This document shows positions 1 through 64,000 of a stretch of 64,000 bases of DNA, one piece after another. A program made the translations under genes and the position numbers. The notes beneath the pieces were generated by a model that saw nothing but the letters and a program-made list of their open reading frames with translations, did not search any database and had not been told where the DNA came from. Position 1 is the stretch's first letter. Each line of letters starts with the position of its first letter. The stretch spans positions 1,054,001-1,118,000 of the forward strand of contig NZ_CP139558.1 in NCBI RefSeq assembly GCF_034262375.1, in the 5' to 3' direction. The DNA is from Mucilaginibacter sabulilitoris (GTDB taxonomy: Bacteria; Bacteroidota; Bacteroidia; Sphingobacteriales; Sphingobacteriaceae).

Positions 1-1
1 A

Positions 2-256
2 ATTCCTTTTGGCGCAATACTACGCACGAGAACACTTTCAGAAACCAAAGGTTTTATGAAGGCTCTTGTTGATACAGAAAGTGATCGCATCCTCGGATTC
101 TGTGCTTTTGGGGTAGAAGCAGGGGAACTGTTGGCGCCGGTCCAAGTCGTTATGTCGGCGCAATTGCCTTATACCATATTACGCGATATGATATTTTCTC
201 ATCCCACAATGGCGGAAGGCTTGAATTCTCTGTTTGGAAGCGTGCCCGCCAGGTAA
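2..256 (+). CDS. Pyridine nucleotide-disulfide oxidoreductase, C-terminal part (partial)
   Basis: The reading frame is open from the left edge and ends at TAA 254-256, so only about 84 C-terminal residues are visible. They match the dimerization domain of class I flavin disulfide reductases (dihydrolipoamide dehydrogenase / mercuric reductase-like): a GFMKALVD segment, then DRILGFCAFGVEAGE, and the C-terminal FSHPTMAEGLNSLF, whose His-Pro is the catalytic pair supplied to the partner subunit. The FAD and NAD(P)H domains lie outside the window, so the substrate cannot be named. A strong bidirectional hairpin follows the stop. The gene converges with the next one. Confidence 0.85.
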   Translation: MPFGAILRTRTLSETKGFMKALVDTESDRILGFCAFGVEAGELLAPVQVVMSAQLPYTILRDMIFSHPTMAEGLNSLFGSVPAR

Positions 257-276
257 ATTATTATTGGCAAGGATGA

Positions 277-320
277 AAATAAGAAAAGGCAGGGTAGCAC
301 CATCCTGTCTTTTCTTATTT
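277..320. terminator. Bidirectional intrinsic terminator
   Basis: AAATAAGAAAAG (277-288) pairs with CTTTTCTTATTT (309-320), extended inward by CAGG/CCTG. A and T runs on both sides let it serve the plus-strand oxidoreductase and the convergent minus-strand thioredoxin gene. Confidence 0.75.
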
Positions 321-340
321 AGAAGGTTTTACCGTTACTG

Positions 341-1465
341 TTATTTATTAAAAAGTTCCTGCAACTTTTTTTGTAATGCGTCTCCGGTTAAGTTTCGGTC
401 TATAATTTTTCCGTCCGGATCTATTAAAAAATTCTGAGGAATGCCAGAGATATTAAAGGCTTGAGCCACCGGGCTTTTAAAACCTTTCAGGTCAGAAACT
501 TGAAGCCATGTAATATGGTCATCCTCAATAGCTTTTCGCCATTTTTCTTTATTGCCGGGGCCGTCCAAAGAAACTCCCAGGATAATAAAGTTTTTCCCTT
601 TATACTTAGCAACTTGGTTTACCAGGTTGGGATTTTCCAGACGACAAGGATAACACCATGAGGCCCAAAAATCGAGTAACACATAATTCCCCTTTAACGA
701 TGAAAGACTTATACTTTTACCAGCAATATCGGGAAGTGAAAAGTTGGGTGCCAATGTACCATTGGCGAGTTCCAATAGCCTATCGATTTTAATTTTAAGG
801 TTTCTTCCACGCAGAGTTTGTTTTAAATTCAGCGAAAGATTCTTGAAAAGATTTGCAATCTCTTTGATATCAATTTTGGTATAAGTCAAATTAGCCAGTT
901 CTATCAAGCTGACCGGCGATGTCGGATGATCTTTGATGAATGTCATCGTCACATTTAAGGATTGCTGCCGATATATCGTTAACAAGCTATCCAGGTTTCT
1001 TCGTCTCTCGATAGGACTATTTGAACTTAGCTGGTCCTTTGCCCGCGATAATGAATCATATTTATTACTAATCGGTTCATGTTTACGAATAAATATCTCA
1101 TAGTCTTCATTAGCTCGATTCCCGCTTATAGACGAATATTTTATTGAGTCTTTTAATATAGATACTTTTATAACTCCTTCTTCAAGGTAAATATTTTTCA
1201 TGTCTCCGGAATTTTCCAGGCCGTCTCCTTTCTTATTGAGAAAAATATAAGCGAGCACTGGAAAATCACCTTTAACTTTAATGTTAAAAGCTCCTTGTTT
1301 GATCGATGCGGAATCAACTATTTTCTTTTGTTGTTCATAACGCACCAAGTAAACTTTTGCGCCATTCTGAATTGTCGGGGCTTTACCTTGTATTTCTGAC
1401 TGATTTCCTTGCGCTAATACAAACTGTGGTAAAGTAAAGATTAGGTATAAAATTTTTTTGAACAT
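341..1465 (-). CDS. TlpA-family thioredoxin-like protein with DUF4369 N-terminal domain
   Basis: A 374-residue exported protein. A signal peptide (FTLPQFVLAQG) is followed by a DUF4369-type beta domain (about residues 25-125), a helical linker, and a C-terminal AhpC/TSA-TlpA thioredoxin fold. The redox motif is WCYPC (Cys271 and Cys274) and a cis-Pro lies in GIPQNFLID. Family members are periplasmic or membrane-bound thiol-disulfide reductases, and in Bacteroidota they often sit next to SusC/SusD loci. The substrate is unknown. It starts with ATG and is convergent with the upstream oxidoreductase. Confidence 0.88.
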   Translation of the reverse strand: MFKKILYLIFTLPQFVLAQGNQSEIQGKAPTIQNGAKVYLVRYEQQKKIVDSASIKQGAFNIKVKGDFPVLAYIFLNKKGDGLENSGDMKNIYLEEGVIKVSILKDSIKYSSISGNRANEDYEIFIRKHEPISNKYDSLSRAKDQLSSNSPIERRRNLDSLLTIYRQQSLNVTMTFIKDHPTSPVSLIELANLTYTKIDIKEIANLFKNLSLNLKQTLRGRNLKIKIDRLLELANGTLAPNFSLPDIAGKSISLSSLKGNYVLLDFWASWCYPCRLENPNLVNQVAKYKGKNFIILGVSLDGPGNKEKWRKAIEDDHITWLQVSDLKGFKSPVAQAFNISGIPQNFLIDPDGKIIDRNLTGDALQKKLQELFNK

Positions 1466-1547
1466 TTGAATATATTAGAATGGTTACATTACAAATATTG
1501 ACTTACAGATAAATTCTTTGTTGCATTCGTATAAGTTCGAGCATACA

Positions 1548-2072
1548 TCAATGAGTTCCAAAATGGTTAACAAGATATAGGGACAAGCTTAGAGAAATTA
1601 TATCCTTAAATAGGAACAAGCCATTCAGACTCATATAACTCATCCCATTAATGTGAGCAATTACTCCAGGAGTAGACAAAAACATAGTACTGGTGATAAA
1701 AAACATCAGGGTCGCGATTAATCCTCCCACCATGCCAAATTTGGGCTTGATATAACCAATTAAGATTAAAAGTGCCGCCCCGATTTCAGTCGCCCCAATG
1801 ATATCTGAACCAACATACGGGCCAAAAACTTTGAAATGCCAACTGATCAGAGGACTGTTTGATACTAGGGGTGTAATGCTCTCTGCTCCAGAAGCGGTCA
1901 TTTTAAACAACCCTCCCCAAATAAGCATTACAATCATACCTGCACTACCAATAAAGAAAGGTATATCATGCTGACCGATCCAAATGGCAACTTTTTCTAA
2001 GCTGGTTTTATTTATTAAAGTGAACTTATTGTTCCTAACCTGTTTTGTTGTTGATTTTAATGACGGTTTCAT
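1548..2072 (-). CDS. DUF417 (YkgB-like) inner-membrane protein
   Basis: About 174 residues from the ATG at 2072 (MKPSLKSTT). The frame stays open for 98 codons upstream, but that part is rich in Cys, Trp and Arg and does not resemble this family. The visible protein has four hydrophobic segments, beginning IPFFIGSAGMIVMLIWGGLFK and ending in a C-terminal helix near LFKDIISLSLSLYLV. Motifs typical of DUF417 are present (IWGGLFK, ATEIGAALLILIG, FLSTPGVI). The function is unknown; E. coli YkgB/RclC is linked to reactive-chlorine resistance, so a stress role is possible but is only inferred. Confidence 0.75.
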   Translation of the reverse strand: MKPSLKSTTKQVRNNKFTLINKTSLEKVAIWIGQHDIPFFIGSAGMIVMLIWGGLFKMTASGAESITPLVSNSPLISWHFKVFGPYVGSDIIGATEIGAALLILIGYIKPKFGMVGGLIATLMFFITSTMFLSTPGVIAHINGMSYMSLNGLFLFKDIISLSLSLYLVNHFGTH

Positions 2073-2636
2073 TGGTGATTGATTTGATATTTCAAATATC
2101 CAGGGAACGAGGCATTCAAAAAAGGCATTAACTGCCCGACAACAGGTTCGAATTGCCCGAGTTAATCCCAATCCACGAAGATGTGAGATGTCCCTCTTAT
2201 TGTAAATATAATCCCGCTGCATCCACGGATGTAACATGAACTCAGTCTTTGTTCGGGCCATACATCGGCGCTTATTATACCAGAAGCCGCCAAGGATATA
2301 ATTTGAAGGTATCGTCATCAAAAGCCTAATGTACAAAAGATTACAAACCGTCTTCAACGTCCCCAAGAAGCCTAATGAAAGGCAAAAGTTGAAGTTTGAG
2401 CAATACGAGAATTGGTATCAAGTATTTGGCGGCGTCGTTTGTAAGGGGAAAAAGTGTCTGCATTTGGGAACCGAAATGCTTAAAAAAGATGGCCCGGGTA
2501 GTTTGTCCGCTACATAACCTTACCGCCGACGTTGAAACTTTAGTTATAAAGCCATTAGCAATCTAAGAAATTATTGAGGTCTTCGAACACAACCATTTGA
2601 ATATTCTTTTGTTGTTAATTGGCATACTCCTGCCAT
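2073..2636. other. Intergenic region without a convincing gene
   Basis: Only weak overlapping ORFs occur here: a 62-codon plus-strand frame at 2329-2517 and the open 5' extension of the DUF417 frame on the minus strand. Neither has a recognisable domain. I see no tRNA, strong hairpin or clear promoter. It may be the decayed remains of an older gene. Confidence 0.4.
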
Positions 2637-2930
2637 ATGAAAAATTATCAGCCTATACTTTTAACCACCTTATCTACTAACCATGGAATGCAAGGACTTG
2701 GAATTTGTGTCGCATTACTTGGAGTTTCATTGAAATATTGGATTGGCAGAAGGAGATTTTACAGACGATCCGTTACTGGCGTGCAGCTTTTTTCATCCTA
2801 TGAAAAAATGGGTCTGATCAGATTTATGGAATGGATTGGCTCAGTACTCGGAACATTATTAATCTTAGGTGGAATATTCATATTTCTGCTTATGCTTATT
2901 ACATCACATCCATCTCATCAACACCTGTAA
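2637..2930 (+). CDS. Small membrane protein of unknown function
   Basis: 97 residues if started at the ATG at 2637; the longer frame needs a TTG at 2619. A first hydrophobic stretch (GLGICVALLGVSLKYWIG) is followed by a basic RRRFYRR segment, GVQLFSSYEKMGLIRFMEW, and a second membrane helix (GSVLGTLLILGGIFIFLLMLI). The layout of helix, basic loop with GVxxFxSYE, then helix recurs in small hypothetical proteins of Sphingobacteriales. No function is known. A short His-rich tail (HPSHQHL) could bind metal, which is speculative. Confidence 0.6.
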   Translation: MKNYQPILLTTLSTNHGMQGLGICVALLGVSLKYWIGRRRFYRRSVTGVQLFSSYEKMGLIRFMEWIGSVLGTLLILGGIFIFLLMLITSHPSHQHL

Positions 2931-3033
2931 CTTGAATCTTAATTGGAAAATTGAATCTGTTTTTGAATTTATAAGACTTTGACGTTCATGAAAACTGTAG
3001 TATTCATTTGTTGAAGTGAGCTGATTGCTTAAG

Positions 3034-3258
3034 TTAAAAATTTAAAAGCTCTGCTCTTTCTATTTTTAATCCTTTTGCCAATGCAATTATTACTGTAAGA
3101 GTTGGATTTCTTTTACCTTTTTCCAATCTATGTATCTCGCTAAAATCGACCTCAGATAGGATTTCTAATTGACGAAGACTAATTCCCTTTTTTTTCCTAA
3201 TTTTCTGAAGGTTTTTACCAAAATCTACTAAAACGCTTTCATTTCGAGTATTACTCAT
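3034..3258 (-). CDS. XRE-family helix-turn-helix transcriptional regulator
   Basis: About 74 residues from the ATG at 3258 (MSNTRNES); an 8-codon longer TTG start is possible. The protein is essentially one lambda-repressor-like HTH: KNLQKIRKKKGISLRQLEILSEVDFSEIHRLEKGKRNPTLTVI, where the second helix-turn-helix unit and the LEKGKRNPT motif are typical of HTH_3/XRE regulators. No effector domain is present. Its target is not evident; it stands alone between small hypotheticals. Confidence 0.85.
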   Translation of the reverse strand: MSNTRNESVLVDFGKNLQKIRKKKGISLRQLEILSEVDFSEIHRLEKGKRNPTLTVIIALAKGLKIERAELLNF

Positions 3259-3440
3259 AGGTGAAAAGTCGATTATTCGCAAAAAATATCTGTAGGACTA
3301 TTGACATACATATTAATATTTCTTATCTTGCATTCTTATATTTTATTAATTTAGCGACACTTCAAAATATTAGAAGCATTCGCTTTGAATCTCGTAACTG
3401 AAACCTAGGAAATTTCAATAACGGCGAGATGATAGGTGGA

Positions 3441-3530
3441 ATGCTCACGCCATAGGCGTGGGCTCCCTTATTGTCGTCGGTTCTCCTAGGTACCTAGTTG
3501 CAATAAGTGGGGTTCCACGCCTTATTGCCT
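3441..3530 (+). repeat. Nested inverted repeats, REP/RAYT-like or IS end
   Basis: CACGCC-ATA-GGCGTG (3446-3460) is a perfect 6-bp hairpin. CTTATTG near 3468-3474 pairs with CAATAAG at 3501-3507. GCAATAAG (3500-3507) also pairs with CTTATTGC (3521-3528) around TGGGGTTCCA. Such overlapping hairpins resemble the ends of IS200/IS605 or REP-associated tyrosine transposase elements, but no transposase is nearby. Confidence 0.45.
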
Positions 3531-3566
3531 CGGCATCATGGCAAGGTCCCTTATAACATTACAGGG

Positions 3567-3827
3567 ATGACTGCCAAAGTAAGATCACTTAACCGACACG
3601 ACCTGCTTAATGCCGGAGAGGCTATTGAGCGGATATTGTCCGTAGTCGATTCTGCTGAAATCAAAAACGAGCTCCTTAAATGGCTTGAAATTGGTTTCAA
3701 AGATCATTCAAAAACCCTGGCTAACTTCTCTTCAGAAGAATTAGCTATTTTCCTCGACAAATTACCTGATCTTGTCCTGGCCCTGTATTGCTACCAAAAG
3801 GAAACAGAGAAAGGAGACGACAAATGA
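3567..3827 (+). CDS. Hypothetical protein
   Basis: 86 residues from the ATG at 3567 (MTAKVRSLNRHDLLN). The frame stays open upstream from 3507, but that part overlaps the hairpin repeats and is unlikely to be translated. It is a mostly helical, acidic small protein (LNAGEAIERILSVVDSAEIKNELLKWLEIG, then EELAIFLDKLPDLVLAL) with no motif I recognise. No clear operon partner; the next gene starts 146 bp downstream. Confidence 0.5.
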   Translation: MTAKVRSLNRHDLLNAGEAIERILSVVDSAEIKNELLKWLEIGFKDHSKTLANFSSEELAIFLDKLPDLVLALYCYQKETEKGDDK

Positions 3828-3973
3828 CCATGATTCCCCAAAATCAATGGCTTCTTGTCATTTGCCCGCCAGATTGATAAGTATAAATGGCAGCCTGGAT
3901 CAGTTTTTTAGTTAATTACCTTCTACGGCTGCCATTACTTTCCATTTTTAGTTTTTAAATCAATTATAATCTC

Positions 3974-4534
3974 ATGAAAAAATTAACGATCGTACTCGTA
4001 TTGGCATTGCTATGCCTAAAATTTTATACACAAGCGCAAGAAAAAGCTCACTTAATAGATTTGAAGCCTGGCGACAAAATGCCGGATGTCAAGATTACCA
4101 ACATTATTAATTCAAAGGTCAGTTTCGCAAAAATTTCAGATTATAAAGGAAAACTTATTATCCTGGATTTTTGGTCAACCTGGTGTGCCGCATGTATTGA
4201 TGGATTTTCACACCTTGATTCCTTACAACGGTTATTCCCGGATAAAATTCATGTTTTACTAGTAAATCCCAAAAAAGAAGGTGATAATGAAAAAGGTGTA
4301 AAAGTTGTCATTAACCGGATGAATGAATGGTCCTCGCACCCCTTTAAACTGCCCATTGTACTGCAAGACACCGCTATTTCCAATAATTTTCAGATACATG
4401 GTCTTCCACATTGCGCCTGGATTGGTCCCAATGGCTATGTCATCGGGATAACTGGAAAGGAAGAAGTTACCCTGGAAAATATAAAAAAAGGAATTGCCGG
4501 CGAAATGATCGAGATAACTGAAGGCAAACATTAA
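3974..4534 (+). CDS. TlpA-like periplasmic thioredoxin
   Basis: 186 residues with an N-terminal signal peptide (cleavage near YTQAQE). A thioredoxin fold follows: LKPGDKMPDVKI, then LIILDFWSTWCAAC with the redox pair Cys71/Cys74, and a cis-Pro region GLPHCAWIGPNG. It probably reduces or shuffles disulfides in the periplasm. It ends 11 bp before the SusC-like gene, so the two and susD are very likely one operon. A thioredoxin heading a SusCD operon is known in Bacteroidota; the client here is unknown, possibly proteins of the transport complex or an imported peptide. Confidence 0.88.
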   Translation: MKKLTIVLVLALLCLKFYTQAQEKAHLIDLKPGDKMPDVKITNIINSKVSFAKISDYKGKLIILDFWSTWCAACIDGFSHLDSLQRLFPDKIHVLLVNPKKEGDNEKGVKVVINRMNEWSSHPFKLPIVLQDTAISNNFQIHGLPHCAWIGPNGYVIGITGKEEVTLENIKKGIAGEMIEITEGKH

Positions 4535-4545
4535 TTCATATAACC

Positions 4546-7500
4546 ATGAAAATAAAATTATACATAATATTAATTCTTATGATAATAAGGATATCGCCTT
4601 TATTTGGTCAGGGAACTATACACATTTATGGTGATATTAAATCAGAGACAGGGCAGCCTATACAAGGGGTAACCATAAAAACTATCAGAGATAAAACCAG
4701 CACCACTAGTGATGTTAATGGAAAATTTGGAACCGTTTTAATATCGCCATCTGATACGCTGTTATTGACCCATGTCGGATATAAGCCTGTCAAATTTTTT
4801 ATCACACAGGAAAATTTAAATGTGCTTCATCTTAAGATGGCATCTACAGTAAGCGAATTACAGGAAGTAATTGTGAGTACAGGTTATCAGGATATTCCGA
4901 AAGAAAGGGTTACCGGATCGTTTTATAAATTAGACAACAAAACGCTTAATCAACGTGTAAGTCCTGATATATTAAGCAGGCTTGACGGTTTGGCGAGTGG
5001 GTTGCTCTTTGATAATCATGATGTTCAACAACACACGATCCAAATACGAGGCTTAAGTACCTTAAATTATAGTTCGGCTTCCCCGTTAATTGTTCTTGAC
5101 AATTTTCCTTACTCTGGCGATATTAACAATATAAATCCCAATGATATTGAGAATATTACGATTTTAAAAGACGCAGCAGCTTCCTCAATATGGGGGGCAC
5201 GTGCTGGTAATGGTGTTATTGTTATTACTACAAAAAAAGCAAAGGTTAATCAACCCATAACTGCAAACATAAACTCCAGTTTAACCATAGCATCAAAGCC
5301 TAATTTGTTTTCTGCAAATCAAATTCCAGTAACCAGTTATATTGATTTGGAGAAATACCTCTTCGGTCAGGGTTATTATGACGCTTTGTTTTCTAACACC
5401 TCATTCCCTCCTTATTCGCAGGTGGTTGACGTTCTGAACCAACAGCGTAACGGGCAACTTACTTCAACGCAAGTAAATCAAATTATTGATCAACTAAGGG
5501 GGCAAGATGTTAGAAACGATATGAAAAAATATCTCTATCGGAAAGCCACTAACCAGCAATACCATTTAAATCTTACGGGTTCAGGAAATAATATCCGTTA
5601 TCTGGTTTCGGCAGGTTACGACAAAGATCTAAATAATTTAATAGGGAATGGAAATGATAGGCTTTCTGTCAGATCTAATAATATCATTGATCTGACTAAA
5701 AAATGGCAGCTTCAGACGGACTTAATTCTAACGAAATCAAGTTCAACTGCAAACAGCCCAGGAGGCTACGAAGGATATAAAACTTTTAACAGCGCAATCT
5801 CTCCCTATGCCAGCCTTGTAAACCCTGATGGCTCGCCTGCTTCAATTGATCTTTATTATAACAAAGCATTTACCGATACCGCTGGCGCCGGAAAGCTCCT
5901 GGACTGGAAATACCGGCCTTTACAAGAACTTCAGAACAACAACAACACTTCAAAGACTTCAGATATACTTGTGAACCTTGGTACTTCTTATAAAATTTTA
6001 GAATGGCTGAGAGCGGATGTTAAATATCAATATGAGCAATCTTGGGGGGACGTAAATAATTTGCAGGATTTAGATTCGTATGCAACGCGTGATGCCATTA
6101 ATACTTATACTCAAATCCATGGTAATGCTATCGCCTATATTTTACCCAAAAACGCGATTTTAAATATCCAAGAAACGGTTAATAAGCAGCAGGCAATAAG
6201 GGGCCAGTTAAACATTGATCATAGATGGAATGAGAACAATCAACTATCGGCAATAATTGGTTCGGAAATAAGAGAGAATCAAAGTAATTCAACCTATGGT
6301 CTAACATATGGTTATGATCCTAACACATTAACCACAATACCGGTGGATTTTGTAAATCTTTATCCTACCTATGATGGGATCTATGGAAATACCTATATTT
6401 CAAATGGTACAAGATTTACCCAGTTGCTTAATAGATTTGTCTCTGTTTTTAGTAATGCCTCCTACACCTATGCGAATAAATACACCATTTCCGCCAGTGC
6501 AAGAAGGGACGCTTCTAACATTTTTGGCGTCAGCACAAATCAAAAATGGCAGCCCTTGTGGTCCACTGGTGCCATGTGGAAAATTGACAGGGAGAAGTTT
6601 TACAACATTTCATGGTTGCCCGAATTAAGTTTGCGGTTAACTTACGGAGAAAGTGGAAACCTCTCTCCCAACGAGTCGGCTCTTACGCGGATCCAATATT
6701 ATAGTGCTTCCCGAAATCCAATTAATATACCTTTCGTTGGCATTAACTCCCCTCCCAATCCGCATTTAAGATGGGAGCAAGTTAAAACTTTGAATGCTGG
6801 ATTTGATTTTGGTTTATTTGGAAATCGGATCAATGGGTCATTCGAATATTATACGAAGCACTCGGACGACCTGATTAATAGCGTGCAACTTGACCCAACC
6901 GTTGGTTTTTCAAACGCACGTCAAAATTCCGCAAGCATATTTACCAAAGGCATAGACCTGGTATTAAATTCCCTGAATATCAATGGCGAATTTAAATGGC
7001 GGTCAACACTACTATTTAATTATATAAACTATAAGGTTACTCGAAATCTCAATAGCCCTGCCACAACAGGGTTAGTTAGTAGTGGAACTTACATTTTTCC
7101 GATTTTAAATTACAACCCCTATGAAATAGTCACTTACAGATGGGCTGGGCTCGATCCAAAAACGGGTGATCCGCGTGGTTATGTAGATGGCGCGATTAGT
7201 TCAGATTACAACGCTCTCACCCAAACCCCTTTGGCACAGCAGGTAAATAATGGTTCAGCAATACCCCCGATATTTGGCACCATTAGAAATAATTTCGAAT
7301 GGAATAATTTTTCTTTGGCTATTAATATCACCTATAAGCTTAATTATTATTTTCTTAAGCCGACTACTAATTATTCAAATCTTCTTACTTCAGGAACAGG
7401 GTATGCTGACTACGAAAGACGATGGCAAAAGCCAGGAGACGAAATGCATACAAATGTGCCCTCTTTTGCCTATCCGGCAAATTCTCAACGCGATGTATTT

Positions 7501-7743
7501 TATCAATATGCGTCAATTAACGTAGAGAAAGGCGATAATTTCAAGCTGAATGATGTTTATTTTAGTTATGATTTTACTCCACATAAAAAAATTGCGGGTT
7601 TTAAATCGATGCAATTTTACTTATACGCTAATCAATTAAATTTCATTTTGTGGAAGGCTAATAATGTGGGCATTGATCCTGATATCGTATATGAGGTAAC
7701 TCCGCCTGTCAATCTTTCAGTAGGTATTAAAGCTTCACTTTAA
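4546..7743 (+). CDS. SusC/RagA-family TonB-dependent outer-membrane transporter
   Basis: 1065 residues. Signal peptide (ISPLFGQG), a carboxypeptidase D regulatory-like beta-sandwich (about 25-95), a TonB-box region (QEVIVSTGYQDIPKER), the plug (IQIRGLSTLNYSSASPLIVLDN through DAAASSIWGARAGNGVIVITTKK) and a long beta-barrel ending in a hydrophobic strand (NLSVGIKASL). The partner SusD-like lipoprotein starts 12 bp downstream. STGYQ-IPKER SusC proteins occur in loci with thioredoxins and peptidases rather than glycosidases, so the ligand may be a peptide; no glycan enzyme lies near this pair. Ligand assignment is inference. Confidence 0.93.
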   Translation: MKIKLYIILILMIIRISPLFGQGTIHIYGDIKSETGQPIQGVTIKTIRDKTSTTSDVNGKFGTVLISPSDTLLLTHVGYKPVKFFITQENLNVLHLKMASTVSELQEVIVSTGYQDIPKERVTGSFYKLDNKTLNQRVSPDILSRLDGLASGLLFDNHDVQQHTIQIRGLSTLNYSSASPLIVLDNFPYSGDINNINPNDIENITILKDAAASSIWGARAGNGVIVITTKKAKVNQPITANINSSLTIASKPNLFSANQIPVTSYIDLEKYLFGQGYYDALFSNTSFPPYSQVVDVLNQQRNGQLTSTQVNQIIDQLRGQDVRNDMKKYLYRKATNQQYHLNLTGSGNNIRYLVSAGYDKDLNNLIGNGNDRLSVRSNNIIDLTKKWQLQTDLILTKSSSTANSPGGYEGYKTFNSAISPYASLVNPDGSPASIDLYYNKAFTDTAGAGKLLDWKYRPLQELQNNNNTSKTSDILVNLGTSYKILEWLRADVKYQYEQSWGDVNNLQDLDSYATRDAINTYTQIHGNAIAYILPKNAILNIQETVNKQQAIRGQLNIDHRWNENNQLSAIIGSEIRENQSNSTYGLTYGYDPNTLTTIPVDFVNLYPTYDGIYGNTYISNGTRFTQLLNRFVSVFSNASYTYANKYTISASARRDASNIFGVSTNQKWQPLWSTGAMWKIDREKFYNISWLPELSLRLTYGESGNLSPNESALTRIQYYSASRNPINIPFVGINSPPNPHLRWEQVKTLNAGFDFGLFGNRINGSFEYYTKHSDDLINSVQLDPTVGFSNARQNSASIFTKGIDLVLNSLNINGEFKWRSTLLFNYINYKVTRNLNSPATTGLVSSGTYIFPILNYNPYEIVTYRWAGLDPKTGDPRGYVDGAISSDYNALTQTPLAQQVNNGSAIPPIFGTIRNNFEWNNFSLAINITYKLNYYFLKPTTNYSNLLTSGTGYADYERRWQKPGDEMHTNVPSFAYPANSQRDVFYQYASINVEKGDNFKLNDVYFSYDFTPHKKIAGFKSMQFYLYANQLNFILWKANNVGIDPDIVYEVTPPVNLSVGIKASL

Positions 7744-7755
7744 ATCATTAATCAT

Positions 7756-9135
7756 ATGAAAAGGATAACAAGAATACAGCTACGTAGGTATCTGCAGTGC
7801 TCTCGCGTTTTTTTATTTATAATTTTATGCATCCCAATTTATTCTTGTAATAAATACTTGGACGCCAAACCAGATCAATCTATTGCTACACCGACGACGA
7901 TTGACGACGCCGAGGGCATATTAAATAACTACAATTTTATCAATGCCCGATATCCATCGGCATCTGAGGTAAGTTCCGATGATTTTTATCTAACAAAACC
8001 TGATTGGAGCACGTTGGCAGACGCACCTCGTAACTATTACACTTGGCAAAAATATGATATGATTGGAGGTGATTATAGTTCACCTTATTCAACCATTGAG
8101 TATGCAAATATCATTATTGATGCACTACCCAAAATTGTAACGACAGATGTGACCAGGAAAAACATTGTTCAGGGAAGCGCTTTATTTGTTCGTGCATTTA
8201 ATCATTATTCTTTATCACAGCTATTTGCCAAGGTTTATGATAAAAATACGGCAAATGTGGACCTGGGAATCGTATTGAGGCTTACCTCAGATATCGCCGT
8301 TAAACCTGTACGGTCAACAAATACAGAGACTTATAATTCTATTATTATGGACTTAAAACGAGCAGTAACATTATTGCCTGCAAATACAGTTCAGAAATTT
8401 AAACCAAGTAAAGCAGCAGTATATGGCCTGCTTGCCAGAGTTTACCTTTCCATGAGTGATTATCCAAATGCTGGTTTATATGCCGATTCTGCCCTTAGTT
8501 TTTATAATAAATTGATTAATTATAATAATGTAAGTACAACCGCAACGGTCCCATTTGTTCAATTCAACGATGAAGTTATATACGACGCCCGCACATCAAC
8601 GCCAGCGGCATTGTCTTCTTCCAAAGCCAAGATCGATACTTTACTTTATGGAAGTTATTCAACGAACGACTTAAGAAAAACTATTTTATTTAAAACAAAT
8701 GCGAATGGTAGTCACGCATTTAAGGGTAATTACACCGGGCAGAATAATGCGTCTTTATTTACAGGTATTGCAACGAATGAACTGTATCTTATAAAAGCAG
8801 AAGCTGATGTGCGAGGTGGAAAATCAATGGGAGCGTTGCAAACAATTAACAATCTCTTGGTAAATCGATATAAGCAGGGTACTTATGTTCCTTATGATAC
8901 TTCCGATCCCGGGCAGTTACTTCTATTTATTTTGCAGGAACGGCGTAAGGATCTGCCATTTAGAAGTCTGCGATGGACAGACCTGCGACGATTTAGTAAA
9001 GAGTCAAATTATAAAGTAATATTATCAAGAAATTTAGAGGGGCAAACATTTCAACTCCCTCCGGGCGACCCCCGATATGTATTCGAAATTGACCGGAATG
9101 CAGTTAACGCAAGCGGACTTGTTCAAAACCCTTAA
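7756..9135 (+). CDS. SusD/RagB-family nutrient-binding lipoprotein
   Basis: 459 residues. A long hydrophobic leader ends in a lipobox (IYSCNKYLDAKPDQS), giving an outer-membrane surface lipoprotein. The SusD-like helical core contains the typical N-terminal SADDF-like stretch (SSDDFYL), an LLARVYLSMSDYPNAGLYADSAL TPR-like segment and the C-terminal RSLRWTDLRRFSKE motif followed by a late PPGDPRYVFEI. It caps the SusC barrel encoded immediately upstream. At 459 residues it is at the shorter end of the family. A strong hairpin terminator follows 4 bp after the stop. Confidence 0.93.
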   Translation: MKRITRIQLRRYLQCSRVFLFIILCIPIYSCNKYLDAKPDQSIATPTTIDDAEGILNNYNFINARYPSASEVSSDDFYLTKPDWSTLADAPRNYYTWQKYDMIGGDYSSPYSTIEYANIIIDALPKIVTTDVTRKNIVQGSALFVRAFNHYSLSQLFAKVYDKNTANVDLGIVLRLTSDIAVKPVRSTNTETYNSIIMDLKRAVTLLPANTVQKFKPSKAAVYGLLARVYLSMSDYPNAGLYADSALSFYNKLINYNNVSTTATVPFVQFNDEVIYDARTSTPAALSSSKAKIDTLLYGSYSTNDLRKTILFKTNANGSHAFKGNYTGQNNASLFTGIATNELYLIKAEADVRGGKSMGALQTINNLLVNRYKQGTYVPYDTSDPGQLLLFILQERRKDLPFRSLRWTDLRRFSKESNYKVILSRNLEGQTFQLPPGDPRYVFEIDRNAVNASGLVQNP

Positions 9136-9138
9136 TTT

Positions 9139-9168
9139 AAAATGGCGGGAATAACTTCCCGCCATTTT
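9139..9168. terminator. Bidirectional intrinsic terminator
   Basis: AAAATGGCGGGAA (9139-9151) and TTCCCGCCATTTT (9156-9168) form a perfect 13-bp stem with a TAAC loop, followed by ACTTTTT. It ends the plus-strand susD operon and the convergent minus-strand DUF6520 gene. Confidence 0.9.
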
Positions 9169-9173
9169 ACTTT

Positions 9174-9512
9174 TTATGGTTTCATGTCGATATTTCCGTC
9201 TTGTGGCGCATGTGCAGTTTGCGAATCCCATAGGTTAGCACTTTCATCGTCAAATTCGCTGGAAATCGGTTTTGAATTGACAGGTTGGGCAGTTGGCAAT
9301 GTAACACCACAAACATTTGTGGTAGCGCCAGAACACGGATCAGAAGAGGTAGCTATATAGTTATTGAAATTTTGTATATCACCCTGTAAATGTGAACTTG
9401 AGCTATACACATAAAAATTACTATTAACTCTTTTAACATTGGTAAAAGCACTAAAACTAATAGCCATTGCAGCGACAACCAAGCCCAAGGCAATTCTTTT
9501 GAAATTTTTCAT
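9174..9512 (-). CDS. DUF6520-like small secreted protein
   Basis: 112 residues. The N-terminus is a signal sequence (FKRIALGLVVAAMAISFSAFT), followed by a low-complexity secreted domain with exactly two cysteines (Cys60 and Cys68 in DPCSGATTNVC) and an acidic, Asp/Gln-rich tail. This layout fits the DUF6520 family of small exported Bacteroidota proteins. The function is unknown. It lies 4 bp after a MauE-like membrane protein, so the two are cotranscribed; they converge on a SusCD-thioredoxin operon. The Cys pair could form a disulfide handled by the neighbouring redox proteins (inference). Confidence 0.7.
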   Translation of the reverse strand: MKNFKRIALGLVVAAMAISFSAFTNVKRVNSNFYVYSSSSHLQGDIQNFNNYIATSSDPCSGATTNVCGVTLPTAQPVNSKPISSEFDDESANLWDSQTAHAPQDGNIDMKP

Positions 9513-9516
9513 TTTC

Positions 9517-9984
9517 TTAATTTTTTAAAGATGTATTTAATTTAACTAACCGGAGGGCAATTATGGCTAAGACTATAAAAGCGAGATTAAACCATAAATG
9601 CTGTGACCAGCTTAACTTTTCGATGGCTCCTCCACAATGGCAAGGCAATGTATTTTCCCAAATCATTGCACTGGCGATATAAGCAGTAAATGCCGCCATC
9701 ACCGCAATAAAACTATATAAGCCATACTTTGAGGTTTGAGGAAGCAGTAACAAATAAGCTACAATTAACTCAATGGACGGAACGGCATAAGAAATAGGAA
9801 CAGCCATGTATCTTATGAACTGTACCTTTAACAAACCATTTAAAAAACGATCGTGATCAACGGTCTTTGCATAGGCGGTATATAAAAATAAAGCCATACT
9901 TAGCCAGCTAATAGCGATTGCTAGCCGCTCTCTTACCTGCTCGGATATTTGAATTCTTCTGTGACTTTTTATTACACTTTCCAT
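9517..9984 (-). CDS. MauE/DoxX-like membrane protein
   Basis: 155 residues from the ATG at 9984 (MESVIKSHRR); a longer frame to 10050 lacks family resemblance. Four hydrophobic segments are visible, with YTAYAKTVDHDRF after the first, which resembles the conserved Lys region of MauE/DoxX proteins, and a CHCGGAIEKLSW motif before the last. MauE-type proteins are linked to disulfide handling during maturation of exported proteins. Here the gene directly precedes a small secreted two-cysteine protein in the same operon, suggesting that protein as its client. That link is an inference. Confidence 0.8.
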   Translation of the reverse strand: MESVIKSHRRIQISEQVRERLAIAISWLSMALFLYTAYAKTVDHDRFLNGLLKVQFIRYMAVPISYAVPSIELIVAYLLLLPQTSKYGLYSFIAVMAAFTAYIASAMIWENTLPCHCGGAIEKLSWSQHLWFNLAFIVLAIIALRLVKLNTSLKN

Positions 9985-10319
9985 TATAAATAGGATTTGC
10001 TCATCATTAATTAATAGATAACTTTTGTTATCAGCGGGCGAGTAGCCCACAACTTTGAATTCTACTCTGTGTCACTAAGGTTCCTTTCTTTTTTGTATTA
10101 TCCAGGGGATGGATAAGTGATTGGTAATTGGTTTACGAATCAAAGGAACCATAAAAAACGAGGTGAAAACAGGTACAAATTGGGTAACGGTTTTGACCCT
10201 TATTTAATTAATACTTTGGGTGACTTTAATTATTACGCAATTGCATTGCAGGTTATTTATAACATATAGAGGCTTATTTACGCTGGAAAAAGTCACAACT
10301 GTTTATCCCCTGTGTTCAC
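9985..10319. other. Intergenic region with a spaced inverted repeat
   Basis: No gene seen. GGTTCCTTT (10079-10087) is repeated inverted as AAAGGAACC (10142-10150), 54 bp apart. The region separates the susCD/MauE block from the mobilization genes and may mark the edge of the inserted element, but no target-site duplication could be established. Confidence 0.4.
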
Positions 10320-12266
10320 TTAAACTTTTTCGTTTTGGAGTGAAAGCTCTTGGTTTATGATTTGCTGAATATCATTTTTAATATCCAGGTAATTAGCCAT
10401 GATCATATCACTGTCGATCTGCCGGATATTAGGAATTTTTTTATAATTCTGTTCCTCAATTTTCATTGCCGCATGGTCATTGATGATGGAGTTGTGAAAT
10501 ACTTTTAAATCGATTTTATTATTGGGATCGTCGGCAACTAAACCTACAAACTCACCTGAAGAAAGAGTTGATATTTTTGAGGCAGGTACAGCAAAATCTA
10601 ATTGAGTTGATTTATTAATTGAGGTATCCTGGGAATTAATAGTAACACTTTGCCGCTCCTGTACAATTTTGCCAAACCTTTCACTTAATTGTTTAGAAGT
10701 ATCTCCTGTTACTTGACCGGAAACGATATTGCCCACGATATTCATAATCACTTCTGCCTGATCTCTTCCGTAGTCCTTTTTTAACTGGCTATAATCTTGA
10801 ACTGCTAAGGTAGTTGCTACCTTATTTGAACGAGCAGTAGCAATCAGACTATCTATATTATTAAAATAAATGGTTGGGAATTCGTCAAAAATAAGATTGC
10901 TTTTTAGTTTGCCCTTTTGGTTTACCAGTTTGATGGTCCGGGAGATATACAAGCTTAGCACAGCGCCGTAGACCTGCTGCTTCATTGGGTTGTTCCCAAT
11001 ACAAATAATTTTGGGGTCTTCCGGATTATTGATGTCTAATGAAAAATCATTGCCGGATAGTACGTAATATAAGGAAGGTGAGACCAACCGAGCCATACTA
11101 ATTTTGGCACTGGCAATCTGACCTTCTAATTGATCATAGGCCTCGTTTTTCCAGGCCGAGATAAATGGATTAATAAGCACCTCAATTTCCGGCTCTGTTA
11201 AAAGCAAGGCAAAAAGATATTTGTATTCGACCTGAGCTAATTCAATAGCATGCGGCAATGTACAATATTTCCCTTTCTCATATTTGCGCAGGAACCAAAA
11301 TAAAGCGGTTACGAAGTTAATCGGCGACTCTACAAAGAAGTCTCCTTGCTTTTTTATCCACTCTCTATTTAAGCCCAACATGAAGGTTCGGGATGATTCC
11401 ATAGCATCTGTTATATCTTCCATCCGGCCAGGGTCCAGTGGGTTACAACGGTGTTTGATGTTATCAAAATCAATGAACCAAATAGTTGGTCTTACTGTAT
11501 AGTTCCCTGCGTATTTTAAAAGAGCATTATAGGCGATTACCGAAAGGTCATCAAACTTGAAGTCATAAATAAGCATACTGAAACCCTTTTTTATATGTTG
11601 GGTAATAATATGCCTGATTACAAAGTAGGATTTACCTGCACCAGGACTACCCATAATTAACGAACCACGAAAGGGATTGATAATATTTATCCAACTGTTT
11701 CGTGTTTTCCCCTTCAAATTGTATTTGGCGGGGAGGTTTATTGAATAATCGTTTTCCAGTTTCCTTTCCTCCTGGGGAAAGGTTTCGTTATCCTTATTGA
11801 ATACATCCTGATTTAGTTTAACGTCAATGATTCGGAACAATAAGCTGATTCCGGTAATTATGAGCATAAAGCCAATACTGGTTAAAGCGATATATATAAC
11901 TCCCAGATAGAAATGAGCTACCTTGATATTAAATAGTACTCCGCTTAGGAAATAGATCAAGAACCCGATCACTGTATAGGTAAGCGCTCGTTTTAACCGA
12001 ACATTTTCGTCCTTTTTTCCTTTGCTACCAATCAGTGAGGCGATTAATAAAATTACAGCGAAAAATTTAACCTCTAGCGGATTTTGAAAGATCTTTAGTT
12101 TATAAATGTTTATCAAAACCCGATCGACGATTGGATAATTTATATGTAATTCGAAAAACACATCGTAGCATGAAAAATAAAAATGCAGGATCAAAATGAG
12201 TATCCCCAGATACCTGGTAAAATCCATGATCTTTCTAAGCGCTTGTTCATTTTCTCCAGTTTGCAT
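10320..12266 (-). CDS. Type IV coupling protein (MobC/TraG-VirD4-like)
   Basis: 648 residues. The N-terminal 150 residues contain several membrane helices. The ATPase domain has a Walker A motif (GSPGAGKSYF, about 206-214) and a Walker B (NLIFDEF, about 457-463), followed by SLIATARSNKVATTLAVQDYSQLKKDYG, typical of TraD/TraG/VirD4 coupling ATPases. The family brings the relaxase-DNA complex to a type IV secretion channel. It lies 10 bp downstream of the relaxase gene, as in Bacteroidota mobA-mobB-mobC modules. No T4SS channel genes are in the window, so the element would depend on another conjugative system. Confidence 0.9.
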   Translation of the reverse strand: MQTGENEQALRKIMDFTRYLGILILILHFYFSCYDVFFELHINYPIVDRVLINIYKLKIFQNPLEVKFFAVILLIASLIGSKGKKDENVRLKRALTYTVIGFLIYFLSGVLFNIKVAHFYLGVIYIALTSIGFMLIITGISLLFRIIDVKLNQDVFNKDNETFPQEERKLENDYSINLPAKYNLKGKTRNSWINIINPFRGSLIMGSPGAGKSYFVIRHIITQHIKKGFSMLIYDFKFDDLSVIAYNALLKYAGNYTVRPTIWFIDFDNIKHRCNPLDPGRMEDITDAMESSRTFMLGLNREWIKKQGDFFVESPINFVTALFWFLRKYEKGKYCTLPHAIELAQVEYKYLFALLLTEPEIEVLINPFISAWKNEAYDQLEGQIASAKISMARLVSPSLYYVLSGNDFSLDINNPEDPKIICIGNNPMKQQVYGAVLSLYISRTIKLVNQKGKLKSNLIFDEFPTIYFNNIDSLIATARSNKVATTLAVQDYSQLKKDYGRDQAEVIMNIVGNIVSGQVTGDTSKQLSERFGKIVQERQSVTINSQDTSINKSTQLDFAVPASKISTLSSGEFVGLVADDPNNKIDLKVFHNSIINDHAAMKIEEQNYKKIPNIRQIDSDMIMANYLDIKNDIQQIINQELSLQNEKV

Positions 12267-12276
12267 AATCTTAATT

Positions 12277-13512
12277 TTATAATTTTAGCTTTTTCTTTTT
12301 CTTCTTCTTTTTTTGTTCAAACGGGATCCCGTTTATGTTGCCCTCTGTGGGACTGAGCAGATCATCCCAGAATGTTTCTCTTGATTTGGCTAGGTTTGAT
12401 ACTTCCCCCTTGAAACTTCCCATATTATCGTTAACTGCGCCCGTTTCTCCGGAACTTGTAGAAGATACGGCTGACTGAATTTGCGCTATTATTGCAGCGG
12501 CGCTATACCCTCCCAGATCGCTTCCATTAAATACTACCTTATTCTTGTGGTCAACAAAGGTGACCCCATAAATTCTACCCTCGGTGTTTTCACGGATGAC
12601 GGCTCCTATTTGTAAGCCTTTTAGTTCGGAAACGAACTGTTCCATTGTTCTCGCTTTCCTTAAAGCGACATCTACTCGGTCTTTTACTTGCTTTTTTAAG
12701 GGTCTCCGTAGGAATTCACCGAGATGAAACTGCTGCTCTAAATATTTTAGTGTTGGCTTTTTATAGATCGCACTGGCCTTAATAGGAACACCCAGCTTTT
12801 TCGCTTGACTATCTAATGGCCAATATCGAAGTCCTTTAAGATCATACATTACGGATTGTTTTTTTCCGCGATCTGCTTCTATGTTATAGCCTTTTAAAAT
12901 GGCATTAAATTCTGCTAAGCTTGTAAATTTATATTGACGAATGATTTCATTTACCACATTCGTAATGCCCCGTTTTGTATCTGTAGTCCCATACTCTAAC
13001 GGCGCTATCTGAGACCGTAAAATTTGTTTGTTCTCTACATCTTTCAGGTCTGCTCTCACCAAGTCAAAGTCTAACTCGATTTTTTTTCTAGCCGGTTCTG
13101 AAACTAGGCGACCAATATTATGAAGGCTTATTCGAGTTCCATTTGGTTGAATGTTGGTAGACACAATATGTATGTGCGGATGCCCTGCATCGAAATGTTG
13201 GTACACTAAATAGGGTTGGTTACAGAAACCAATCTCAGACATATAGGCATCCGCGATTTCAATTAACCGTTCAGTAGGTATTCTTTCAGTGACGTCAAAA
13301 TTCAAAGAAAGATGAACCGTATTAGTTTTTGTGCGTTGGTTTCTTTCGGCCAAATCTGTTAAACGAAATAGCTTATCATTAAAACAAAGCAAATCCTGGT
13401 CTTTTCCATAGGAAGCTGCAGATATAAGCTTGGCTTTTCCCGCCTTAACCTTATGCTCATTATAGTTAATGGCACCAATTATACTTTTCCCGCTTTTAAT
13501 TTTTGCGACCAT
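12277..13512 (-). CDS. Relaxase / mobilization nuclease (MobB-like)
   Basis: 411 residues. The N-terminal relaxase domain has a candidate catalytic Tyr (AINYNEHKV, residue 17) and the metal-binding histidine triad region (HFDAGHPHIHIV). The family nicks oriT and stays covalently attached to the DNA. The C-terminal half has no recognised domain and ends in eight consecutive lysines (KKKKKKKKLKL), unusual but possibly DNA-contacting. It overlaps the preceding accessory Mob gene by 34 bp and is followed 10 bp later by the coupling protein, indicating one operon. Confidence 0.9.
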   Translation of the reverse strand: MVAKIKSGKSIIGAINYNEHKVKAGKAKLISAASYGKDQDLLCFNDKLFRLTDLAERNQRTKTNTVHLSLNFDVTERIPTERLIEIADAYMSEIGFCNQPYLVYQHFDAGHPHIHIVSTNIQPNGTRISLHNIGRLVSEPARKKIELDFDLVRADLKDVENKQILRSQIAPLEYGTTDTKRGITNVVNEIIRQYKFTSLAEFNAILKGYNIEADRGKKQSVMYDLKGLRYWPLDSQAKKLGVPIKASAIYKKPTLKYLEQQFHLGEFLRRPLKKQVKDRVDVALRKARTMEQFVSELKGLQIGAVIRENTEGRIYGVTFVDHKNKVVFNGSDLGGYSAAAIIAQIQSAVSSTSSGETGAVNDNMGSFKGEVSNLAKSRETFWDDLLSPTEGNINGIPFEQKKKKKKKKLKL

Positions 13513-13889
13513 AAATCAGAATATCGACTAATGTGTTCTTTTATTTCTGTGATGGAGGGTTCCAGCTTTCCATTAATTACCGTTAATAAATTCATCCATA
13601 ATCTTGTATCAGGGTGGCCATGGGCACTATTAATATTTTTAACCGCCTGATTCAAATTGTTGCCTATAAAGTTTAGCTCCCGTCTTAGCTGAATTAATTC
13701 TTCCAATACCTCATCCATAGATTTATCCCTGTAAACTATGGTAACAGGTTTTCCCAGAATCATGGCGCGACCGTATTCACTTAGGTTTTGAAAGGTTGAT
13801 TTTTTAAAATCTTTGCTAAACGCTTCTTCTTCGCTGGGCTTCAAACGAACCTTAATCCACTTCGACCTATTTTCATTATTTTGCTCCAT
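13479..13889 (-). CDS. Plasmid mobilization relaxosome accessory protein (MobA/MobC-like)
   Basis: 136 residues from the ATG at 13889 (MEQNNENRSKW); the longer frame starts inside the oriT-like repeats. The N-terminal KWIKVRLKPSEEEAF...SLSEYGRAMILGKP part resembles the ribbon-helix-helix DNA-binding region of MobC proteins, and the middle contains the hallmark RRELNFIGNNLNQAVKNIN. The family binds oriT and helps the relaxase. Its 3' end overlaps the relaxase start by 34 bp, and the repeat-rich oriT candidate lies just upstream. Confidence 0.85.
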   Translation of the reverse strand: MEQNNENRSKWIKVRLKPSEEEAFSKDFKKSTFQNLSEYGRAMILGKPVTIVYRDKSMDEVLEELIQLRRELNFIGNNLNQAVKNINSAHGHPDTRLWMNLLTVINGKLEPSITEIKEHISRYSDLWSQKLKAGKV

Positions 13890-13897
13890 TATATTGT

Positions 13898-13992
13898 TCT
13901 TTACAAACCGACTCCGGAGGTTTGCAATAACCCCGAACCGACTTTGGAGGAAAGGGCAAGATCCGTTTGTGGTACAAACGTACATCTTGCTA
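13898..13992. other. Candidate origin of transfer (oriT)
   Basis: Directly upstream of the mob operon. Two 15-bp direct repeats, AACCGACTCCGGAGG (13906-13920) and AACCGACTTTGGAGG (13936-13950), are followed by a nested inverted repeat: GCAAGAT (13956-13962) with ATCTTGC (13984-13990) outside, and CGTTTG (13964-13969) with CAAACG (13975-13980) inside. CAAACC/GGTTTG also flank the first direct repeat. Location and architecture fit a relaxosome binding and nicking site. The nick position is not known. Confidence 0.6.
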
Positions 13993-14063
13993 ACTGCAGG
14001 AAAACAGCAGTTTAATCCCCTTAACTATAGTCTAAATTGACATGAAATCCCTTTTTAAATCTA

Positions 14064-14330
14064 TCAGTCCGAAATTGTTTTAGGTGGCTTTGTATCAAGG
14101 AAATAGCGGATAGCCAAGATGTTAAGATCCTTTAGCGAAAGATCTTTTTCAATCCCGTAAGATTTCATCCTACGCAATAACGTCTTTGGAATCCAAGTAT
14201 TTAGCTGCGCTTCCTCCTCTTTTTCCGTCGAAGCCTCTTTAACGGGGTGAACTTCTTGAATAGGGGTTTTCGCCGGCTCCTTCTTTAGCTTTTCGGCTAG
14301 GTTACCCAATTTATTTTTGTAATCTTCCAT
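14064..14330 (-). CDS. Small ParA-partner / RHH-like protein
   Basis: 88 residues from the ATG at 14330 (MEDYKNKLGN). A Lys/Glu-rich linker (EKLKKEPAK...EASTEKEEEAQ) precedes a C-terminal NTWIPKTLLRRMKSYGIEKDLSLKDLNILAIRYFLD, which looks like a ribbon-helix-helix or ParB/ParG-type DNA-binding segment. It follows parA in the same direction and is separated from it by 70 bp of AT-rich repeats. The likely role is the centromere-binding partner or a TraB-like protein; this is positional inference. Confidence 0.65.
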   Translation of the reverse strand: MEDYKNKLGNLAEKLKKEPAKTPIQEVHPVKEASTEKEEEAQLNTWIPKTLLRRMKSYGIEKDLSLKDLNILAIRYFLDTKPPKTISD

Positions 14331-14337
14331 GAGTTTG

Positions 14338-14420
14338 AAATCATTCTTGTAATTATGTAAATGCAGATTTCTGTAATTGCATTTTCCTATAATTACATAT
14401 TTATGCACTTATGTAATTGA
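14338..14420. promoter_or_regulatory. AT-rich repeated motifs, candidate partition/operator site
   Basis: Several related motifs (TTGTAATTATGTAAATGCAGA-like, TGTAATTGCATTT, ATAATTACATATTTATGCA, TATGTAATTG) recur in both orientations between parA and its partner. The same words reappear upstream of parA. Confidence 0.4.
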
Positions 14421-15006
14421 CGATTTCTTCAGCCAACGAAGTAAGCTCTTCCTTGGCTTTAAGGTCGGCGCCATTTAAAACGCCGGTGGTGATCGCCGAT
14501 CGGGTTATACTTACCCGGTCATGAATTCGGGTATTTAATACAGGAATGCCCATAGCCCCCAGTAGGTCGTATACATCTTTAGTAATGCCGGACCTATGTT
14601 TAACCATGTTCAAGACAATGCCCGCTTTCAGATCTGCTTTTTTAGCTTGAGCGAACTTGACTAATGCTAATGTCGCACGAATGGCCATGACGTCAAAAAA
14701 GCCTGCCTTTGTAGGAATCAAAACATAATCGGAAATCATAAATAGATCGCTCAGCTTATTAGATAAATAGGGAGGTGTATCAACAATAATAAGCTCATGC
14801 TCCAGTTTCGGAATATCTGTGATCTTTTCTGCAAGGAAAATATCCAGTCCTGGAAACTCTTCCTTTACGTGATAAATACTACCCTGGAGGTCAGAGTCAA
14901 CTAAAGCGACTTTTAATTGATCCTGAAAACACAATGCCAGGTTCAATGCGATTGTGCTCTTTCCTACGCCACCTTTTTGATGCGCAATGGTGATGATCTT
15001 TGCCAT
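14401..15006 (-). CDS. parA: ParA-family partition ATPase
   Basis: 201 residues from the ATG at 15006 (MAKIITIAHQ). A deviant Walker A (KGGVGKST, residues 11-18), the A' region (VALVDSDLQGS) and a Walker B-like segment (HELIIVDTPP) define the ParA/Soj/MinD class. It lacks an N-terminal HTH, so it belongs to the small type Ib-like ParAs. It probably segregates the mobilizable element or supports transfer (TraA of Bacteroidota elements is a ParA). Repeat motifs on both sides suggest its DNA-binding sites. Confidence 0.9.
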   Translation of the reverse strand: MAKIITIAHQKGGVGKSTIALNLALCFQDQLKVALVDSDLQGSIYHVKEEFPGLDIFLAEKITDIPKLEHELIIVDTPPYLSNKLSDLFMISDYVLIPTKAGFFDVMAIRATLALVKFAQAKKADLKAGIVLNMVKHRSGITKDVYDLLGAMGIPVLNTRIHDRVSITRSAITTGVLNGADLKAKEELTSLAEEIVNYISA

Positions 15007-15075
15007 GTTACATAAATCTAAATTGTTATAATTCAACATTTGTGTAATTCTGCATTTATAGAATTACAGAAGCAA
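15007..15075. promoter_or_regulatory. parA upstream repeats
   Basis: Contains TTACATAAATC, TTATAATTCAAC and the inverted pair TGTAATTCTGCA / ATAGAATTACAG. Matches in style and wording the repeats at 14338-14420 and 18040-18112. Likely an operator or parS-like site for the ParA system. Confidence 0.4.
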
Positions 15076-15292
15076 AAGTGAGATTTAGTAAAGAGCAGAA
15101 CATCCGATATTATCCGACTCGGACGCAATAAATTTTAGAAACCATGTATGTCATCGCCTATCGCTGTTTCGACCTCGTCAAACCACTCAGGTGAGAAGCA
15201 AAGCGTCGAACTGTTCGCTTTTAAAGTTGATGAAATATTACCGGGCTCCTATATTCACAACTGGTAATTAGTGAAACTCCTGGTTGATAAAC

Positions 15293-17035
15293 TTAAAGGT
15301 CGAGGTCGAGGTCAGAAAAAGGAACCGAACAACAGATAAGCAGTCTGCCTGTAGCAGGAGGATCAAGGGGCGGGGATGTGTATTTGATCTTGCCATCCAG
15401 CAAAGAGCTTTCGCACCGGTGACAAACGCCGACACGGCAGGACCAGTGAACAGGAATGTCGCAGGCCTCTGCAGCTTCAAGTATATTATCATACCGTGGG
15501 CTCCAGTGGAATGCAATATTGCTCTTTGTAAAGTTGATTAGCGGTCCTTTACCGTCATTGTCAGGCGGAAGATGCGGCTTTAAATCAGCCACGGTGCTGG
15601 CCGCGTAATCTCCGAATATCTCTGATTTAATTTGTGCGTCGGAAACGCCAAGAGCGACTAGTGCGGCTGTCGTATCAGAAAGATAACCCGGAGGTCCACA
15701 GAGATAATACTCGCAGCCCGATGGTAAATTCAGGCTTTTTAAAACAGACAGGCTAAGATGCCCCTGAAAATCATAATGTATTCCAATTTGTTCCCCTTCC
15801 GCCGGTTGACTATAGACCTTTAACGCGTGGAAGGCGCTAAGTCGGGACCTTATTTCTTCAACCTCCTTTAAAAATGGATAGCTGCTCTCATTTCGTGCAG
15901 AATGGATCCACCAGATTTCCCTTGTGGGCATGTTCTCTTCAAGGGTATAAAGCATGCCCAGCATTGGTGTGATCCCGACGCCGGCGCTTAACAATACTAC
16001 AGGACACTGCAGGTCTGACAGAATGAATTCGCCCCGGGGAGCGCTTACTTCAAGCGTATCGCCTTTTTGTAGTTGATCATGCATATAGGCGCTGCAAAGC
16101 CCATCCTTCTCCCGCTTAACCGCGATGCGATAGCGGTCGCCGCCCGCCGGCCCGCAAAGCGAGAACATCCTCGTCAAAAGAGCCTTACCGCGCCCTGCGG
16201 GAATCCTGATGGCGATATGTTGTCCGGGTAAGAAACTGGCCAAAGACTTCCCGTCGGCCGGCCGAAGTTCAAATGATTTGATGTCTGTTGTTTCCAGATG
16301 CGAATCGGCTATGACAAACTGCCGGTAGCCTGCCCATGCAAGCGGACGGCCGTTTACCCCTGAAAGGCCGGTATTACCCTCGGCAATCCCTGCCTGTGAA
16401 GATTTCAGCAGGTCTTGGAATGATTGACGCCAGCCATCGCTTAACGCAGGGATATTTATAGCCCTGACTAATTCTTCCGTAGGATGGTTTTTTGAATACA
16501 ATAAAGAGTCCACATCTGCGATGCTCATTTTACCTGGGCCGTCTGCTATCTTTTTAATCAGATCACCTGCAGCGATCTCTCCTTCCCGGATAACGCGAAA
16601 ATAAAAACCAGGTCGTTTGTGAGATACGAGAAGTGCGGGCATTTCAGGAACGCCCATACTTATCCCCACCCTGTAGCAAGTCACTCTCGGCTGCGTAACC
16701 TCGAAAATGGCGGTCCCTATCTCATAATGGTCTCCGATATATACCTCTTTGTCAGCTAATCCCTCCACCGTAAGATTTTCACCAAATTGCCCATAAAAAA
16801 GATCTTCACGGTTCAATTGCTTACTCCAATAGTGATAAGATTCGGCCTGGTACACCATAACCGCACGGTGCTCGCCTCCATGCCCGATCAGATCAGTCTG
16901 GCAATCCCCATCTATATTCAGGCGCCTGACGGTGACCTTTCCTTTCACCGGCTTTTTAAATATAGAGGTTTTGATAAGTTTTCCCCGGAATTCCACTTCT
17001 TGTGACATTCCGACATTTATGGACAAAACTTTCAT
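15293..17035 (-). CDS. MOSC domain - ferredoxin reductase - 2Fe-2S fusion protein
   Basis: 580 residues in three parts. Residues 1-200 are a YiiM-like MOSC domain (GHGGEHRAVMVY, FGENLTVEGL, TCYRVG). Residues 235-480 are an FAD/NAD(P)H reductase (LPGQHIAIRIP, LLTRMFSLCG, VVLLSAGVGITPML). The last 80 residues are a plant-type [2Fe-2S] ferredoxin with CRVGVCHRC and a fourth ligand in LLICCS. The fusion could pass electrons from NAD(P)H to a molybdenum-related reaction such as reduction of N-hydroxylated compounds, as MOSC proteins YcbX and YiiM do; the substrate is inferred. It stands alone on the minus strand. Confidence 0.9.
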   Translation of the reverse strand: MKVLSINVGMSQEVEFRGKLIKTSIFKKPVKGKVTVRRLNIDGDCQTDLIGHGGEHRAVMVYQAESYHYWSKQLNREDLFYGQFGENLTVEGLADKEVYIGDHYEIGTAIFEVTQPRVTCYRVGISMGVPEMPALLVSHKRPGFYFRVIREGEIAAGDLIKKIADGPGKMSIADVDSLLYSKNHPTEELVRAINIPALSDGWRQSFQDLLKSSQAGIAEGNTGLSGVNGRPLAWAGYRQFVIADSHLETTDIKSFELRPADGKSLASFLPGQHIAIRIPAGRGKALLTRMFSLCGPAGGDRYRIAVKREKDGLCSAYMHDQLQKGDTLEVSAPRGEFILSDLQCPVVLLSAGVGITPMLGMLYTLEENMPTREIWWIHSARNESSYPFLKEVEEIRSRLSAFHALKVYSQPAEGEQIGIHYDFQGHLSLSVLKSLNLPSGCEYYLCGPPGYLSDTTAALVALGVSDAQIKSEIFGDYAASTVADLKPHLPPDNDGKGPLINFTKSNIAFHWSPRYDNILEAAEACDIPVHWSCRVGVCHRCESSLLDGKIKYTSPPLDPPATGRLLICCSVPFSDLDLDL

Positions 17036-17220
17036 GATAATTAAATTTTACATAATAAATTTAACGATTAAAAACCAAATTGACATGCCGCGCCAAATTC
17101 AGATCAGAAGTTACCGGCTACCCTTTGATTCTAAACGATTGATATAGTATGACATTTAGAAAAACAGTTTTTTTATATTTATGAAGATTGCGTAGTAATT
17201 GAGGTAATTGGGAAGTTGAT

Positions 17221-17871
17221 ATGACGATTCAAAAACAAAGAATGCTTGACAAGAAGCAGAGCAAACAAATAGAAAAGGACGATAAATTCTCTGAATTTAC
17301 ACCTGAGCGTATAAACGCTTTTTCTGATGGTATTTTTGCCATTATTATCACTATTATGATACTGGAGTTGAAACTTCCTTCAAGTCCGACATTCAGCGCA
17401 TTGTTTGCGGAATGGCCCACCTGGGTCAGCTACTTGGCGAGTTACATTTTCATTGCTATTGTGTGGATAAATCACCATTATCTGTTAAAGCATTCGACTA
17501 TGGCACGTTTACCACTGATGTGGGCCAATTTTGCGCATCTTTTTTCCGTTTCATTGGTCCCTTTTAGCACCAACTGGATGGCTGAAACGCGCCTGCGGTC
17601 AGTTCCGGTTGTGATGTACGGATTTGTATTCCTGCTGGTGAATATCACTTATCTTTTACTGATACGGGAAACGGTGGCTGCGAAAAAAAACGCGGACATG
17701 CCAAATGGCACCAAAAGATTATTCCTTGTGCGGTCGGCATTAACCATGCTGATTTTCGGCAGTGGAATGGTTGTCGCTTTATGGTATCCCTACATTGGGT
17801 TCGGAATGATCTGCGCCTGCCTTACACTCTATTTGCGTCCTGACGTGCCGGCTATAAGAATGAAAGTGTAA
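17221..17871 (+). CDS. TMEM175-like potassium channel family protein (DUF1211)
   Basis: 216 residues. A short charged N-terminus is followed by RINAFSDGIFAIIITIMILELKLP, the FSDG signature of bacterial TMEM175 channel subunits, then IWINHH-like (IAIVWINHHYLL), and a total of about six hydrophobic segments. Bacterial homologues form tetrameric K+ leak channels in the inner membrane. No operon partner is apparent. The starts at 17221 (MTIQ) or 17242 (MLDK) are both possible. Confidence 0.85.
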   Translation: MTIQKQRMLDKKQSKQIEKDDKFSEFTPERINAFSDGIFAIIITIMILELKLPSSPTFSALFAEWPTWVSYLASYIFIAIVWINHHYLLKHSTMARLPLMWANFAHLFSVSLVPFSTNWMAETRLRSVPVVMYGFVFLLVNITYLLLIRETVAAKKNADMPNGTKRLFLVRSALTMLIFGSGMVVALWYPYIGFGMICACLTLYLRPDVPAIRMKV

Positions 17872-18039
17872 AAAACTGAAGCTGACACTTGCGGATTGGA
17901 AGAAGGCTGTAACTATTTCAGACGATTTCTTAGACCAGCGTTTGAATTTGTTTCAATGAACATTCTTACGATTAATCGCCGCTTTTCGACTTTTGCAGAA
18001 TTAAAGGTTCTTGTAAAAAATTTTAAACCAACGTTTTGA

Positions 18040-18112
18040 TCTATGTATTTATAGAAGTGTATTTTTACATAAATACAATTATCTACATTTATGCATTTGG
18101 AGATTTACATAA
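18040..18112. promoter_or_regulatory. AT-rich inverted repeats resembling the parA sites
   Basis: GTATTTAT near 18043 is inverted as ATAAATAC near 18071, followed by TACATTTATGCA and TTTACATAAC. The words match those around parA 3-4 kb away. A CCACCAC-TAA-GTGGTGG hairpin lies at 18119-18135. Confidence 0.35.
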
Positions 18113-18142
18113 CAGACACCACCACTAAGTGGTGGGCGTACG

Positions 18143-18571
18143 TTAAATTTTTTTCTCCTCGCGCTCTAAATAATAATACTCTAATACCTCAATAAGTCTG
18201 GCATATTTTCTTCTCCTCATTAAATAGCCCACATAGCTACGCAAAATGATCCAACTAAAAGCGAGTATACTACATAGGGTTAATAAGTCTCTGTTTAATC
18301 GAGCCAAGCGCGAATTGTTTAAAAAAGAATACAAGCATGCCATAACAGTCAACGCCAAGCAAGTAGAAAGCAGCTTATAAAATAAGGGAAAGGTATAAGG
18401 CTTTTCATCTACCTCGCGCTCTTTCAGCATGGTTATGAATAACATTAGCTTTTCATTACTGATCGTCGGAAAATTAGAAAAAAAAGCTTTTGTTAGAGAC
18501 AGCCTATTAAATAGTGAATTGACCTTTCTTAATTTTTCCTGGTCAAAATATATGAGTTCCTCCAATATCAT
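18143..18571 (-). CDS. Hypothetical two-helix membrane protein
   Basis: 142 residues. A charged N-terminal half (ELIYFDQEKLRKVNSLFNRL) is followed by two membrane helices (YKLLSTCLALTVMACLYSFL and LLTLCSILAFSWIILRSYVG) and a basic-acidic C-terminal helix with YYYLEREEKKI. I do not recognise the family. It sits between the TMEM175-like gene and the tRNA array, beside AT-rich repeats shared with the parA region, so it may belong to the same mobile element. Confidence 0.55.
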   Translation of the reverse strand: MILEELIYFDQEKLRKVNSLFNRLSLTKAFFSNFPTISNEKLMLFITMLKEREVDEKPYTFPLFYKLLSTCLALTVMACLYSFLNNSRLARLNRDLLTLCSILAFSWIILRSYVGYLMRRRKYARLIEVLEYYYLEREEKKI

Positions 18572-18831
18572 ATCTACATCAAAGATAATTATAATTACGT
18601 TTAAGCTTCCGTTTTGAAGTTAAAATCGAATATCGTTGATGCAATTCCATCCTTTATTTGTACATTTGAAATAACAAAAGTTCTTTTAAAATTTACTCAA
18701 AAACACTTGAAAATTGCTGATGTCCATATCGGTGACTATAGAATTTCAAAGTTTATAAATACTTGATATTTAATCAGTTATGGATGCGACCACGGTCCCG
18801 TCCATTCCGCCAATTCAATAATGAAAACAGT

Positions 18832-18867
18832 AAAAACCCCTCAGATGACATCATCTGAGGGGTTTTT
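18832..18867 (+). terminator. Intrinsic terminator
   Basis: AAAAACCCCTCAGATGA (18832-18848) and TCATCTGAGGGGTTTTT (18851-18867) form a perfect 17-bp stem with a T-run in the descending arm. No intact plus-strand gene precedes it, so it may be the orphaned terminator of a deleted gene. Confidence 0.85.
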
Positions 18868-19509
18868 CATTTTCAGGGCATACCAAATTATTCAGTTTTC
18901 GGATCAAGGAGAAAAAGGCGGATATTAAAAACCGACCGCGACAAACAATTATTAAAACTTGATTGGGAGCGTGATGCTATCACGAACGACCCTGATTACG
19001 CAACGGTAGTGCCTTTAACCGAATCCTACCAGAAAGGATGGAAGCGTTTATTTGTACTAAGCCCCGAAGTTAAGAAAAGTGATGAGGCCGAATTTTACCA
19101 GCAAATACTGAACGCGATAAATCAGGTTCAGTATCATTATGACGCGTCATTTAAAAAGCCAAAACGCAAAGGCCACTGGCATAGATATTGGTTTGATGAG
19201 TTACCAAAATTAACAATGATAAGTAGCCGCGACTGGCAAGTAAACAAAGACCAATTAAGCGACGAGCAGCGTGCCTGTTTTAAACTGGTTAAGTTTTGGG
19301 ATGAGCGCACGTACCGGTGGAGTTATTACTACAAGTTTATCATGCCCGAATTATTTAAAATATCCATAGTGCCGCACATTATCGACACCATAACAATTGG
19401 CGACGCCCTCCTGGAGCAGCGCCTTGGCTGGATTGACAACCACATAGAAAATAATAACCTTTACTGGAAATTGCGCAAGCTACAGAACGGCAACCGCTAC
19501 AAAGGTTAG
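18859..19509 (+). pseudogene. Hypothetical protein, 5'-truncated or without a normal start
   Basis: The frame is open from just after the TGA at 18856-18858 and codes continuously (RRKRRILKTDRDKQLLKLDWERD...), but has no ATG; the first conventional start is GTG at 19009, which lies inside the conserved-looking part before PLTESYQKGWKRLFVL. The rest is basic and aromatic-rich, with EFYQQILNAINQVQYHYDASFKKPKRKGH, and resembles an uncharacterised Bacteroidota family. The 5' end directly abuts the terminator hairpin, as if the original N-terminus had been lost in an insertion or deletion. Function unknown. Confidence 0.55.
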
Positions 19510-19588
19510 AAAGATGGCACTGAAAAGTTGAAGTATAAAAATATATTGAAGAATAAAGGGAGGTTTGGTTATGAGGATGTTTAATAGA

Positions 19589-19620
19589 CGTACCCGAAGA
19601 GAGACTCGAACTCTCTAAAG
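19589..19620 (-). pseudogene. tRNA 3'-end fragment, possible attachment-site remnant
   Basis: On the minus strand GAGAG-TTCGAGT-CTCTC is a perfect T-arm, followed by TTCGGGTA, a typical acceptor 3' strand. No matching 5' acceptor strand, D-arm or anticodon arm is present. This fits the 3' end of a tRNA gene (long-variable-arm class possible) left by an integrated element. Confidence 0.35.
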
Positions 19621-19790
19621 GCACACCCACATAAACAAAGATAGATTAATATTTTACAGAAATTTCTTTGTTTGTAAAAAATAATGTGTATCATTGCATC
19701 ATGAAAACAACAACAATACAATGTTCTATACCCCAACTGATTTATCAGAGAGGATAGGCTATGTATTGACTTAATATAACAAGATACTTG

Positions 19791-19824
19791 AATCCTCTTA
19801 GAAAAATCTAAGGGGATTTTTTGT
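19791..19824 (+). terminator. Intrinsic terminator before the tRNA array
   Basis: AATCCTCTTAGA (19791-19802), AAAA loop, TCTAAGGGGATT (19807-19818) then a T-run. It lies 17 bp before the first tRNA. The transcript it ends would start in 19640-19790, which has no real ORF (only an 18-codon one from 19701), so a small RNA or attenuator is possible. Confidence 0.65.
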
Positions 19825-19840
19825 TTTAGGGAGTTTTTTC

Positions 19841-19914
19841 AGGGTAGTATATCAATTGGTCAGATTACCACATTTGGGATGTGGAGGCTCCCGGTTCGAG
19901 TCCGGGTTACCCTA
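19841..19914 (+). tRNA. tRNA-Pro (TGG)
   Basis: Acceptor AGGGTAG with TTACCCT (one G-U), D-arm TATC...GATT with one mismatch, anticodon stem CCACA/TGTGG with loop TTTGGGA (anticodon TGG, 19875-19877), T-arm CCCGG-TTCGAGT-CCGGG. CCA is not encoded. First of four tandem tRNAs. Confidence 0.85.
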
Positions 19915-19927
19915 CTTTGTTTGGTAA

Positions 19928-20000
19928 GGAAATATAGCTCAATGGTTAGAGCAACACCCTTATACGGTGCCGGTTACAGGTTCAAGTCCTGTTATTTCCA
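19928..20000 (+). tRNA. tRNA with anticodon TAT (Ile, AUA codon)
   Basis: Acceptor GGAAATA/TATTTCC is perfect; D-arm GCTC/GAGC; anticodon stem ACACC/GGTGC with one A-C mismatch at 27-43; loop CTTATAC gives anticodon TAT (19961-19963); T-arm ACAGG-TTCAAGT-CCTGT. Bacteria normally read AUA with a CAT tRNA modified by TilS, so a TAT anticodon is unusual. Confidence 0.8.
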
Positions 20001-20008
20001 CTATTGAT

Positions 20009-20082
20009 GGTCAGTTGCCCGAGTGGTTTAAGGGAGTCCTCTGCAAAAGGATTATTCGCAAGTTCGAATCTTGTACCGACCT
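20009..20082 (+). tRNA. tRNA-Cys (GCA)
   Basis: Acceptor GGTCAGT/ACCGACC with one A-C mismatch, D-arm CCC/GGG, anticodon stem GTCCT/AGGAT with loop CTGCAAA (anticodon GCA, 20043-20045), T-arm GCAAG-TTCGAAT-CTTGT. Discriminator T fits tRNA-Cys (U73). Confidence 0.82.
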
Positions 20083-20088
20083 CCAGAT

Positions 20089-20159
20089 TTTCCTATGGTG
20101 CAACGGTAGCACGTCAGATTCTGGCTCTGAAGATCGTGGTTCGAATCCATGTAAGAAAA
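20089..20159 (+). tRNA. tRNA-Gln (CTG)
   Basis: Acceptor TTTCCTA/TAAGAAA with one C-A mismatch, D-arm GTGC/GCAC, anticodon stem TCAGA/TCTGA with loop TTCTGGC (anticodon CTG, 20121-20123), T-arm CGTGG-TTCGAAT-CCATG. Only 6 bp separate it from the tRNA-Cys. Confidence 0.75.
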
Positions 20160-20217
20160 CTTGATTTTATTATTGTTTTTTTTTGTTTGATCCGGTTGAG
20201 AATTGGGTAAGGGAGAG

Positions 20218-20257
20218 GCATGTTTAAAATAAAGAGATTTCTTTATTTTAAACATGC
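20218..20257. repeat. Perfect 17-bp inverted repeat
   Basis: GCATGTTTAAAATAAAG (20218-20234), loop AGATTT, CTTTATTTTAAACATGC (20241-20257). It lies between the tRNA array and the convergent LRR gene. A second hairpin, ACCGCAA/TTGCGGT, follows at 20275-20297. It may be a terminator or processing site; no T-run follows the plus strand stem. Confidence 0.6.
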
Positions 20258-20351
20258 GCTTTTAAGCAATGTGTACCGCAAGCGTCCCGGTTGCGGTAGC
20301 AGGAGGTAATGCTTGTTGTATTGAGTAATATACTTCAAACTATGAGATCAT

Positions 20352-22241
20352 TCAATTACATGCTTTTAATAAAATATTAAATAATAAAAATGTTATTGCA
20401 ATTAGTTTCAAAATGTAAGGCATCTTCCATGTATAGTCAGTAGAATTGATATGATTATAACTTCTCCCACTATGGATCGGGACAACATTATGAGAATAGT
20501 TCCTCCGATAATAATCTACTAAATCAAAAGCAGGAAAATTACTTTCCGCTATGTTTTCATTTATATTATTTCTGTACTTACTTAATTCTTTATATAAAGG
20601 GTACTGAAAAGGCGATCCTTTGGTTACTAACGTCTTATAAATATAAAGTACTTCAGATATTGTTTCCCGTCTTAAAATTCTCTTTCCTAATATAAATATA
20701 ATTTCAGGGTGTCCTTTTTTAGAACCTAATTCGCCGCTTATAAAATATTTAATGTATTCCTCATGTAAAATATACTTATAGTACTGCTTATGATTACTCA
20801 AACTTTCCAATATATCTGCTTTATCGATAAACGAAGTTTGTGTAATAATCTCTTTTAACTGTTTAAAAATTGTTTTAATTTCAGCATCATCTACAACCAG
20901 CTCTCTCTCTTTATTTAAAAGGTTTGCCAAGCAGTTTACACAGCAAATGATATAATATTTCAAGTAAAAAACATCTTTAGGATTTGTAGCGAGTAATTGC
21001 TCAAACCGAATTTTTAAAGTTTTCTTGCTGATATCATTAATATAAAAGAATGCTAATGCTTTGTCATTCTCTCCAAGTGTTAAATAATAGTCAGCAACTT
21101 TTTTGTTAAGAACGGTTAAAAGCTCCTGATTTTCTTGTTGACTGTAATAATATGATACAAATATTTTATTCCCAAAGTCATTTTCGCGCAGGTCTACACT
21201 CATTAATTTAGGAAACAAGTCAGCAATAAATGGCTCCCTGATATTATTATCTCGTAAATAAATATAATTCAAGCCCTTACAAGCATAAAGTTCATCAATG
21301 CCTGTTATTTGATTATGATCAAGATTTAAATTCGTTAATTTTTTTAGTGACTTAAGGAAAGATACATTACGAATATTACAATGTTGAAGATGTAAAAAAC
21401 TTAACTCTACTAACCGGCTTATAATTTTACCTTCAAAGTTTTTCACCGGGCCAGCACTTAAATAAACAAGCTTTGACGCATATTTAACCGGCTCTAAATC
21501 TGTTACCGAAACCCCTTGCATAAATAAGTTTTGCAAGTTGGGCAAACAGCTTAACGGCGTAATGTCAGTAACCGGATTGTGGTTAAATGACAGATGTTTA
21601 AGTAATGCGATAGAGGATAAAAAATTCAGATTACTTACATTGTTATTGTTAAAACTCAATTGCTCTATCTGATCAAACCCCGCAACAACTGATAGATCAT
21701 TTATTTGATTATGATCAACAGACAGTGCCCTTATTTTTTTGCAATAAAGCAAAGGAGATACATCATTGATCTGGTTGAAAGAAAAATTAACAGTAACTAA
21801 TTGTTGATGTCCCTTGAGCACATCAATACTTGCTATTTTACTCCCTGATAAACATATATCAACCAGATTGGTTAATTGTCCAAGCACTGTAATGTCACTT
21901 ATTTCGGCATTAATTATTGCTAAATGAGTTAATTGCTTCAAACCTGCAAGTGCAGAAATATCATCTACTTTACAGCAATCATCAAGTGTTAGCCGCTCCA
22001 GGTACTTAAAATTTGAAAGTCCACTTAAATCAGTGATTGTGTAATTGCTTACTTCAACATCTAAATTTTTTAGGTGAATGAATGGGCTTAGTGCTTGTAG
22101 CAGGTCTCCGTTAAACTCAAACTCAATGTAATCACAATCGTACAAGCAAATTCCGATAATATGACCTTTATCATTCAATTGCAGATCATAAAACACGTCA
22201 TCAATTTTCAGATTGGTTTTAAAAACTTCTAATTCTTTCAT
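20352..22241 (-). CDS. Leucine-rich repeat protein with C-terminal membrane anchor
   Basis: 629 residues from the ATG at 22241 (MKELEVFKTN); a TTG at 22280 overlapping the rtcB stop is an alternative. Residues about 60-370 form roughly twelve 21-24 residue SDS22/internalin-like LRRs (LxxLxxLxLxxNxIxDIxxL; e.g. LKKLTNLNLDHNQITGIDEL). The C-terminal half is helical without a known domain and ends in one membrane helix (LKLIAITFLLFNILL). No signal peptide is seen, so the repeats probably face the cytoplasm. It lies immediately downstream of rtcB, likely cotranscribed. The partner is unknown. Confidence 0.82.
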   Translation of the reverse strand: MKELEVFKTNLKIDDVFYDLQLNDKGHIIGICLYDCDYIEFEFNGDLLQALSPFIHLKNLDVEVSNYTITDLSGLSNFKYLERLTLDDCCKVDDISALAGLKQLTHLAIINAEISDITVLGQLTNLVDICLSGSKIASIDVLKGHQQLVTVNFSFNQINDVSPLLYCKKIRALSVDHNQINDLSVVAGFDQIEQLSFNNNNVSNLNFLSSIALLKHLSFNHNPVTDITPLSCLPNLQNLFMQGVSVTDLEPVKYASKLVYLSAGPVKNFEGKIISRLVELSFLHLQHCNIRNVSFLKSLKKLTNLNLDHNQITGIDELYACKGLNYIYLRDNNIREPFIADLFPKLMSVDLRENDFGNKIFVSYYYSQQENQELLTVLNKKVADYYLTLGENDKALAFFYINDISKKTLKIRFEQLLATNPKDVFYLKYYIICCVNCLANLLNKERELVVDDAEIKTIFKQLKEIITQTSFIDKADILESLSNHKQYYKYILHEEYIKYFISGELGSKKGHPEIIFILGKRILRRETISEVLYIYKTLVTKGSPFQYPLYKELSKYRNNINENIAESNFPAFDLVDYYRRNYSHNVVPIHSGRSYNHINSTDYTWKMPYILKLIAITFLLFNILLKACN

Positions 22242-22276
22242 GAAATTACAATTATCGTTACTTATAGTATGTTCGA

Positions 22277-23731
22277 TCAATCCTCCGGCTTCTCCCTCGC
22301 ATCCGCCATCCTTACTATTCTCGGTTCAAACTTGGCCAATACCTCTACCAGATCGTTTTGCGCGGCCATCACGGTATGAATGTCTTTGTAGGCCATTGGC
22401 GCTTCGTCCACGTCGCTACCCATCAGGGTTATGCGTTTATCGATTAAGTTGGCGGCAATAGCGGCTTTGTCTAATGTTTTAAAGGCTGCGCTACGGCTCA
22501 TAGCCCTACCCGCACCATGACTGGCCGAATTAATGCTTGCCGCATCGCCTTTACCACGGACTAAAAAGCCGGGCGTACTCATACTGCCGGGAATAATGCC
22601 CAACACGCCTTCGCCGGCCGGGGTGGCACCTTTACGGTGTACCATAACTTCGGTACCGTCGGCCAGTTGTTCTTTCCAGGCAAAGTTATGATGGTTCTCA
22701 ATCATGCTGATAGGCTTAACACCAAGGGCACGGGCAATTTTATTATGGATCTCGTGGTGGTTAGCACTCGCATATTCGCCGGCCAGGTTCATGGCAATCC
22801 AGTATTCCTGTCCCTCGTCCTTATCCAGATCTAACCAGGCCAAATGTTTGGCCTCGGCAGGGAGCTTGGTTTTGGTCATGGCTATACGGCTGTAATGGTC
22901 GGCCACAGTACCCCCAAAACCACGTGAGCCGGAGTGAGACAGCAAGGCCAGATATTTACCGGCAGGAATATCGTTTAAAGCACCTCCGGTTAAAGTCAAT
23001 TCGCCCCATTCCACAAAGTGGTTGCCGGTACCGCTGGTTCCTAATTGGGCATAAGCTTTATCTTTCAACGAGCGGATCACCTTGGTTTCGCCCCAGGTTT
23101 TGCTATCAAATAACGAGCTATCAAAATACGACTTGGTAGTACAACCTATACCAAAGTAGGTATTATCAACCAGTATATTTTTCAGTTTGTCGGTTTCGGT
23201 ATCAATGGCCTCGGCAGGTATATCAAAAATACTTAAGCACATACGGCAGGCAATATCAACCCCGACAGCAAACGGAATAATCGTATTTGCGGTGGTCGCC
23301 AATACGCCACCAATAGGTAAGCCATAACCCTGGTGCGCATCGGGCATTAAAGCACCGGCAACAGCTATGGGCAATTGCACTGCGGTACGCATCTGTGCTA
23401 AAGCACCCACCTCAATATTCTCTAATCCCCACACCGGGAAGTTGGCTATCTCTTCTTTCAGCTTAAAATTGCTGCGTTCCTGCTTTATAAATTTGCCTTC
23501 TTTACGTAATGCGATTACATCTTCGGCCAGGTTTTTAAACTTGCCTCCCTTTTTTAAGGCGTAAGGCATAGGGTCGTCAATTACAGCTTCCAAATTGGCC
23601 AGTATCTCGGCTTTACCCATAACGTTGTGTTTAAGCAAACCATTAGCCACACGACTAAAGTTTACCAATACTTCCACATCATTAATACCCAAGGCTTTCA
23701 ATTCATTATTGCCTATTTTTTCCTTTTCCAT
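22277..23731 (-). CDS. rtcB: RtcB RNA-splicing ligase
   Basis: 484 residues from the ATG at 23731 (MEKEKIGNNE). RtcB motifs are present in order: PDAHQGYGLPIGGV, GVDIACRMCLSIF (metal-binding Cys), GTSGTGNHFVEWG, LLSHSGSRGFG, the HRKGATPAGEG segment, GSMSTPGFLVRG, and SASHGAGRAMSR with the guanylylated His. The enzyme joins 2',3'-cyclic phosphate and 5'-OH RNA ends using Mn2+ and GTP. A WYL regulator is divergent 216 bp away, a common bacterial arrangement for RtcB control. It is followed by an LRR gene and a tRNA cluster. Confidence 0.96.
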   Translation of the reverse strand: MEKEKIGNNELKALGINDVEVLVNFSRVANGLLKHNVMGKAEILANLEAVIDDPMPYALKKGGKFKNLAEDVIALRKEGKFIKQERSNFKLKEEIANFPVWGLENIEVGALAQMRTAVQLPIAVAGALMPDAHQGYGLPIGGVLATTANTIIPFAVGVDIACRMCLSIFDIPAEAIDTETDKLKNILVDNTYFGIGCTTKSYFDSSLFDSKTWGETKVIRSLKDKAYAQLGTSGTGNHFVEWGELTLTGGALNDIPAGKYLALLSHSGSRGFGGTVADHYSRIAMTKTKLPAEAKHLAWLDLDKDEGQEYWIAMNLAGEYASANHHEIHNKIARALGVKPISMIENHHNFAWKEQLADGTEVMVHRKGATPAGEGVLGIIPGSMSTPGFLVRGKGDAASINSASHGAGRAMSRSAAFKTLDKAAIAANLIDKRITLMGSDVDEAPMAYKDIHTVMAAQNDLVEVLAKFEPRIVRMADAREKPED

Positions 23732-23947
23732 ATCTATAGTGATAAATGAATTTACAATTAAAAGTCTCCGGGCCAAAAAACCCTCTCTCCGGATCAAGAG
23801 AGGGGACGTTTGTGAACAGGTTTAGCCTTTCGACACTACAAAGAGAAACACCAAGTGCGCAGCGTATTTGCGCAGTAAAAAATATTTTATAAATTCATCA
23901 AAAAATAATTCCGAAATCGAACTTCCGATATCCGAAATCACACACCT

Positions 23948-24985
23948 ATGCCTGTTAACCGTAACGCCCTTATCCGATACCGCACCATTGACCAATGCCT
24001 GCAAAACCGCTTCAAGAAATGGACGCTGGATGATCTGATAGATGCCTGCAGCGAAGCCCTGTATGAATACCAGGGAATTAATACCGGTGTAAGCCGTCGT
24101 ACCGTACAGGCCGACATGGAGATGATGCGCAGCAATAAATTGGGTTACGAAGCACCCATTATAGTGGTTGATAAAAAATATTACACCTATAGTGATAAAA
24201 ATTACAGCATCACCAATAGTCCGCTAAATCAGCAGGATATGCAGGTGTTGACTGAAGTGTCCGGGCTGTTAAAGCAGTTTAAAGGTTTTAATCACTTTAC
24301 CGACCTTAATGAGATGGTGAGTAAACTGGAGGATAAAATATACAGTCAGAAAACCCAGGGCCCGCCGGTGATTGATTTTGAAAAGAATGACAATTTAAAA
24401 GGTTTAGAATGGATAGAGGTGATACGCAAGGCCATCGTAGCAAAGAAAACCATGTGCGTAACCTATCAATCATTCAAAGCCAGAGAGGCGAATACCTTTT
24501 GCTTTAGCGGCTATCTGCTGAAAGAATATCGTAACCGCTGGTTTGTGCTGGGATTGCCACATAAACGAAATAACCAAATTTTAACGCTGGCTTTAGACAG
24601 GATACAAACCATACAGGAAGATGAAGAACCGTACCGGGAAAACACCGTGCTTGATCTGGCAACTTATTATAATGATTGCATAGGCGTCACCAAAAGTCCC
24701 GGCCAGCGAGACAGCGAGGTAGTTTTCTGGATAGATACTGCCAATGCGCCTTATGTGATTACCAAGCCTCTGCATCATACCCAAAAGCTGTTAAGTGAAG
24801 ATGAGTCCGGGAAAATATTCAGTATGCGGGTGATACTGAACTTTGAATTGGAACGGGAGTTACTGGGCTTCGGTGCTAAAATGAGGGTACTGGGGCCAAG
24901 GACGCTGGTAAAGCAAATAAAAGAACAGTTGGCTAAAACTTTGGAAAGTTATAAGATACCGGGGACAGAAACTGGCGAAAATTAA
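23948..24985 (+). CDS. WYL-domain transcriptional regulator
   Basis: 345 residues. The N-terminal winged HTH (about 1-60) includes GVSRRTVQADMEMMR. The central/C-terminal WYL domain includes KKTMCVTYQSFKAREANTFCFSGYLLKEYRNRWFVLG, with the ligand-binding core, then LALDRIQTI, and a WCX-like extension. WYL proteins sense nucleic acids or nucleotides and often control RNA repair or defence genes. Its divergent neighbour is rtcB, which it probably regulates from the shared 216-bp intergenic region; this is positional inference. Confidence 0.92.
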   Translation: MPVNRNALIRYRTIDQCLQNRFKKWTLDDLIDACSEALYEYQGINTGVSRRTVQADMEMMRSNKLGYEAPIIVVDKKYYTYSDKNYSITNSPLNQQDMQVLTEVSGLLKQFKGFNHFTDLNEMVSKLEDKIYSQKTQGPPVIDFEKNDNLKGLEWIEVIRKAIVAKKTMCVTYQSFKAREANTFCFSGYLLKEYRNRWFVLGLPHKRNNQILTLALDRIQTIQEDEEPYRENTVLDLATYYNDCIGVTKSPGQRDSEVVFWIDTANAPYVITKPLHHTQKLLSEDESGKIFSMRVILNFELERELLGFGAKMRVLGPRTLVKQIKEQLAKTLESYKIPGTETGEN

Positions 24986-25020
24986 TTAATAAATTTAGAC
25001 CCTTATCACAATTCTTATTA

Positions 25021-25311
25021 ATGACCAACTTTTTAAGCAAGATCAAGTTAATCTTTTTGCCGTTTTTGCTGGTGGCTATCGGCTTTGTCCTATTGTATTC
25101 GTTTTTGATATGGATGGTAGTCTATCAATTTTCTTTGTTAGCGTTAAACTCCGCTTTCGCGAAGCGACCGCCACTTTTTTTCCTGATTTGCGAAGCAAAT
25201 CATTATCGGTGCAGCCGATGGCTGCACCGGATTTGTATATTATATAGCTGGATATCTAACTATACCTATATCGGAATAACCAGTTATTCCGATATGCCGT
25301 TATCCGTATAG
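25021..25311 (+). pseudogene. Truncated N-terminus of a membrane protein running into repeats
   Basis: The first about 43 residues (MTNFLSKIKLIFLPFLLVAIG, then a strongly hydrophobic segment) look like the start of a larger membrane protein, of the kind found beside WYL genes in this group. From about 25150 on, the translation becomes nonsense derived from palindromic repeats (RCSRWLHRICILYSWISN). The frame ends at 25311. I read it as a gene interrupted by insertion or deletion at the palindrome cluster. Confidence 0.55.
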
Positions 25312-25320
25312 CCCGATATT
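25152..25320. repeat. Cluster of perfect palindromes
   Basis: GATTTGC-GAA-GCAAATC (25185-25201), CGGTGCAGCC-GAT-GGCTGCACCG (25207-25229) and ATATCGGAATAAC-CA-GTTATTCCGATAT (25268-25295) follow one another, preceded by CGCTTTCGCGAAGCG (25153-25167) and followed by TATCCG/CCGATA words. Separate hairpins of 7, 10 and 13 bp. Confidence 0.7.
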
Positions 25321-25346
25321 CGACTATGCCGATATAAAATACCAAA

Positions 25347-25664
25347 CTACACTTCCCAACCGGCAGGCCAGTAAACCTGGCTGCCGAGTTTGGGATGGTA
25401 TGACGGCTGATAACGGATGTAACCATATTCATCGAGTTCTTTGATACATTTGTGATACGTTGCAATTGACGCTATCCTGCTAAAAGCCATCAGCGTTTTT
25501 CTGGTGACAGAAAACGGACTTTTGAAACCACCGCGCTGCCATTGGACAAATAATGCGCTGAACAAGCTGATGTGAGTCGTATTCAGTCGTCCGTCCATGC
25601 TCATGCGTTTGAGCAGCTTGCTGTAACCGGCAAGTTCACTGGCCGCAATTTTAGGAAAACTCAT
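25347..25664 (-). CDS. Mobile-element-associated winged-helix-like hypothetical protein
   Basis: 105 residues with LNTTHISLFSALFVQWQRGGFKSPF, then SVTRKTLMAFSRIASIATYHKCIKELDEYGYIRYQPSYHPKLGSQVYW. This family is common beside excisionase-like HTH genes in integrative elements of Bacteroidota and probably has a winged-helix DNA-binding fold, perhaps replication-related (inference). Its start overlaps the stop of an excisionase remnant by 4 bp (ATGA), showing the original two-gene operon. Confidence 0.7.
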   Translation of the reverse strand: MSFPKIAASELAGYSKLLKRMSMDGRLNTTHISLFSALFVQWQRGGFKSPFSVTRKTLMAFSRIASIATYHKCIKELDEYGYIRYQPSYHPKLGSQVYWPAGWEV

Positions 25665-25750
25665 TGCAGTCCTCCTTCCAGTAGCTTGTTGATGTCTTCA
25701 AGCTTATAATACATGATGCTGCCAATACGGGTAAAGCTCAAACCAAGCCT
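25661..25750 (-). pseudogene. C-terminal fragment of an excisionase-like HTH protein
   Basis: Reading 25750 to 25661 on the minus strand gives LGLSFTRIGSIMYYKLEDIN then KLLEGGLQ and TGA. This is the C-terminus of the MerR/excisionase-type HTH protein that usually precedes the 25347-25664 gene. Upstream of about 25750 the frame hits a stop and other sequence begins, so the N-terminal HTH has been lost at a junction. Confidence 0.6.
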
Positions 25751-25946
25751 TGAACATAATGTGAAATATTAACGAGGCTATAGCTGTGTTCAACACAAAG
25801 GCAATGGCCGTTGCTTTCTTTTTAAAAATGTATCCAACGAAAAGCCCTATAAGTAGATTAATCAAGATGATTCCCGGTATAATAAGAATCTCCGCAACGG
25901 AAACATCTGGTGCCGCATTTAGCCATTTAACCAAAATGGCTAGCAC
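25704..25946 (-). CDS. Small membrane protein, start unclear, fused at its 3' end to excisionase sequence
   Basis: 80 residues from GTG at 25946. The frame is also coding-like further upstream (KIVFVLVGLDII before the GTG) but no ATG exists before a stop, so the 5' end is probably damaged or starts at GTG. Two membrane helices (VSVAEILIIPGIILINLLIG and ATAIAFVLNTAIASLIFHIM) are separated by a KKK turn. Its last 15 codons overlap the excisionase fragment in another frame, so the original C-terminus may be altered. Confidence 0.45.
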   Translation of the reverse strand: MLAILVKWLNAAPDVSVAEILIIPGIILINLLIGLFVGYIFKKKATAIAFVLNTAIASLIFHIMFKAWFELYPYWQHHVL

Positions 25947-26052
25947 AATAATGTCAAGTCCAACTAAGACAAATACGATCTTTAAAAGGTTTTAATAAGG
26001 CTTCACACCACCAAGATAGCTTTTTAGTCAATTATGTGCACTGATGTATCCA

Positions 26053-26535
26053 CTACCTTTGTGGAAAGAATGAAGTACCAAAAGATACTCCTCCACGAGT
26101 TTCCAAATCAAGACTTTGACTTCGCAGTAAAACAGGTTTTTTGCGGACATGCTGATTGTATCCTATTGACTTAAAAGATATTTCGCCAACCGTTGTTTCA
26201 ATTAACCAATCATACTCTGTGTCTTTGTTAAGATACTCGGCGTTTTTGGGTCTTTGTGGATTGTTCTTCGTAATACTATCAATGATAATGGTAGTATCCT
26301 CAGACTCAAAAGCGATCTTATGCACATTGTCGAAAACAAGCGTACAGGGTGCTACCCAAAACTGATATCTCTTCTTATTCGACATTAAGACCCATTTGAA
26401 TATATAGTCAATATCAAGCGATAGCTTATAATCGTCTGTAAACGATAAGGCATGGATAGGGCAATCATGCCAACTCATCGTATCGAAATCAGCGTCTGTA
26501 AATAGTTGTTTCTCTAATTGATATATGCTTGCCAT
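26053..26535 (-). CDS. Hypothetical protein, immunity-like
   Basis: 160 residues from the ATG at 26535 (MASIYQLEKQ); a longer frame exists to 26586. Conserved-looking parts are DTMSWHDCPIHALSFTDDYKLSLDIDYIFKWV, then FWVAPCTLVFDNVHKIAFE and a C-terminal TEYDWLIETTVGEISF. This layout occurs in small cytosolic Bacteroidota proteins that accompany toxin or accessory islands; no catalytic motif is seen. No toxin gene is adjacent here. Function unknown. Confidence 0.6.
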   Translation of the reverse strand: MASIYQLEKQLFTDADFDTMSWHDCPIHALSFTDDYKLSLDIDYIFKWVLMSNKKRYQFWVAPCTLVFDNVHKIAFESEDTTIIIDSITKNNPQRPKNAEYLNKDTEYDWLIETTVGEISFKSIGYNQHVRKKPVLLRSQSLDLETRGGVSFGTSFFPQR

Positions 26536-26993
26536 AGCCAAATATAAAGGTTGTTGATTGGTATCTTTTAGATATCCTGCATCCAAAAGTTAAATATTAC
26601 CTCGTTGATACATTCCAATTAACTCACCGGTTTGCAGGTCAACTGTAATGGCGGTATCACACCATTTCATCTAATGTAGGTATACATATAAATATTATTA
26701 CGGCTATCAAGTTATTATAATGAGTTTTTGTATATTTATAAGTTTAAAGAAATATATAACACCCCCACTTTTAAGCCCTTCAGATTAAGTTCTGAGGGGG
26801 CTTTAAAAACCATCTTTATTCTGGCGATCTCGCCCTATATAGAACACAAAATCCCGGATGAAATGTATATCCGGGATTTGCATATTGATTACTGAGCATA
26901 ATGTTTAACAGTAAGTAACAAGGCTGATGGCCCAGAAAGAAACGTTTGTAATTATTGGGGGCCTTGCGCCCAGCTTATTCGAGCTTCAAATGC
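26536..26993. other. Intergenic region with two hairpins
   Basis: No gene seen. An imperfect hairpin AAGCCCTTCAGA...TCTGAGGGGGCTT lies near 26774-26804 and the perfect one below near 26849. The stretch separates accessory debris from the carbohydrate region. Confidence 0.5.
26849..26879. terminator. Hairpin terminator downstream of the GH5-lectin gene
   Basis: AAATCCCGGAT (26849-26859) and ATCCGGGATTT (26869-26879) form a perfect 11-bp stem. Read on the minus strand the descending arm runs into TTTTG, fitting termination of the GH5 transcript. Confidence 0.65.
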
Positions 26994-28691
26994 TTATATT
27001 TTTAAAAATCCCCACTGCTGGTTGCGGCCTCCTGAGTAGGTCCATTGATCAACTGCAACGCCGTTATTTAGCGAAGCCCCGGTAATATCCAAAGCCTTTC
27101 CGCTGTTGGCATTAATGATCTTATAATATCCGTTGTCGGTTATCTGAATTGACCATTTTTGATTTGCACCGCCGGTGTAATCCCATAAATCTACCTGGCC
27201 GCCATTACCAGTGTTCCAGCCATAAACTTCCAAACACTTTCCTGTGGCATGCATAGGGGTTAATCTATAGTAGCCGCCTCCTGCATCTTCTACTTTAAAT
27301 TGCTGGTTTGCACCTACTAAGTAATCCCATTGGTCAGCCTGTGTTTGATTGGCAGTTCCCCAGCCCGCAAATTCCAGAGCTTTAAAACTATTTCTGCTGT
27401 AGATCTGATAAACTTGCCCAACCTGAATGGTTGAGGATGTATTGTTTTGCGTTCCTTGTACAACTGCAGCTAAACCTTGTTGATCGGCCACGCTGTTTGT
27501 CTGCCTGTTAATGATTCTGAATGAATTATTTGCAGCCGACCCGTCATCAAAATAAAATGGACGCAAACCGTATTGTAATGCCTGGTGGGTGATATAATTA
27601 AGATAGTACGCTCTTCCCGCAAGATGTAACGTCAATGCATCTCCCGAAAGCGTTTGTAGCCGGCGGATCGCTCCATATTCGCCCAATATAACCGGGATGC
27701 CCTTATCAATGAACTTGGTCTTCATCAGCGGAAACTCCGCAGGAGCGTCTGACTCTTCACCCCAGGTTGCATTTCGTGAAGCATCGGTTGTAGAATGATA
27801 GCCGCTACCCCAATAATAGAACATATTGCCCCAGCTTGCATCTTGGGATAAGCCGGCAAAATTAAAGGGAGTGTAATAGTGTACTTCAACCATCAGGCGA
27901 TTGGATGCCGGGTCTGTGGGAAGGGTATTCATTAAACTGTTTGAGTAGTCAATACTGGTTGTAGGACCCTGGATAAGCAACACCCTGTAGCTATTGTGTC
28001 CGCCTGTTGATCTGACTGCATTGACAAAGGTTTGATGATAGGAAAGCAGGACCCCCATCCCAGTGGCGTCTGATACTGCGGGCTCATTCGCACTGGCAAA
28101 GATCACATGTTCGTCAAAGCCTCGCATCTGAGTCGCTATTTGCTCCCAAAAGGCCTTTTGCTTGGCATTAACTGCAGTCTGTGCGGTAGTCGTACAATTG
28201 TTCTCCAGCCATCCGCCATCCCAGTGTATATTTAATATCACATACAAACCGTCGTTAATGCAGTACTGAACAACCTGCTTCACCCTGTCGAGCCATGCCT
28301 GCTGAATCTGGGCCGTGGTTGCGTTAGAATACTGATCCCAATCGCAAGGGATACGAACTGCGGTAAAACCACTTTTTTTAACCTGATCGATAAGGGCCTG
28401 AGCCACCGTAGGATTACCCCAAGCTGTTTCGCCGCCTGATGCCTCCAGTGTATTACCGATATTCCACCCTAACTGAAATTTTGCAGCGAGTTGAGTCGCC
28501 GTACTGGTTACTCCCGTTTGATCAGGAGGAAGGGGAGATGTGTTGTAACTTGGATAGCTGGTAATATCCAATGTTTTAACTGTTTTGGGAACAGGCGGCT
28601 TAACACTTTGGTCTACGATTGCCTGCTTCTTGCATCTTGTCAAGGTAAAGATTGCAAGGATGCACAAAAAATAATTTAAAGTTCTCTTCAT
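26994..28691 (-). CDS. GH5 endoglucanase/xyloglucanase with C-terminal ricin-type lectin domain
   Basis: 565 residues from the ATG at 28691 (MKRTLNYFLC); the longer frame to 28895 lacks a signal sequence. The signal region ends near Cys20 (FTLTRCKK), possibly a lipoprotein. The GH5 barrel (about 55-410) has GWNIGNTLEA, NIHWDGGWLENN, the acid/base Glu203 in SANEP and the nucleophile Glu338 in LGEYG. Residues about 425-565 are a ricin B-like/CBM13 trefoil with QW repeats (ANQKW, RNQQW). The enzyme probably cleaves a beta-1,4-glucan backbone such as xyloglucan. A second GH5 (53313) shares much of the catalytic domain. Confidence 0.92.
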   Translation of the reverse strand: MKRTLNYFLCILAIFTLTRCKKQAIVDQSVKPPVPKTVKTLDITSYPSYNTSPLPPDQTGVTSTATQLAAKFQLGWNIGNTLEASGGETAWGNPTVAQALIDQVKKSGFTAVRIPCDWDQYSNATTAQIQQAWLDRVKQVVQYCINDGLYVILNIHWDGGWLENNCTTTAQTAVNAKQKAFWEQIATQMRGFDEHVIFASANEPAVSDATGMGVLLSYHQTFVNAVRSTGGHNSYRVLLIQGPTTSIDYSNSLMNTLPTDPASNRLMVEVHYYTPFNFAGLSQDASWGNMFYYWGSGYHSTTDASRNATWGEESDAPAEFPLMKTKFIDKGIPVILGEYGAIRRLQTLSGDALTLHLAGRAYYLNYITHQALQYGLRPFYFDDGSAANNSFRIINRQTNSVADQQGLAAVVQGTQNNTSSTIQVGQVYQIYSRNSFKALEFAGWGTANQTQADQWDYLVGANQQFKVEDAGGGYYRLTPMHATGKCLEVYGWNTGNGGQVDLWDYTGGANQKWSIQITDNGYYKIINANSGKALDITGASLNNGVAVDQWTYSGGRNQQWGFLKI

Positions 28692-29098
28692 AAAAAATTG
28701 GTTTAATGACGACGTATAATTTGTCGCGGTGAATAATTGGTTAAATGATTGGTTAATTGCGTGTGGATGTGTCTGATAACCCCGAAAGATGAGTGTGTGT
28801 GTCCTGTTGTCGCTCAGGTTTGCACAAATGATAAAACGAGTAGTTTTGTTGGCAGTTGCTATTCCGCGTAGCACGGAGTCTAACATTAGTTTCATTTTTC
28901 GATATGTATAACAGGCCTGAGCCGGTTTAATTGGTTAGATTTTATTTTCGCAAGGCAGGATAATTAATAAAACAAGTGCACTTCAAAATCAACAAAACAC
29001 CACGGTTGGAATGACAGCAATGTTTTAGTTGGGCATGTTTTTGATGAGTACCCGGTTTATTAATTGGTTGATAAAATTATAGAAGAAACAAATAACCG
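28692..29098. other. Upstream region of the GH5-lectin gene
   Basis: AT-rich, with no coding signal on either strand apart from the implausible 5' extension of the GH5 frame. It should hold the GH5 promoter. I see no convincing hairpin or repeat. Confidence 0.4.
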
Positions 29099-29443
29099 GT
29101 GGGGGTACAAAAGTTAGAAAATAGGGTCCGAAATGTTCAAATTCTCAAAAAAACATCAAGGCGTGATGGTTTTTATGAATTTTATAAAAATAAGGGAGTG
29201 AATTGTACAACCTTAAATAAAGGTCAGTTTGGTTTTGAAATTACCTCATCAGGTAGTGGTTTTACTTTTATTTCCTGTAGTAGGGATACAAATGCTTCCC
29301 CAATAATTATTATTGGCCCTTTTGCTTTTTGCAGAAAAAAAATAATAAAGCAAACGGATTTAAATCTATCCGAAACAGACACTGAACATTTAATTAATTG
29401 TTTCTATAACAATTATAAAAAATACGAGAAGCTATATTGTTAA
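29099..29443 (+). CDS. Hypothetical protein (doubtful)
   Basis: A 114-codon frame from GTG at 29099. The translation is basic at both ends (RNVQILKKTSRRDGFYEF; YNNYKKYEKLYC) with a beta-rich middle (FGFEITSSGSGFTFISC) and looks protein-like, but there is no ATG near the 5' end, no recognised domain and no operon partner. It lies between two convergent/divergent minus-strand enzyme genes on the opposite strand. It may be a decayed gene. Confidence 0.3.
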   Translation: MGVQKLENRVRNVQILKKTSRRDGFYEFYKNKGVNCTTLNKGQFGFEITSSGSGFTFISCSRDTNASPIIIIGPFAFCRKKIIKQTDLNLSETDTEHLINCFYNNYKKYEKLYC

Positions 29444-29469
29444 AATACTGGTTAAGTCGATGACGGTAT

Positions 29470-30333
29470 TTATAAATGCTGGTTCATTTTATAAGCCATT
29501 CTTAATCCGAGTTTCCATGTACCGGAGGTGCCAAAATGAATGACGTCATTTGGATACGGGGTATTGGGATCGTTTGCGCGCAAACTCAGGCTGTCTGTAT
29601 TGACCACATAGGCCTTTCTCGTAGACAGGCCAGTTCCGGCATCCTGATCAAGGTCATGCTCTGCCTGTCTGACTTCCTCGATGCCTCTGCCGTGATTGGG
29701 TGGAGGGTAAACATAACCATAAACGAAAACCATATTGCGGGCATGCAGCTGTTTTCTGATCCTGCCGATTAAATATTTCAGGTTTTGGCCGTAATTTTTA
29801 CTGGCCGCTCCGCCTTTATCCGCATCTGACTCGCCCTGCTGCCAAAGCATCCCTTTAATGACGGGATGGTAACCTCTCTTACGCAAGCTGTCCAGTCCTG
29901 CGTTTACTGTATGGATGAACTCCCCGTATTGAACACCCTGGGTTAAAGTATCCTCATTGTTCTTGGCAGGGTTCCAGTCATCGAATAAATTGGTACCGGA
30001 ATGAGCATGCTTGATAATTGCAATGTTGGCTGTAGGCCTTAATCGCTTCAAGACTGTTCCGAAACTCAGCTCAGGCCCGAACCGATCGGGGGATTCTGAT
30101 GCCTGGTGGAGCGGTTGCCAGGTATAAGGTGGCAGGCCGGAATTGAGATGCGGCAGCCCCGAATGGAAGAGAAGCACCTGCTTATCAGCAATCATCGTAT
30201 CAGACAGATTAGCCATATAGCCCTGGCCAGTCGCATTCGATTGCCCACCGATCAGATAAACCTCTATCTTTTTTTGAGCAGAAGCTTGATCGTATGTTAG
30301 AATCAGGAAAAAGAGGGGTAGTAACCAATTCAT
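29470..30333 (-). CDS. SASA-domain carbohydrate acetylesterase (CE6-like)
   Basis: 287 residues from the ATG at 30333 (MNWLLPLFFL), beginning with a signal peptide cut near ASAQ. SGNH-type motifs: LIGGQSNATGQG with the nucleophilic Ser, a GMLWQQGESDA block and a C-terminal VIHFGTSG with the likely catalytic His. Such sialate-O-acetylesterase/CE6 proteins remove acetyl groups from plant polysaccharides. In this locus it may deacetylate xyloglucan or xylan side chains (inference). It is 140 bp downstream of the zinc dehydrogenase on the same strand, so may be the last gene of that operon. Confidence 0.88.
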   Translation of the reverse strand: MNWLLPLFFLILTYDQASAQKKIEVYLIGGQSNATGQGYMANLSDTMIADKQVLLFHSGLPHLNSGLPPYTWQPLHQASESPDRFGPELSFGTVLKRLRPTANIAIIKHAHSGTNLFDDWNPAKNNEDTLTQGVQYGEFIHTVNAGLDSLRKRGYHPVIKGMLWQQGESDADKGGAASKNYGQNLKYLIGRIRKQLHARNMVFVYGYVYPPPNHGRGIEEVRQAEHDLDQDAGTGLSTRKAYVVNTDSLSLRANDPNTPYPNDVIHFGTSGTWKLGLRMAYKMNQHL

Positions 30334-30473
30334 AAAAGGACTATAAAGAGATGCCTGATATCGGAATTTATCAGGTGTCGGATCTTGTCTTCCATGCACG
30401 CCGGGTTCTAATTTTTCATCATGATCATATTTTTAATCCATAGCATCTCCTATTAACTACGGAAGGATCCTAG

Positions 30474-31487
30474 CTAAACCTCTATCATCGCTTTAATTAC
30501 CCCGTTCGCCGGATCGAGCCAACTTTCAAACTCACCTGTGACCTGGTCAAATTGTATACGATGCGTAATGTAATTGGCCGGCTGAACCGAACCCCTTTTC
30601 ATTGATATAATCACATGCTCAAAATCTTCCCTGGTAGCGTTTCTGCTACTCATGAGCGTGGCCTCCCGTTTGTGAAACTCGGGATGACTGACTTTGATCT
30701 CTCCTTTTTGCAAACCGACCAGTACATATCTCGCTCCATGGGCCATATAGTTAAATCCATTATTAATCGCGTTTAAGCTGCCTGTGGCATCAATAACCAC
30801 GGTAGGCATATCACCTTTTGTTATTTCGGCTAATCGCTCCAATGCATTATCTTCAGATACGTTGATGGTATGATCAATCCTTAATTTGTCGTGGCAAAAT
30901 TTAAGCCGCCCGGCATTTAAGTCCATTGCAATTACTCTCCCCCCGGCAATACGTGCAAATTCCATTATCCCTAAGCCTATTGGCCCCGCGCCGATGACGA
31001 GTACAAATTCATCAGGTTTTACATCGGCAAGCCGGATACTATGCGCTCCTATCGCCAAGGGTTCCACTAATGCCAGTTCATCATAGTTTAAACCTTCTCC
31101 GTGTATAAGGGAATATGCCGGCACATTCAGGTATTCGGCCATCCCGCCATCCACATGTACACCGCAAACATTGATCTTTACACAACAATTTGGCTTCCCC
31201 GATCTGCAGGCGATACAATAGCCGCAGTTGAAGTAGGGAATAAAAGTAACAACGTCTCCTTTTTGAAAGTCCTTCGCGCCACCGGTTTCAACTAATTCTC
31301 CGGAAAGCTCATGGCCCAAAACCCTGGGATAGTTAAAATAGGGTTGTTTTCCCTCAAAAGCATGCAGGTCTGTCCCGCAAATACCTATCCTCCTGATCCT
31401 GATCTGGGCATAGCCTTCTTTAATTTCAGGCTTTTCCTTTTCTTTAAAAACCAACTGGCCTGGTTCCTCACAAACTATTATCTGCAT
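30474..31487 (-). CDS. Zinc-dependent medium-chain dehydrogenase
   Basis: 337 residues from the ATG at 31487 (MQIIVCEEPG); the longer frame overlaps the upstream mutarotase. Catalytic zinc ligands lie in GICGTDLHAFEG and LGHELSG, the structural zinc site in NCGYCIACRSGKPNCC, and the NAD-binding motif in VIGAGPIGLG. The family oxidises sugar alcohols, aldonates and related hydroxy acids. Its place in a fucose operon 11 bp after the mutarotase points to a step of non-phosphorylative L-fucose breakdown, such as oxidation of an L-fuconate-derived intermediate; the exact substrate is inferred. Confidence 0.88.
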   Translation of the reverse strand: MQIIVCEEPGQLVFKEKEKPEIKEGYAQIRIRRIGICGTDLHAFEGKQPYFNYPRVLGHELSGELVETGGAKDFQKGDVVTFIPYFNCGYCIACRSGKPNCCVKINVCGVHVDGGMAEYLNVPAYSLIHGEGLNYDELALVEPLAIGAHSIRLADVKPDEFVLVIGAGPIGLGIMEFARIAGGRVIAMDLNAGRLKFCHDKLRIDHTINVSEDNALERLAEITKGDMPTVVIDATGSLNAINNGFNYMAHGARYVLVGLQKGEIKVSHPEFHKREATLMSSRNATREDFEHVIISMKRGSVQPANYITHRIQFDQVTGEFESWLDPANGVIKAMIEV

Positions 31488-31498
31488 GTCATCCGTTG

Positions 31499-31834
31499 TT
31501 AAAGCTGAAAAATCTGTTTCATAGCCACCCATTTTTCTCCTTCTTTTGCCCAGGGAAGTGGCTGTTGAAATAGCCACATGAGCTGCTCCCATTCCTGTAC
31601 TTTCGGATTAAATGCGTCCTTCGCTTCTTTTTTCTTGATGTCATAATGATCACTTGTTTCCATGATCATAAATAACCGGTTGCCCGTACGGTAGATCTGC
31701 ATATCGCGAATTTCCGCATCCAGGATGCTTTTGCGTATTTCCGGCCAGCTATTTTCCGCTTTATGCCAATGTTCATATTCCGCGATCAGTTGCGGGTCGT
31801 CCTTTAAATCAAGGGCGAAACAGTATCTTTTCAT
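31499..31834 (-). CDS. L-rhamnose/L-fucose mutarotase family protein
   Basis: 111 residues, a full-length single-domain protein of the RhaM fold (MKRYCFALDLKDDPQLIAEY, EIRDMQIYRTGNRLFMIME, and a C-terminal WEQLMWLFQQPLPWA). The catalytic His is likely in EYEHWHKAENSWPEI. It interconverts alpha and beta pyranose anomers in the cytoplasm. The neighbours (FucP, aldo/keto reductase, alpha-L-fucosidase) indicate L-fucose rather than rhamnose. It lies 14 bp after the reductase gene and 11 bp before the dehydrogenase in one operon. Confidence 0.9.
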   Translation of the reverse strand: MKRYCFALDLKDDPQLIAEYEHWHKAENSWPEIRKSILDAEIRDMQIYRTGNRLFMIMETSDHYDIKKKEAKDAFNPKVQEWEQLMWLFQQPLPWAKEGEKWVAMKQIFQL

Positions 31835-31848
31835 AATCTATTCAGTTT

Positions 31849-32865
31849 TTATAGATAGGAAGAGGCGTAGAATTTTTCAATTAAACCGTATTCTTTCATT
31901 TCTTTCCAAAATTGCACAGGGATCTTTGAAGAGGCTAAAGCAACATTTTGTGATACTCTCTCCGGATTGGTGGTATTCAGGGCAATGCTTACAACGCCCG
32001 GGCCATTTAATCCAAAAGCCACGCATGCATCCGCCGGGTTTATTTTATAATCTGTACACAGTTTACGGAACAATTCCCGCCAATGATATAAATGCTTGTC
32101 TTTTATAGGATCAGTTAACCGGTAGTTATAATAAACTGACCCGGTTAAAAAACCACCGTTAAAAACAGCAGAGTTGATGATCAGGGTTCCCTGTTCTTCA
32201 AGTTCCTGCATAAATTCCACCAATTCCATGGGATGGCTGTGAACCGTCATGCTATTGGCTATCATCACCCAATCCAGTTTTACATCGCGGGCTATTTTTT
32301 TGATGATCCTCCAGTCCTTTGAACCTACACCAATGCCTCTCACTTTACCATCTCGCTTCAATTCATTCAGCGCGCGGTAGGCCTCCAATATATCCTGGTA
32401 GCGTTGTGCCTGTTCATGCTTATCTTTTGCCGAGGTAAGATATTCGTCAGGATCATGTACCGATACCAGTTCTGCATGGTAATTGCCCAGTAGCTCATTA
32501 CCCTGTTCATAGCATTCCAGGATCCCTTCATAACTTATCCGTTGAACGGCGTCATATTTCAGGTCACGCCAAACACCCGGTTCAAAAGTAGGCTCTGGGG
32601 TTTTTAATGCAGTACGTAGCCAGCCCAATTTATTGCTGATCAATACATCGGAAGGGTCCACATTTAATTGTGCTAAAGACCTGCCCAGCGATTCGAGCGC
32701 GAGCCCGGCACCGTATTTGCCGGCAGAGTCAAACACGGCCGGTTTAGGCGAATGCCTGATGCTTTCGGCAACAATAGCGCATTTAACATCATCAGAAAGC
32801 GCTACATATAAATTTCCTAACCCGCTTGTTCCAAAAATTACTTTAGGCAGATTGATTTCTTGCAT
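31849..32865 (-). CDS. Aldo/keto reductase, probable L-fucose (D-threo-aldose) dehydrogenase
   Basis: 338 residues. The AKR barrel starts VIFGTSGLGNLY. The catalytic tetrad is visible: Asp and Tyr in FDSAGKYGAG, Lys in LISNKLGW and His in LVSVHDPDEYL. GVGSKDW and NSAVFNGGFLTGS are typical of the D-threo-aldose 1-dehydrogenase/L-fucose dehydrogenase group. Such enzymes oxidise L-fucose at C1 to the lactone, the first step of non-phosphorylative catabolism. No fucose isomerase or fuculokinase is present in the window, consistent with this route; the fuconate dehydratase must be elsewhere. Confidence 0.88.
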   Translation of the reverse strand: MQEINLPKVIFGTSGLGNLYVALSDDVKCAIVAESIRHSPKPAVFDSAGKYGAGLALESLGRSLAQLNVDPSDVLISNKLGWLRTALKTPEPTFEPGVWRDLKYDAVQRISYEGILECYEQGNELLGNYHAELVSVHDPDEYLTSAKDKHEQAQRYQDILEAYRALNELKRDGKVRGIGVGSKDWRIIKKIARDVKLDWVMIANSMTVHSHPMELVEFMQELEEQGTLIINSAVFNGGFLTGSVYYNYRLTDPIKDKHLYHWRELFRKLCTDYKINPADACVAFGLNGPGVVSIALNTTNPERVSQNVALASSKIPVQFWKEMKEYGLIEKFYASSYL

Positions 32866-32883
32866 TTTAAAAATGAGTTATGG

Positions 32884-34152
32884 TTAAAGAATTGCCGATA
32901 CAGGCAAACTTTCCGGTTGTACTTTTACACGGTGACCTTTTAATCCAAAAAATGCCACCACGGTAAAGCATACCAATGGTACCATATAACCGTATTGAAC
33001 ATTGCCGGTTAAATCGCTGATATAGCCGAACACCCTTGGCAATACAGCACCCCCGACGATGGACATAATGATCAGGCTGCTGCCGAATTCGGTATCGCCC
33101 TTTAATCCCTTTATGCCCAGCGCAAAAATGGTTGGGAACATAATGGACATAAAGAAACAAATACCAATAACTGTGTAAACGGTGATCATACCATGACTTA
33201 ATATTGCCATGATGCAAAGCAAGACATTGATTGCCCCATAGACAGCAAGTAAACTTGCCGAACTATAATACCGCATCAAAAATGTACCTATAAACCTGCC
33301 GATCAGGAATGCAAAACCGCATAAACCTAAATAGTCCGCGGCCTTTACTTCGGTGATGCCTGCAGATTTTGTGGCATAAAGGATAAATAAACTGAATACA
33401 CAAACCTGGGCACCCACGTAAAAAAATTGCGCGGCAACACCCCAGGCTAAATGTGAGTGCTTCAGGGCATGGAAAATATTTTTACTGGCAGCATGTCCTT
33501 CATGATGCACTATCCGGGGCAGGCGTGTAAATGCAAAAAGTATGGCGATAAAGACCAGTACACTACCGAGTATAAAATAAGGCATTTTCACGGAAGAGGC
33601 CTCGGCGGCAAGTGCCAGTTTGCGGCCTTCCTCCGTCATTGCATTCAATTGTGCCGCCGTATAACCTTTGGTTAGTATAATACGTGCGCCAATAATAGGA
33701 GCCATGGTGGCAGCAAGCCCGTTAAATGATTGTGCAAAATTAAGCCTTTGTATCGAAGTAGCCGGATCACCCAATGAAGAAGCATATGGATTGGCCGCGG
33801 TTTCTAAAATGGTTAACCCGCAGGCAATAATAAATAAGGCTACCAGGAAAAACGTGTACTGCTGTGTATTGGCTGCTGGTATAAATAAGTAAGAGCCAAA
33901 TGCAAAAACAAGCAGGCCAGTTATAATGCCTGTTTTGTAACCATATTTTTTCATGATAAAGCCCGCTGGCAAGGCCATCAGGAAATAAGCTATAAAGACC
34001 GCGGAATCTACCAGTGTGGCCTGAACCGTTGTAAGCGTAAACGACTTTTTTAAGTGGGGTATCAATATAGGGTCGAGATTATGAGCGAACCCCCATAAAA
34101 AGAATAAACTGGTTATTAATATAAAGGGAAAAAGAGTTTTATTCTTTGCCAT
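32884..34152 (-). CDS. fucP: L-fucose:H+ symporter FucP, MFS
   Basis: 422 residues with about twelve membrane helices. The N-terminal FILITSLFFLWGFAHNLDPILIPHLKKSF is the FucP/GlcP signature, with the Asp of NLD likely the proton-coupling residue. Later parts include PAGFIMKKYGYKTGII, ETAANPYASSLGDP and RFIGTFLMRYY. The transporter brings L-fucose released in the periplasm across the inner membrane. It lies between GH97 and the aldo/keto reductase, 18 bp from the latter, in the fucose operon. Confidence 0.93.
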   Translation of the reverse strand: MAKNKTLFPFILITSLFFLWGFAHNLDPILIPHLKKSFTLTTVQATLVDSAVFIAYFLMALPAGFIMKKYGYKTGIITGLLVFAFGSYLFIPAANTQQYTFFLVALFIIACGLTILETAANPYASSLGDPATSIQRLNFAQSFNGLAATMAPIIGARIILTKGYTAAQLNAMTEEGRKLALAAEASSVKMPYFILGSVLVFIAILFAFTRLPRIVHHEGHAASKNIFHALKHSHLAWGVAAQFFYVGAQVCVFSLFILYATKSAGITEVKAADYLGLCGFAFLIGRFIGTFLMRYYSSASLLAVYGAINVLLCIMAILSHGMITVYTVIGICFFMSIMFPTIFALGIKGLKGDTEFGSSLIIMSIVGGAVLPRVFGYISDLTGNVQYGYMVPLVCFTVVAFFGLKGHRVKVQPESLPVSAIL

Positions 34153-34201
34153 GATCGGATAATTATATGTATGTTTCTTTTATGGGATGAAAAAGCCGGA
34201 T

Positions 34202-36154
34202 TTAATTATTAGGTGTAATCTTAGCTACCCATCCACCCGCGGTGTCTAAATGAATATTGATTACTGAACTGGCCGTTACTTTTTTTTCAGACCGGGTCAA
34301 ACTTTGTGGTGATGATAACACATCAGCCCATGACGACAAAGTGTATTTACCCGAGGGTAAAAAATCCATTTTCAATTGTAATTTCCTTTCTGTGTCGTTG
34401 GTCATTATGCCGATATACCAATCGTTTCCGCTTCTTTTGGCAATAATAATATATTGGCCCGGGTAACCGCCGAGTACCTTCGTGTCATCCCAAACGGTAG
34501 GTATATGGTTTAAAAAATCGGCGCCGGGCTGGCCCAGAATATGCTCCGGCGCATCACAGTAAACTGTAAACGGGCTTTCATAGATCACGAATTTTGCCAG
34601 TTCTGCACAACGGCTGTTCATCACCTCGGTAGGGTTGCCTTTTTTGAAAGCTTCCTTTTTTACATTTAAAAAACCGCCAGGAGTGTAATCCATTGGCCCC
34701 GCCAACATACGGGTAAACGGTAAGGTGGTATTGTGCCCGGCTGTTATCCTGGTTGAAAACTTGGAATATTCTTCTCCCAAAACGCCTTCACGGGTTATCA
34801 TATTGGGATAGGTCCGCTCGATACCATCAGGTTTAAAGGCACCGTGGAAATCAACCATCAAATGGTATTGTGCAGCTGCTTTGATGATACGGCGATACCA
34901 GTTCACCATTTGCTGGTCGTCGCGGTCCATGAAATCAATCTTAACCCCTGCAATGCCCCAACGCTCGTAAATTGGGAATGCTTTCTCAAAATTATCATTC
35001 CGGTTAACATCAGAACTGTATAACCAAAGCCAGCATTTAACCTTTTTGGCTTTAGCATAAGCTAAAATTTCGGGCATATTTAATTGGGGGACAGGTTTGG
35101 TAATATCAGCTTCCGGCTTATTAAACGGCCCATACCATTGCCAGTCAATGAGCATGTAAGGCCAGTGCTGTGCCGATGCCAGATCTATATACTTTTTGAT
35201 GGTTGGCATATCCATCTTTACATCACCACTCCACCAGTTATCCCAGGCGCTCATGCCTGGTTTGATCCAGGTTGTCTCTTTCAGCGCACATGGAGGGTTC
35301 AGATTCTGTATCAGCTCCGATTCAATTAATTTACCAGGAGAACCGCCCAGCATGATGACACGCCACGGTGTAAGCTGGTTATTAGTGAAGCGTGCCTTAA
35401 CCCCGTTCTCATTTTCGCCGGGCAGCGGCGATAATTTGGTGACCAGGTCAATTTTATCAGTTGCTCCGGTGTCCGTCTTTAGTGATCCTATATATAACCC
35501 CGGGTAGTTGTCAATATTGGCTTCTGTGATTGCCGCGTAATGACGCCGATCTAATTCAATGAGAAGGGGTAAGCCCGCAATAGTTTTTTCTGTAATATGG
35601 TTTAGGTTTTTAGGTTGAAATTCGGTTTCCTGCGAAGTGGTATAACTCCCATAATCTGCCACCCAGGCTTTTGCGTTGGCCGGTAAGTTGAAACTGGTAA
35701 GTTCCTTGACAAGCTGCCGGTCGCCTATTTTATCAGCCCCAAATAGCTCATAACGAAAAGCTACCCCATCGTCATAAGCTCTGAAACAGACATTCATGCG
35801 GCGCATTTGCCCTGATTTTTCCACCAGGGACAATTCCAGTTCATTATAACGGTTGGCTATGGTGCTGTGCTTGGTTTTTACTACCGGCACCCAGGTCTGG
35901 TTAACGGAATGTTCCACATGATCTGTTACTGTCAAATCGGTGCCGATAGACGGCTCATCCTTAAACTCGAAACCAAGTGATGAAGGATGAATGATTGTTA
36001 AACCATCGCTGGAAACAGTATATCGCAGCCCATTGGTATTGCTAATCTCCACAACTTTTTTTTCATCGGGCGATATCAGCTTAAAAGTTTGTGCAAAAGA
36101 AGGAGCTGCGAATGAAATGGCAGTAATCAGGCCGTAACAAATTTTTATATTCAT
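34202..36154 (-). CDS. GH97 glycoside hydrolase, probably alpha-galactosidase-type
   Basis: 650 residues with signal peptide (AAPSFAQ). An N-terminal beta-sandwich (about 25-290), the catalytic barrel from KPGMSAWDNWWSGD to about 560, and a C-terminal beta domain ending DTAGGWVAKITP. GVKIDFMDRDDQ places an Asp where retaining GH97 alpha-galactosidases have their nucleophile, and REGVLGEEYSKF follows. The retaining, galactosidase-like assignment is inference from that residue; alpha-glucosidase is the alternative. The gene starts 8 bp after the GH29 fucosidase and probably acts in the periplasm on side chains. Confidence 0.9.
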   Translation of the reverse strand: MNIKICYGLITAISFAAPSFAQTFKLISPDEKKVVEISNTNGLRYTVSSDGLTIIHPSSLGFEFKDEPSIGTDLTVTDHVEHSVNQTWVPVVKTKHSTIANRYNELELSLVEKSGQMRRMNVCFRAYDDGVAFRYELFGADKIGDRQLVKELTSFNLPANAKAWVADYGSYTTSQETEFQPKNLNHITEKTIAGLPLLIELDRRHYAAITEANIDNYPGLYIGSLKTDTGATDKIDLVTKLSPLPGENENGVKARFTNNQLTPWRVIMLGGSPGKLIESELIQNLNPPCALKETTWIKPGMSAWDNWWSGDVKMDMPTIKKYIDLASAQHWPYMLIDWQWYGPFNKPEADITKPVPQLNMPEILAYAKAKKVKCWLWLYSSDVNRNDNFEKAFPIYERWGIAGVKIDFMDRDDQQMVNWYRRIIKAAAQYHLMVDFHGAFKPDGIERTYPNMITREGVLGEEYSKFSTRITAGHNTTLPFTRMLAGPMDYTPGGFLNVKKEAFKKGNPTEVMNSRCAELAKFVIYESPFTVYCDAPEHILGQPGADFLNHIPTVWDDTKVLGGYPGQYIIIAKRSGNDWYIGIMTNDTERKLQLKMDFLPSGKYTLSSWADVLSSPQSLTRSEKKVTASSVINIHLDTAGGWVAKITPNN

Positions 36155-36162
36155 GATACGGA

Positions 36163-37809
36163 TTAAATGGCTCCTTCTATTTTTAAAACAAATGCATCTT
36201 TACAAGGAGCCTGTTCCGGCAATTTTACTTTGAGGCCGGCTTCGGTCTGTTCAAAGCTCAACTTATCATTTCCAAGCAGGCTTACGCTGCTTACATTGCC
36301 TGCATCATTACCTTTTGCTAACTTCTTAACAAATGCTTCGTTCCCTGCGGGCCAACCCATCATAGTAGCATAAAGAGTTTTACCTTTTACGGTAAACCGG
36401 ATATCCTGGGCCCCGAATGGCTTTCCCTTGCCTTCATTAAAGCCCTGCGCACTGATAGGTGCCGCCGAATCTGTTGCCGGGCCTTCTCCAAATACTTTCC
36501 AGGGGCGGGTGCCATAAATTGCCTCGCTGTTAACCTGCATCCAGGCACCTATACCTTCAACTACGGTGCGCTCCTCGCTGTCAATTGAACCATCCCCCCT
36601 GAGCGGGATATTGAGTAACAGGTTACCGTTTTTACTAACGATATCAACCAGGGTATGAACAACCGTTTTGGCGCTTTTGTAACCTTTATTATCAAAAATG
36701 CGGCGATCATAATGCCAGCTGCCAATACAGGTATCGGTTTGCCACGGTAAAGGTTCTATCTGGTTGCTTTGCCCGCGTTCTATATCCCATATCATGCACT
36801 TACGCTGCTGCTCATTCAAAACTTTACCAAACAATGCTGCTTTTAGTTTGCCATGTTTTTTAATACTGGTGTTGTACATATGCGCGGCTATTTTTAAGCC
36901 GGCATCGCTTACCGGCCAAAGGGGTAAGGCAGTGTCGTCAAAATAAATCAGCTCCGGGCCGTATTTATCTATCAGCTCAATGGTACGGTTCAAAAACTTA
37001 TCACAATAAGCTTTATTGGGTACGCTTGCCCCATTGCCCCAGTCCCAGTGTCCGCCCATACTATTATCATCAAGGCTATCCTTGCTTAAAGCATGATTTT
37101 GTCCATATAATTCCTGCGGGTCGTAGCCGTTCCACCATTTACCTGCGCCATCTGCTTTGGTAAGCTTCCCATCATAAGGGATACCGGCATAGGGACCGCT
37201 TTTATCAGACCGTTGAGCAACTTCATACCAGGTCCAGGGGTGCGATGCGTGTACCGTTACGCCAAAAGGCAGGCCGTGTTCTTTAGCAGCTTTGGCCCAG
37301 CCGCCAATCAGGTCTTTTTTTGGGCCAAGTTTGGTAGAGTTCCAGCTTTGGTATTTGCTGTCATAAAGGTCAAAGTTATCATGGTGATTGGCCAATGCCA
37401 TAAAATACCTGGCGCCTGCTTGTTTGTATAAACCAACCAGGTTATCGGGGTTCCAGTTCTCGGCTTTCCATTCGTTAATAACATCCTTAAAACCAAATTT
37501 TGAAGGATGGCCGTACTTTTCAACATGATATTTATACTGATCACTGCCTTCCTGGTACATACCACGAGCATACCAGTCACCACGTTCGGGCTGGCATTGC
37601 GGCCCCCAGTGCGCCCATATGCCAAATTTGGCATCACGAAACCACTCTGGCACCTGGTATTGGGCCAATGAATCCCAATTAGGTTTAAAAGGCCCCGAAG
37701 TAATTTCAGCATTTAAATTTGTGCGCAGCAAATTGCTGCCAAAAACCTTGGACAGGTAGAGGGATGATACCCCTGTGGCTAAGCCTTTTATTAATGTTCT
37801 TCTTTTCAT
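36163..37809 (-). CDS. GH29 alpha-L-fucosidase
   Basis: 548 residues with a Tat-like leader (MKRRTLIKGLATG, twin-Arg RR). The GH29 barrel has WFRDAKFGIWAHWGPQCQPE, then GARYFMALANHHDNFDLYDS and WNSTKLGPKKDLIGGWAKA, and ELIYFDDTALPLW, with the likely catalytic Asp in YFDD. The C-terminal domain has an LRGDGSIDSEE segment and a small beta domain. It releases terminal L-fucose, which FucP and the adjacent enzymes would take up and oxidise. As first gene of the minus operon it is probably controlled by the AraC gene or the HTCS. Confidence 0.9.
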   Translation of the reverse strand: MKRRTLIKGLATGVSSLYLSKVFGSNLLRTNLNAEITSGPFKPNWDSLAQYQVPEWFRDAKFGIWAHWGPQCQPERGDWYARGMYQEGSDQYKYHVEKYGHPSKFGFKDVINEWKAENWNPDNLVGLYKQAGARYFMALANHHDNFDLYDSKYQSWNSTKLGPKKDLIGGWAKAAKEHGLPFGVTVHASHPWTWYEVAQRSDKSGPYAGIPYDGKLTKADGAGKWWNGYDPQELYGQNHALSKDSLDDNSMGGHWDWGNGASVPNKAYCDKFLNRTIELIDKYGPELIYFDDTALPLWPVSDAGLKIAAHMYNTSIKKHGKLKAALFGKVLNEQQRKCMIWDIERGQSNQIEPLPWQTDTCIGSWHYDRRIFDNKGYKSAKTVVHTLVDIVSKNGNLLLNIPLRGDGSIDSEERTVVEGIGAWMQVNSEAIYGTRPWKVFGEGPATDSAAPISAQGFNEGKGKPFGAQDIRFTVKGKTLYATMMGWPAGNEAFVKKLAKGNDAGNVSSVSLLGNDKLSFEQTEAGLKVKLPEQAPCKDAFVLKIEGAI

Positions 37810-38386
37810 AATTGAGTTTCACGATAAAAAAAATAACTATGCAGATCAGCAATGTGAATGAATAGCCGAACTTCAAGTAAATTTCTATAAGTCATCTATA
37901 ATTGGTTGATCAGCAATTCAAGTTATTTCTATCAATACTGATAACCAAATTTCATCGAAATAACATTCAATTAATTGGTCTAATGGGACTTTTTTTTGTA
38001 CAAAACCGACTTTTTGCGTGCTGCTGCAATAGTGCAAATTAAAATTAGTAGAAAAGCAGAGTTGGTTGAATGACCATATTTTTTTACAGGATTTTACTAT
38101 AAATTACTTATTTAGTGCAGGTTGTTGCTTGCATTAATGCAAAGTTTCTATAGTGCCATTACGTGCGGACCGGCCGGAACACCACTCTGAAAAGGAATTG
38201 CTAAAACGTTACAGATGCTTATTTCAGACTTCACTCTCCAGTTTTTTTGTACCAAGCCTATAAAGAGTAACAAGTTCATGCAGAGGCTGGGCAATCAGAA
38301 AATGCTAATACATATCTGAATAGGTTTTTCTATTCACAGTAAAGTATTATCTGTTTCAACTACCCGTACTGTGCAGGCGCATTGGG
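37810..38386. other. Promoter region of the fucose operon
   Basis: 577 bp without a gene. It contains ATTGGTTGAT near 37899 and the inverted-looking ATAACCAAAT near 37941, and several A/T runs. The GH29 operon promoter and the 3' end of the upstream AraC transcript must lie here. No clear operator is identified. Confidence 0.45.
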
Positions 38387-39274
38387 TTAATGATCAAAAC
38401 CAACCTGGTACATTTGTTTTTTATAGGCGCTGGGAGACATACCGGTTAATTTTTTGAAGGCTTTGGAAAAATAAGAAAGGTTATCAAATCCGGTTTGGGT
38501 ACAAATTTCTGAATAGGACATTCTACTTGTCGCCATCAGGTATTGTGCACGCTCAACACGTTTTTCATTGATATAATTCAATGGCCTGGTTCCCGTATGT
38601 TGTTTAAACTGTCTGGAAAAGTAATCGACATTTTGGTTTGCACGGGAAGCGAGCAATTGAACCGAAAGATCCTGGTGTAAATTAACCAGAATATAATTTA
38701 AGATTTCTGCAATTTTTACCGGGATAAGTTTATGCTCCGGATGCTTGAACAATTGGGGGTTCAGGAATTTGGCGGTTAGCATCATCAGGATACCCTGGGT
38801 TTCCAGATAAGTTGAAGTATTTTGTTGATTGTTAAGCTCCTGGTATTCTTTATAGTAAATGTCTTTTTCATATACCTTTGGGTTATCAGACCGGTTAATT
38901 CCTCTTCCCGGGTTAATTTCAAGCAGACGGTTAAAAAGGATAATATCCATTTCGGTAGCTTTTGTCTTGAATACAGCTCTGTTATTGGCAAAAAGTGAGC
39001 TTCCATCTATCGAATCTTCAAAAAACTGAACAAAATACTGCCCCAGAAAATTACTGCAGTTTAAATTACATAAGGTGAAGCTCGGAATGATATACAAATA
39101 GCCCGGTTCAAGCTTCAATAAACTGGCCGCATCTGATATTTCACCTTCTCCATCATCGATATAATAAATACGATAGTAAGGACTGATCACATTCCTATAA
39201 TTCCATTTCGAGTTGAGCCTTACATAGTCAACGTTGAGGAGTGAAAAAGTATGTTTTAAGTTCCTTTTAATCAT
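38387..39274 (-). CDS. AraC-family transcriptional regulator
   Basis: 295 residues from the ATG at 39274 (MIKRNLKHTF); a 33-codon longer frame runs into a repeat shared with 48.5 kb. The N-terminal cupin-like sensor domain includes YYIDDGEGEISDAASLLKLEPGYLYIIPS. The C-terminal double HTH has LLASRANQNVDYFSRQFKQHTG and the conserved GFDNLSYFSKAFKKLTGMSPSAY. It lies between the minus-strand fucose operon and the plus-strand susCD operon, and likely activates one or both in response to a released sugar. Confidence 0.92.
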   Translation of the reverse strand: MIKRNLKHTFSLLNVDYVRLNSKWNYRNVISPYYRIYYIDDGEGEISDAASLLKLEPGYLYIIPSFTLCNLNCSNFLGQYFVQFFEDSIDGSSLFANNRAVFKTKATEMDIILFNRLLEINPGRGINRSDNPKVYEKDIYYKEYQELNNQQNTSTYLETQGILMMLTAKFLNPQLFKHPEHKLIPVKIAEILNYILVNLHQDLSVQLLASRANQNVDYFSRQFKQHTGTRPLNYINEKRVERAQYLMATSRMSYSEICTQTGFDNLSYFSKAFKKLTGMSPSAYKKQMYQVGFDH

Positions 39275-39295
39275 CTGGACCACAAATATGCAAAT

Positions 39296-39501
39296 TGCTT
39301 TGATATACCATAGTGTATATGAATGCTTTAAATGCAACAAAGTCGGATTTTTACAAAAAAAAGTCCATTTCAATCAAATTTTGAAATGTGGTTTACTGTA
39401 GGTTTGAATTAACCAATATAAAGAAGCAATACCTCAAAAAAATTGCATTAATATCCCCGCATTAACGGTTTGCCGATGATAAAAAAATATCAGCGCCACA
39501 G
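39296..39501 (+). repeat. Direct repeat copy 1 (about 206 bp)
   Basis: Nearly identical to 48485-48688, in the same orientation. Shared segments include TATATGAATGCTTTAAATGC, AGTCGGATTTTTACAAAAAA and AACCAATATAAAGAAGCAAT; a few substitutions and short indels separate the copies. This copy lies in the 495-bp intergenic region between the AraC gene and susC, so it probably includes promoter or operator sequence. Confidence 0.9.
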
Positions 39502-39769
39502 CTGTTTATGCTTACAGTTTAAAGATGTTGCCAGATAGCCGGCAAATTAATTTTTGCCGGTTTGCAAAATAATACGGGCAACTGTATAAAGAATTGCAAC
39601 CAAATAACCAGTAAATAAACAACAAGTTAAACCTATAAACCAATGATTATGAGAAAAAAGATATAAGCACCTGTTTAAAAAGTGAGGCGGGCACTCAACA
39701 TGCCCAACCGTTCAGGGAATAGCTGACAGGCTCATTCCAATTATTAACCATTTTATAAAAAACAAATTT

Positions 39770-42700
39770 ATGAATATAACTTTACGGAACTACGATGTGC
39801 TTTATAAGTTAATGAAGGTCACATTCGGGTTGCTGTTTGTAGTATTGTGCCTTTCGGGTTCAGTATATGCAAAAGGCAATGAAAGCTACCACATAGCAGG
39901 TAGGATTTTAAAAGATGAAAACCTGCCGGTTACCATAACAGGAAAGGTAACGGATGAAAAAGGGCAGCCTTTGGTTGGTGTGAGCATATTGATTAAAGGA
40001 ACCAATAACGGCGCGGTTACCGATATAGAGGGGAAATTCAAACTTAGTGCTCCAAATGAAAAAGCCATCCTTTTATTCAGATACATAGGATATATCAACA
40101 AAGAGGTTGTGGTCGGAAATGCAAGCGTATTGAATGTCACACTGATAGCCGAACCCAAAAGCATCAACGAGATTGTTGTTGTTGGGTACAGCACACAAAG
40201 CAAACACAAACTCACCAGCGCCGTGGTTACCGTTTCAGGGGACGAACTGAACAAGCGGGTGGCCACATCTCCTGCAACCTTATTACAGGGCAAGCTTCCG
40301 GGTTTGCAGGTTGTTCAGGGCTCGGGTGAACCGGGAGCTGAAAACGTACAGCTCACCATCCGGGGAACGGGTACTTTCAGTGGTGCGGGTTCAAATCCTC
40401 TGGTTATTGTAGACGGGCTTCCGGGGAGTCTGGATGTACTTAACTCGAACGATATAGAATCGATTTCGGTATTGAAAGATGCATCATCTGCGGCGATTTA
40501 CGGGTCGCGCGGTGCAAATGGCGTGATAGTGGTTAAAACCAAAAAAGGCAAAGCCGGAAGCCTTGCTGTCCAATACACTTACAATTTCGGCATTTCCAAT
40601 GCGACAAAACTGCCGGACATCGTAACCAATTCGGCTACTTATATGCAGTTATCGAACGAAGCCCGTACCAATTCTTCATTAGCTCCGCTATATACCCAGG
40701 CTCAGATCGATTTATATCAAAATGCAACAGACCAGACGAAATATCCTAACCATAACTGGCTGAACGATATCTTCCGTACCGCTTACACCCAAAATCACTA
40801 CCTGAATATGAGCGGAGGTAAAGATAGTACAACCTACAGTGTAGGCATCGGCATTACCAATCAGCCAGGTGTTATGAAAGGGTTCGATTATTCAAAATAT
40901 ACACTTTCCCTGGGGCTGAATTCGAAACTTAATAAGCGAATAACGTTTGGAAGCGACATACAGATGCGCTACGGCAAAAAGCTTACACCTGAAAATGGCG
41001 CCGGCGACCAGTTCCTTTCTGCATTGGCCCAATCTCCTTTGTACCCGGCGCAGGTTGACGGCAAATGGATAAAGAAAGCCTATTCCAATGAGCTGGGCAA
41101 TAAAAATCCGGCGGCGATTGTAGGTGAAGATATCCGTACCCGCGGCGATGATAAATATATACAAGGCAACCTGTCTTTGGATATTGATCTTTTCAAAGGG
41201 CTGAGATGGGAGAATAAGGCGGGGTTTAATTACGGGACTTATAAATTCAATGATTTCAGGCCAATCATACCTACCTATTATTATAATGATATGAGTCCGG
41301 CCGGCAGCCTTGATGACGGTTCACCCGGTCTAAATGTAGGTAATTCGGATAATTTATATACAGTTTATTATAGCCAGTTGACCTATAAAAAGAGTTTTGG
41401 TGCTCACAACTTTTCCGCATTTGGAGGTTTTCAGCAGGAAAAAAACACTGCCAGTAATCTCAATGCATCAAGAACACAATATGTAACCAACTTTCTCAGG
41501 GAACTTGATGCAGGGCCTTCTGACGGCCAGACTAATAGCGGAACATCTTCGGCATGGGCAATCAGTTCTTTATATGGTAGTGCGAACTATGACTACGAGG
41601 ACAAATATTTGCTCGGAGCCAGCATCCGTTATGATGGGACATCCAGGTTACCCTCCGATACTCGTTACGGAACATTTTACTCATTTTCGGGCGGATGGCG
41701 AATTTCAAAAGAAAACTTCCTGAAAAATGTTTCCTGGTTAAATGACCTTAAGATTCGCGGTTCATGGGGTCAATTGGGGAATCAGAACATCGGAACCTAC
41801 CCATATCAGTCAACCTTATCGGGCGCTAATTATGCTTTTGGCGGCACAGTTAACTCCGGCTTTGTTTCCAATACGCTCGTTGATCCTAACCTTACCTGGG
41901 AAACTACACGGGTAGTTGATGTCGGTATTGATATGACTGTATTTAACGATAAGTTGATTTTCTCAGCAGATTATTTTAATAAATATACCTTCGATATTTT
42001 AAGGGGATCCCAGGTACCGTTCTATATTGGCCTTAACGCTCCTACCATAAATGATGGAGCACTGAGGAATAAAGGCTATGAATTCGCAGTTCAGTATAAT
42101 GATAAGATAGGTAAAGATTTTACTTATACTATTGGCTTAAACCTGCAAACCTATAAAAATAAACTTGAGCAGTATGGATCGAAAGATATCAGCGATCATA
42201 CCATCAGAGAAGAGGGGCATGAGCTTGATGCTTATTATATGTACGTTTGGGATGGCATATTCCAATCCCAGGCCGAGATTGACAATTCTCCCAAACAACC
42301 GGTTACACCTACTCCCGGTGATTTAAAAATAAAGGATGTAAACGGTGATGGGAAAATAGATGCCGATGACAGGACTTATGTAGGCGGTAAATTTCCCTCC
42401 TATCAATATTCCGCTAATTTGGGTGCCGGCTACAGGGGATTCGATTTCAGTGCACAGATCTATGGTTCGCAGGGGCAAAAGGCTTATGTAAACGGTTGGG
42501 GAATAGAACCTTTCAGGCAGGGTTCCGTACCGACAACCGATTGGCTAAACCGCTGGACACCAACCAATCATACGAATACCATGCCTAAGATCTATGTGGC
42601 CGATGGCTATGCCGCCGTACAGAACTATCCCTCAACTTATTTCCTGAAGGATGCGTCTTTCGTCCGGTTGAAAAGCCTCCAGCTTGGATATACTTTCCCA

Positions 42701-42874
42701 ACAGCCATACTGAACAAGATCTCCATTAAAAGCCTTCGTGTTTTCGTGGCTGCCGATAATGTGTTCACAATCAGCAAATATCCCGGTCTGGATCCTGAGC
42801 GTGTCGGAGACGGTACTTATGTAACCTATCCGCAAAACCGGACAATAACCTTTGGTGCTTCTGTCAAACTTTAA
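39770..42874 (+). CDS. SusC/RagA-family TonB-dependent transporter (PUL)
   Basis: 1034 residues. Signal region (LCLSGSVYAKG), carboxypeptidase-D-like domain (VTGKVTDEKGQPLVGVSILIKGTNNGAVTDIEGKF region, about 55-125), TonB-box region (INEIVVVGYSTQSK), plug (LTIRGTGTFSGAGSNPLVIVDG, DASSAAIYGSRGANGVIVVKT), then the beta-barrel ending TITFGASVKL. It imports oligosaccharides together with the SusD-like protein 20 bp downstream. Given the surrounding GH5/GH2/GH3/GH29 enzymes, a fucosylated xyloglucan-type oligosaccharide is likely, but that is inferred. Confidence 0.95.
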   Translation: MNITLRNYDVLYKLMKVTFGLLFVVLCLSGSVYAKGNESYHIAGRILKDENLPVTITGKVTDEKGQPLVGVSILIKGTNNGAVTDIEGKFKLSAPNEKAILLFRYIGYINKEVVVGNASVLNVTLIAEPKSINEIVVVGYSTQSKHKLTSAVVTVSGDELNKRVATSPATLLQGKLPGLQVVQGSGEPGAENVQLTIRGTGTFSGAGSNPLVIVDGLPGSLDVLNSNDIESISVLKDASSAAIYGSRGANGVIVVKTKKGKAGSLAVQYTYNFGISNATKLPDIVTNSATYMQLSNEARTNSSLAPLYTQAQIDLYQNATDQTKYPNHNWLNDIFRTAYTQNHYLNMSGGKDSTTYSVGIGITNQPGVMKGFDYSKYTLSLGLNSKLNKRITFGSDIQMRYGKKLTPENGAGDQFLSALAQSPLYPAQVDGKWIKKAYSNELGNKNPAAIVGEDIRTRGDDKYIQGNLSLDIDLFKGLRWENKAGFNYGTYKFNDFRPIIPTYYYNDMSPAGSLDDGSPGLNVGNSDNLYTVYYSQLTYKKSFGAHNFSAFGGFQQEKNTASNLNASRTQYVTNFLRELDAGPSDGQTNSGTSSAWAISSLYGSANYDYEDKYLLGASIRYDGTSRLPSDTRYGTFYSFSGGWRISKENFLKNVSWLNDLKIRGSWGQLGNQNIGTYPYQSTLSGANYAFGGTVNSGFVSNTLVDPNLTWETTRVVDVGIDMTVFNDKLIFSADYFNKYTFDILRGSQVPFYIGLNAPTINDGALRNKGYEFAVQYNDKIGKDFTYTIGLNLQTYKNKLEQYGSKDISDHTIREEGHELDAYYMYVWDGIFQSQAEIDNSPKQPVTPTPGDLKIKDVNGDGKIDADDRTYVGGKFPSYQYSANLGAGYRGFDFSAQIYGSQGQKAYVNGWGIEPFRQGSVPTTDWLNRWTPTNHTNTMPKIYVADGYAAVQNYPSTYFLKDASFVRLKSLQLGYTFPTAILNKISIKSLRVFVAADNVFTISKYPGLDPERVGDGTYVTYPQNRTITFGASVKL

Positions 42875-42894
42875 CCCAATTAAAGCATACCATT

Positions 42895-44454
42895 ATGAAT
42901 CTTTACAATAAGTATATACTCATGCTGATCATGTTATCAGTAATGCTGGCATCCTGCAAAAAAAGTTCGCTGAATCTGGATCCGCCTGATAAGCTATCAA
43001 CGCAGAATTTCTGGAAATCTGAAAGCGATGCGGACCTAGCCTTAACCGGATGTTACAACTTTTTATACACCTCCGGAGGAGGTTATTCTACTTCGCAATA
43101 CCAGGTCGTGGCCTGGGATAATTTCAGTGATAATTCTTATGGGCAATATAATTACGGGGGCGGAACAAGCGCATTATCCTCGGGCATTACAGCCGGCGTT
43201 TTTGATACCTACAACCTTTATCAATCCTCTTACTATGTCAATAATTATCGGGCGATAGCCTCCATTAATTATTTCCTGGCTAATGTAGATAAAGTGCTTA
43301 CAGGGGATAAGCTTAAACAGTATAAAGCCGAAGGCTATTTTCTTCGCGCCTTTAATTACTACTGGCTTGCTGTGTTATACGGCAATGTTATTATCACCAC
43401 GGCAGACCCATTTACACTTGATTATAATAAACACATGGCCAAATCAAGCAGGGCAGATGTTTTGAAACTGGTAGAAGCAGACCTGGACCTGGCAATTGCC
43501 GGCTTACCAGACGTTTCCTACAGCGGACATGCAGTTAAGGGTTCGGCGCAAGGTTACAAAGTAAGAGCGCTGTTATTTGAGAAAAAGTATACAGAGGCCG
43601 CCGCTCTCGCCAACCAAATTATAACCGGCGGAAAGTTTTCTTTGAATACATCTTATCCGGGCAACTTTTATAAGCCGGCTCAAAATAACAGCCCTGAGAT
43701 TATGTTTTCAGTAAAATACCAGCTACCTAATCTGTCGCATCAGGACAACGGGATCAGTGTTTCGTTACAACGCTGGAAAGGTGAACTGGGTACCCAGGAC
43801 CTGGTTAACGAATATGAAGCCGCAGATGGTAAAGACACAACCAGTTCCGCTGTTTATGTAAAGGGAAAACCTTATGATAACAGGGACCCGCGGATGCGTA
43901 TGACCTTGTTTTTCCCCGGCGATACAAAAGCCCAGGGATGGCCGTTCACAGGATCTTATGCGGTGGGTACTCCGGGAAAAGATTCATGGATCGTTGGTTA
44001 TTATCCAGTCAAGAAATGGCTTGATCCTACATTGGTTGACCCAGATTATGGAACGAAAGGCGATAATGATTTTGTTTTACTTCGTTATGCGGATATATTA
44101 CTAATGTATGCGGAAGCTCAAAATGAAGCGGCAGGACCTGATGCAAGTACCTACAACGCGATAAACCTGGTCAGGGCGCGGGTTAACATGCCGGCATTGT
44201 CTGCTGGTTTGTCACAAGCGCAGTTCCGGGAAAAGATCCGCCATGAGCGCCGTGTAGAGTTTGCTATGGAAGGGATCCGCTACTTCGATCTGAGAAGATG
44301 GGGTATCGCAACGCAGAAACTGAACGGCTTTGTTCAAAATCCTTTATTCCCTAACGTAAAAACGAAATATGCCGATAATTATGAGTTCTGGCCTATTCCA
44401 CAACCGGAAATTGACAGGAATTCACCTGAACTTGTTCAAAATCCGGGGTATTGA
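42895..44454 (+). CDS. SusD/RagB-family lipoprotein (PUL)
   Basis: 519 residues with a lipobox (MLASCKKSSLNLDPPDKLS). The N-terminal FWKSESDADLALTGCYNFLY and the C-terminal FREKIRHERRVEFAMEGIRYFDLRRWGIA with NPGY at the end are standard SusD features. It caps the SusC barrel encoded just upstream and binds the glycan at the cell surface. A group II intron begins 30 bp after its stop, pushing the likely operon terminator almost 4 kb downstream. Confidence 0.95.
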   Translation: MNLYNKYILMLIMLSVMLASCKKSSLNLDPPDKLSTQNFWKSESDADLALTGCYNFLYTSGGGYSTSQYQVVAWDNFSDNSYGQYNYGGGTSALSSGITAGVFDTYNLYQSSYYVNNYRAIASINYFLANVDKVLTGDKLKQYKAEGYFLRAFNYYWLAVLYGNVIITTADPFTLDYNKHMAKSSRADVLKLVEADLDLAIAGLPDVSYSGHAVKGSAQGYKVRALLFEKKYTEAAALANQIITGGKFSLNTSYPGNFYKPAQNNSPEIMFSVKYQLPNLSHQDNGISVSLQRWKGELGTQDLVNEYEAADGKDTTSSAVYVKGKPYDNRDPRMRMTLFFPGDTKAQGWPFTGSYAVGTPGKDSWIVGYYPVKKWLDPTLVDPDYGTKGDNDFVLLRYADILLMYAEAQNEAAGPDASTYNAINLVRARVNMPALSAGLSQAQFREKIRHERRVEFAMEGIRYFDLRRWGIATQKLNGFVQNPLFPNVKTKYADNYEFWPIPQPEIDRNSPELVQNPGY

Positions 44455-44464
44455 GCGCCATGAA

Positions 44465-44483
44465 CGATTTGCGCAGCAAATCG
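44465..44483. repeat. Palindrome directly before the outer intron
   Basis: CGATTTGC-GCA-GCAAATCG, a perfect 8-bp stem with a 3-nt loop, ends exactly at the intron's first base. Some group II introns insert next to hairpins such as terminators. A very similar hairpin (GATTTGC-GAA-GCAAATC) occurs at 25185-25201. Confidence 0.75.
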
Positions 44484-44999
44484 GTGCTGTTTGAATGATG
44501 AGGACAGGCCCCTCGGTATCGGCTTACAGGAGCAGGTACCAAACCGCTGCTAAGTTGCTCTGGTAAAGAGCCAGGGTGGGAAGCGTTAGCAGAGAAGGCA
44601 GTATTAAGCTGTCAGGTAAGTATAAAGAAGACGAATGCAAATGAACTGCCGAAGAGACGTCGAAAGGATTAGATGATGTCAAAAGTAAAGTACAGTATCA
44701 CTTTATTATCAGCAGGGAGGACGACCTGTTTACCGTCCCTGCGGCATCCGGCGTATAGGCAGCGTGAGCTTTATACAGGCATTCAAGCGGAACTTGGGAA
44801 CCTGTCGGAACGATGTGAAGAGAAAAGGTCAAGCGGAAGAACCCGTAAGTCCGAAACTATCGATGCGTACCACAGGGGCAGAGCCGCCCGTAGTAGTGAT
44901 GATAGCCTTGGAAACTTGGCAAGAGCGAAGGGGTGGCATTATCAGGCGCTGTACATTAATAGAAACTGTTCAAAGGGCAACCTACAGGAGGTATAAGAC

Positions 45000-45429
45000 A
45001 TGTATAGGCCAAAACCATATTGTATTTCGAAAAAGTCGGTGCAGGAAGCTTACTTGAAGATCAAAACCAACAAAGGGGCATCTGGTGTAGACCAGATGAG
45101 TATGGAAGCATTTGACCAACAGCCACAGAAACATCTGTATAAGCTATGGAACCAAATGAGTTCAGGCAGCTATATGCCCCCTGCGATTAAACTGGTGGAG
45201 ATACCCAAGAAAGATGGCGGTAAAAGGCCATTAGGTATACCTACCATAACCGACCGTATCGGACAAGCGGTGGTAGCCGGGATGTTGGGAAAGGTGGTCG
45301 ACAACCTTTTCCATGATGATTCCTACGGCTACCGGCCTAAGAAATCTGCGTTGCAGGCAGTTGCCAAAACCCGTGAAAGGTGTTGGGAATATCACTGGCT
45401 GCTGGACGTAGATATCAAAGGGTTCTTCG
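45000..45429 (+). CDS. ltrA: Outer intron reverse transcriptase/maturase, 5' exon
   Basis: N-terminal 143 codons plus one base of a group II intron RT. Motifs: NKGASGVDQMSMEAF (RT0/1), IPKKDGGKRPLGIPTITDR (RT2), and WLLDVDIKGFF, the block with the first catalytic Asp, where the coding sequence stops at the inner intron. Unspliced, translation continues only four codons to a TAA at 45441. Joining to 47341-48170 restores the frame (TTC-G/AC-AAC, giving Phe-Asp-Asn). A strong SD lies about 8 bp before the ATG, unlike most host genes here. Confidence 0.9.
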
Positions 45430-45948
45430 GTGCGCCGGGCTAAGTTCGGCATTTTCAGCAGGTGAGATTCCTGTCTCAGCAAGGGCTAAGCCTGCCCACT
45501 GAGAATCGAGCCTTGAGTGCGTTAGGTAACGAAGCGTGCTAAGCGTAGGCAGAGCGATGACCGGGCCACAACGCAAGTGAAGCTATTGAGCCTCGTTATT
45601 AGAGAACCGGAGGCCGACAGGCTCGAAGAACCTGGAAGGCAAAAGTAGGCACTCGCAGAAGGCGAGAGTGTTGGAGACTCCGGCGGGGTCTTAGGGCGTG
45701 GCACGGCAGAAACGGAAATGACGGAAACCCGGGAGATCCATACCAGTCCTTGTCGGGAAGATAAGGTACACCGGACTAAAGGAGCTCCGAAGAAAGGTGG
45801 AGGCTGATATGGAAGTCGGACCTGTTCATAGTATTCTGAGCGCAGGAAAGCTGCGTACACGGGGAAGGGACAGGCAGGAATGTAACACAGTAAAGGGACA
45901 CATGAACCTTACAAATTATGGAAACATGAACACAGAGAAGGAGAACGC

Positions 45949-47238
45949 ATGAAAACGCAACTGAGCAGTGTAGCCGTGAAGGCAAAATTAGACAAGAGGA
46001 CGGTGTTCACCTCTTTGGCGCATCTTTTAACACCAACTTTCTTAAAGGAAACATGGAAGAAGATGAACAAGAAAGGAGCGCCGGGAATCGACAAGGAAAC
46101 AATGGCAGCTTTTGCAGAAAAGCTGGAAGAAAGAGTACAAGAAATGCACGAACAATTACGAGCAGGTAAGTATTATGCGCCACCAGTACGCCGGGTAGAA
46201 ATACCCAAAGATGGAGCCAAAACGAGATTGTTGGGTATACCCACCGTTTCCGACCGGTTGCTGCAAGCTGCTGTAGCAAGGATACTGAATGCCGTGTTCG
46301 AGCCTGTCTTTCTGAACTCATCATGGGGTTACAGGCCAAAGCGAGATGCACATGGCGCGATAGGCGCATTACGAAGCCACATTATTGCAGGCAAGGTAAT
46401 GCAAGTCTATGAAGCAGATATACGTGCCTACTTTGACAGGGTAAATCATGATTGGTTAAGACAATTTCTAAAGCAGAAAATTGCAGACCCGGTAATACTC
46501 CGATTGGTTGACAAATGGCTCCGGGCGGGAATAATGTCCGACGGGCTGAAAATCAGTAAAGAAGACGGAGTACCACAGGGTGGCCCGGTATCGTGCATAC
46601 TGGCAAATGTATATCTGCATTACGTACTCGACCTATGGTTTGAAAAGAAGTTAAAAGCTTCTTGTAACGGCGAAGCACACCTGGTGCGTTACGTGGACGA
46701 TTTTGTGGCTTGTTTCCAATATGAAAGAGACGCGATTCGCTTTGGCAAGGAACTGAAGGAACGCTTCCAGGAGTTTCATCTGGAACTGGCAGAAGAAAAG
46801 ACAAGGTCAATGCCATTCGGGCGGTTCGCCAGAGAACGGGGCAAAAGCTTTAACCAACCTGTTGGAAAGTTCGACTTTCTTGGCTTCGCTCACATCTGTG
46901 GGACAGACCATGAAGGTAAGTTCGTTCTAATTCGAAAACCCAGACAGAAAAGCTGTCGAAAGTTCCTTGACAGGGTAAAGGAATGGTTGAAACGACATCC
47001 ACACTATGATGTGTGGGATCAGCAGAGGCAAATACTGTCGATGTTGAGAGGTTTCTATCAATACTACGCCTTAACACATTGTGTGGAGAAATTGAACCTG
47101 ATAAGGCTCTATGTGAGAAGGTGTTGGCGCTTTGCTATCAGACGCAAAAGCCAGCGCACTCGCTCGCAATGGGGATATCTGGACAATAAAAAGTGGTTTG
47201 AAATGCCCTATCCACAATTGTTACACGCTAATATCTAA
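45949..47238 (+). CDS. ltrA: Inner intron reverse transcriptase/maturase
   Basis: 429 residues, intact. Motifs: NKKGAPGIDKETMAAF, RVEIPKDGAKTRLLGIPTVSDRLLQ, the catalytic block VYEADIRAYFDRVNHDWL, DGVPQGGPVSCILANVYLHYVLD, LVRYVDDFVACF (YVDD) and FDFLGFAH, followed by a maturase X domain ending in VRRCWRFAIRRKSQR. No HNH endonuclease domain is evident. A good SD (AAGGAGA) precedes the ATG. It is divergent from the outer intron's RT (YADD type), so the two introns are not recent copies of each other. Confidence 0.93.
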   Translation: MKTQLSSVAVKAKLDKRTVFTSLAHLLTPTFLKETWKKMNKKGAPGIDKETMAAFAEKLEERVQEMHEQLRAGKYYAPPVRRVEIPKDGAKTRLLGIPTVSDRLLQAAVARILNAVFEPVFLNSSWGYRPKRDAHGAIGALRSHIIAGKVMQVYEADIRAYFDRVNHDWLRQFLKQKIADPVILRLVDKWLRAGIMSDGLKISKEDGVPQGGPVSCILANVYLHYVLDLWFEKKLKASCNGEAHLVRYVDDFVACFQYERDAIRFGKELKERFQEFHLELAEEKTRSMPFGRFARERGKSFNQPVGKFDFLGFAHICGTDHEGKFVLIRKPRQKSCRKFLDRVKEWLKRHPHYDVWDQQRQILSMLRGFYQYYALTHCVEKLNLIRLYVRRCWRFAIRRKSQRTRSQWGYLDNKKWFEMPYPQLLHANI

Positions 47239-47267
47239 TTATGCAAAGAATGGACAAACATCCTGAA

Positions 47268-47300
47268 GAGCCCGTTGCGGGAAATCTGCACGGCGGGTTC
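47268..47300 (+). ncRNA. Inner intron domain V
   Basis: GAGCCCGTTGCGGGAAATCT and the complementary CACGGCGGGTTC form the conserved 34-nt-class catalytic hairpin with a GAAA-like tetraloop region. Domain VI with the bulged branch-point A follows immediately. Confidence 0.85.
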
Positions 47301-47340
47301 TGTGGGGGAAGCAAGGGAGTAATCTGTGCTTCTACCCGAC

Positions 47341-48170
47341 ACAACATCCCGCATGATCTGCTCATGCTGTCTGTTGAGAAACATGCAGCGGACGAATGGA
47401 TGGTAGTATACATCAAAAGATGGCTGGTAGCACCCTTGCAACTGGAAGATGGAACGATAGTGCAAAGGACGAAAGGCGTGCCGCAAGGCTCGGTGATCGG
47501 TCCCATACTATCAAACCTTTACCTGCATTACGCAATGGATATGTGGCTGATGAACAACTATCCCGACTTAGCTTTCGAGCGGTATGCGGATGATGCAGTC
47601 ATTCATTGCAGGCGAGAAGAACAAGCTATCTGTTTAAAGGAACTACTGGCTAAGCGACTGAAGGATTGCGGACTGGAGATGCACGAAGACAAAACAAAGA
47701 TCGTCTACTGCAAAGACAGCAACCGTACCAACAAAAGCCCCAAAGTAGTATCGTTCGACTTCCTTGGTTACACGTTCAAGCCGCGACAAGCGCAGAACAG
47801 CCAACGGAAAGAGGACTTTACCAACTTCCTGCCGGGCGTAAGCACAAAGGCAATGACAGCGATGAATGAAAAGCTGAACAACATGCCGATACTGCGCATA
47901 CCAGGCATCGAAGTCGAGGCAGTTGCCAAAGCCATAAATCCTGTCCTGCAAGGTTGGATTAACTACTATGGCAAGTTCTATGCGACAAGGTTGAGAGACT
48001 TTATGCGCACGATAAATGCCAAAATAGCCAACTGGGCAATACGGAAATACAAAAAGCTTAGAACCAGCGTCACCAGAGGAATGAAATGGGTAAGCAGCCT
48101 TTACAGGCGTAAACCCAACTTGTTCGCACACTGGGCATTCGGTGCTAAGCCATTAATGGAACTACGATAA
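47341..48170 (+). CDS. ltrA: Outer intron reverse transcriptase/maturase, 3' exon
   Basis: Remaining 276 codons of the split RT: NIPHDLLMLSVEKH continues the catalytic block, then KGVPQGSVIGPILSNLYLHYAMD, FERYADDAVIHC (YADD catalytic pair), FDFLGYTFKPR and a maturase-specific C-terminus (VLQGWINYYGKFY...WAIRKYKKL). The open frame also extends back to 47241 through intron sequence, but that part encodes the inner intron's domain V/VI and is not protein-like. The spliced product would be 419 residues, a usual length for this family. Confidence 0.9.
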
Positions 48171-48173
48171 TGG

Positions 48174-48207
48174 GAGCCGTATGCGCGGAGACGTGCACGT
48201 ACGGTTC
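48174..48207 (+). ncRNA. Outer intron domain V
   Basis: GAGCCGTATGCGCGGAGACG and GTGCACGTACGGTTC form the catalytic domain V hairpin, 3 nt after the RT stop. The CAGGC/GCCTG domain VI stem with a candidate bulged A (48240) follows. Confidence 0.85.
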
Positions 48208-48265
48208 TGATAGAATCTCAGGCTGCAATGCCTGGGTTTACTAACTAATATCTAAATGATTAACT

Positions 48266-48302
48266 AACCAAAGGGCTGCGTCTTAGAGGTGGTCCTTTGG
48301 TT
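48266..48302 (+). terminator. Displaced terminator of the susCD operon
   Basis: AACCAAAGG (48266-48274) pairs with CCTTTGGTT (48294-48302) around a 19-nt loop. No long T-run follows, so it is weak, but its position just beyond the intron suggests it once followed susD. Confidence 0.5.
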
Positions 48303-48370
48303 AATATTATATTGATCAGGGCTCGTTATTTACGGGTTAAAATAACAAGCGGTGTTAAAGGGATATGGGA

Positions 48371-48511
48371 ATGGAATATTTATTAGCCAAACTTTTCAAA
48401 AGCAACATGATCAGGGTATTGCTCATGCTGTTTTTCCTGGAGCTCCATGCCTCGTTATCACCCGGGTCACAAATAAGGTATGTGTGCTTTGATATACCAT
48501 GGTGTATATGA
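48371..48511 (+). pseudogene. 5' stub of an HTCS sensor gene
   Basis: 46 codons from the ATG at 48371. MIRVLLMLFFLELHASLSPG is a signal peptide followed by SQIRYV, the way hybrid two-component (HTCS) proteins begin before their QGLSNN propeller motif. After RYV the frame enters the direct repeat copy 2 and stops at TGA 48509-48511. A real HTCS gene therefore seems to have been cut off here. Confidence 0.6.
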
Positions 48512-48688
48512 ATGCTTTAAATGCAATAAAGTCGGATTTTTACAAAAAAAAGTCCATTTCAATCAAATTTTGAAATGTGGTTTACTGTAGGTTTGACTTA
48601 ACCAATATAAAGAAGCAATACCTCAAAACTTTGCATTAATATCCCTGCACTAACGGTCTTACCGATGATAAAATTATCAGCGCCACAG
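48485..48688 (+). repeat. Direct repeat copy 2 (about 204 bp)
   Basis: Near-identical to 39296-39501, same orientation; ends in both copies at ATCAGCGCCACAG. The left boundary falls exactly where the HTCS stub loses homology. The right side continues into the 165-bp leader of the intact HTCS gene. Confidence 0.9.
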
Positions 48689-48853
48689 ATAAATGAACAA
48701 TAAAAAACTAAATTATGCTTCAAAAATTTGGGGGTTTTTGGAATTATATAGTCAGAATTCGATATTTACGAAAACCATATCCGGAAAATCTTGCATTTAT
48801 TGCTGATAACCTGATCTATTGATTGAATTTTATAAATATCCGATCTTTAAGCT

Positions 48854-51800
48854 ATGAGATATAAATTAGCCCTAAGCGCTCTTAGCTTACTGTTGATGCT
48901 TCGTGTTGTTTTTGCGCAAAATGGCAAATACCAATTTTCACAACTGAATATAAGCAATGGTTTGTCTCACAATCAGGTCAATTGTGTTTTTAAAGATTCT
49001 GAAGGTTTTATGTGGTTCGGCACTGCCTCGGGCCTTAATCGTTACGATGGTTATACGTTAAAAATATTCAAACATGATGCTGATGATAAAAAATCCCTTA
49101 TCGGCGATTTTATAACCGGTATTTTTGAAGGGCCGGATAAAAAGCTATGGGTATCAACCCGAAGTGGCTATTGTTTTTATAACCCCGAAACAGAGCAGTT
49201 TGATAGTGATATTTCACTCATGGCCGGTTCTTTAAAAATCCCGGGATATCCCTATGTCTCTAAAATGATCCGCAACGGCAAAGGCGAGTTTTGGTTTGTC
49301 TGCCCGGATTCTGGCCTTTACAGGTATAATGAATTAAACAAAACAACCAGGCGGTACTATCACCATCGATCCGGTTCATTATTGCATTCAAATCTTATTG
49401 CAGATATTACACGGGATGCAGTTGGTAATATATGGCTGGTATACCATGATGGCGTGGTTGAAAAACTTGACATCAAACAGAACAAAATTACTTATCACAC
49501 CGATCTTTTTAGTAAATCTGCCAGTAATAAGGAGGGATATTACGCAATTACCGTAGACCGGGATAATGATTTATGGTTATACTCTCCTAATTTTAATTCC
49601 GGCGCATATTATTACAGTCCTTCTTCGGGAGCATTCAGGCACATTACCGATGAATCGGGCGTAGTAAAATTAAAGTCCAATAACATTAGCAATATTATCC
49701 AGGCTGATGATGGCCTGATATGGATAGCCACCGATCATGGCGGTATAAACGTGCTGGATAAAAAAAGTTTCATGGTCACCTATTTATTGAACCGGGAGGA
49801 TGATGGCAAATCGCTAAGTCAAAACAGTGTGACCCTTTATAAAGATGATTCCGGTATTATGTGGGCCGGCACATTTAAAGAAGGGGTAAGTTATTATCAT
49901 AAAAATATTATCAGGTTCCCGCTCTACAAGCATTTTGCTTCTGATCCCAGAAGTTTAAGTTTTGAAGATGTTAATAAGTTTGCCGAAGATAAAAGTGGCA
50001 ATCTGTGGATTGGTACAAACGGCGGCGGTCTGGTTTACTTTGACCGTAAAGCGGGTAGTTTCAAACAATATAAACATGAGCCGGACAATCCAAACAGCCT
50101 CAGTAGTGATATTATCGTCACTTTATGTATTGATCATGATCAGAAGTTATGGATAGGTACTTATTTTGGTGGGCTGGACTGTTTTGACGGAAAGCAATTC
50201 ATTCATTATAAACATGACGATAAAGTAGCCGGCAGCATTGCTGATAACCGGGTATGGAATATTCTTGAAGATTCTTCCAACAGGTTATGGGTAGGAACAT
50301 TTGCAGCAGGGCTTCAAATATTTGACAGGACCAAAAAAATGTTTTCCCCATCATTTAAGCAAACAGATATCAGGAGCCCTTATGTATCCGCGCTTTTTGA
50401 GGACAGGAAGGGTAATATTTGGGTGGGGGGATACTTTGGGATAGATGTAATTTTAAAAAAGACAGGTCGTGTAATTCACTATAGCGCTGGAAAAAAAGAT
50501 GCAAACAATTTGATCAGTAACAGTATCAATGGTATCAACCAGGATAGCCGCGGGCTTATCTGGATAGCAACGCGTGATGGACTGAGCATGCTGAACCCGG
50601 AAACCGGTTTTTTTAAATCCTTAAGAAAGCAGAATGGACTGCCGGACAATACCGTACTGGATATACTGGAGGACAACCAGGGGGCAATCTGGTTAAGTAC
50701 GGCAAACGGGTTGAGCAGGGTAACACTTACTCCTGATAAAGCTGCTTACACGTTCAGGTTTGAAAACTTTGATGAAACTGACGGCCTGCAGGGCCGGGAA
50801 TTTAATGTGCAGGCGGCACTCAAAACCAGTAAGGGCAAATTAATATTTGGAGGAGGGCATGGTTTTAACATTTTCGATCCTTTAACTATACATGCCAATA
50901 TATATAAACCTAAATTGGTCTTCACTGATTTTTTGCTGTTTAACAAAAGCATCAAGGCTAAAGAGGAAGTTAATGGACATATTGTATTATCAAAAGCCAT
51001 TACGGCAACGCGCACGTTGACATTAAAGCACAGCGAAAACGTATTTACCATTGAATTTGCGGCATTGAACTTCTTTAACCCTAATAAGGTAAAACATCAG
51101 TACATGATGGAAGGCTTTGACAAGGACTGGCTTGATGCGAATAATGCCACCCGAAAAGCCACCTATACCAACCTTGACGGTGGCGATTATATTTTTAAAG
51201 TGCGGGCGATCAGTCAGGAAGGAAGATGGGAGCCTGATTACATAACGTTAAGAATTAAAGTATTGCCCCCGTTCTGGAAGTCGACCATAGCCTATTTTAT
51301 TTACATACTGCTTTTGGCCGGAATTCTCTTTTTCATGCGCCGGCGTGGAATTCAAAAAATAAGAAGGCAGTTTGAAATTGAAAAAGAGAAGCAGGATGCT
51401 AAATTATTAATTGAGCATGAACGACAGGAAGCCAGGCGTATGCATGAACTTGATATGATGAAGATCAAGTTTTTTACAAATGTAAGCCATGAATTCAGAA
51501 CCCCCTTATCATTAATCATAGCCCCCGTTGATAAGATTTTAAAGCATACTGAGGCGGAGGAACAAAGACACCAACTGCAGTTGATCAACCGTAATGCTAA
51601 ACGTTTATTAAATATGGTAAACCAGTTGCTTGACTTCAGAAAAATGGAAGTACAAGAGCTCCGGCTGCATACCAGGAGCGGGGACATTATAGGCTTTATC
51701 GAAGAAATCGTGTATTCCTTCTCGGATATTGCGGAGAAAAAGTACATCAGACTGGTATTTGACTCGGAAATCCAAAGCCTTGTAATCAACTTTGATCCCG

Positions 51801-53005
51801 ATAAAATAGAGCGCATCATCTTCAATCTGCTTTCCAATGCATTTAAATTTACACAGGACGGCGGACATATTAGTGTTTTATTGGCGATGAGGGAAGAAAC
51901 ACCTGGTAAACGGTTACTGGAGATCAAGGTTATTGATACAGGTATCGGAATCCCCCTGGATAAGCAGGACAGAATTTTTGAACGTTTTTTTCAAAATGAA
52001 GTGCCTGGCTCTATGGTTAATCAGGGCAGTGGTATAGGTTTGTCCATAACAAGGGAATTTGTCCGGCTGCATAATGGCGAAATATCAGTAGAGAGCGAAC
52101 CGGGACAGGGTAGTTATTTTACAATACTGTTGCCTGTTGACTTAACAACTGAGGAACAATTAGCCGCCCATGCATCTGATATTTCCGAAGCGGCACTAAT
52201 AGAAAGCCAGACCTGGTTACCGGCAGGAACCGGCAGCACAATTAAAAAACTGACTGTTTTACTGGTTGAAGACAATGAAGATTTTCGTTTTTACCTGAAG
52301 GACAATTTAAATGAAATCTTTCATATCATCGAGGCTGCTAATGGCAGGGAGGGATGGCAGAAGACCCTGGCCCTGCACCCTAACCTCGTAGTCAGTGATA
52401 TCAGTATGCCCGAGATGAATGGTATTGACCTATGTCGGAAAATACGTAATGATAAACGGACATCACACATACCTGTGGTATTACTTACCGCTGTTACCGG
52501 GGATGAGCAGCAATTGCAGGGGCTTGAAACCGGGGCCAATGACTACCTCACCAAGCCTTTCAATTTCGAGATACTGACGTCGAAATTGAAAAATATACTG
52601 GCCATGCAGGAAGATATGCGGAAAACTTATCAAAAGCAACTTGAGGTTAGGCCAACAGAAATAGTGTCCGATTCATTTGATGAAGCGTTTATAAAAAAAG
52701 CAGTACAATTGATTGAAAAAAATATGGACAACGCCGATTTCTCGGTAGAAGAACTGAGCAGTGAATTGTGCGTAAGCCGGGTAACATTGTATAAAAGAGC
52801 GTTGGCGTTAACAGGAAAGTCACCGGTAGACCTTATCCGGTCTATTCGTCTGAAGCGCGCTGCTCAATTACTTGAAAGTTCACAGCTAACTATATCTCAG
52901 ATAGCATACAAAGTTGGTTTTAAAAGCCAAAAGTATTTCGTGCGATGCTTTAAAGCAGAATTTAATTGCCTTCCGTCTGCATATGCAGGTAATAAAAATA
53001 AGTAA
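48854..53005 (+). CDS. Hybrid two-component system sensor-regulator (HTCS)
   Basis: 1383 residues. Signal peptide (VVFAQNG), about 14 Reg_prop beta-propeller repeats (e.g. GLSHNQVNCVFKDSEGFMWFG, then LWIGT repeats), a Y_Y_Y domain (about 720-800), one membrane helix (about 812-832), a HisKA domain with the phospho-His near 879 (FFTNVSHEFRTPLS), HATPase (N- and G-boxes, DTGIGIP, GSGIGLSI), a receiver with Asp about 1181 (VVSDISMPEMNG), and a C-terminal AraC HTH (RAAQLLESSQLTISQIAYKVGF). It senses an oligosaccharide in the periplasm and activates PUL genes on either side. Confidence 0.95.
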   Translation: MRYKLALSALSLLLMLRVVFAQNGKYQFSQLNISNGLSHNQVNCVFKDSEGFMWFGTASGLNRYDGYTLKIFKHDADDKKSLIGDFITGIFEGPDKKLWVSTRSGYCFYNPETEQFDSDISLMAGSLKIPGYPYVSKMIRNGKGEFWFVCPDSGLYRYNELNKTTRRYYHHRSGSLLHSNLIADITRDAVGNIWLVYHDGVVEKLDIKQNKITYHTDLFSKSASNKEGYYAITVDRDNDLWLYSPNFNSGAYYYSPSSGAFRHITDESGVVKLKSNNISNIIQADDGLIWIATDHGGINVLDKKSFMVTYLLNREDDGKSLSQNSVTLYKDDSGIMWAGTFKEGVSYYHKNIIRFPLYKHFASDPRSLSFEDVNKFAEDKSGNLWIGTNGGGLVYFDRKAGSFKQYKHEPDNPNSLSSDIIVTLCIDHDQKLWIGTYFGGLDCFDGKQFIHYKHDDKVAGSIADNRVWNILEDSSNRLWVGTFAAGLQIFDRTKKMFSPSFKQTDIRSPYVSALFEDRKGNIWVGGYFGIDVILKKTGRVIHYSAGKKDANNLISNSINGINQDSRGLIWIATRDGLSMLNPETGFFKSLRKQNGLPDNTVLDILEDNQGAIWLSTANGLSRVTLTPDKAAYTFRFENFDETDGLQGREFNVQAALKTSKGKLIFGGGHGFNIFDPLTIHANIYKPKLVFTDFLLFNKSIKAKEEVNGHIVLSKAITATRTLTLKHSENVFTIEFAALNFFNPNKVKHQYMMEGFDKDWLDANNATRKATYTNLDGGDYIFKVRAISQEGRWEPDYITLRIKVLPPFWKSTIAYFIYILLLAGILFFMRRRGIQKIRRQFEIEKEKQDAKLLIEHERQEARRMHELDMMKIKFFTNVSHEFRTPLSLIIAPVDKILKHTEAEEQRHQLQLINRNAKRLLNMVNQLLDFRKMEVQELRLHTRSGDIIGFIEEIVYSFSDIAEKKYIRLVFDSEIQSLVINFDPDKIERIIFNLLSNAFKFTQDGGHISVLLAMREETPGKRLLEIKVIDTGIGIPLDKQDRIFERFFQNEVPGSMVNQGSGIGLSITREFVRLHNGEISVESEPGQGSYFTILLPVDLTTEEQLAAHASDISEAALIESQTWLPAGTGSTIKKLTVLLVEDNEDFRFYLKDNLNEIFHIIEAANGREGWQKTLALHPNLVVSDISMPEMNGIDLCRKIRNDKRTSHIPVVLLTAVTGDEQQLQGLETGANDYLTKPFNFEILTSKLKNILAMQEDMRKTYQKQLEVRPTEIVSDSFDEAFIKKAVQLIEKNMDNADFSVEELSSELCVSRVTLYKRALALTGKSPVDLIRSIRLKRAAQLLESSQLTISQIAYKVGFKSQKYFVRCFKAEFNCLPSAYAGNKNK

Positions 53006-53015
53006 CGTTTTGGGA

Positions 53016-53066
53016 GCAAAAGAGGTGAACGATAGCCTGAATCGTACGCTTCTTTTGCCTTTTTTG
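53016..53066 (+). terminator. Intrinsic terminator of the HTCS gene
   Basis: GCAAAAGA (53016-53023) pairs with TCTTTTGC (53051-53058), followed by CTTTTTT. The loop is long (27 nt) with internal pairing. Confidence 0.7.
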
Positions 53067-53312
53067 TTAACGTTTCTTTTATCGATTTCAGCTTCTATCG
53101 GTCTGAATTTTTGACACTAACAGTTTAAGGTATTGTTAATCAGAATGTTGATTTGTATTAACATTTGTACCCCCATTTATAAACAATCGATTGCGTAATG
53201 CTTTTTAGCTTTAAGCCGGTAAAACCAATAACTGATCTTCAGATCACCTGGTGCAATTAAAAGCTAAGTCTATTGGTGACTTCCAATATTATAACCTAAT
53301 TAATTTAATACT

Positions 53313-54515
53313 ATGCTAAAACCTGTCCTATTGTGTGCCTGGACTATTTTTTCGGCTGTTTTATTGATAAACACCAATGCCCGCGGCGCCTTTAAAAAGC
53401 CAATAAAAGATACTGCTGTTGCCAGGGCGATCTATCCGTCATATAATACATCACCTAAAGCTCCCGATATAACAGGGATGGGTAACACAGCGGTTCAGCA
53501 GGCTGCACTTATAAAGATAGGTTGGAACATTGGAAACACGATGGAGGCCCCAGGGAGCGAAACAGGCTGGGGTAATCCCTTAATCACAGAGGATTATATC
53601 AAATTTATAAAGCAGATCGGGTTTAATGCTATCCGCATTCCCTGTGCGTGGGATCAATATGCAGACAAAAAAAGTGCTAAAATACAGGATGCCTGGCTAA
53701 ACCGGGTGAAACAGGTAGTTGGATATTGCGTGAAAAATGATATGTATGTATTGCTCAATATTCATTGGGATGGCGGCTGGCTGGAGAATAACTGCACGCC
53801 GGTTAAAAAGGATGCTGTTAATGCCAAGCAAAGAGCATATTGGGAACAGATCGCGACAGTTATGCGCGATTTTGACGGGCACCTAATGTTTGCCAGCGCT
53901 AATGAACCCGCTATAACTGATGCCAGCCAGATGTCAGTATTGCTTTCCTATCACCAGACTTTTGTTAACGCAGTGAGGGCAACTGGCGGCCGGAATACTT
54001 ACCGGGTGCTGGTTGTTCAGGGACCAAGTACCGATATTAAGAAAACGAACGATCTGATGTCCGGCCTACCAGCTGACCAAGTTGCAGACCGCTTGATGGT
54101 AGAGGTACATTACTATTCTCCATTCAACTTTTGTATTATGGAGAAAGATCAATCATGGGGTCGTATGTTTTATTACTGGGGAAGCGGTCATCACTCCCTG
54201 TCGGACACTTCGCGAAACCCAACATATGGAGAGGAAGCCGAAGTCAGAAATGCATTCCAACTGATGAAAACCAAATATGTGGATAGGGGTATCCCCGTCT
54301 TGATGGGAGAATATGGAGCCTACAGGCGGACTACGCCCAAAGATCTGACTACACATAATGAAGCGGTAGATTATTGGATAAAGTTTACCACTCAGCAGGC
54401 TATTGCTAACGGCCTCAAACCATTTTTTTGGGATATAGGCGTTGCCATAGACCGGCGAAATAATAAGACGCTCGATCAACCTACCATTGATGCCCTTATG
54501 GCCGGTAGCCATTAA
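53313..54515 (+). CDS. GH5 endo-beta-glucanase/xyloglucanase
   Basis: 400 residues with signal peptide (cleavage near INTNARG). GH5 barrel motifs: GWNIGNTMEA, NIHWDGGWLENN, acid/base Glu198 in SANEP, and nucleophile Glu333 in MGEYG. No lectin domain is attached. It is a paralogue of the 26994-28691 enzyme, sharing long identical stretches including YPSYNTSP at the mature N-terminus and TFVNAVR. It is first of a plus-strand enzyme operon following the HTCS gene and probably cleaves the glucan backbone. Confidence 0.93.
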   Translation: MLKPVLLCAWTIFSAVLLINTNARGAFKKPIKDTAVARAIYPSYNTSPKAPDITGMGNTAVQQAALIKIGWNIGNTMEAPGSETGWGNPLITEDYIKFIKQIGFNAIRIPCAWDQYADKKSAKIQDAWLNRVKQVVGYCVKNDMYVLLNIHWDGGWLENNCTPVKKDAVNAKQRAYWEQIATVMRDFDGHLMFASANEPAITDASQMSVLLSYHQTFVNAVRATGGRNTYRVLVVQGPSTDIKKTNDLMSGLPADQVADRLMVEVHYYSPFNFCIMEKDQSWGRMFYYWGSGHHSLSDTSRNPTYGEEAEVRNAFQLMKTKYVDRGIPVLMGEYGAYRRTTPKDLTTHNEAVDYWIKFTTQQAIANGLKPFFWDIGVAIDRRNNKTLDQPTIDALMAGSH

Positions 54516-54604
54516 AATAAGGTCGAATGATCAGGGGCATTAACTATCTGGCTCCTGTGCCTTTATGATCATACTCTTTATGTTAAAAAAATGTCACTCA
54601 ATTT

Positions 54605-57493
54605 ATGTTTAAAAAAATGAAATGTTCCTGCTTCGTTTACTTTTTGATTTTATCCTTTATTGCTTTTTTTAAAACAGCGGTTGCCACAGATACAAAACCA
54701 CCAGTTTCGCCACGAGAACATTTATCAATGGATCATGACTGGCGGTTCGCATTGGGGCACGCTTATGATGCCTCAAATGATTTTTATAATGGCACAGGCG
54801 GCTTCTCTTATTTCGCTAAAACCGGATACGGTGACGGTGCTGCGTCGCCGGAGTTTGATGACAGGGGGTGGCGTAAAATTGATCTTCCGCATGACTGGGC
54901 CGTTGAACAACCCTTTAGCCCAAAGGGTACTTTAAGCCACGGATCGAAGGCTATTGGCCGTAACTTTCCGGAAGCCAGTGTAGGCTGGTACCGTAAAACT
55001 TTTGTTATCCCGGCCGGCGATCTCGGTAAGCATATCTCGATTGCATTTGACGGTGTTTTCCGGAACAGCATAGTCTGGATAAACGGTCATTATTTAGGTA
55101 CCGAACTCAGCGGGTATAACAGCTTTGAATATGATATTTCTGAATATTTAAATTATGGCGGCAATAATGTTATAGCTGTAAGGGCTGACGTAACTATGGA
55201 AGAGGGTTGGTTCTATGAAGGTGCGGGGATATACCGGCATGTGTGGCTTAATAAAACAGACCAACTGCATATTGCATCAAATGGAACATTTGTTACAACC
55301 CAATTAAAGAATAATACTGCCAATGTTACAGTAACGGCTACTGTTATCAATAACGATAAAAAAGAAAGGAGCTTTAGCATAACGCAAACCATTGTTGATA
55401 CCGATGGTAAATCACTCGCGACAAGCAAGCTGTCAGGACTTACTTTGAAACCCTTTGCATCTCAGGATGTGAAAAGCATTTTATCTGTTAACAATCCCAA
55501 ACTATGGTCGCTCGAAAGCCCCTACCTGCACCGGCTCGTCACTACGGTTGAAGAGAACAGAAGCATTGCTGACAGTTATACAACAACCTTTGGGATCCGC
55601 ACCATCAGGTTTGATGCTAATGAAGGCTTTTTTCTGAACGGAAAACATGTTAAAATAAAAGGGACCAATAATCACCAGGACCATGCCGGTGTGGGCACTG
55701 CCATGCCCGATGCTTTACAGGATTTTCGTATCCGCACCCTGAAAAGTATGGGTTGCAATGCCTATCGCTGTTCGCATAACCCGCCAACACCCGAACTGCT
55801 GGATGCATGCGATAGATTAGGTATGCTGATTATCGACGAAAACCGCTTAATGGGTGTGGCATCAACGGAGTTGAATGATGTCAAAAGGATGATCCTCCGG
55901 GATCGTAACCATCCCAGCATTATAAGCTGGTCTATAGGGAACGAAGAATGGGCCATAGAAGGCACCGTTACCGGGGCTCGGATAGCTGCTACGATGCAGG
56001 CTTTTGCCAAATCGATTGATTCAACACGCTATATCACCGCAGCCATAAGCGGCGGCATTGGTTCCGGAATATCTACGGTGATCGATGTCCTGGGATACAA
56101 TTACGTGGCTACTAAAAATACGGATGTACAGCATCAAAAGTACCCTGATCAGTTTAGCTGGGGTACGGAGGAAGGATCGACAGTAACATCAAGGGGTATC
56201 TATGAGGATGATATGAACCGGCACCAGCTTGCCGCGTATGACAGAAAGCAAAACGATTTTTTCTACAGCCTGGAGCAAGGATGGAAACATTATGCTTCGC
56301 GCCCGTACCTGGCAGGGATGTTTATATGGGCAGGTTTTGATTACCGGGGCGAACCTACGCCTTTTGGATGGCCTTCAATCGAATCGTATCATGGTATGCT
56401 CGATGCCTGTGGTTTTCCCAAGGACGACTACTATTATTTAAAGTCGTGGTGGACTAATCAAACCGTCGTACACCTGTTGCCGCATTGGAACTGGCAGGGT
56501 AAAGAAGGCCAGGAAATACGTGTGTGCGCTTATAGTAATTGCGACGAGGTTGAACTTTTTCTAAATAAAAAGAGCCTCGGCAAAAAAAAGATGGAGCTAA
56601 ACGGGCACCTGGAATGGCCGGTAAAATATGAGCCGGGAACACTCGAAGCCATAGGCTATAAAAATGGGGTAAAAGCAGGCGATGATGTTGTTAAAACTAC
56701 CCTAGCGCCAGCCGGTATTAAATTACAGGCTAACAGGAACGCTATCAAGGCCGATAGCAAAGATATTGCCGTAATCACTGTACTAGCAAATGATAAAAAC
56801 AATCTGAGGATGCCGACAGCCGAAAATGAGATAGGTTTTTCAATTGAGGGGCCTGGTAAAATTATAGGCGTTGGCAACGGTGATCCTACTTCGCTCGAAG
56901 CTGATCAATACCTGGAAAAGATTGACCTTATTCAAATCGGCAATTTGAAAGAAAAGTTCGTGGACAATCTGAATGTCAGGGCCGAAGTTGCATCAGACTA
57001 TGATGACAGCAGCTGGCAAAACGCTTTTAAAGATACCAGGGATGACGAATTTGGCCAAAAGGTAAAAGCTGTAGTTTACAGGGCCGGATTTACTATGCCG
57101 GCAGATTTCGCAAGCGCGGTCACTACCTTTTTCAGTAAAGGTATAGGCAAGGTACAAAGCATTTATATAAACGGTAAGGAGATCGGGCATGAAATTAAAG
57201 CGGAGAGTGGGAACCCTGAATTTAAACTGGAAGCTTCGTTGCTGCACCCGGGCATCAATATCATCGCCATCGTGGCTACGCCTTTACTAAAAGCCAATAT
57301 CTGGGCAAGCGTAAATACCGATCCCGGCCTGATCCAACTGGTTTATTCCGCAGCGTCCTATAAACGGAAACTGTTTAGCGGGTATGCGCAGGTCATTGTA
57401 CAATCAACCGGGGGGCCTGGAAAGATCACTTTAGAAGCAACGTCGCCGGGGTTAAAGGCATCGGCTATTGAAATTACAGCTGCTGATAAATAA
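54605..57493 (+). CDS. GH2 beta-galactosidase/glycosidase
   Basis: 962 residues. Signal sequence, then jelly-roll sugar-binding domain (WRKIDLPHDWAVEQPF, GVFRNSIVWINGHYLG), an Ig-like domain, the GH2 barrel (GTNNHQDHAGVGTAMPD, YRCSHNPPTPELLDACD) with acid/base Glu in WSIGNEEWAIEG and likely nucleophile Glu in SWGTEEGS, then two or three C-terminal beta domains (DUF4982-like and Big-like). It could remove beta-galactose from xyloglucan side chains. Longer than the second GH2 of this operon and clearly not a recent copy. Confidence 0.92.
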   Translation: MFKKMKCSCFVYFLILSFIAFFKTAVATDTKPPVSPREHLSMDHDWRFALGHAYDASNDFYNGTGGFSYFAKTGYGDGAASPEFDDRGWRKIDLPHDWAVEQPFSPKGTLSHGSKAIGRNFPEASVGWYRKTFVIPAGDLGKHISIAFDGVFRNSIVWINGHYLGTELSGYNSFEYDISEYLNYGGNNVIAVRADVTMEEGWFYEGAGIYRHVWLNKTDQLHIASNGTFVTTQLKNNTANVTVTATVINNDKKERSFSITQTIVDTDGKSLATSKLSGLTLKPFASQDVKSILSVNNPKLWSLESPYLHRLVTTVEENRSIADSYTTTFGIRTIRFDANEGFFLNGKHVKIKGTNNHQDHAGVGTAMPDALQDFRIRTLKSMGCNAYRCSHNPPTPELLDACDRLGMLIIDENRLMGVASTELNDVKRMILRDRNHPSIISWSIGNEEWAIEGTVTGARIAATMQAFAKSIDSTRYITAAISGGIGSGISTVIDVLGYNYVATKNTDVQHQKYPDQFSWGTEEGSTVTSRGIYEDDMNRHQLAAYDRKQNDFFYSLEQGWKHYASRPYLAGMFIWAGFDYRGEPTPFGWPSIESYHGMLDACGFPKDDYYYLKSWWTNQTVVHLLPHWNWQGKEGQEIRVCAYSNCDEVELFLNKKSLGKKKMELNGHLEWPVKYEPGTLEAIGYKNGVKAGDDVVKTTLAPAGIKLQANRNAIKADSKDIAVITVLANDKNNLRMPTAENEIGFSIEGPGKIIGVGNGDPTSLEADQYLEKIDLIQIGNLKEKFVDNLNVRAEVASDYDDSSWQNAFKDTRDDEFGQKVKAVVYRAGFTMPADFASAVTTFFSKGIGKVQSIYINGKEIGHEIKAESGNPEFKLEASLLHPGINIIAIVATPLLKANIWASVNTDPGLIQLVYSAASYKRKLFSGYAQVIVQSTGGPGKITLEATSPGLKASAIEITAADK

Positions 57494-57523
57494 TGTTAAC
57501 CAATAAATCAAGAAATAATATTT

Positions 57524-59680
57524 ATGAAATATACAATTGCCTGTGTTATCTTGCTATTCTTTTCCGGCAAGGTTTCGGCGCAGCATAAAAGTGAAAAGTC
57601 TCTTAAAGCCAGCATCAGCAGTATTATCAGGAAAATGACACTGGAAGAAAAAATAGGCATGCTTCATGGTAATGCTTTATTTTCTTCAGCGGGCGTGCCC
57701 CGCTTAGGCATTCCTGAACTGACATGTGATGACGGACCATTAGGCGTGCGTGAAGAAATAAAGCGTTTTGATTGGGCCTCGGCTAACTGGACAACTGATT
57801 CTGCTACATTTTTACCGACTGGATCGGCCATAGCGGCTACCTGGAATCCGGTAATGGCCAATAAATACGGGGTGGTTATAGGGGAGGAAGCAAATGCCCG
57901 TAAAAAGAACGTGATGCTTGCTCCGGCATTTAATATTTGCAGAATGCCCCTTTGCGGCCGCACGTATGAATATTACTCCGAAGATCCCTATCTGAACAGC
58001 CAGTTAGCCGTTCAATCTGTAAAAGGAATTCAAAGTCAACATGTAGCAGCCTGTATAAAACATTTTGCTGCCAATAACCAGGAACTTGACCGTGATAGCG
58101 TAAACACGATAGTTGATGAAAGAACTTTACAGGAAATCTATTTCCCGGCATTTAAAGCCGCCATACAGCAAGGGAATGCTTACACGATTATGTCTGCCTA
58201 CAATAAATTGAATGATTATTGGTGTTCTGAAAATGATTTTTTACTAAATAGGGTACTAAAAAACAAATGGGGCTTTAAAGGTGTGGTCATGTCAGACTGG
58301 GCCGGGACGCATCATACAGTTGAAGCCGCAAACAATGGACTTGACATTGAAATGGGATCAAGCGGACCGTATGATCAATGGTATTTTGCCAAGCCTTTGC
58401 TCACAGCTGTTAAAGCCGGCCAGGTTTCGATAAAAACAATCGACGATAAAGTGAGCAGGATCTTATGGCTCATGTATCATACTTCTATGAGCACCAATCA
58501 CCCTAAAGGATCAATTGCTACACCGGAGCACGCTAAAACCGCCTATGATATCGCCTCAGAATCTGTCGTTTTGCTAAAAAATGAGAATCATTTATTGCCC
58601 CTGAAAGCAAGCGCGATCAAAAGTATTGCTGTGATCGGAAATAATGCTGTACGTACATTCGCTTTAGGTGGCTACGGCGCGGGTGTAAAGGCTAAACATG
58701 AGGTTACCGCATTGGAGGGCATAAGATCAAGGTTTGGAAACACCGCCAGTATCAGTTTTGCACAGGGTTACAGAGCCAATTACCTGGCCAGCAAAACTGA
58801 CGAACAAAACCGCGGCTATGATAAACCCGATCAAAACCTGATTAATGAGGCCGTGGCGCTTGCAAAAGCCAGCGATGTGGCCATTTTATGTATTGGCTCA
58901 AACCGGGAATATGAGAGCGAGGCCCATGATCGTAAGAGCCTGGAACTGCCCTTTGGAGAACAGGTCTTGGTTAATGCCGTGAGCAGCGTTAACCCCAATA
59001 CTATTATTGTAGTTATGGCCGGCGCACCATATGACCTGGGTGAAATTAAAAGATCAAACCATACCATTGTTTGGTCCTGGTTTAACGGGTCGGAAGCCGG
59101 TAATGCCCTGGCTGACGTATTAAAAGGACTTATCAATCCATCTGGCAAGTTGCCCTTTACCTTCCCGGTTTCTTTACACGATTCACCTGCATTCAGTTTG
59201 AATACTTATCCGGGAAAAGGTGCGACGGCCGACTATAAGGAAGGTGTACTGGTCGGATATCGCTGGTACGATACGAAGAACATAGCGCCGCAATTCCCTT
59301 TTGGCTATGGTCTTTCCTACACTGATTTTTCTCTCAGTAAATTTTTGACCGATAAATCAAGCTATAAAAAAGATGAAACGATCCGCGTCAGGTTTACGAT
59401 CACCAATACCGGGGGCTTATACGGAGCCGAAGTTGTCCAGTTATATGTAAGCGACCCGGTTTGTTCGGTATTGCGTCCAGAGAAGGAGCTTAAAGCTTTT
59501 GAAAAGATATTTTTAAAACCCGGCGAAACCAGAACAGTGAAAATGCAGGTGAAAGTTGCTGACCTGGCATTTTATGATGAAGTAAAAAAAGACTGGAACG
59601 CAGAGGCCGGTGAATACATCTTGGAGTTAGGTAACTCATCCCGTAATATTATTCAGAAGATTAAAATTGCAGTTAAGTAA
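57524..59680 (+). CDS. GH3 beta-glucosidase (or beta-xylosidase)
   Basis: 718 residues with signal peptide (SGKVSAQH). The GH3 N-terminal barrel has LTCDDGPLGVREE, APAFNICRMPLCGRTYEYYSEDP, HFAANNQELDRDSVNT and the nucleophile Asp in VVMSDWAGTHH. The C-terminal alpha/beta domain has LALLKNE-like (VVLLKNENHLLPL) and a GSNREYESEAHDRKSLELPF loop, and a fibronectin III-like end (ELKAFEKIFLKPGETRTV). It trims gluco-oligosaccharides in the periplasm. Spacing of 30 bp and 20 bp to its GH2 neighbours indicates one operon. Confidence 0.93.
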   Translation: MKYTIACVILLFFSGKVSAQHKSEKSLKASISSIIRKMTLEEKIGMLHGNALFSSAGVPRLGIPELTCDDGPLGVREEIKRFDWASANWTTDSATFLPTGSAIAATWNPVMANKYGVVIGEEANARKKNVMLAPAFNICRMPLCGRTYEYYSEDPYLNSQLAVQSVKGIQSQHVAACIKHFAANNQELDRDSVNTIVDERTLQEIYFPAFKAAIQQGNAYTIMSAYNKLNDYWCSENDFLLNRVLKNKWGFKGVVMSDWAGTHHTVEAANNGLDIEMGSSGPYDQWYFAKPLLTAVKAGQVSIKTIDDKVSRILWLMYHTSMSTNHPKGSIATPEHAKTAYDIASESVVLLKNENHLLPLKASAIKSIAVIGNNAVRTFALGGYGAGVKAKHEVTALEGIRSRFGNTASISFAQGYRANYLASKTDEQNRGYDKPDQNLINEAVALAKASDVAILCIGSNREYESEAHDRKSLELPFGEQVLVNAVSSVNPNTIIVVMAGAPYDLGEIKRSNHTIVWSWFNGSEAGNALADVLKGLINPSGKLPFTFPVSLHDSPAFSLNTYPGKGATADYKEGVLVGYRWYDTKNIAPQFPFGYGLSYTDFSLSKFLTDKSSYKKDETIRVRFTITNTGGLYGAEVVQLYVSDPVCSVLRPEKELKAFEKIFLKPGETRTVKMQVKVADLAFYDEVKKDWNAEAGEYILELGNSSRNIIQKIKIAVK

Positions 59681-59700
59681 CTGTATAAAGTTCTCATTTT

Positions 59701-62109
59701 ATGAAAGCAATAACGACGGCCTTCCTGTTTCTGGCCTGTAGTGTTTTAAGTTTCGCCCAACCCCGGGGTGTTATGGGGCGGAAGCAATTGTTCGATGACG
59801 ATTGGAAATTCAAGCTGGGCGATGACTCCCTGGCCAGGTTAAGCGATTTCAAAGATACTGACTGGCGCAGGCTTGATCTGCCACATGACTGGAGTATTGA
59901 GGGAAAGATAAATCCTAAAAATCCAACCGGGGGTGCAGGCGGTTACTTTCCGGCGGGCATTGCCTGGTATAGAAAAACTTTCAGGGTTCCGCGTGAGTGG
60001 AATGGAAAAAGTGTTACCGTTTACTTTGAGGGCGTATACATGAATTCCGAAGTGTTTATCAATGGGAAATCACTTGGCGTTCGTCCCTATGGTTATTCTT
60101 CATTTAGTTATGACCTGTCACCATATCTGAATTTGAACAAAGAGAATGTAATAGCTGTACGTGTAGATAATTCAGGGCAAATGAACAGCAGATGGTATAG
60201 CGGCTCGGGGATCTATCGCCATGTTTGGATGAGGGTCTTTAATCCGGTACATGTGGCCGATTGGGGAGTTGCGGTTTCAACGCCGGAAGTATCGGCAAAA
60301 CAGGCCTCGGTTCAGGTTAAGGCTGTGATAAAGAACGAAACCGCCTTTGCGCAAAAGCTCGTTATTAGCACCCAGTTATTGTCGGCGCATGATAAAGATG
60401 CGGGAAATAACGCTATCAGGTTAGAACTTCCGGCCAACAGCGAAAAGGAAATTACGCAAACTATAACAGTATCAAAACCCTCGCTATGGTCGCCTGAAAA
60501 TCCTGATCTGTACCGGGCTCAAATCCAGTTATTAAAAGGTAATGATATTATAGACGAAACAAAAACGGCTTTCGGTATACGCACTATAAGGTTTACTGCT
60601 GAGCATGGATTTCAACTTAACGGCAAAACGGTTAAGATAAACGGAGGATGTGTGCATCACGACAATGGTTGCCTGGGTGCTGCTGCTTTTGACCGGGCCG
60701 AGGAGCGTAAGGTAGAGTTGTTAAAAGCTGCAGGTTTCAACGCGGTAAGAACATCGCATAATCCACCCTCCGAAGCTTTTTTAGATGTTTGTGACAGGTT
60801 AGGCTTATTGGTTATTGATGAGGCTTTTGACGGTTGGAGAGGCGGTAAAAACAGATACGATTACTCGGTATATTTTGACCATTGGTGGAAACGTGATCTG
60901 GAAACAATGGTACTGCGTGACAGGAACCATCCCTCAATTTTTATGTGGAGTATTGGTAATGAAGTGTCGGAAAGAAAAACACCCGAAGCGGTTGTAACCG
61001 CTAAAATGCTTGCGGGTACCGTTAAAAATATAGATACAACAAGACCGGTTACATCTGCTATTGTTACCTGGGGGAATGAATGGAACTCTTTTGATCCGCT
61101 TATGGCTGTTCACGATGTTTGCGGCTATAATTATCAGTTACAAAGCGCCCCTGCTGATCATAAAAGGATACCCTCCCGCATTATTGTGCAGACGGAGTCC
61201 TATCCGCGGGATGCGTTTGTCAATTGGAAACTGGTGCAAAATAACAGTTATATCATTGGTGATTTTGTATGGTCGGCCATTGATTATTTAGGTGAGTCAG
61301 GAATCGGGCGTTCATATTATTCGGGGGATGTGCCCGGAGAGAATTGGGAAAACGATTTTTTCCCCTGGCATGCCGCTTATTGTGGTGATATAGATTTAAT
61401 TGGGTGGCGAAAACCTATATCGCACTACCGGAGCTTGCTGTACAATGACAAGGAGGAGTTATACATGGCCGTCCGTGAACCAAACCCGGAGCCATTGGAA
61501 ATTAAAGAGACCAGATGGTCGGTATGGCCGACCTGGGAAAGCTGGACTTGGCCGGGTTTTGAGGGGAAGAAAATTGAAGTTGAAGTATATTCGAAATATC
61601 CCAAAGTAAGGCTTTATCTCAACAATAAACTGCTCGGTGAAAAACCAACAACAGAAGAACAGGAATATAAAGCAATTTTTTCGGTGCCCTATACGCCGGG
61701 GCTCCTGAAAGCTGTCGCTGTTGAAAATGACAGGGAGGCAGGGTCCGCTATGCTGCAAACTTCCGGTAATGCTGCAAAGATCAGGCTGATGGCCGACCGA
61801 AAAGAAATACGGGCGAATGGTCAGGACCTGTCATACGTGAAAATTGAAGTAACGGATAAGGATGGGGTAATTCAACCTAATGCTACAGATCACCTGCGGT
61901 TTAAGCTTGAGGGGACAGGTACCATAGCCGGAGTTGACAATGCCGATATCAAAGATTTTGACGCCTATACGGGCAGCTCACGGAAGGCATGGCACGGGCA
62001 GGCGATGATTGTTATCAGGAGCACCCATAATGCCGGTGATATTAAACTTACAGTTACTGCTCCAGGCCTGTCTCCGGCAACTTTAGATATCAAAACACTT
62101 GGGATTTAG
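59701..62109 (+). CDS. GH2 beta-galactosidase-like glycosidase
   Basis: 802 residues with signal peptide (LSFAQP). Jelly-roll domain (WRRLDLPHDWSIEGK, YFEGVYMNSEVFINGKSLG), Ig-like domain, GH2 barrel (NGGCVHHDNGCLGAAAFDRAEERKVELLKAAG region) with acid/base Glu in FMWSIGNEVSERK and nucleophile Glu in IIVQTESYPRD, then a DUF4982-type C-terminus (VEVYSKYPKVRLYLNNK) and a final beta domain. It probably removes beta-linked galactose or related sugars. It ends the glycosidase set of the operon. Confidence 0.92.
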   Translation: MKAITTAFLFLACSVLSFAQPRGVMGRKQLFDDDWKFKLGDDSLARLSDFKDTDWRRLDLPHDWSIEGKINPKNPTGGAGGYFPAGIAWYRKTFRVPREWNGKSVTVYFEGVYMNSEVFINGKSLGVRPYGYSSFSYDLSPYLNLNKENVIAVRVDNSGQMNSRWYSGSGIYRHVWMRVFNPVHVADWGVAVSTPEVSAKQASVQVKAVIKNETAFAQKLVISTQLLSAHDKDAGNNAIRLELPANSEKEITQTITVSKPSLWSPENPDLYRAQIQLLKGNDIIDETKTAFGIRTIRFTAEHGFQLNGKTVKINGGCVHHDNGCLGAAAFDRAEERKVELLKAAGFNAVRTSHNPPSEAFLDVCDRLGLLVIDEAFDGWRGGKNRYDYSVYFDHWWKRDLETMVLRDRNHPSIFMWSIGNEVSERKTPEAVVTAKMLAGTVKNIDTTRPVTSAIVTWGNEWNSFDPLMAVHDVCGYNYQLQSAPADHKRIPSRIIVQTESYPRDAFVNWKLVQNNSYIIGDFVWSAIDYLGESGIGRSYYSGDVPGENWENDFFPWHAAYCGDIDLIGWRKPISHYRSLLYNDKEELYMAVREPNPEPLEIKETRWSVWPTWESWTWPGFEGKKIEVEVYSKYPKVRLYLNNKLLGEKPTTEEQEYKAIFSVPYTPGLLKAVAVENDREAGSAMLQTSGNAAKIRLMADRKEIRANGQDLSYVKIEVTDKDGVIQPNATDHLRFKLEGTGTIAGVDNADIKDFDAYTGSSRKAWHGQAMIVIRSTHNAGDIKLTVTAPGLSPATLDIKTLGI

Positions 62110-62193
62110 CGCAGAAAAATGTATCTATGATATCTTAATTGGATATTGCGGTGCGTCATAGTAGATCAACCTCGAACTTAACTAAACTTTTAT

Positions 62194-63330
62194 ATGGTAC
62201 CAACAAGGTATTATAAGCCCGAGTTAGATCTGCTTCGGCTTTGCGCATTTCTGTTTGTATTCTTAACACACCGGATGGACCTTGCGCCAATTGATCCGGC
62301 GCAATATTATTGGGGATATCACATTAGTTTAATAGGGGTTTTTGGCGTTCCGCTTTTCTTTTTCCTCAGTGCCTTCTTAATAACAGAATTGCTTACTAAG
62401 GAGCAGGAACAATTTGGAAAAATCAGTATCAGGTCTTTTTATATCAGACGCATCCTTCGTATCTGGCCATTGTATTTTACCTTCTTTTTTGGAATGGTGT
62501 TGGTTACTCACCTCTCGGACAAATTTGGGTATATATCACCCGGGACGCAATTGGCATTCAGTTTATTTTCCGGTAACTGGTATATTACTTTCCATAACTG
62601 GCTTCCGTCTTATCCCATTAACCCGCTCTGGAGTATTTCTGTTGAGGAACAACTTTATATTTTGCTCCCATTGGTGGTATTTTATGCAGGTAAACGAGGG
62701 CTAAAAATTTTTTCATTTCTTGCACTTTTGGCGGCTTACGCAACTGTTATCTACTATGCTCAAAAACCTACAGAAGGATTTAGCGGTGAGTGGACAAACA
62801 GCTTTGTGCAATTCCAGTTTTTTGCGATAGGTATCCTCTTATCCGTTTATTTAAAGGGCTGGCAACCTAAATGGCACGTAGTTACCCGAATTACCGTATT
62901 TATGGCGGGGTTGGTATGTTGGCTGTTGGCCTCAATAGTATGCGAAGTTCATGCTGACGCTCCACACCTTTCAACCATTTCACAAGCAATAGCTGGCTGG
63001 TTATTGATACTTACCGGAGTTGTACTGTTCTTTTTGTCTTTCTATGGGTGCCGGGCAAAAAAAATGCCAGCTCCGTTGGTGTATCTGGGGCGCATCTCTT
63101 ATGGAATGTACGTGTTTCATATCACCATTTTTTGGTTGGTCTATCAGATATTTAAGGATGAACTGGTATCTTTTAGCACCATGGTTGGTTTGTATGAATG
63201 GAAAAACGATGTTGGTTTCGTTATCGCTTTTCTCATTACGGTTATTATTTCCCTGTTGTCTTATACTTTTTTTGAAAAACCGTTTCTACGGTTAAAAAAG
63301 CGATTTACCTATATTCCGTCGAGAGATTAG
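62194..63330 (+). CDS. Acyltransferase family 3 membrane protein
   Basis: 378 residues, about ten membrane helices. The N-terminal PELDLLRLCAFLFVFLTHRMD carries the conserved Arg and His of the Acyl_transf_3 family, and SVEEQLYILLPLVVF is the second signature. Members transfer acetyl or other acyl groups to sugars or other exported molecules. It lies 84 bp after the second GH2, so is likely cotranscribed with the hydrolases, an unusual companion because it would add rather than remove acyl groups. Its target is unknown. Confidence 0.9.
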   Translation: MVPTRYYKPELDLLRLCAFLFVFLTHRMDLAPIDPAQYYWGYHISLIGVFGVPLFFFLSAFLITELLTKEQEQFGKISIRSFYIRRILRIWPLYFTFFFGMVLVTHLSDKFGYISPGTQLAFSLFSGNWYITFHNWLPSYPINPLWSISVEEQLYILLPLVVFYAGKRGLKIFSFLALLAAYATVIYYAQKPTEGFSGEWTNSFVQFQFFAIGILLSVYLKGWQPKWHVVTRITVFMAGLVCWLLASIVCEVHADAPHLSTISQAIAGWLLILTGVVLFFLSFYGCRAKKMPAPLVYLGRISYGMYVFHITIFWLVYQIFKDELVSFSTMVGLYEWKNDVGFVIAFLITVIISLLSYTFFEKPFLRLKKRFTYIPSRD

Positions 63331-63433
63331 TAACATGTAACCGGACATTTTGCAAGAACCATATATATCTTTAAACTTTTTACTGTATGCTATCATCCTT
63401 ATGATAAGATGGCTGAAGTTTGAAGGATATAAA

Positions 63434-63463
63434 GAAAAAAATACAGGGGCTTTGTTAAGCCCC
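63434..63463 (-). terminator. Terminator (minus strand), distal copy
   Basis: GGGGCTT-AACA-AAGCCCC hairpin followed on the minus strand by TGTATTTTTTT. Lies beyond the proximal terminator of the same GH5 transcript. Confidence 0.7.
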
Positions 63464-63465
63464 AT

Positions 63466-63507
63466 GCATTCACTTATAATCAACAAAAATCTCTCTTATT
63501 TAATTGG
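63466..63507. repeat. 41-bp direct repeat, copy 1
   Basis: GCATTCACTTATAATCAACA and CTCTTATTTAATTGG are shared with 63627-63667 with a few mismatches. Each copy sits directly upstream, on the minus strand, of a terminator hairpin. Confidence 0.75.
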
Positions 63508-63593
63508 GGCCGCCCTGATTGATTAGTAATCATTTTAAAGTTTGAACCGGGGCGTCCTCTTCACACATGTTTTTAAATTTGAAGTGTTTGAGG

Positions 63594-63632
63594 TAAAAAA
63601 ATGCCGGGACCAGACTAAAGCCCCAGGCATTT
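63594..63632 (-). terminator. Terminator (minus strand), proximal copy
   Basis: AAATGCC and GGCATTT (63599-63605 with 63626-63632) form the stem base, with GGGG/CCC pairing inside; on the minus strand it runs into TTTTTTA. It is the likely terminator for the partial GH5 gene. Confidence 0.7.
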
Positions 63633-63667
63633 ACTTATAATCAACTAACTTTCTCTTATTAAATTGG
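63627..63667. repeat. 41-bp direct repeat, copy 2
   Basis: GCATTTACTTATAATCAACT and CTCTTATTAAATTGG match 63466-63507. Lies between the partial GH5 gene and its first terminator. Confidence 0.75.
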
Positions 63668-63736
63668 ATTACCTTGCTCTTATGGTTAACAGCTTCAAGA
63701 TTTTGATAGTCTTTTACTCTAAAATCTAACCTACGC

Positions 63737-64000
63737 TTAAAAACCGGCTCCTTTTCTCAGTGAATCCAATGTGCGCTGGTTTCCTATGGTGTTGGTTTGA
63801 CGGTTGAACACATCGCTTGCCCATAAAAATGGCAGCACACCATTTGCTTTGGCTTGTTGTGTTACATAACGATAGAAATGCATCTGGGAATTAACGGACA
63901 ATAGCGAATCCGTTGGATAGCCTTTTAATTTATCGGCATGATATTCTGTACCGTATTCCCCCATAATCATAGGGATCCCTTTATCCACGAAGTTTACCTT
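63737..64000 (-). CDS. GH5 glycosidase, C-terminal part (partial)
   Basis: The frame is open to the right edge (KVNFVDKGIPMIMGEYGTEY). The visible 87 residues contain the nucleophile Glu in MGEYG and a C-terminal LPFLWASDVFNRQTNTIGNQ segment. It is the third GH5 in the window, with the KxxDKGIPxxxGEYG context of the other two but a more divergent C-terminus. It ends in RKGAGF and has no lectin domain. It converges with the acyltransferase gene. Confidence 0.85.
   Translation of the reverse strand, partial: KVNFVDKGIPMIMGEYGTEYHADKLKGYPTDSLLSVNSQMHFYRYVTQQAKANGVLPFLWASDVFNRQTNTIGNQRTLDSLRKGAGF

What the first reader, a model, noticed from the sequence alone, without database searches (positions are those of the whole stretch)
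44484..48245. Nested group II introns (twintron) with exact restoration of the outer RT frame
The outer intron's RT ORF stops four codons after ...DIKGFF. A GTGCG start (45430), a complete RT, domain V (47268-47300), domain VI with a bulged A (47334) and an AC end (47340) follow, after which the missing RT part resumes at NIPHDLL. Counting bases: 45000-45429 is 143 codons plus one base, and 47341 supplies the other two (G+AC = Asp). The spliced ORF is 419 codons without a stop. Nested group II introns have been described in a few bacteria such as Thermosynechococcus elongatus; one sitting in a Bacteroidota PUL would be notable.
Basis: partly seen in the sequence, partly recalled or inferred. 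Interest (0 to 1): 0.93.

Follow-up and report, generated by a model that had tools for sequence, protein, structure and literature searches.

The report
Nested introns parked at susD stops
In this bacterial genome one mobile intron sits inside the reverse-transcriptase gene of another, and the outer one belongs to a lineage found exactly inside the stop codon of nutrient-uptake susD genes, where it brings a substitute stop codon of its own and so likely spreads from one susD gene to the next at little cost to its host.

Summary
Confirmed, with corrected ends and a larger context. The inner group II intron is 45430-47340: a perfect 9-bp EBS1/IBS1 match fits its site, and joining 45429 to 47341 restores a 419-codon RT. 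The outer intron is 44453-48246, not 44484-48245: it starts GAGCG after the first base of the susD stop codon and ends before AA. The twintron occurs twice in this genome, at two very different susD genes, with four differences in 3,794 bases. Seven ORF-less relatives (679 nt) lie at the same point in seven other susD genes. Relatives in Pedobacter, Mucilaginibacter, Parapedobacter, Muricauda and Chitinophaga do the same. Among 100 class members with a readable start, the 15 that begin GAG are at susD ends and none of the 85 that begin GTG is. EBS1 pairs with the last Gly-Tyr codons in 152 of 156 positions over 26 introns, one of them retargeted to Trp. Unspliced, 21 of 21 introns read leave a TGA stop; spliced, TAA, TGA or TAG. 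Splicing and mobility are inferred, not observed.

The parts
42895..44454 (+). host gene: SusD-family protein ending ..LVQNPGY; its stop TGA is exon T (44452) plus intron GA (44453-44454)
   Evidence: PF07980 match in the own-genome scan at C1:1097696-1098451, i.e. window 43696-44451
44453..48246 (+). outer group II intron (GAGCG ... ACTAACT), 3,794 nt with the inner intron
   Evidence: ends shared with genomic copy B and relatives; Rfam RF01999 and RF00029
44447..44452 (+). IBS1 of the outer intron (GGTATT: last two bases of the Gly codon, the Tyr codon, first base of the stop)
44694..44699 (+). EBS1 of the outer intron (AGTATC) in a stem-loop; 6 of 6 pairs with IBS1 at both genomic copies
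45000..45429 (+). outer intron RT, 5' part (143 codons plus one base)
   Evidence: Pfam RVT_1 E=1.6e-12
45421..45429 (+). IBS1 of the inner intron (GGTTCTTCG), inside the outer RT codons for Gly-Phe-Phe-Asp
45430..47340 (+). inner group II intron (GTGCG ... CCCGAC), 1,911 nt
   Evidence: Rfam RF02005 and RF00029; the only other copy in this genome, identical, is inside twintron copy B
45624..45632 (+). EBS1 of the inner intron (CGAAGAACC), perfect 9-bp complement of its IBS1
45949..47238 (+). inner intron RT/maturase, 429 aa
   Evidence: Pfam RVT_1 E=7.9e-28; GIIM 21.1 bits, just under its cut-off of 23
47268..47300 (+). inner domain V; predicted branch-point A of domain VI at 47334, 7 nt from the 3' end
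47341..48170 (+). outer intron RT, 3' part (resumes NIPHDLL.., YADD, X domain)
   Evidence: Pfam RVT_1 E=2.5e-21 and GIIM E=2.1e-13
48174..48207 (+). outer domain V; predicted branch-point A of domain VI at 48240, 7 nt from the 3' end
48247..48248 (+). 3' exon AA that would complete the TAA stop of susD after splicing
   Evidence: the four orthologous sites read are empty and show TATT|AA

Best explanation
The window holds one group II intron (45430-47340) inserted in the reverse-transcriptase ORF of another (44453-48246), and the outer one lies between the first and second base of a susD stop codon, where pairing of its EBS1 loop with the last Gly-Tyr codons likely directed its insertion. Inferred: the inner intron, with its own RT/maturase, splices first and so restores the outer RT. 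That RT would then help splice and mobilise the outer intron, and possibly the seven ORF-less introns, into further susD genes. Shown by sequence: the intron starts GA, so the unspliced susD message still ends in TGA. Splicing would give TAA here (TAA, TGA or TAG in relatives), so SusD is unchanged either way. The two copies arose by insertion of the composite, or by insertion of the outer intron followed by homing of the inner one; these cannot be told apart.
For: Rfam architecture. Open joined ORF and perfect 9-bp inner EBS1/IBS1. Two twintron copies at very different susD genes, with flank identity ending at the intron. Seven ORF-less introns in seven susD stop codons, six identical and one with one change. 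All nine own-genome sites adjoin PF07980 matches. Same site in nine named loci and in 15 of 15 GAG-starting class members, against 0 of 85 GTG-starting ones. The upstream frame is SusD_RagB above the Pfam cut-off in 20 of 20 scanned. EBS1/IBS1 paired in 152 of 156 cells over 26 introns, 0 of 10,000 shuffles as high, and an ACCAAC/GTTGGT switch at a Trp-ending susD. Unspliced TGA in 21 of 21 and a restored stop in 21 of 21. The four best-matching orthologous sites are empty and read TATT|AA. RTs of the GAG introns form one group with 100/99 support, 10 of 25 rows.
Against: No RNA or mobility data. The outer RT is broken in the DNA, so the outer intron could be dead. The two outer copies differ at four bases, all within 156 bases of the RT, three of them changing amino acids, which could mean decay. 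The outer 3' end is CU, not the usual AY. Four of 156 EBS1/IBS1 cells do not pair, three of them at the Gly third base. Of the 26 uninterrupted own-genome susD ends parsed, 10 pair fully with the ORF-less EBS1 yet are empty, and none pairs fully with the twintron EBS1. The shuffles and Fisher tests ignore relatedness of copies. 27 of 127 examined hits had no readable start, and 39 of 166 non-own hits (my count of the listings) were not examined. 3' ends were found with end patterns chosen by eye.
Confidence: 0.85

Rival explanations
1. The composite is a fossil: the inner intron landed in and killed the outer RT, neither element splices now, and the two copies are relics.
For: The outer RT is interrupted in both copies. 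Four clustered differences, three amino-acid changing, could be decay.
Against: The inner ORF and the joined outer ORF are open, and both domain V-VI modules score above Rfam's cut-off. The inner copies are identical over 1,911 bases. The inner EBS1 pairs perfectly over 9 bp. Seven related ORF-less introns are near-identical, so something probably moved them recently.
Confidence: 0.2
2. The introns at susD stops are kept because they regulate the end of the susCD transcript (for example polarity on downstream PUL genes), not only because the site is harmless.
For: The site is the end of a susCD pair; nine of about 92 susD genes carry one.
Against: Only a minority of susD genes has one, the four orthologous sites read are empty, and sequences downstream differ.
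Confidence: 0.08
3. The two twintrons come from a segmental duplication of a susD locus, not from intron mobility.
For: Both copies lie at a susD 3' end with nearly identical sequence.
Against: Identity stops at the intron on both sides apart from the conserved end of susD and the first bases of the 3' exon (AAT), and the two susD proteins are very different.
Confidence: 0.02
4. The outer intron starts at GTGCTG (44484), and its closeness to the susD stop is a coincidence.
For: GTG resembles the usual 5' consensus GUGYG (passages of PMC4424553 and PMC4028801).
Against: Copy B shares the 31 bases upstream right up to the stop codon, and relatives begin at the same point in other susD genes. EBS1 pairs with the bases before 44453. 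Empty sites read TATT|AA.
Confidence: 0.02
5. Assembly chimera.
For: None found.
Against: Single-contig genome; the same composite at two loci with distinct flanks and exact junctions.
Confidence: 0.01

Closest known systems
Thermosynechococcus elongatus twintrons (TeI3 inside TeI4; PMC2882425, passages read)
   Same: one mobile group II intron inserted at a conserved site of another's ORF, in several copies; the authors propose this as a way to proliferate
   Different: there the inner introns lack an ORF and insert between two start codons, so that the outer RT could also start from the second ATG; here the inner intron has its own RT and splits the outer RT at the DIKGFFD motif
Methanosarcina acetivorans nested introns (Dai and Zimmerly 2003: only its title seen, in a reference list; text not held; described in a passage of PMC4424553)
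   Same: group II introns homing into other group II introns, by the title into related intron ORFs
   Different: up to five introns nested by repeated homing with no coding exons; here two classes with different Rfam 5' domains (RF02005 inside RF01999), the outer one tied to a protein gene family
Azotobacter groEL intron near or at the termination codon (a passage in PMC4465626; its original description is recalled, not read)
   Same: group II intron at the stop codon of a host gene
   Different: one gene; here many susD paralogues in several genera, with a GA start that itself supplies the stop
Trichodesmium twintron (PMC4649490, passages read)
   Same: bacterial group II twintron in a protein-coding gene
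   Different: there sequential splicing in vivo was shown; here nothing has been measured, and the coding frame is untouched because the site is the stop codon
GTG-starting relatives of the outer intron (RF01999 class and related RTs)
   Same: same 5' domain model or related RT; six of the 12 RT-bearing ones with a readable GTG start sit right after an [YF]xDD-coding motif, in five cases inside a frame that Pfam calls RVT_1, so they too target codons of a conserved protein motif
   Different: start GTG, and none examined lies at a susD stop

Membership tests
Group II intron (inner element) | 5' domain and domain V-VI module recognised by Rfam, bulged A 7 nt from the 3' end | tested here: met
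   RF02005 and RF00029 above gathering score; A47334
Group II intron (inner element) | GUGYG ... AY ends, EBS1/IBS1 pairing, RT/maturase ORF | tested here: met
   GTGCG, GAC, 9-bp pairing; RVT_1, GIIM just under its cut-off
Group II intron (outer element) | 5' domain and domain V-VI module recognised by Rfam, RT with X domain, EBS1/IBS1 pairing | tested here: met
   RF01999 and RF00029, RVT_1 and GIIM, 6 of 6 pairs
Group II intron with standard ends (a typical, not an invariant, trait) | GUGYG at the 5' end and AY at the 3' end of the outer intron | tested here: not met
   GAGCG and CU; members of this lineage with a readable start have A at position 2, so it is filed as a variant
Twintron | one intron inserted in another, exact removal restores the outer one | tested here: met
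   joined RT of 419 codons, uninterrupted homologues
Twintron | stepwise splicing in RNA | not testable with these tools
   no RNA data
Class C introns (insertion after terminators or attC; passage of PMC4424553) | insertion after a terminator hairpin | tested here: not met
   insertion is inside a susD stop codon, straight after coding sequence, in every copy whose site was read; no separate terminator scan was run

The most novel reading that the evidence does not exclude
A lineage of group II introns found in several Bacteroidota families has become a parasite of one protein family: it reads the Gly-Tyr or Gly-Trp codons and first stop base of susD genes with EBS1, supplies a replacement stop through a U-to-A change at intron position 2, and so moves unseen from one nutrient-uptake locus to the next. 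In this genome an ORF-less fleet of seven depends on an RT that is itself readable only after a second, unrelated intron has spliced out: a three-layer dependence.
Probability: 0.6. Interest if true: 0.85.

Novelty: new variant of a known kind. Interest (0 to 1): 0.76.

Why it matters
It would show how a mobile ribozyme can use a paralogous gene family as a safe landing field: the target is conserved because the protein's C-terminus is, it is repeated (about 92 susD genes here), and the stop codon makes insertion silent. Natural EBS1 changes that follow the target codons, including a Tyr-to-Trp switch, are a ready-made retargeting experiment. The twintron makes a testable case of one retroelement controlling another's enzyme. 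Such introns would be easy to overlook, because they leave the SusD protein unchanged.

Tried and rejected
Looking for the inner intron elsewhere. In 301 family genomes no DNA copy outside the own genome's twintrons; four other genomes gave only 38-103 base matches. In 395 phylum genomes 13 others had a protein match at E 1e-60, all at 37-40% identity. None in plasmids at E 1e-100. Eight viral-contig loci at 35-46%, not pursued.

EBS1. A best-pairing search gave spurious hexamers outside the loop; replaced by reading the aligned loop columns. As a check I looked by eye at the seven GTG introns whose loop was printed. Four of one type (L143, L147, L162, L235) pair with their own exon over 6-7 of 7 bases; three (L193, L251, L254) show no clear pairing in that reading.

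Script slips. One search printed TAC for L165 because its end pattern was two bases short; one search shows the real end GAC|AG, a TAG stop. Branch distances of 3 and 5 printed are the script taking a later TACT or the short end; read by eye the A is at -7 in these too. One search counted 8 susD-like ends of 100, but one (L210, a 62-codon frame with start GATAT) is a loose-pattern false hit. One GTG hit flagged as susD-like (L141) is another protein whose frame runs on. L250 is listed as GAG at a non-susD end only because of an N gap; I take it to be the locus L039, whose first stretch is at NPGY.

Tree groups. Of the 10 rows labelled GAG nine have the GAG start read; L038 begins inside the intron and was put there by similarity. 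Of the 15 others 12 have GTG read; L056, L073 and L083 had no start found.

susD ends. Of 40 stretches fetched one was the wrong end; 39 were read, 26 parsed and 13 dropped by the pattern. Among the 26, 12 end in Tyr, 13 in Trp and 1 in Phe, against 9 Tyr of 9 intron-bearing genes; Fisher p = 0.005. The sample followed HMM rank, so this is weak support.
Full report
OBSERVATION. Rfam places RF01999 at 44500-44617 and RF00029 at 48172-48246 (outer), and RF02005 at 45465-45698 and RF00029 at 47266-47340 (inner). The outer RT ORF stops four codons after DIKGFF. Joining 45429 to 47341 gives G+AC = Asp and a 419-codon frame without an internal stop. Pfam finds RVT_1 in both outer halves and GIIM in the second. 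The 12 relatives aligned in A2 carry one ORF through this point, and the DNA of seven relatives read there is uninterrupted. The inner EBS1 (45624-45632) is a perfect 9-bp complement of the nine bases before the insertion.

TRUE OUTER ENDS. The genome (G000, one contig of 7.55 Mb) has a second copy of the whole twintron. The two share 3,794 bases with four differences, all within 47596-47751, three of them changing amino acids. Comparison shows that the intron starts at 44453 with GAGCG, directly after the first base of the susD stop codon, and ends at 48246. The two susD proteins are otherwise very different and the sequences downstream differ after AAT, so this is insertion, not duplication of a region.

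THE SITE. Seven further elements match the 5' part of the outer intron at 73%. They are 679 nt long with no RT (the RVT_1 matches in the genome are in the twintrons and one other locus). Six are identical and one has one change, and each lies between T and AA of the stop codon of a different susD gene ending QNPGY or QNPNY. The genome has 93 PF07980 rows, one gene counted twice, so about 92 susD genes; nine carry such an intron, and all nine adjoin a PF07980 match. A search with the joined flanks found matches in 20 other genomes of 149 of the genus. The four best are empty sites that read TATT|AA; the weaker ones were not read.

THE LINEAGE. Among 14 Bacteroidota loci that encode a relative of the outer RT, nine (Pedobacter, Mucilaginibacter, Parapedobacter, Muricauda, Chitinophaga, one unplaced Bacteroidetes MAG) show the GAG start at a susD end. 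Two more (L038, L042) lie at contig edges, and three (L055, L063, L085) start GTG and lie elsewhere. To avoid conditioning on the site I searched RF01999 in 395 phylum, 100 genus and 301 family genomes (samples overlap). These gave 166 distinct hits outside the own genome by my count of the listings; I examined 127, and 100 had a start that a pattern could read. Fifteen begin GAG and lie at susD ends (14 directly, one through an assembly gap). Eighty-five begin GTG and none lies at that point of a susD-like frame. The frame upstream is SusD_RagB above the Pfam cut-off in 20 of 20 GAG introns scanned. The RTs of GAG introns form one side of a branch with 100/99 support in a tree of 25 rows.

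RECOGNITION. In an aligned stem-loop of domain I six bases (mostly ARUANC) pair with the last six exon bases G-N-TAY-T. Over 26 introns 152 of 156 cells pair, against a mean of 139.6 for EBS1 loops dealt out anew and none of 10,000 as high (related copies are not independent). The fifth base mostly follows the Gly third base and pairs with it in 23 of 26: U with A or G (twintrons), G with C or T (ORF-less), C with G (Chitinophaga). One ORF-less intron (L253) sits at a susD ending in Trp, and its loop reads ACCAAC, six Watson-Crick pairs with GTTGGT.

CONSEQUENCE FOR THE HOST. In 21 of 21 introns with both ends read, the unspliced message ends SusD with TGA (exon T plus intron GA), and the spliced one would end with TAA (17), TGA (3) or TAG (1; L165, corrected). 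GTG starts would give TGT, a sense codon. The start consensus is GUGYG (passages of PMC4424553 and PMC4028801), so the A at position 2 is a lineage trait that fits its niche. That position 2 is not part of the known epsilon pairing is recalled.

MECHANISM, shown and inferred. Shown: nesting, frames, complementarity, sites, stop logic. Inferred: the inner intron splices first with its own RT/maturase; only then can the outer RT be made. That RT then serves the outer intron and may serve the ORF-less ones, whose EBS1 differs in one base. The two composites arose by joint movement or by homing of the inner intron into an outer copy.

A SECOND TWINTRON, AND KIN THAT NEST. In Parapedobacter soli (L045) a susD-stop intron of the same lineage is interrupted in domain V by another intron (RF02003, GTGCGTCC ... 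CTAC, open frame of 457 codons), after which domain VI resumes. So nesting has happened at least twice in this lineage, with different guests. Some GTG-starting kin of the outer intron are themselves guests. Of 12 RT-bearing relatives with a readable GTG start, six sit straight after an [YF]xDD-coding motif, five of them in a frame that Pfam calls RVT_1 up to profile position 155 (L050's 78-codon frame had no match). Three of the 85 GTG hits show such a motif too, one of them as xDG (L143, L147, L235). Homing of introns into RT ORFs is a known pattern (Dai and Zimmerly 2003, title only).

PRIOR ART. Twintrons are known in Thermosynechococcus, Methanosarcina, Trichodesmium and Wolbachia (passages of PMC2882425, PMC4424553, PMC4649490, PMC8919778). 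Ten searches of the held library listed no paper on group II introns at susD stop codons. Several listings were capped (for example 20 of 45, 10 of 588). The direct one (group II intron and susD) gave three papers; I looked at passages of two, which do not link the two, and the third was seen as a listing only. Most subscription papers are not held. A groEL intron in Azotobacter is the nearest single-gene precedent (passage of PMC4465626).

HOST. This is an inference.

Noticed in passing
L045 5458-9272 (Parapedobacter soli): A second, different twintron of the same lineage: an RF02003 intron with a 457-codon frame splits domain V of a susD-stop intron.
   Followed up: partly
L085, L050, L051, L057, L060, L068 (GTG-starting RT-bearing relatives): These introns sit right after [YF]xDD-coding motifs; five of the six upstream frames are RVT_1. 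Half of the 12 GTG-starting kin read are thus nested at what looks like the catalytic motif of an RT gene.
   Followed up: partly
L253 (genome G099): ORF-less susD-stop intron at a susD ending in Trp (NPGW), with EBS1 changed to ACCAAC to match.
   Followed up: yes
L025 2343-6005 (own genome C1:7276842-7280504): Another group II RT (513 aa ORF) whose domain V lies beyond an ORF that looks by eye like a transposase: perhaps an intron interrupted by an insertion sequence.
   Followed up: no
L026 2743-2839 (own genome C1:4932742-4932838): Isolated group II domain V-VI beside two pieces of what looks by eye like an integrase gene; no 5' domain found there by Rfam.
   Followed up: no
window 47596-47751: All four differences between the two twintron copies fall in 156 bases of the outer RT 3' part; perhaps gene conversion or decay.
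   Followed up: partly
L030, L164, L175, L253: ORF-less susD-stop introns of G000, G089, G234 and G099 are 75-93% identical, so the ORF-less form is shared and not new. Among the RF01999 hits listed for G089 (1), G234 (4) and G099 (1) no GAG-starting RT-bearing partner was seen; one G234 hit (L184) had no start readable by the pattern.
   Followed up: partly
L039 (Pedobacter sp. Leaf216): The susD-stop intron has an assembly gap in its 5' part and no domain V was seen after its RT: probably broken or misassembled.
   Followed up: no
window 39770-44454 and 48854-53005: By sequence a SusC/SusD pair upstream and a 1383-aa sensor/regulator-like ORF downstream of the twintron: a PUL-like setting (ORFs; only SusD checked by Pfam).
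   Followed up: no
window 19841-20159: Cluster of four tRNA genes.
   Followed up: no
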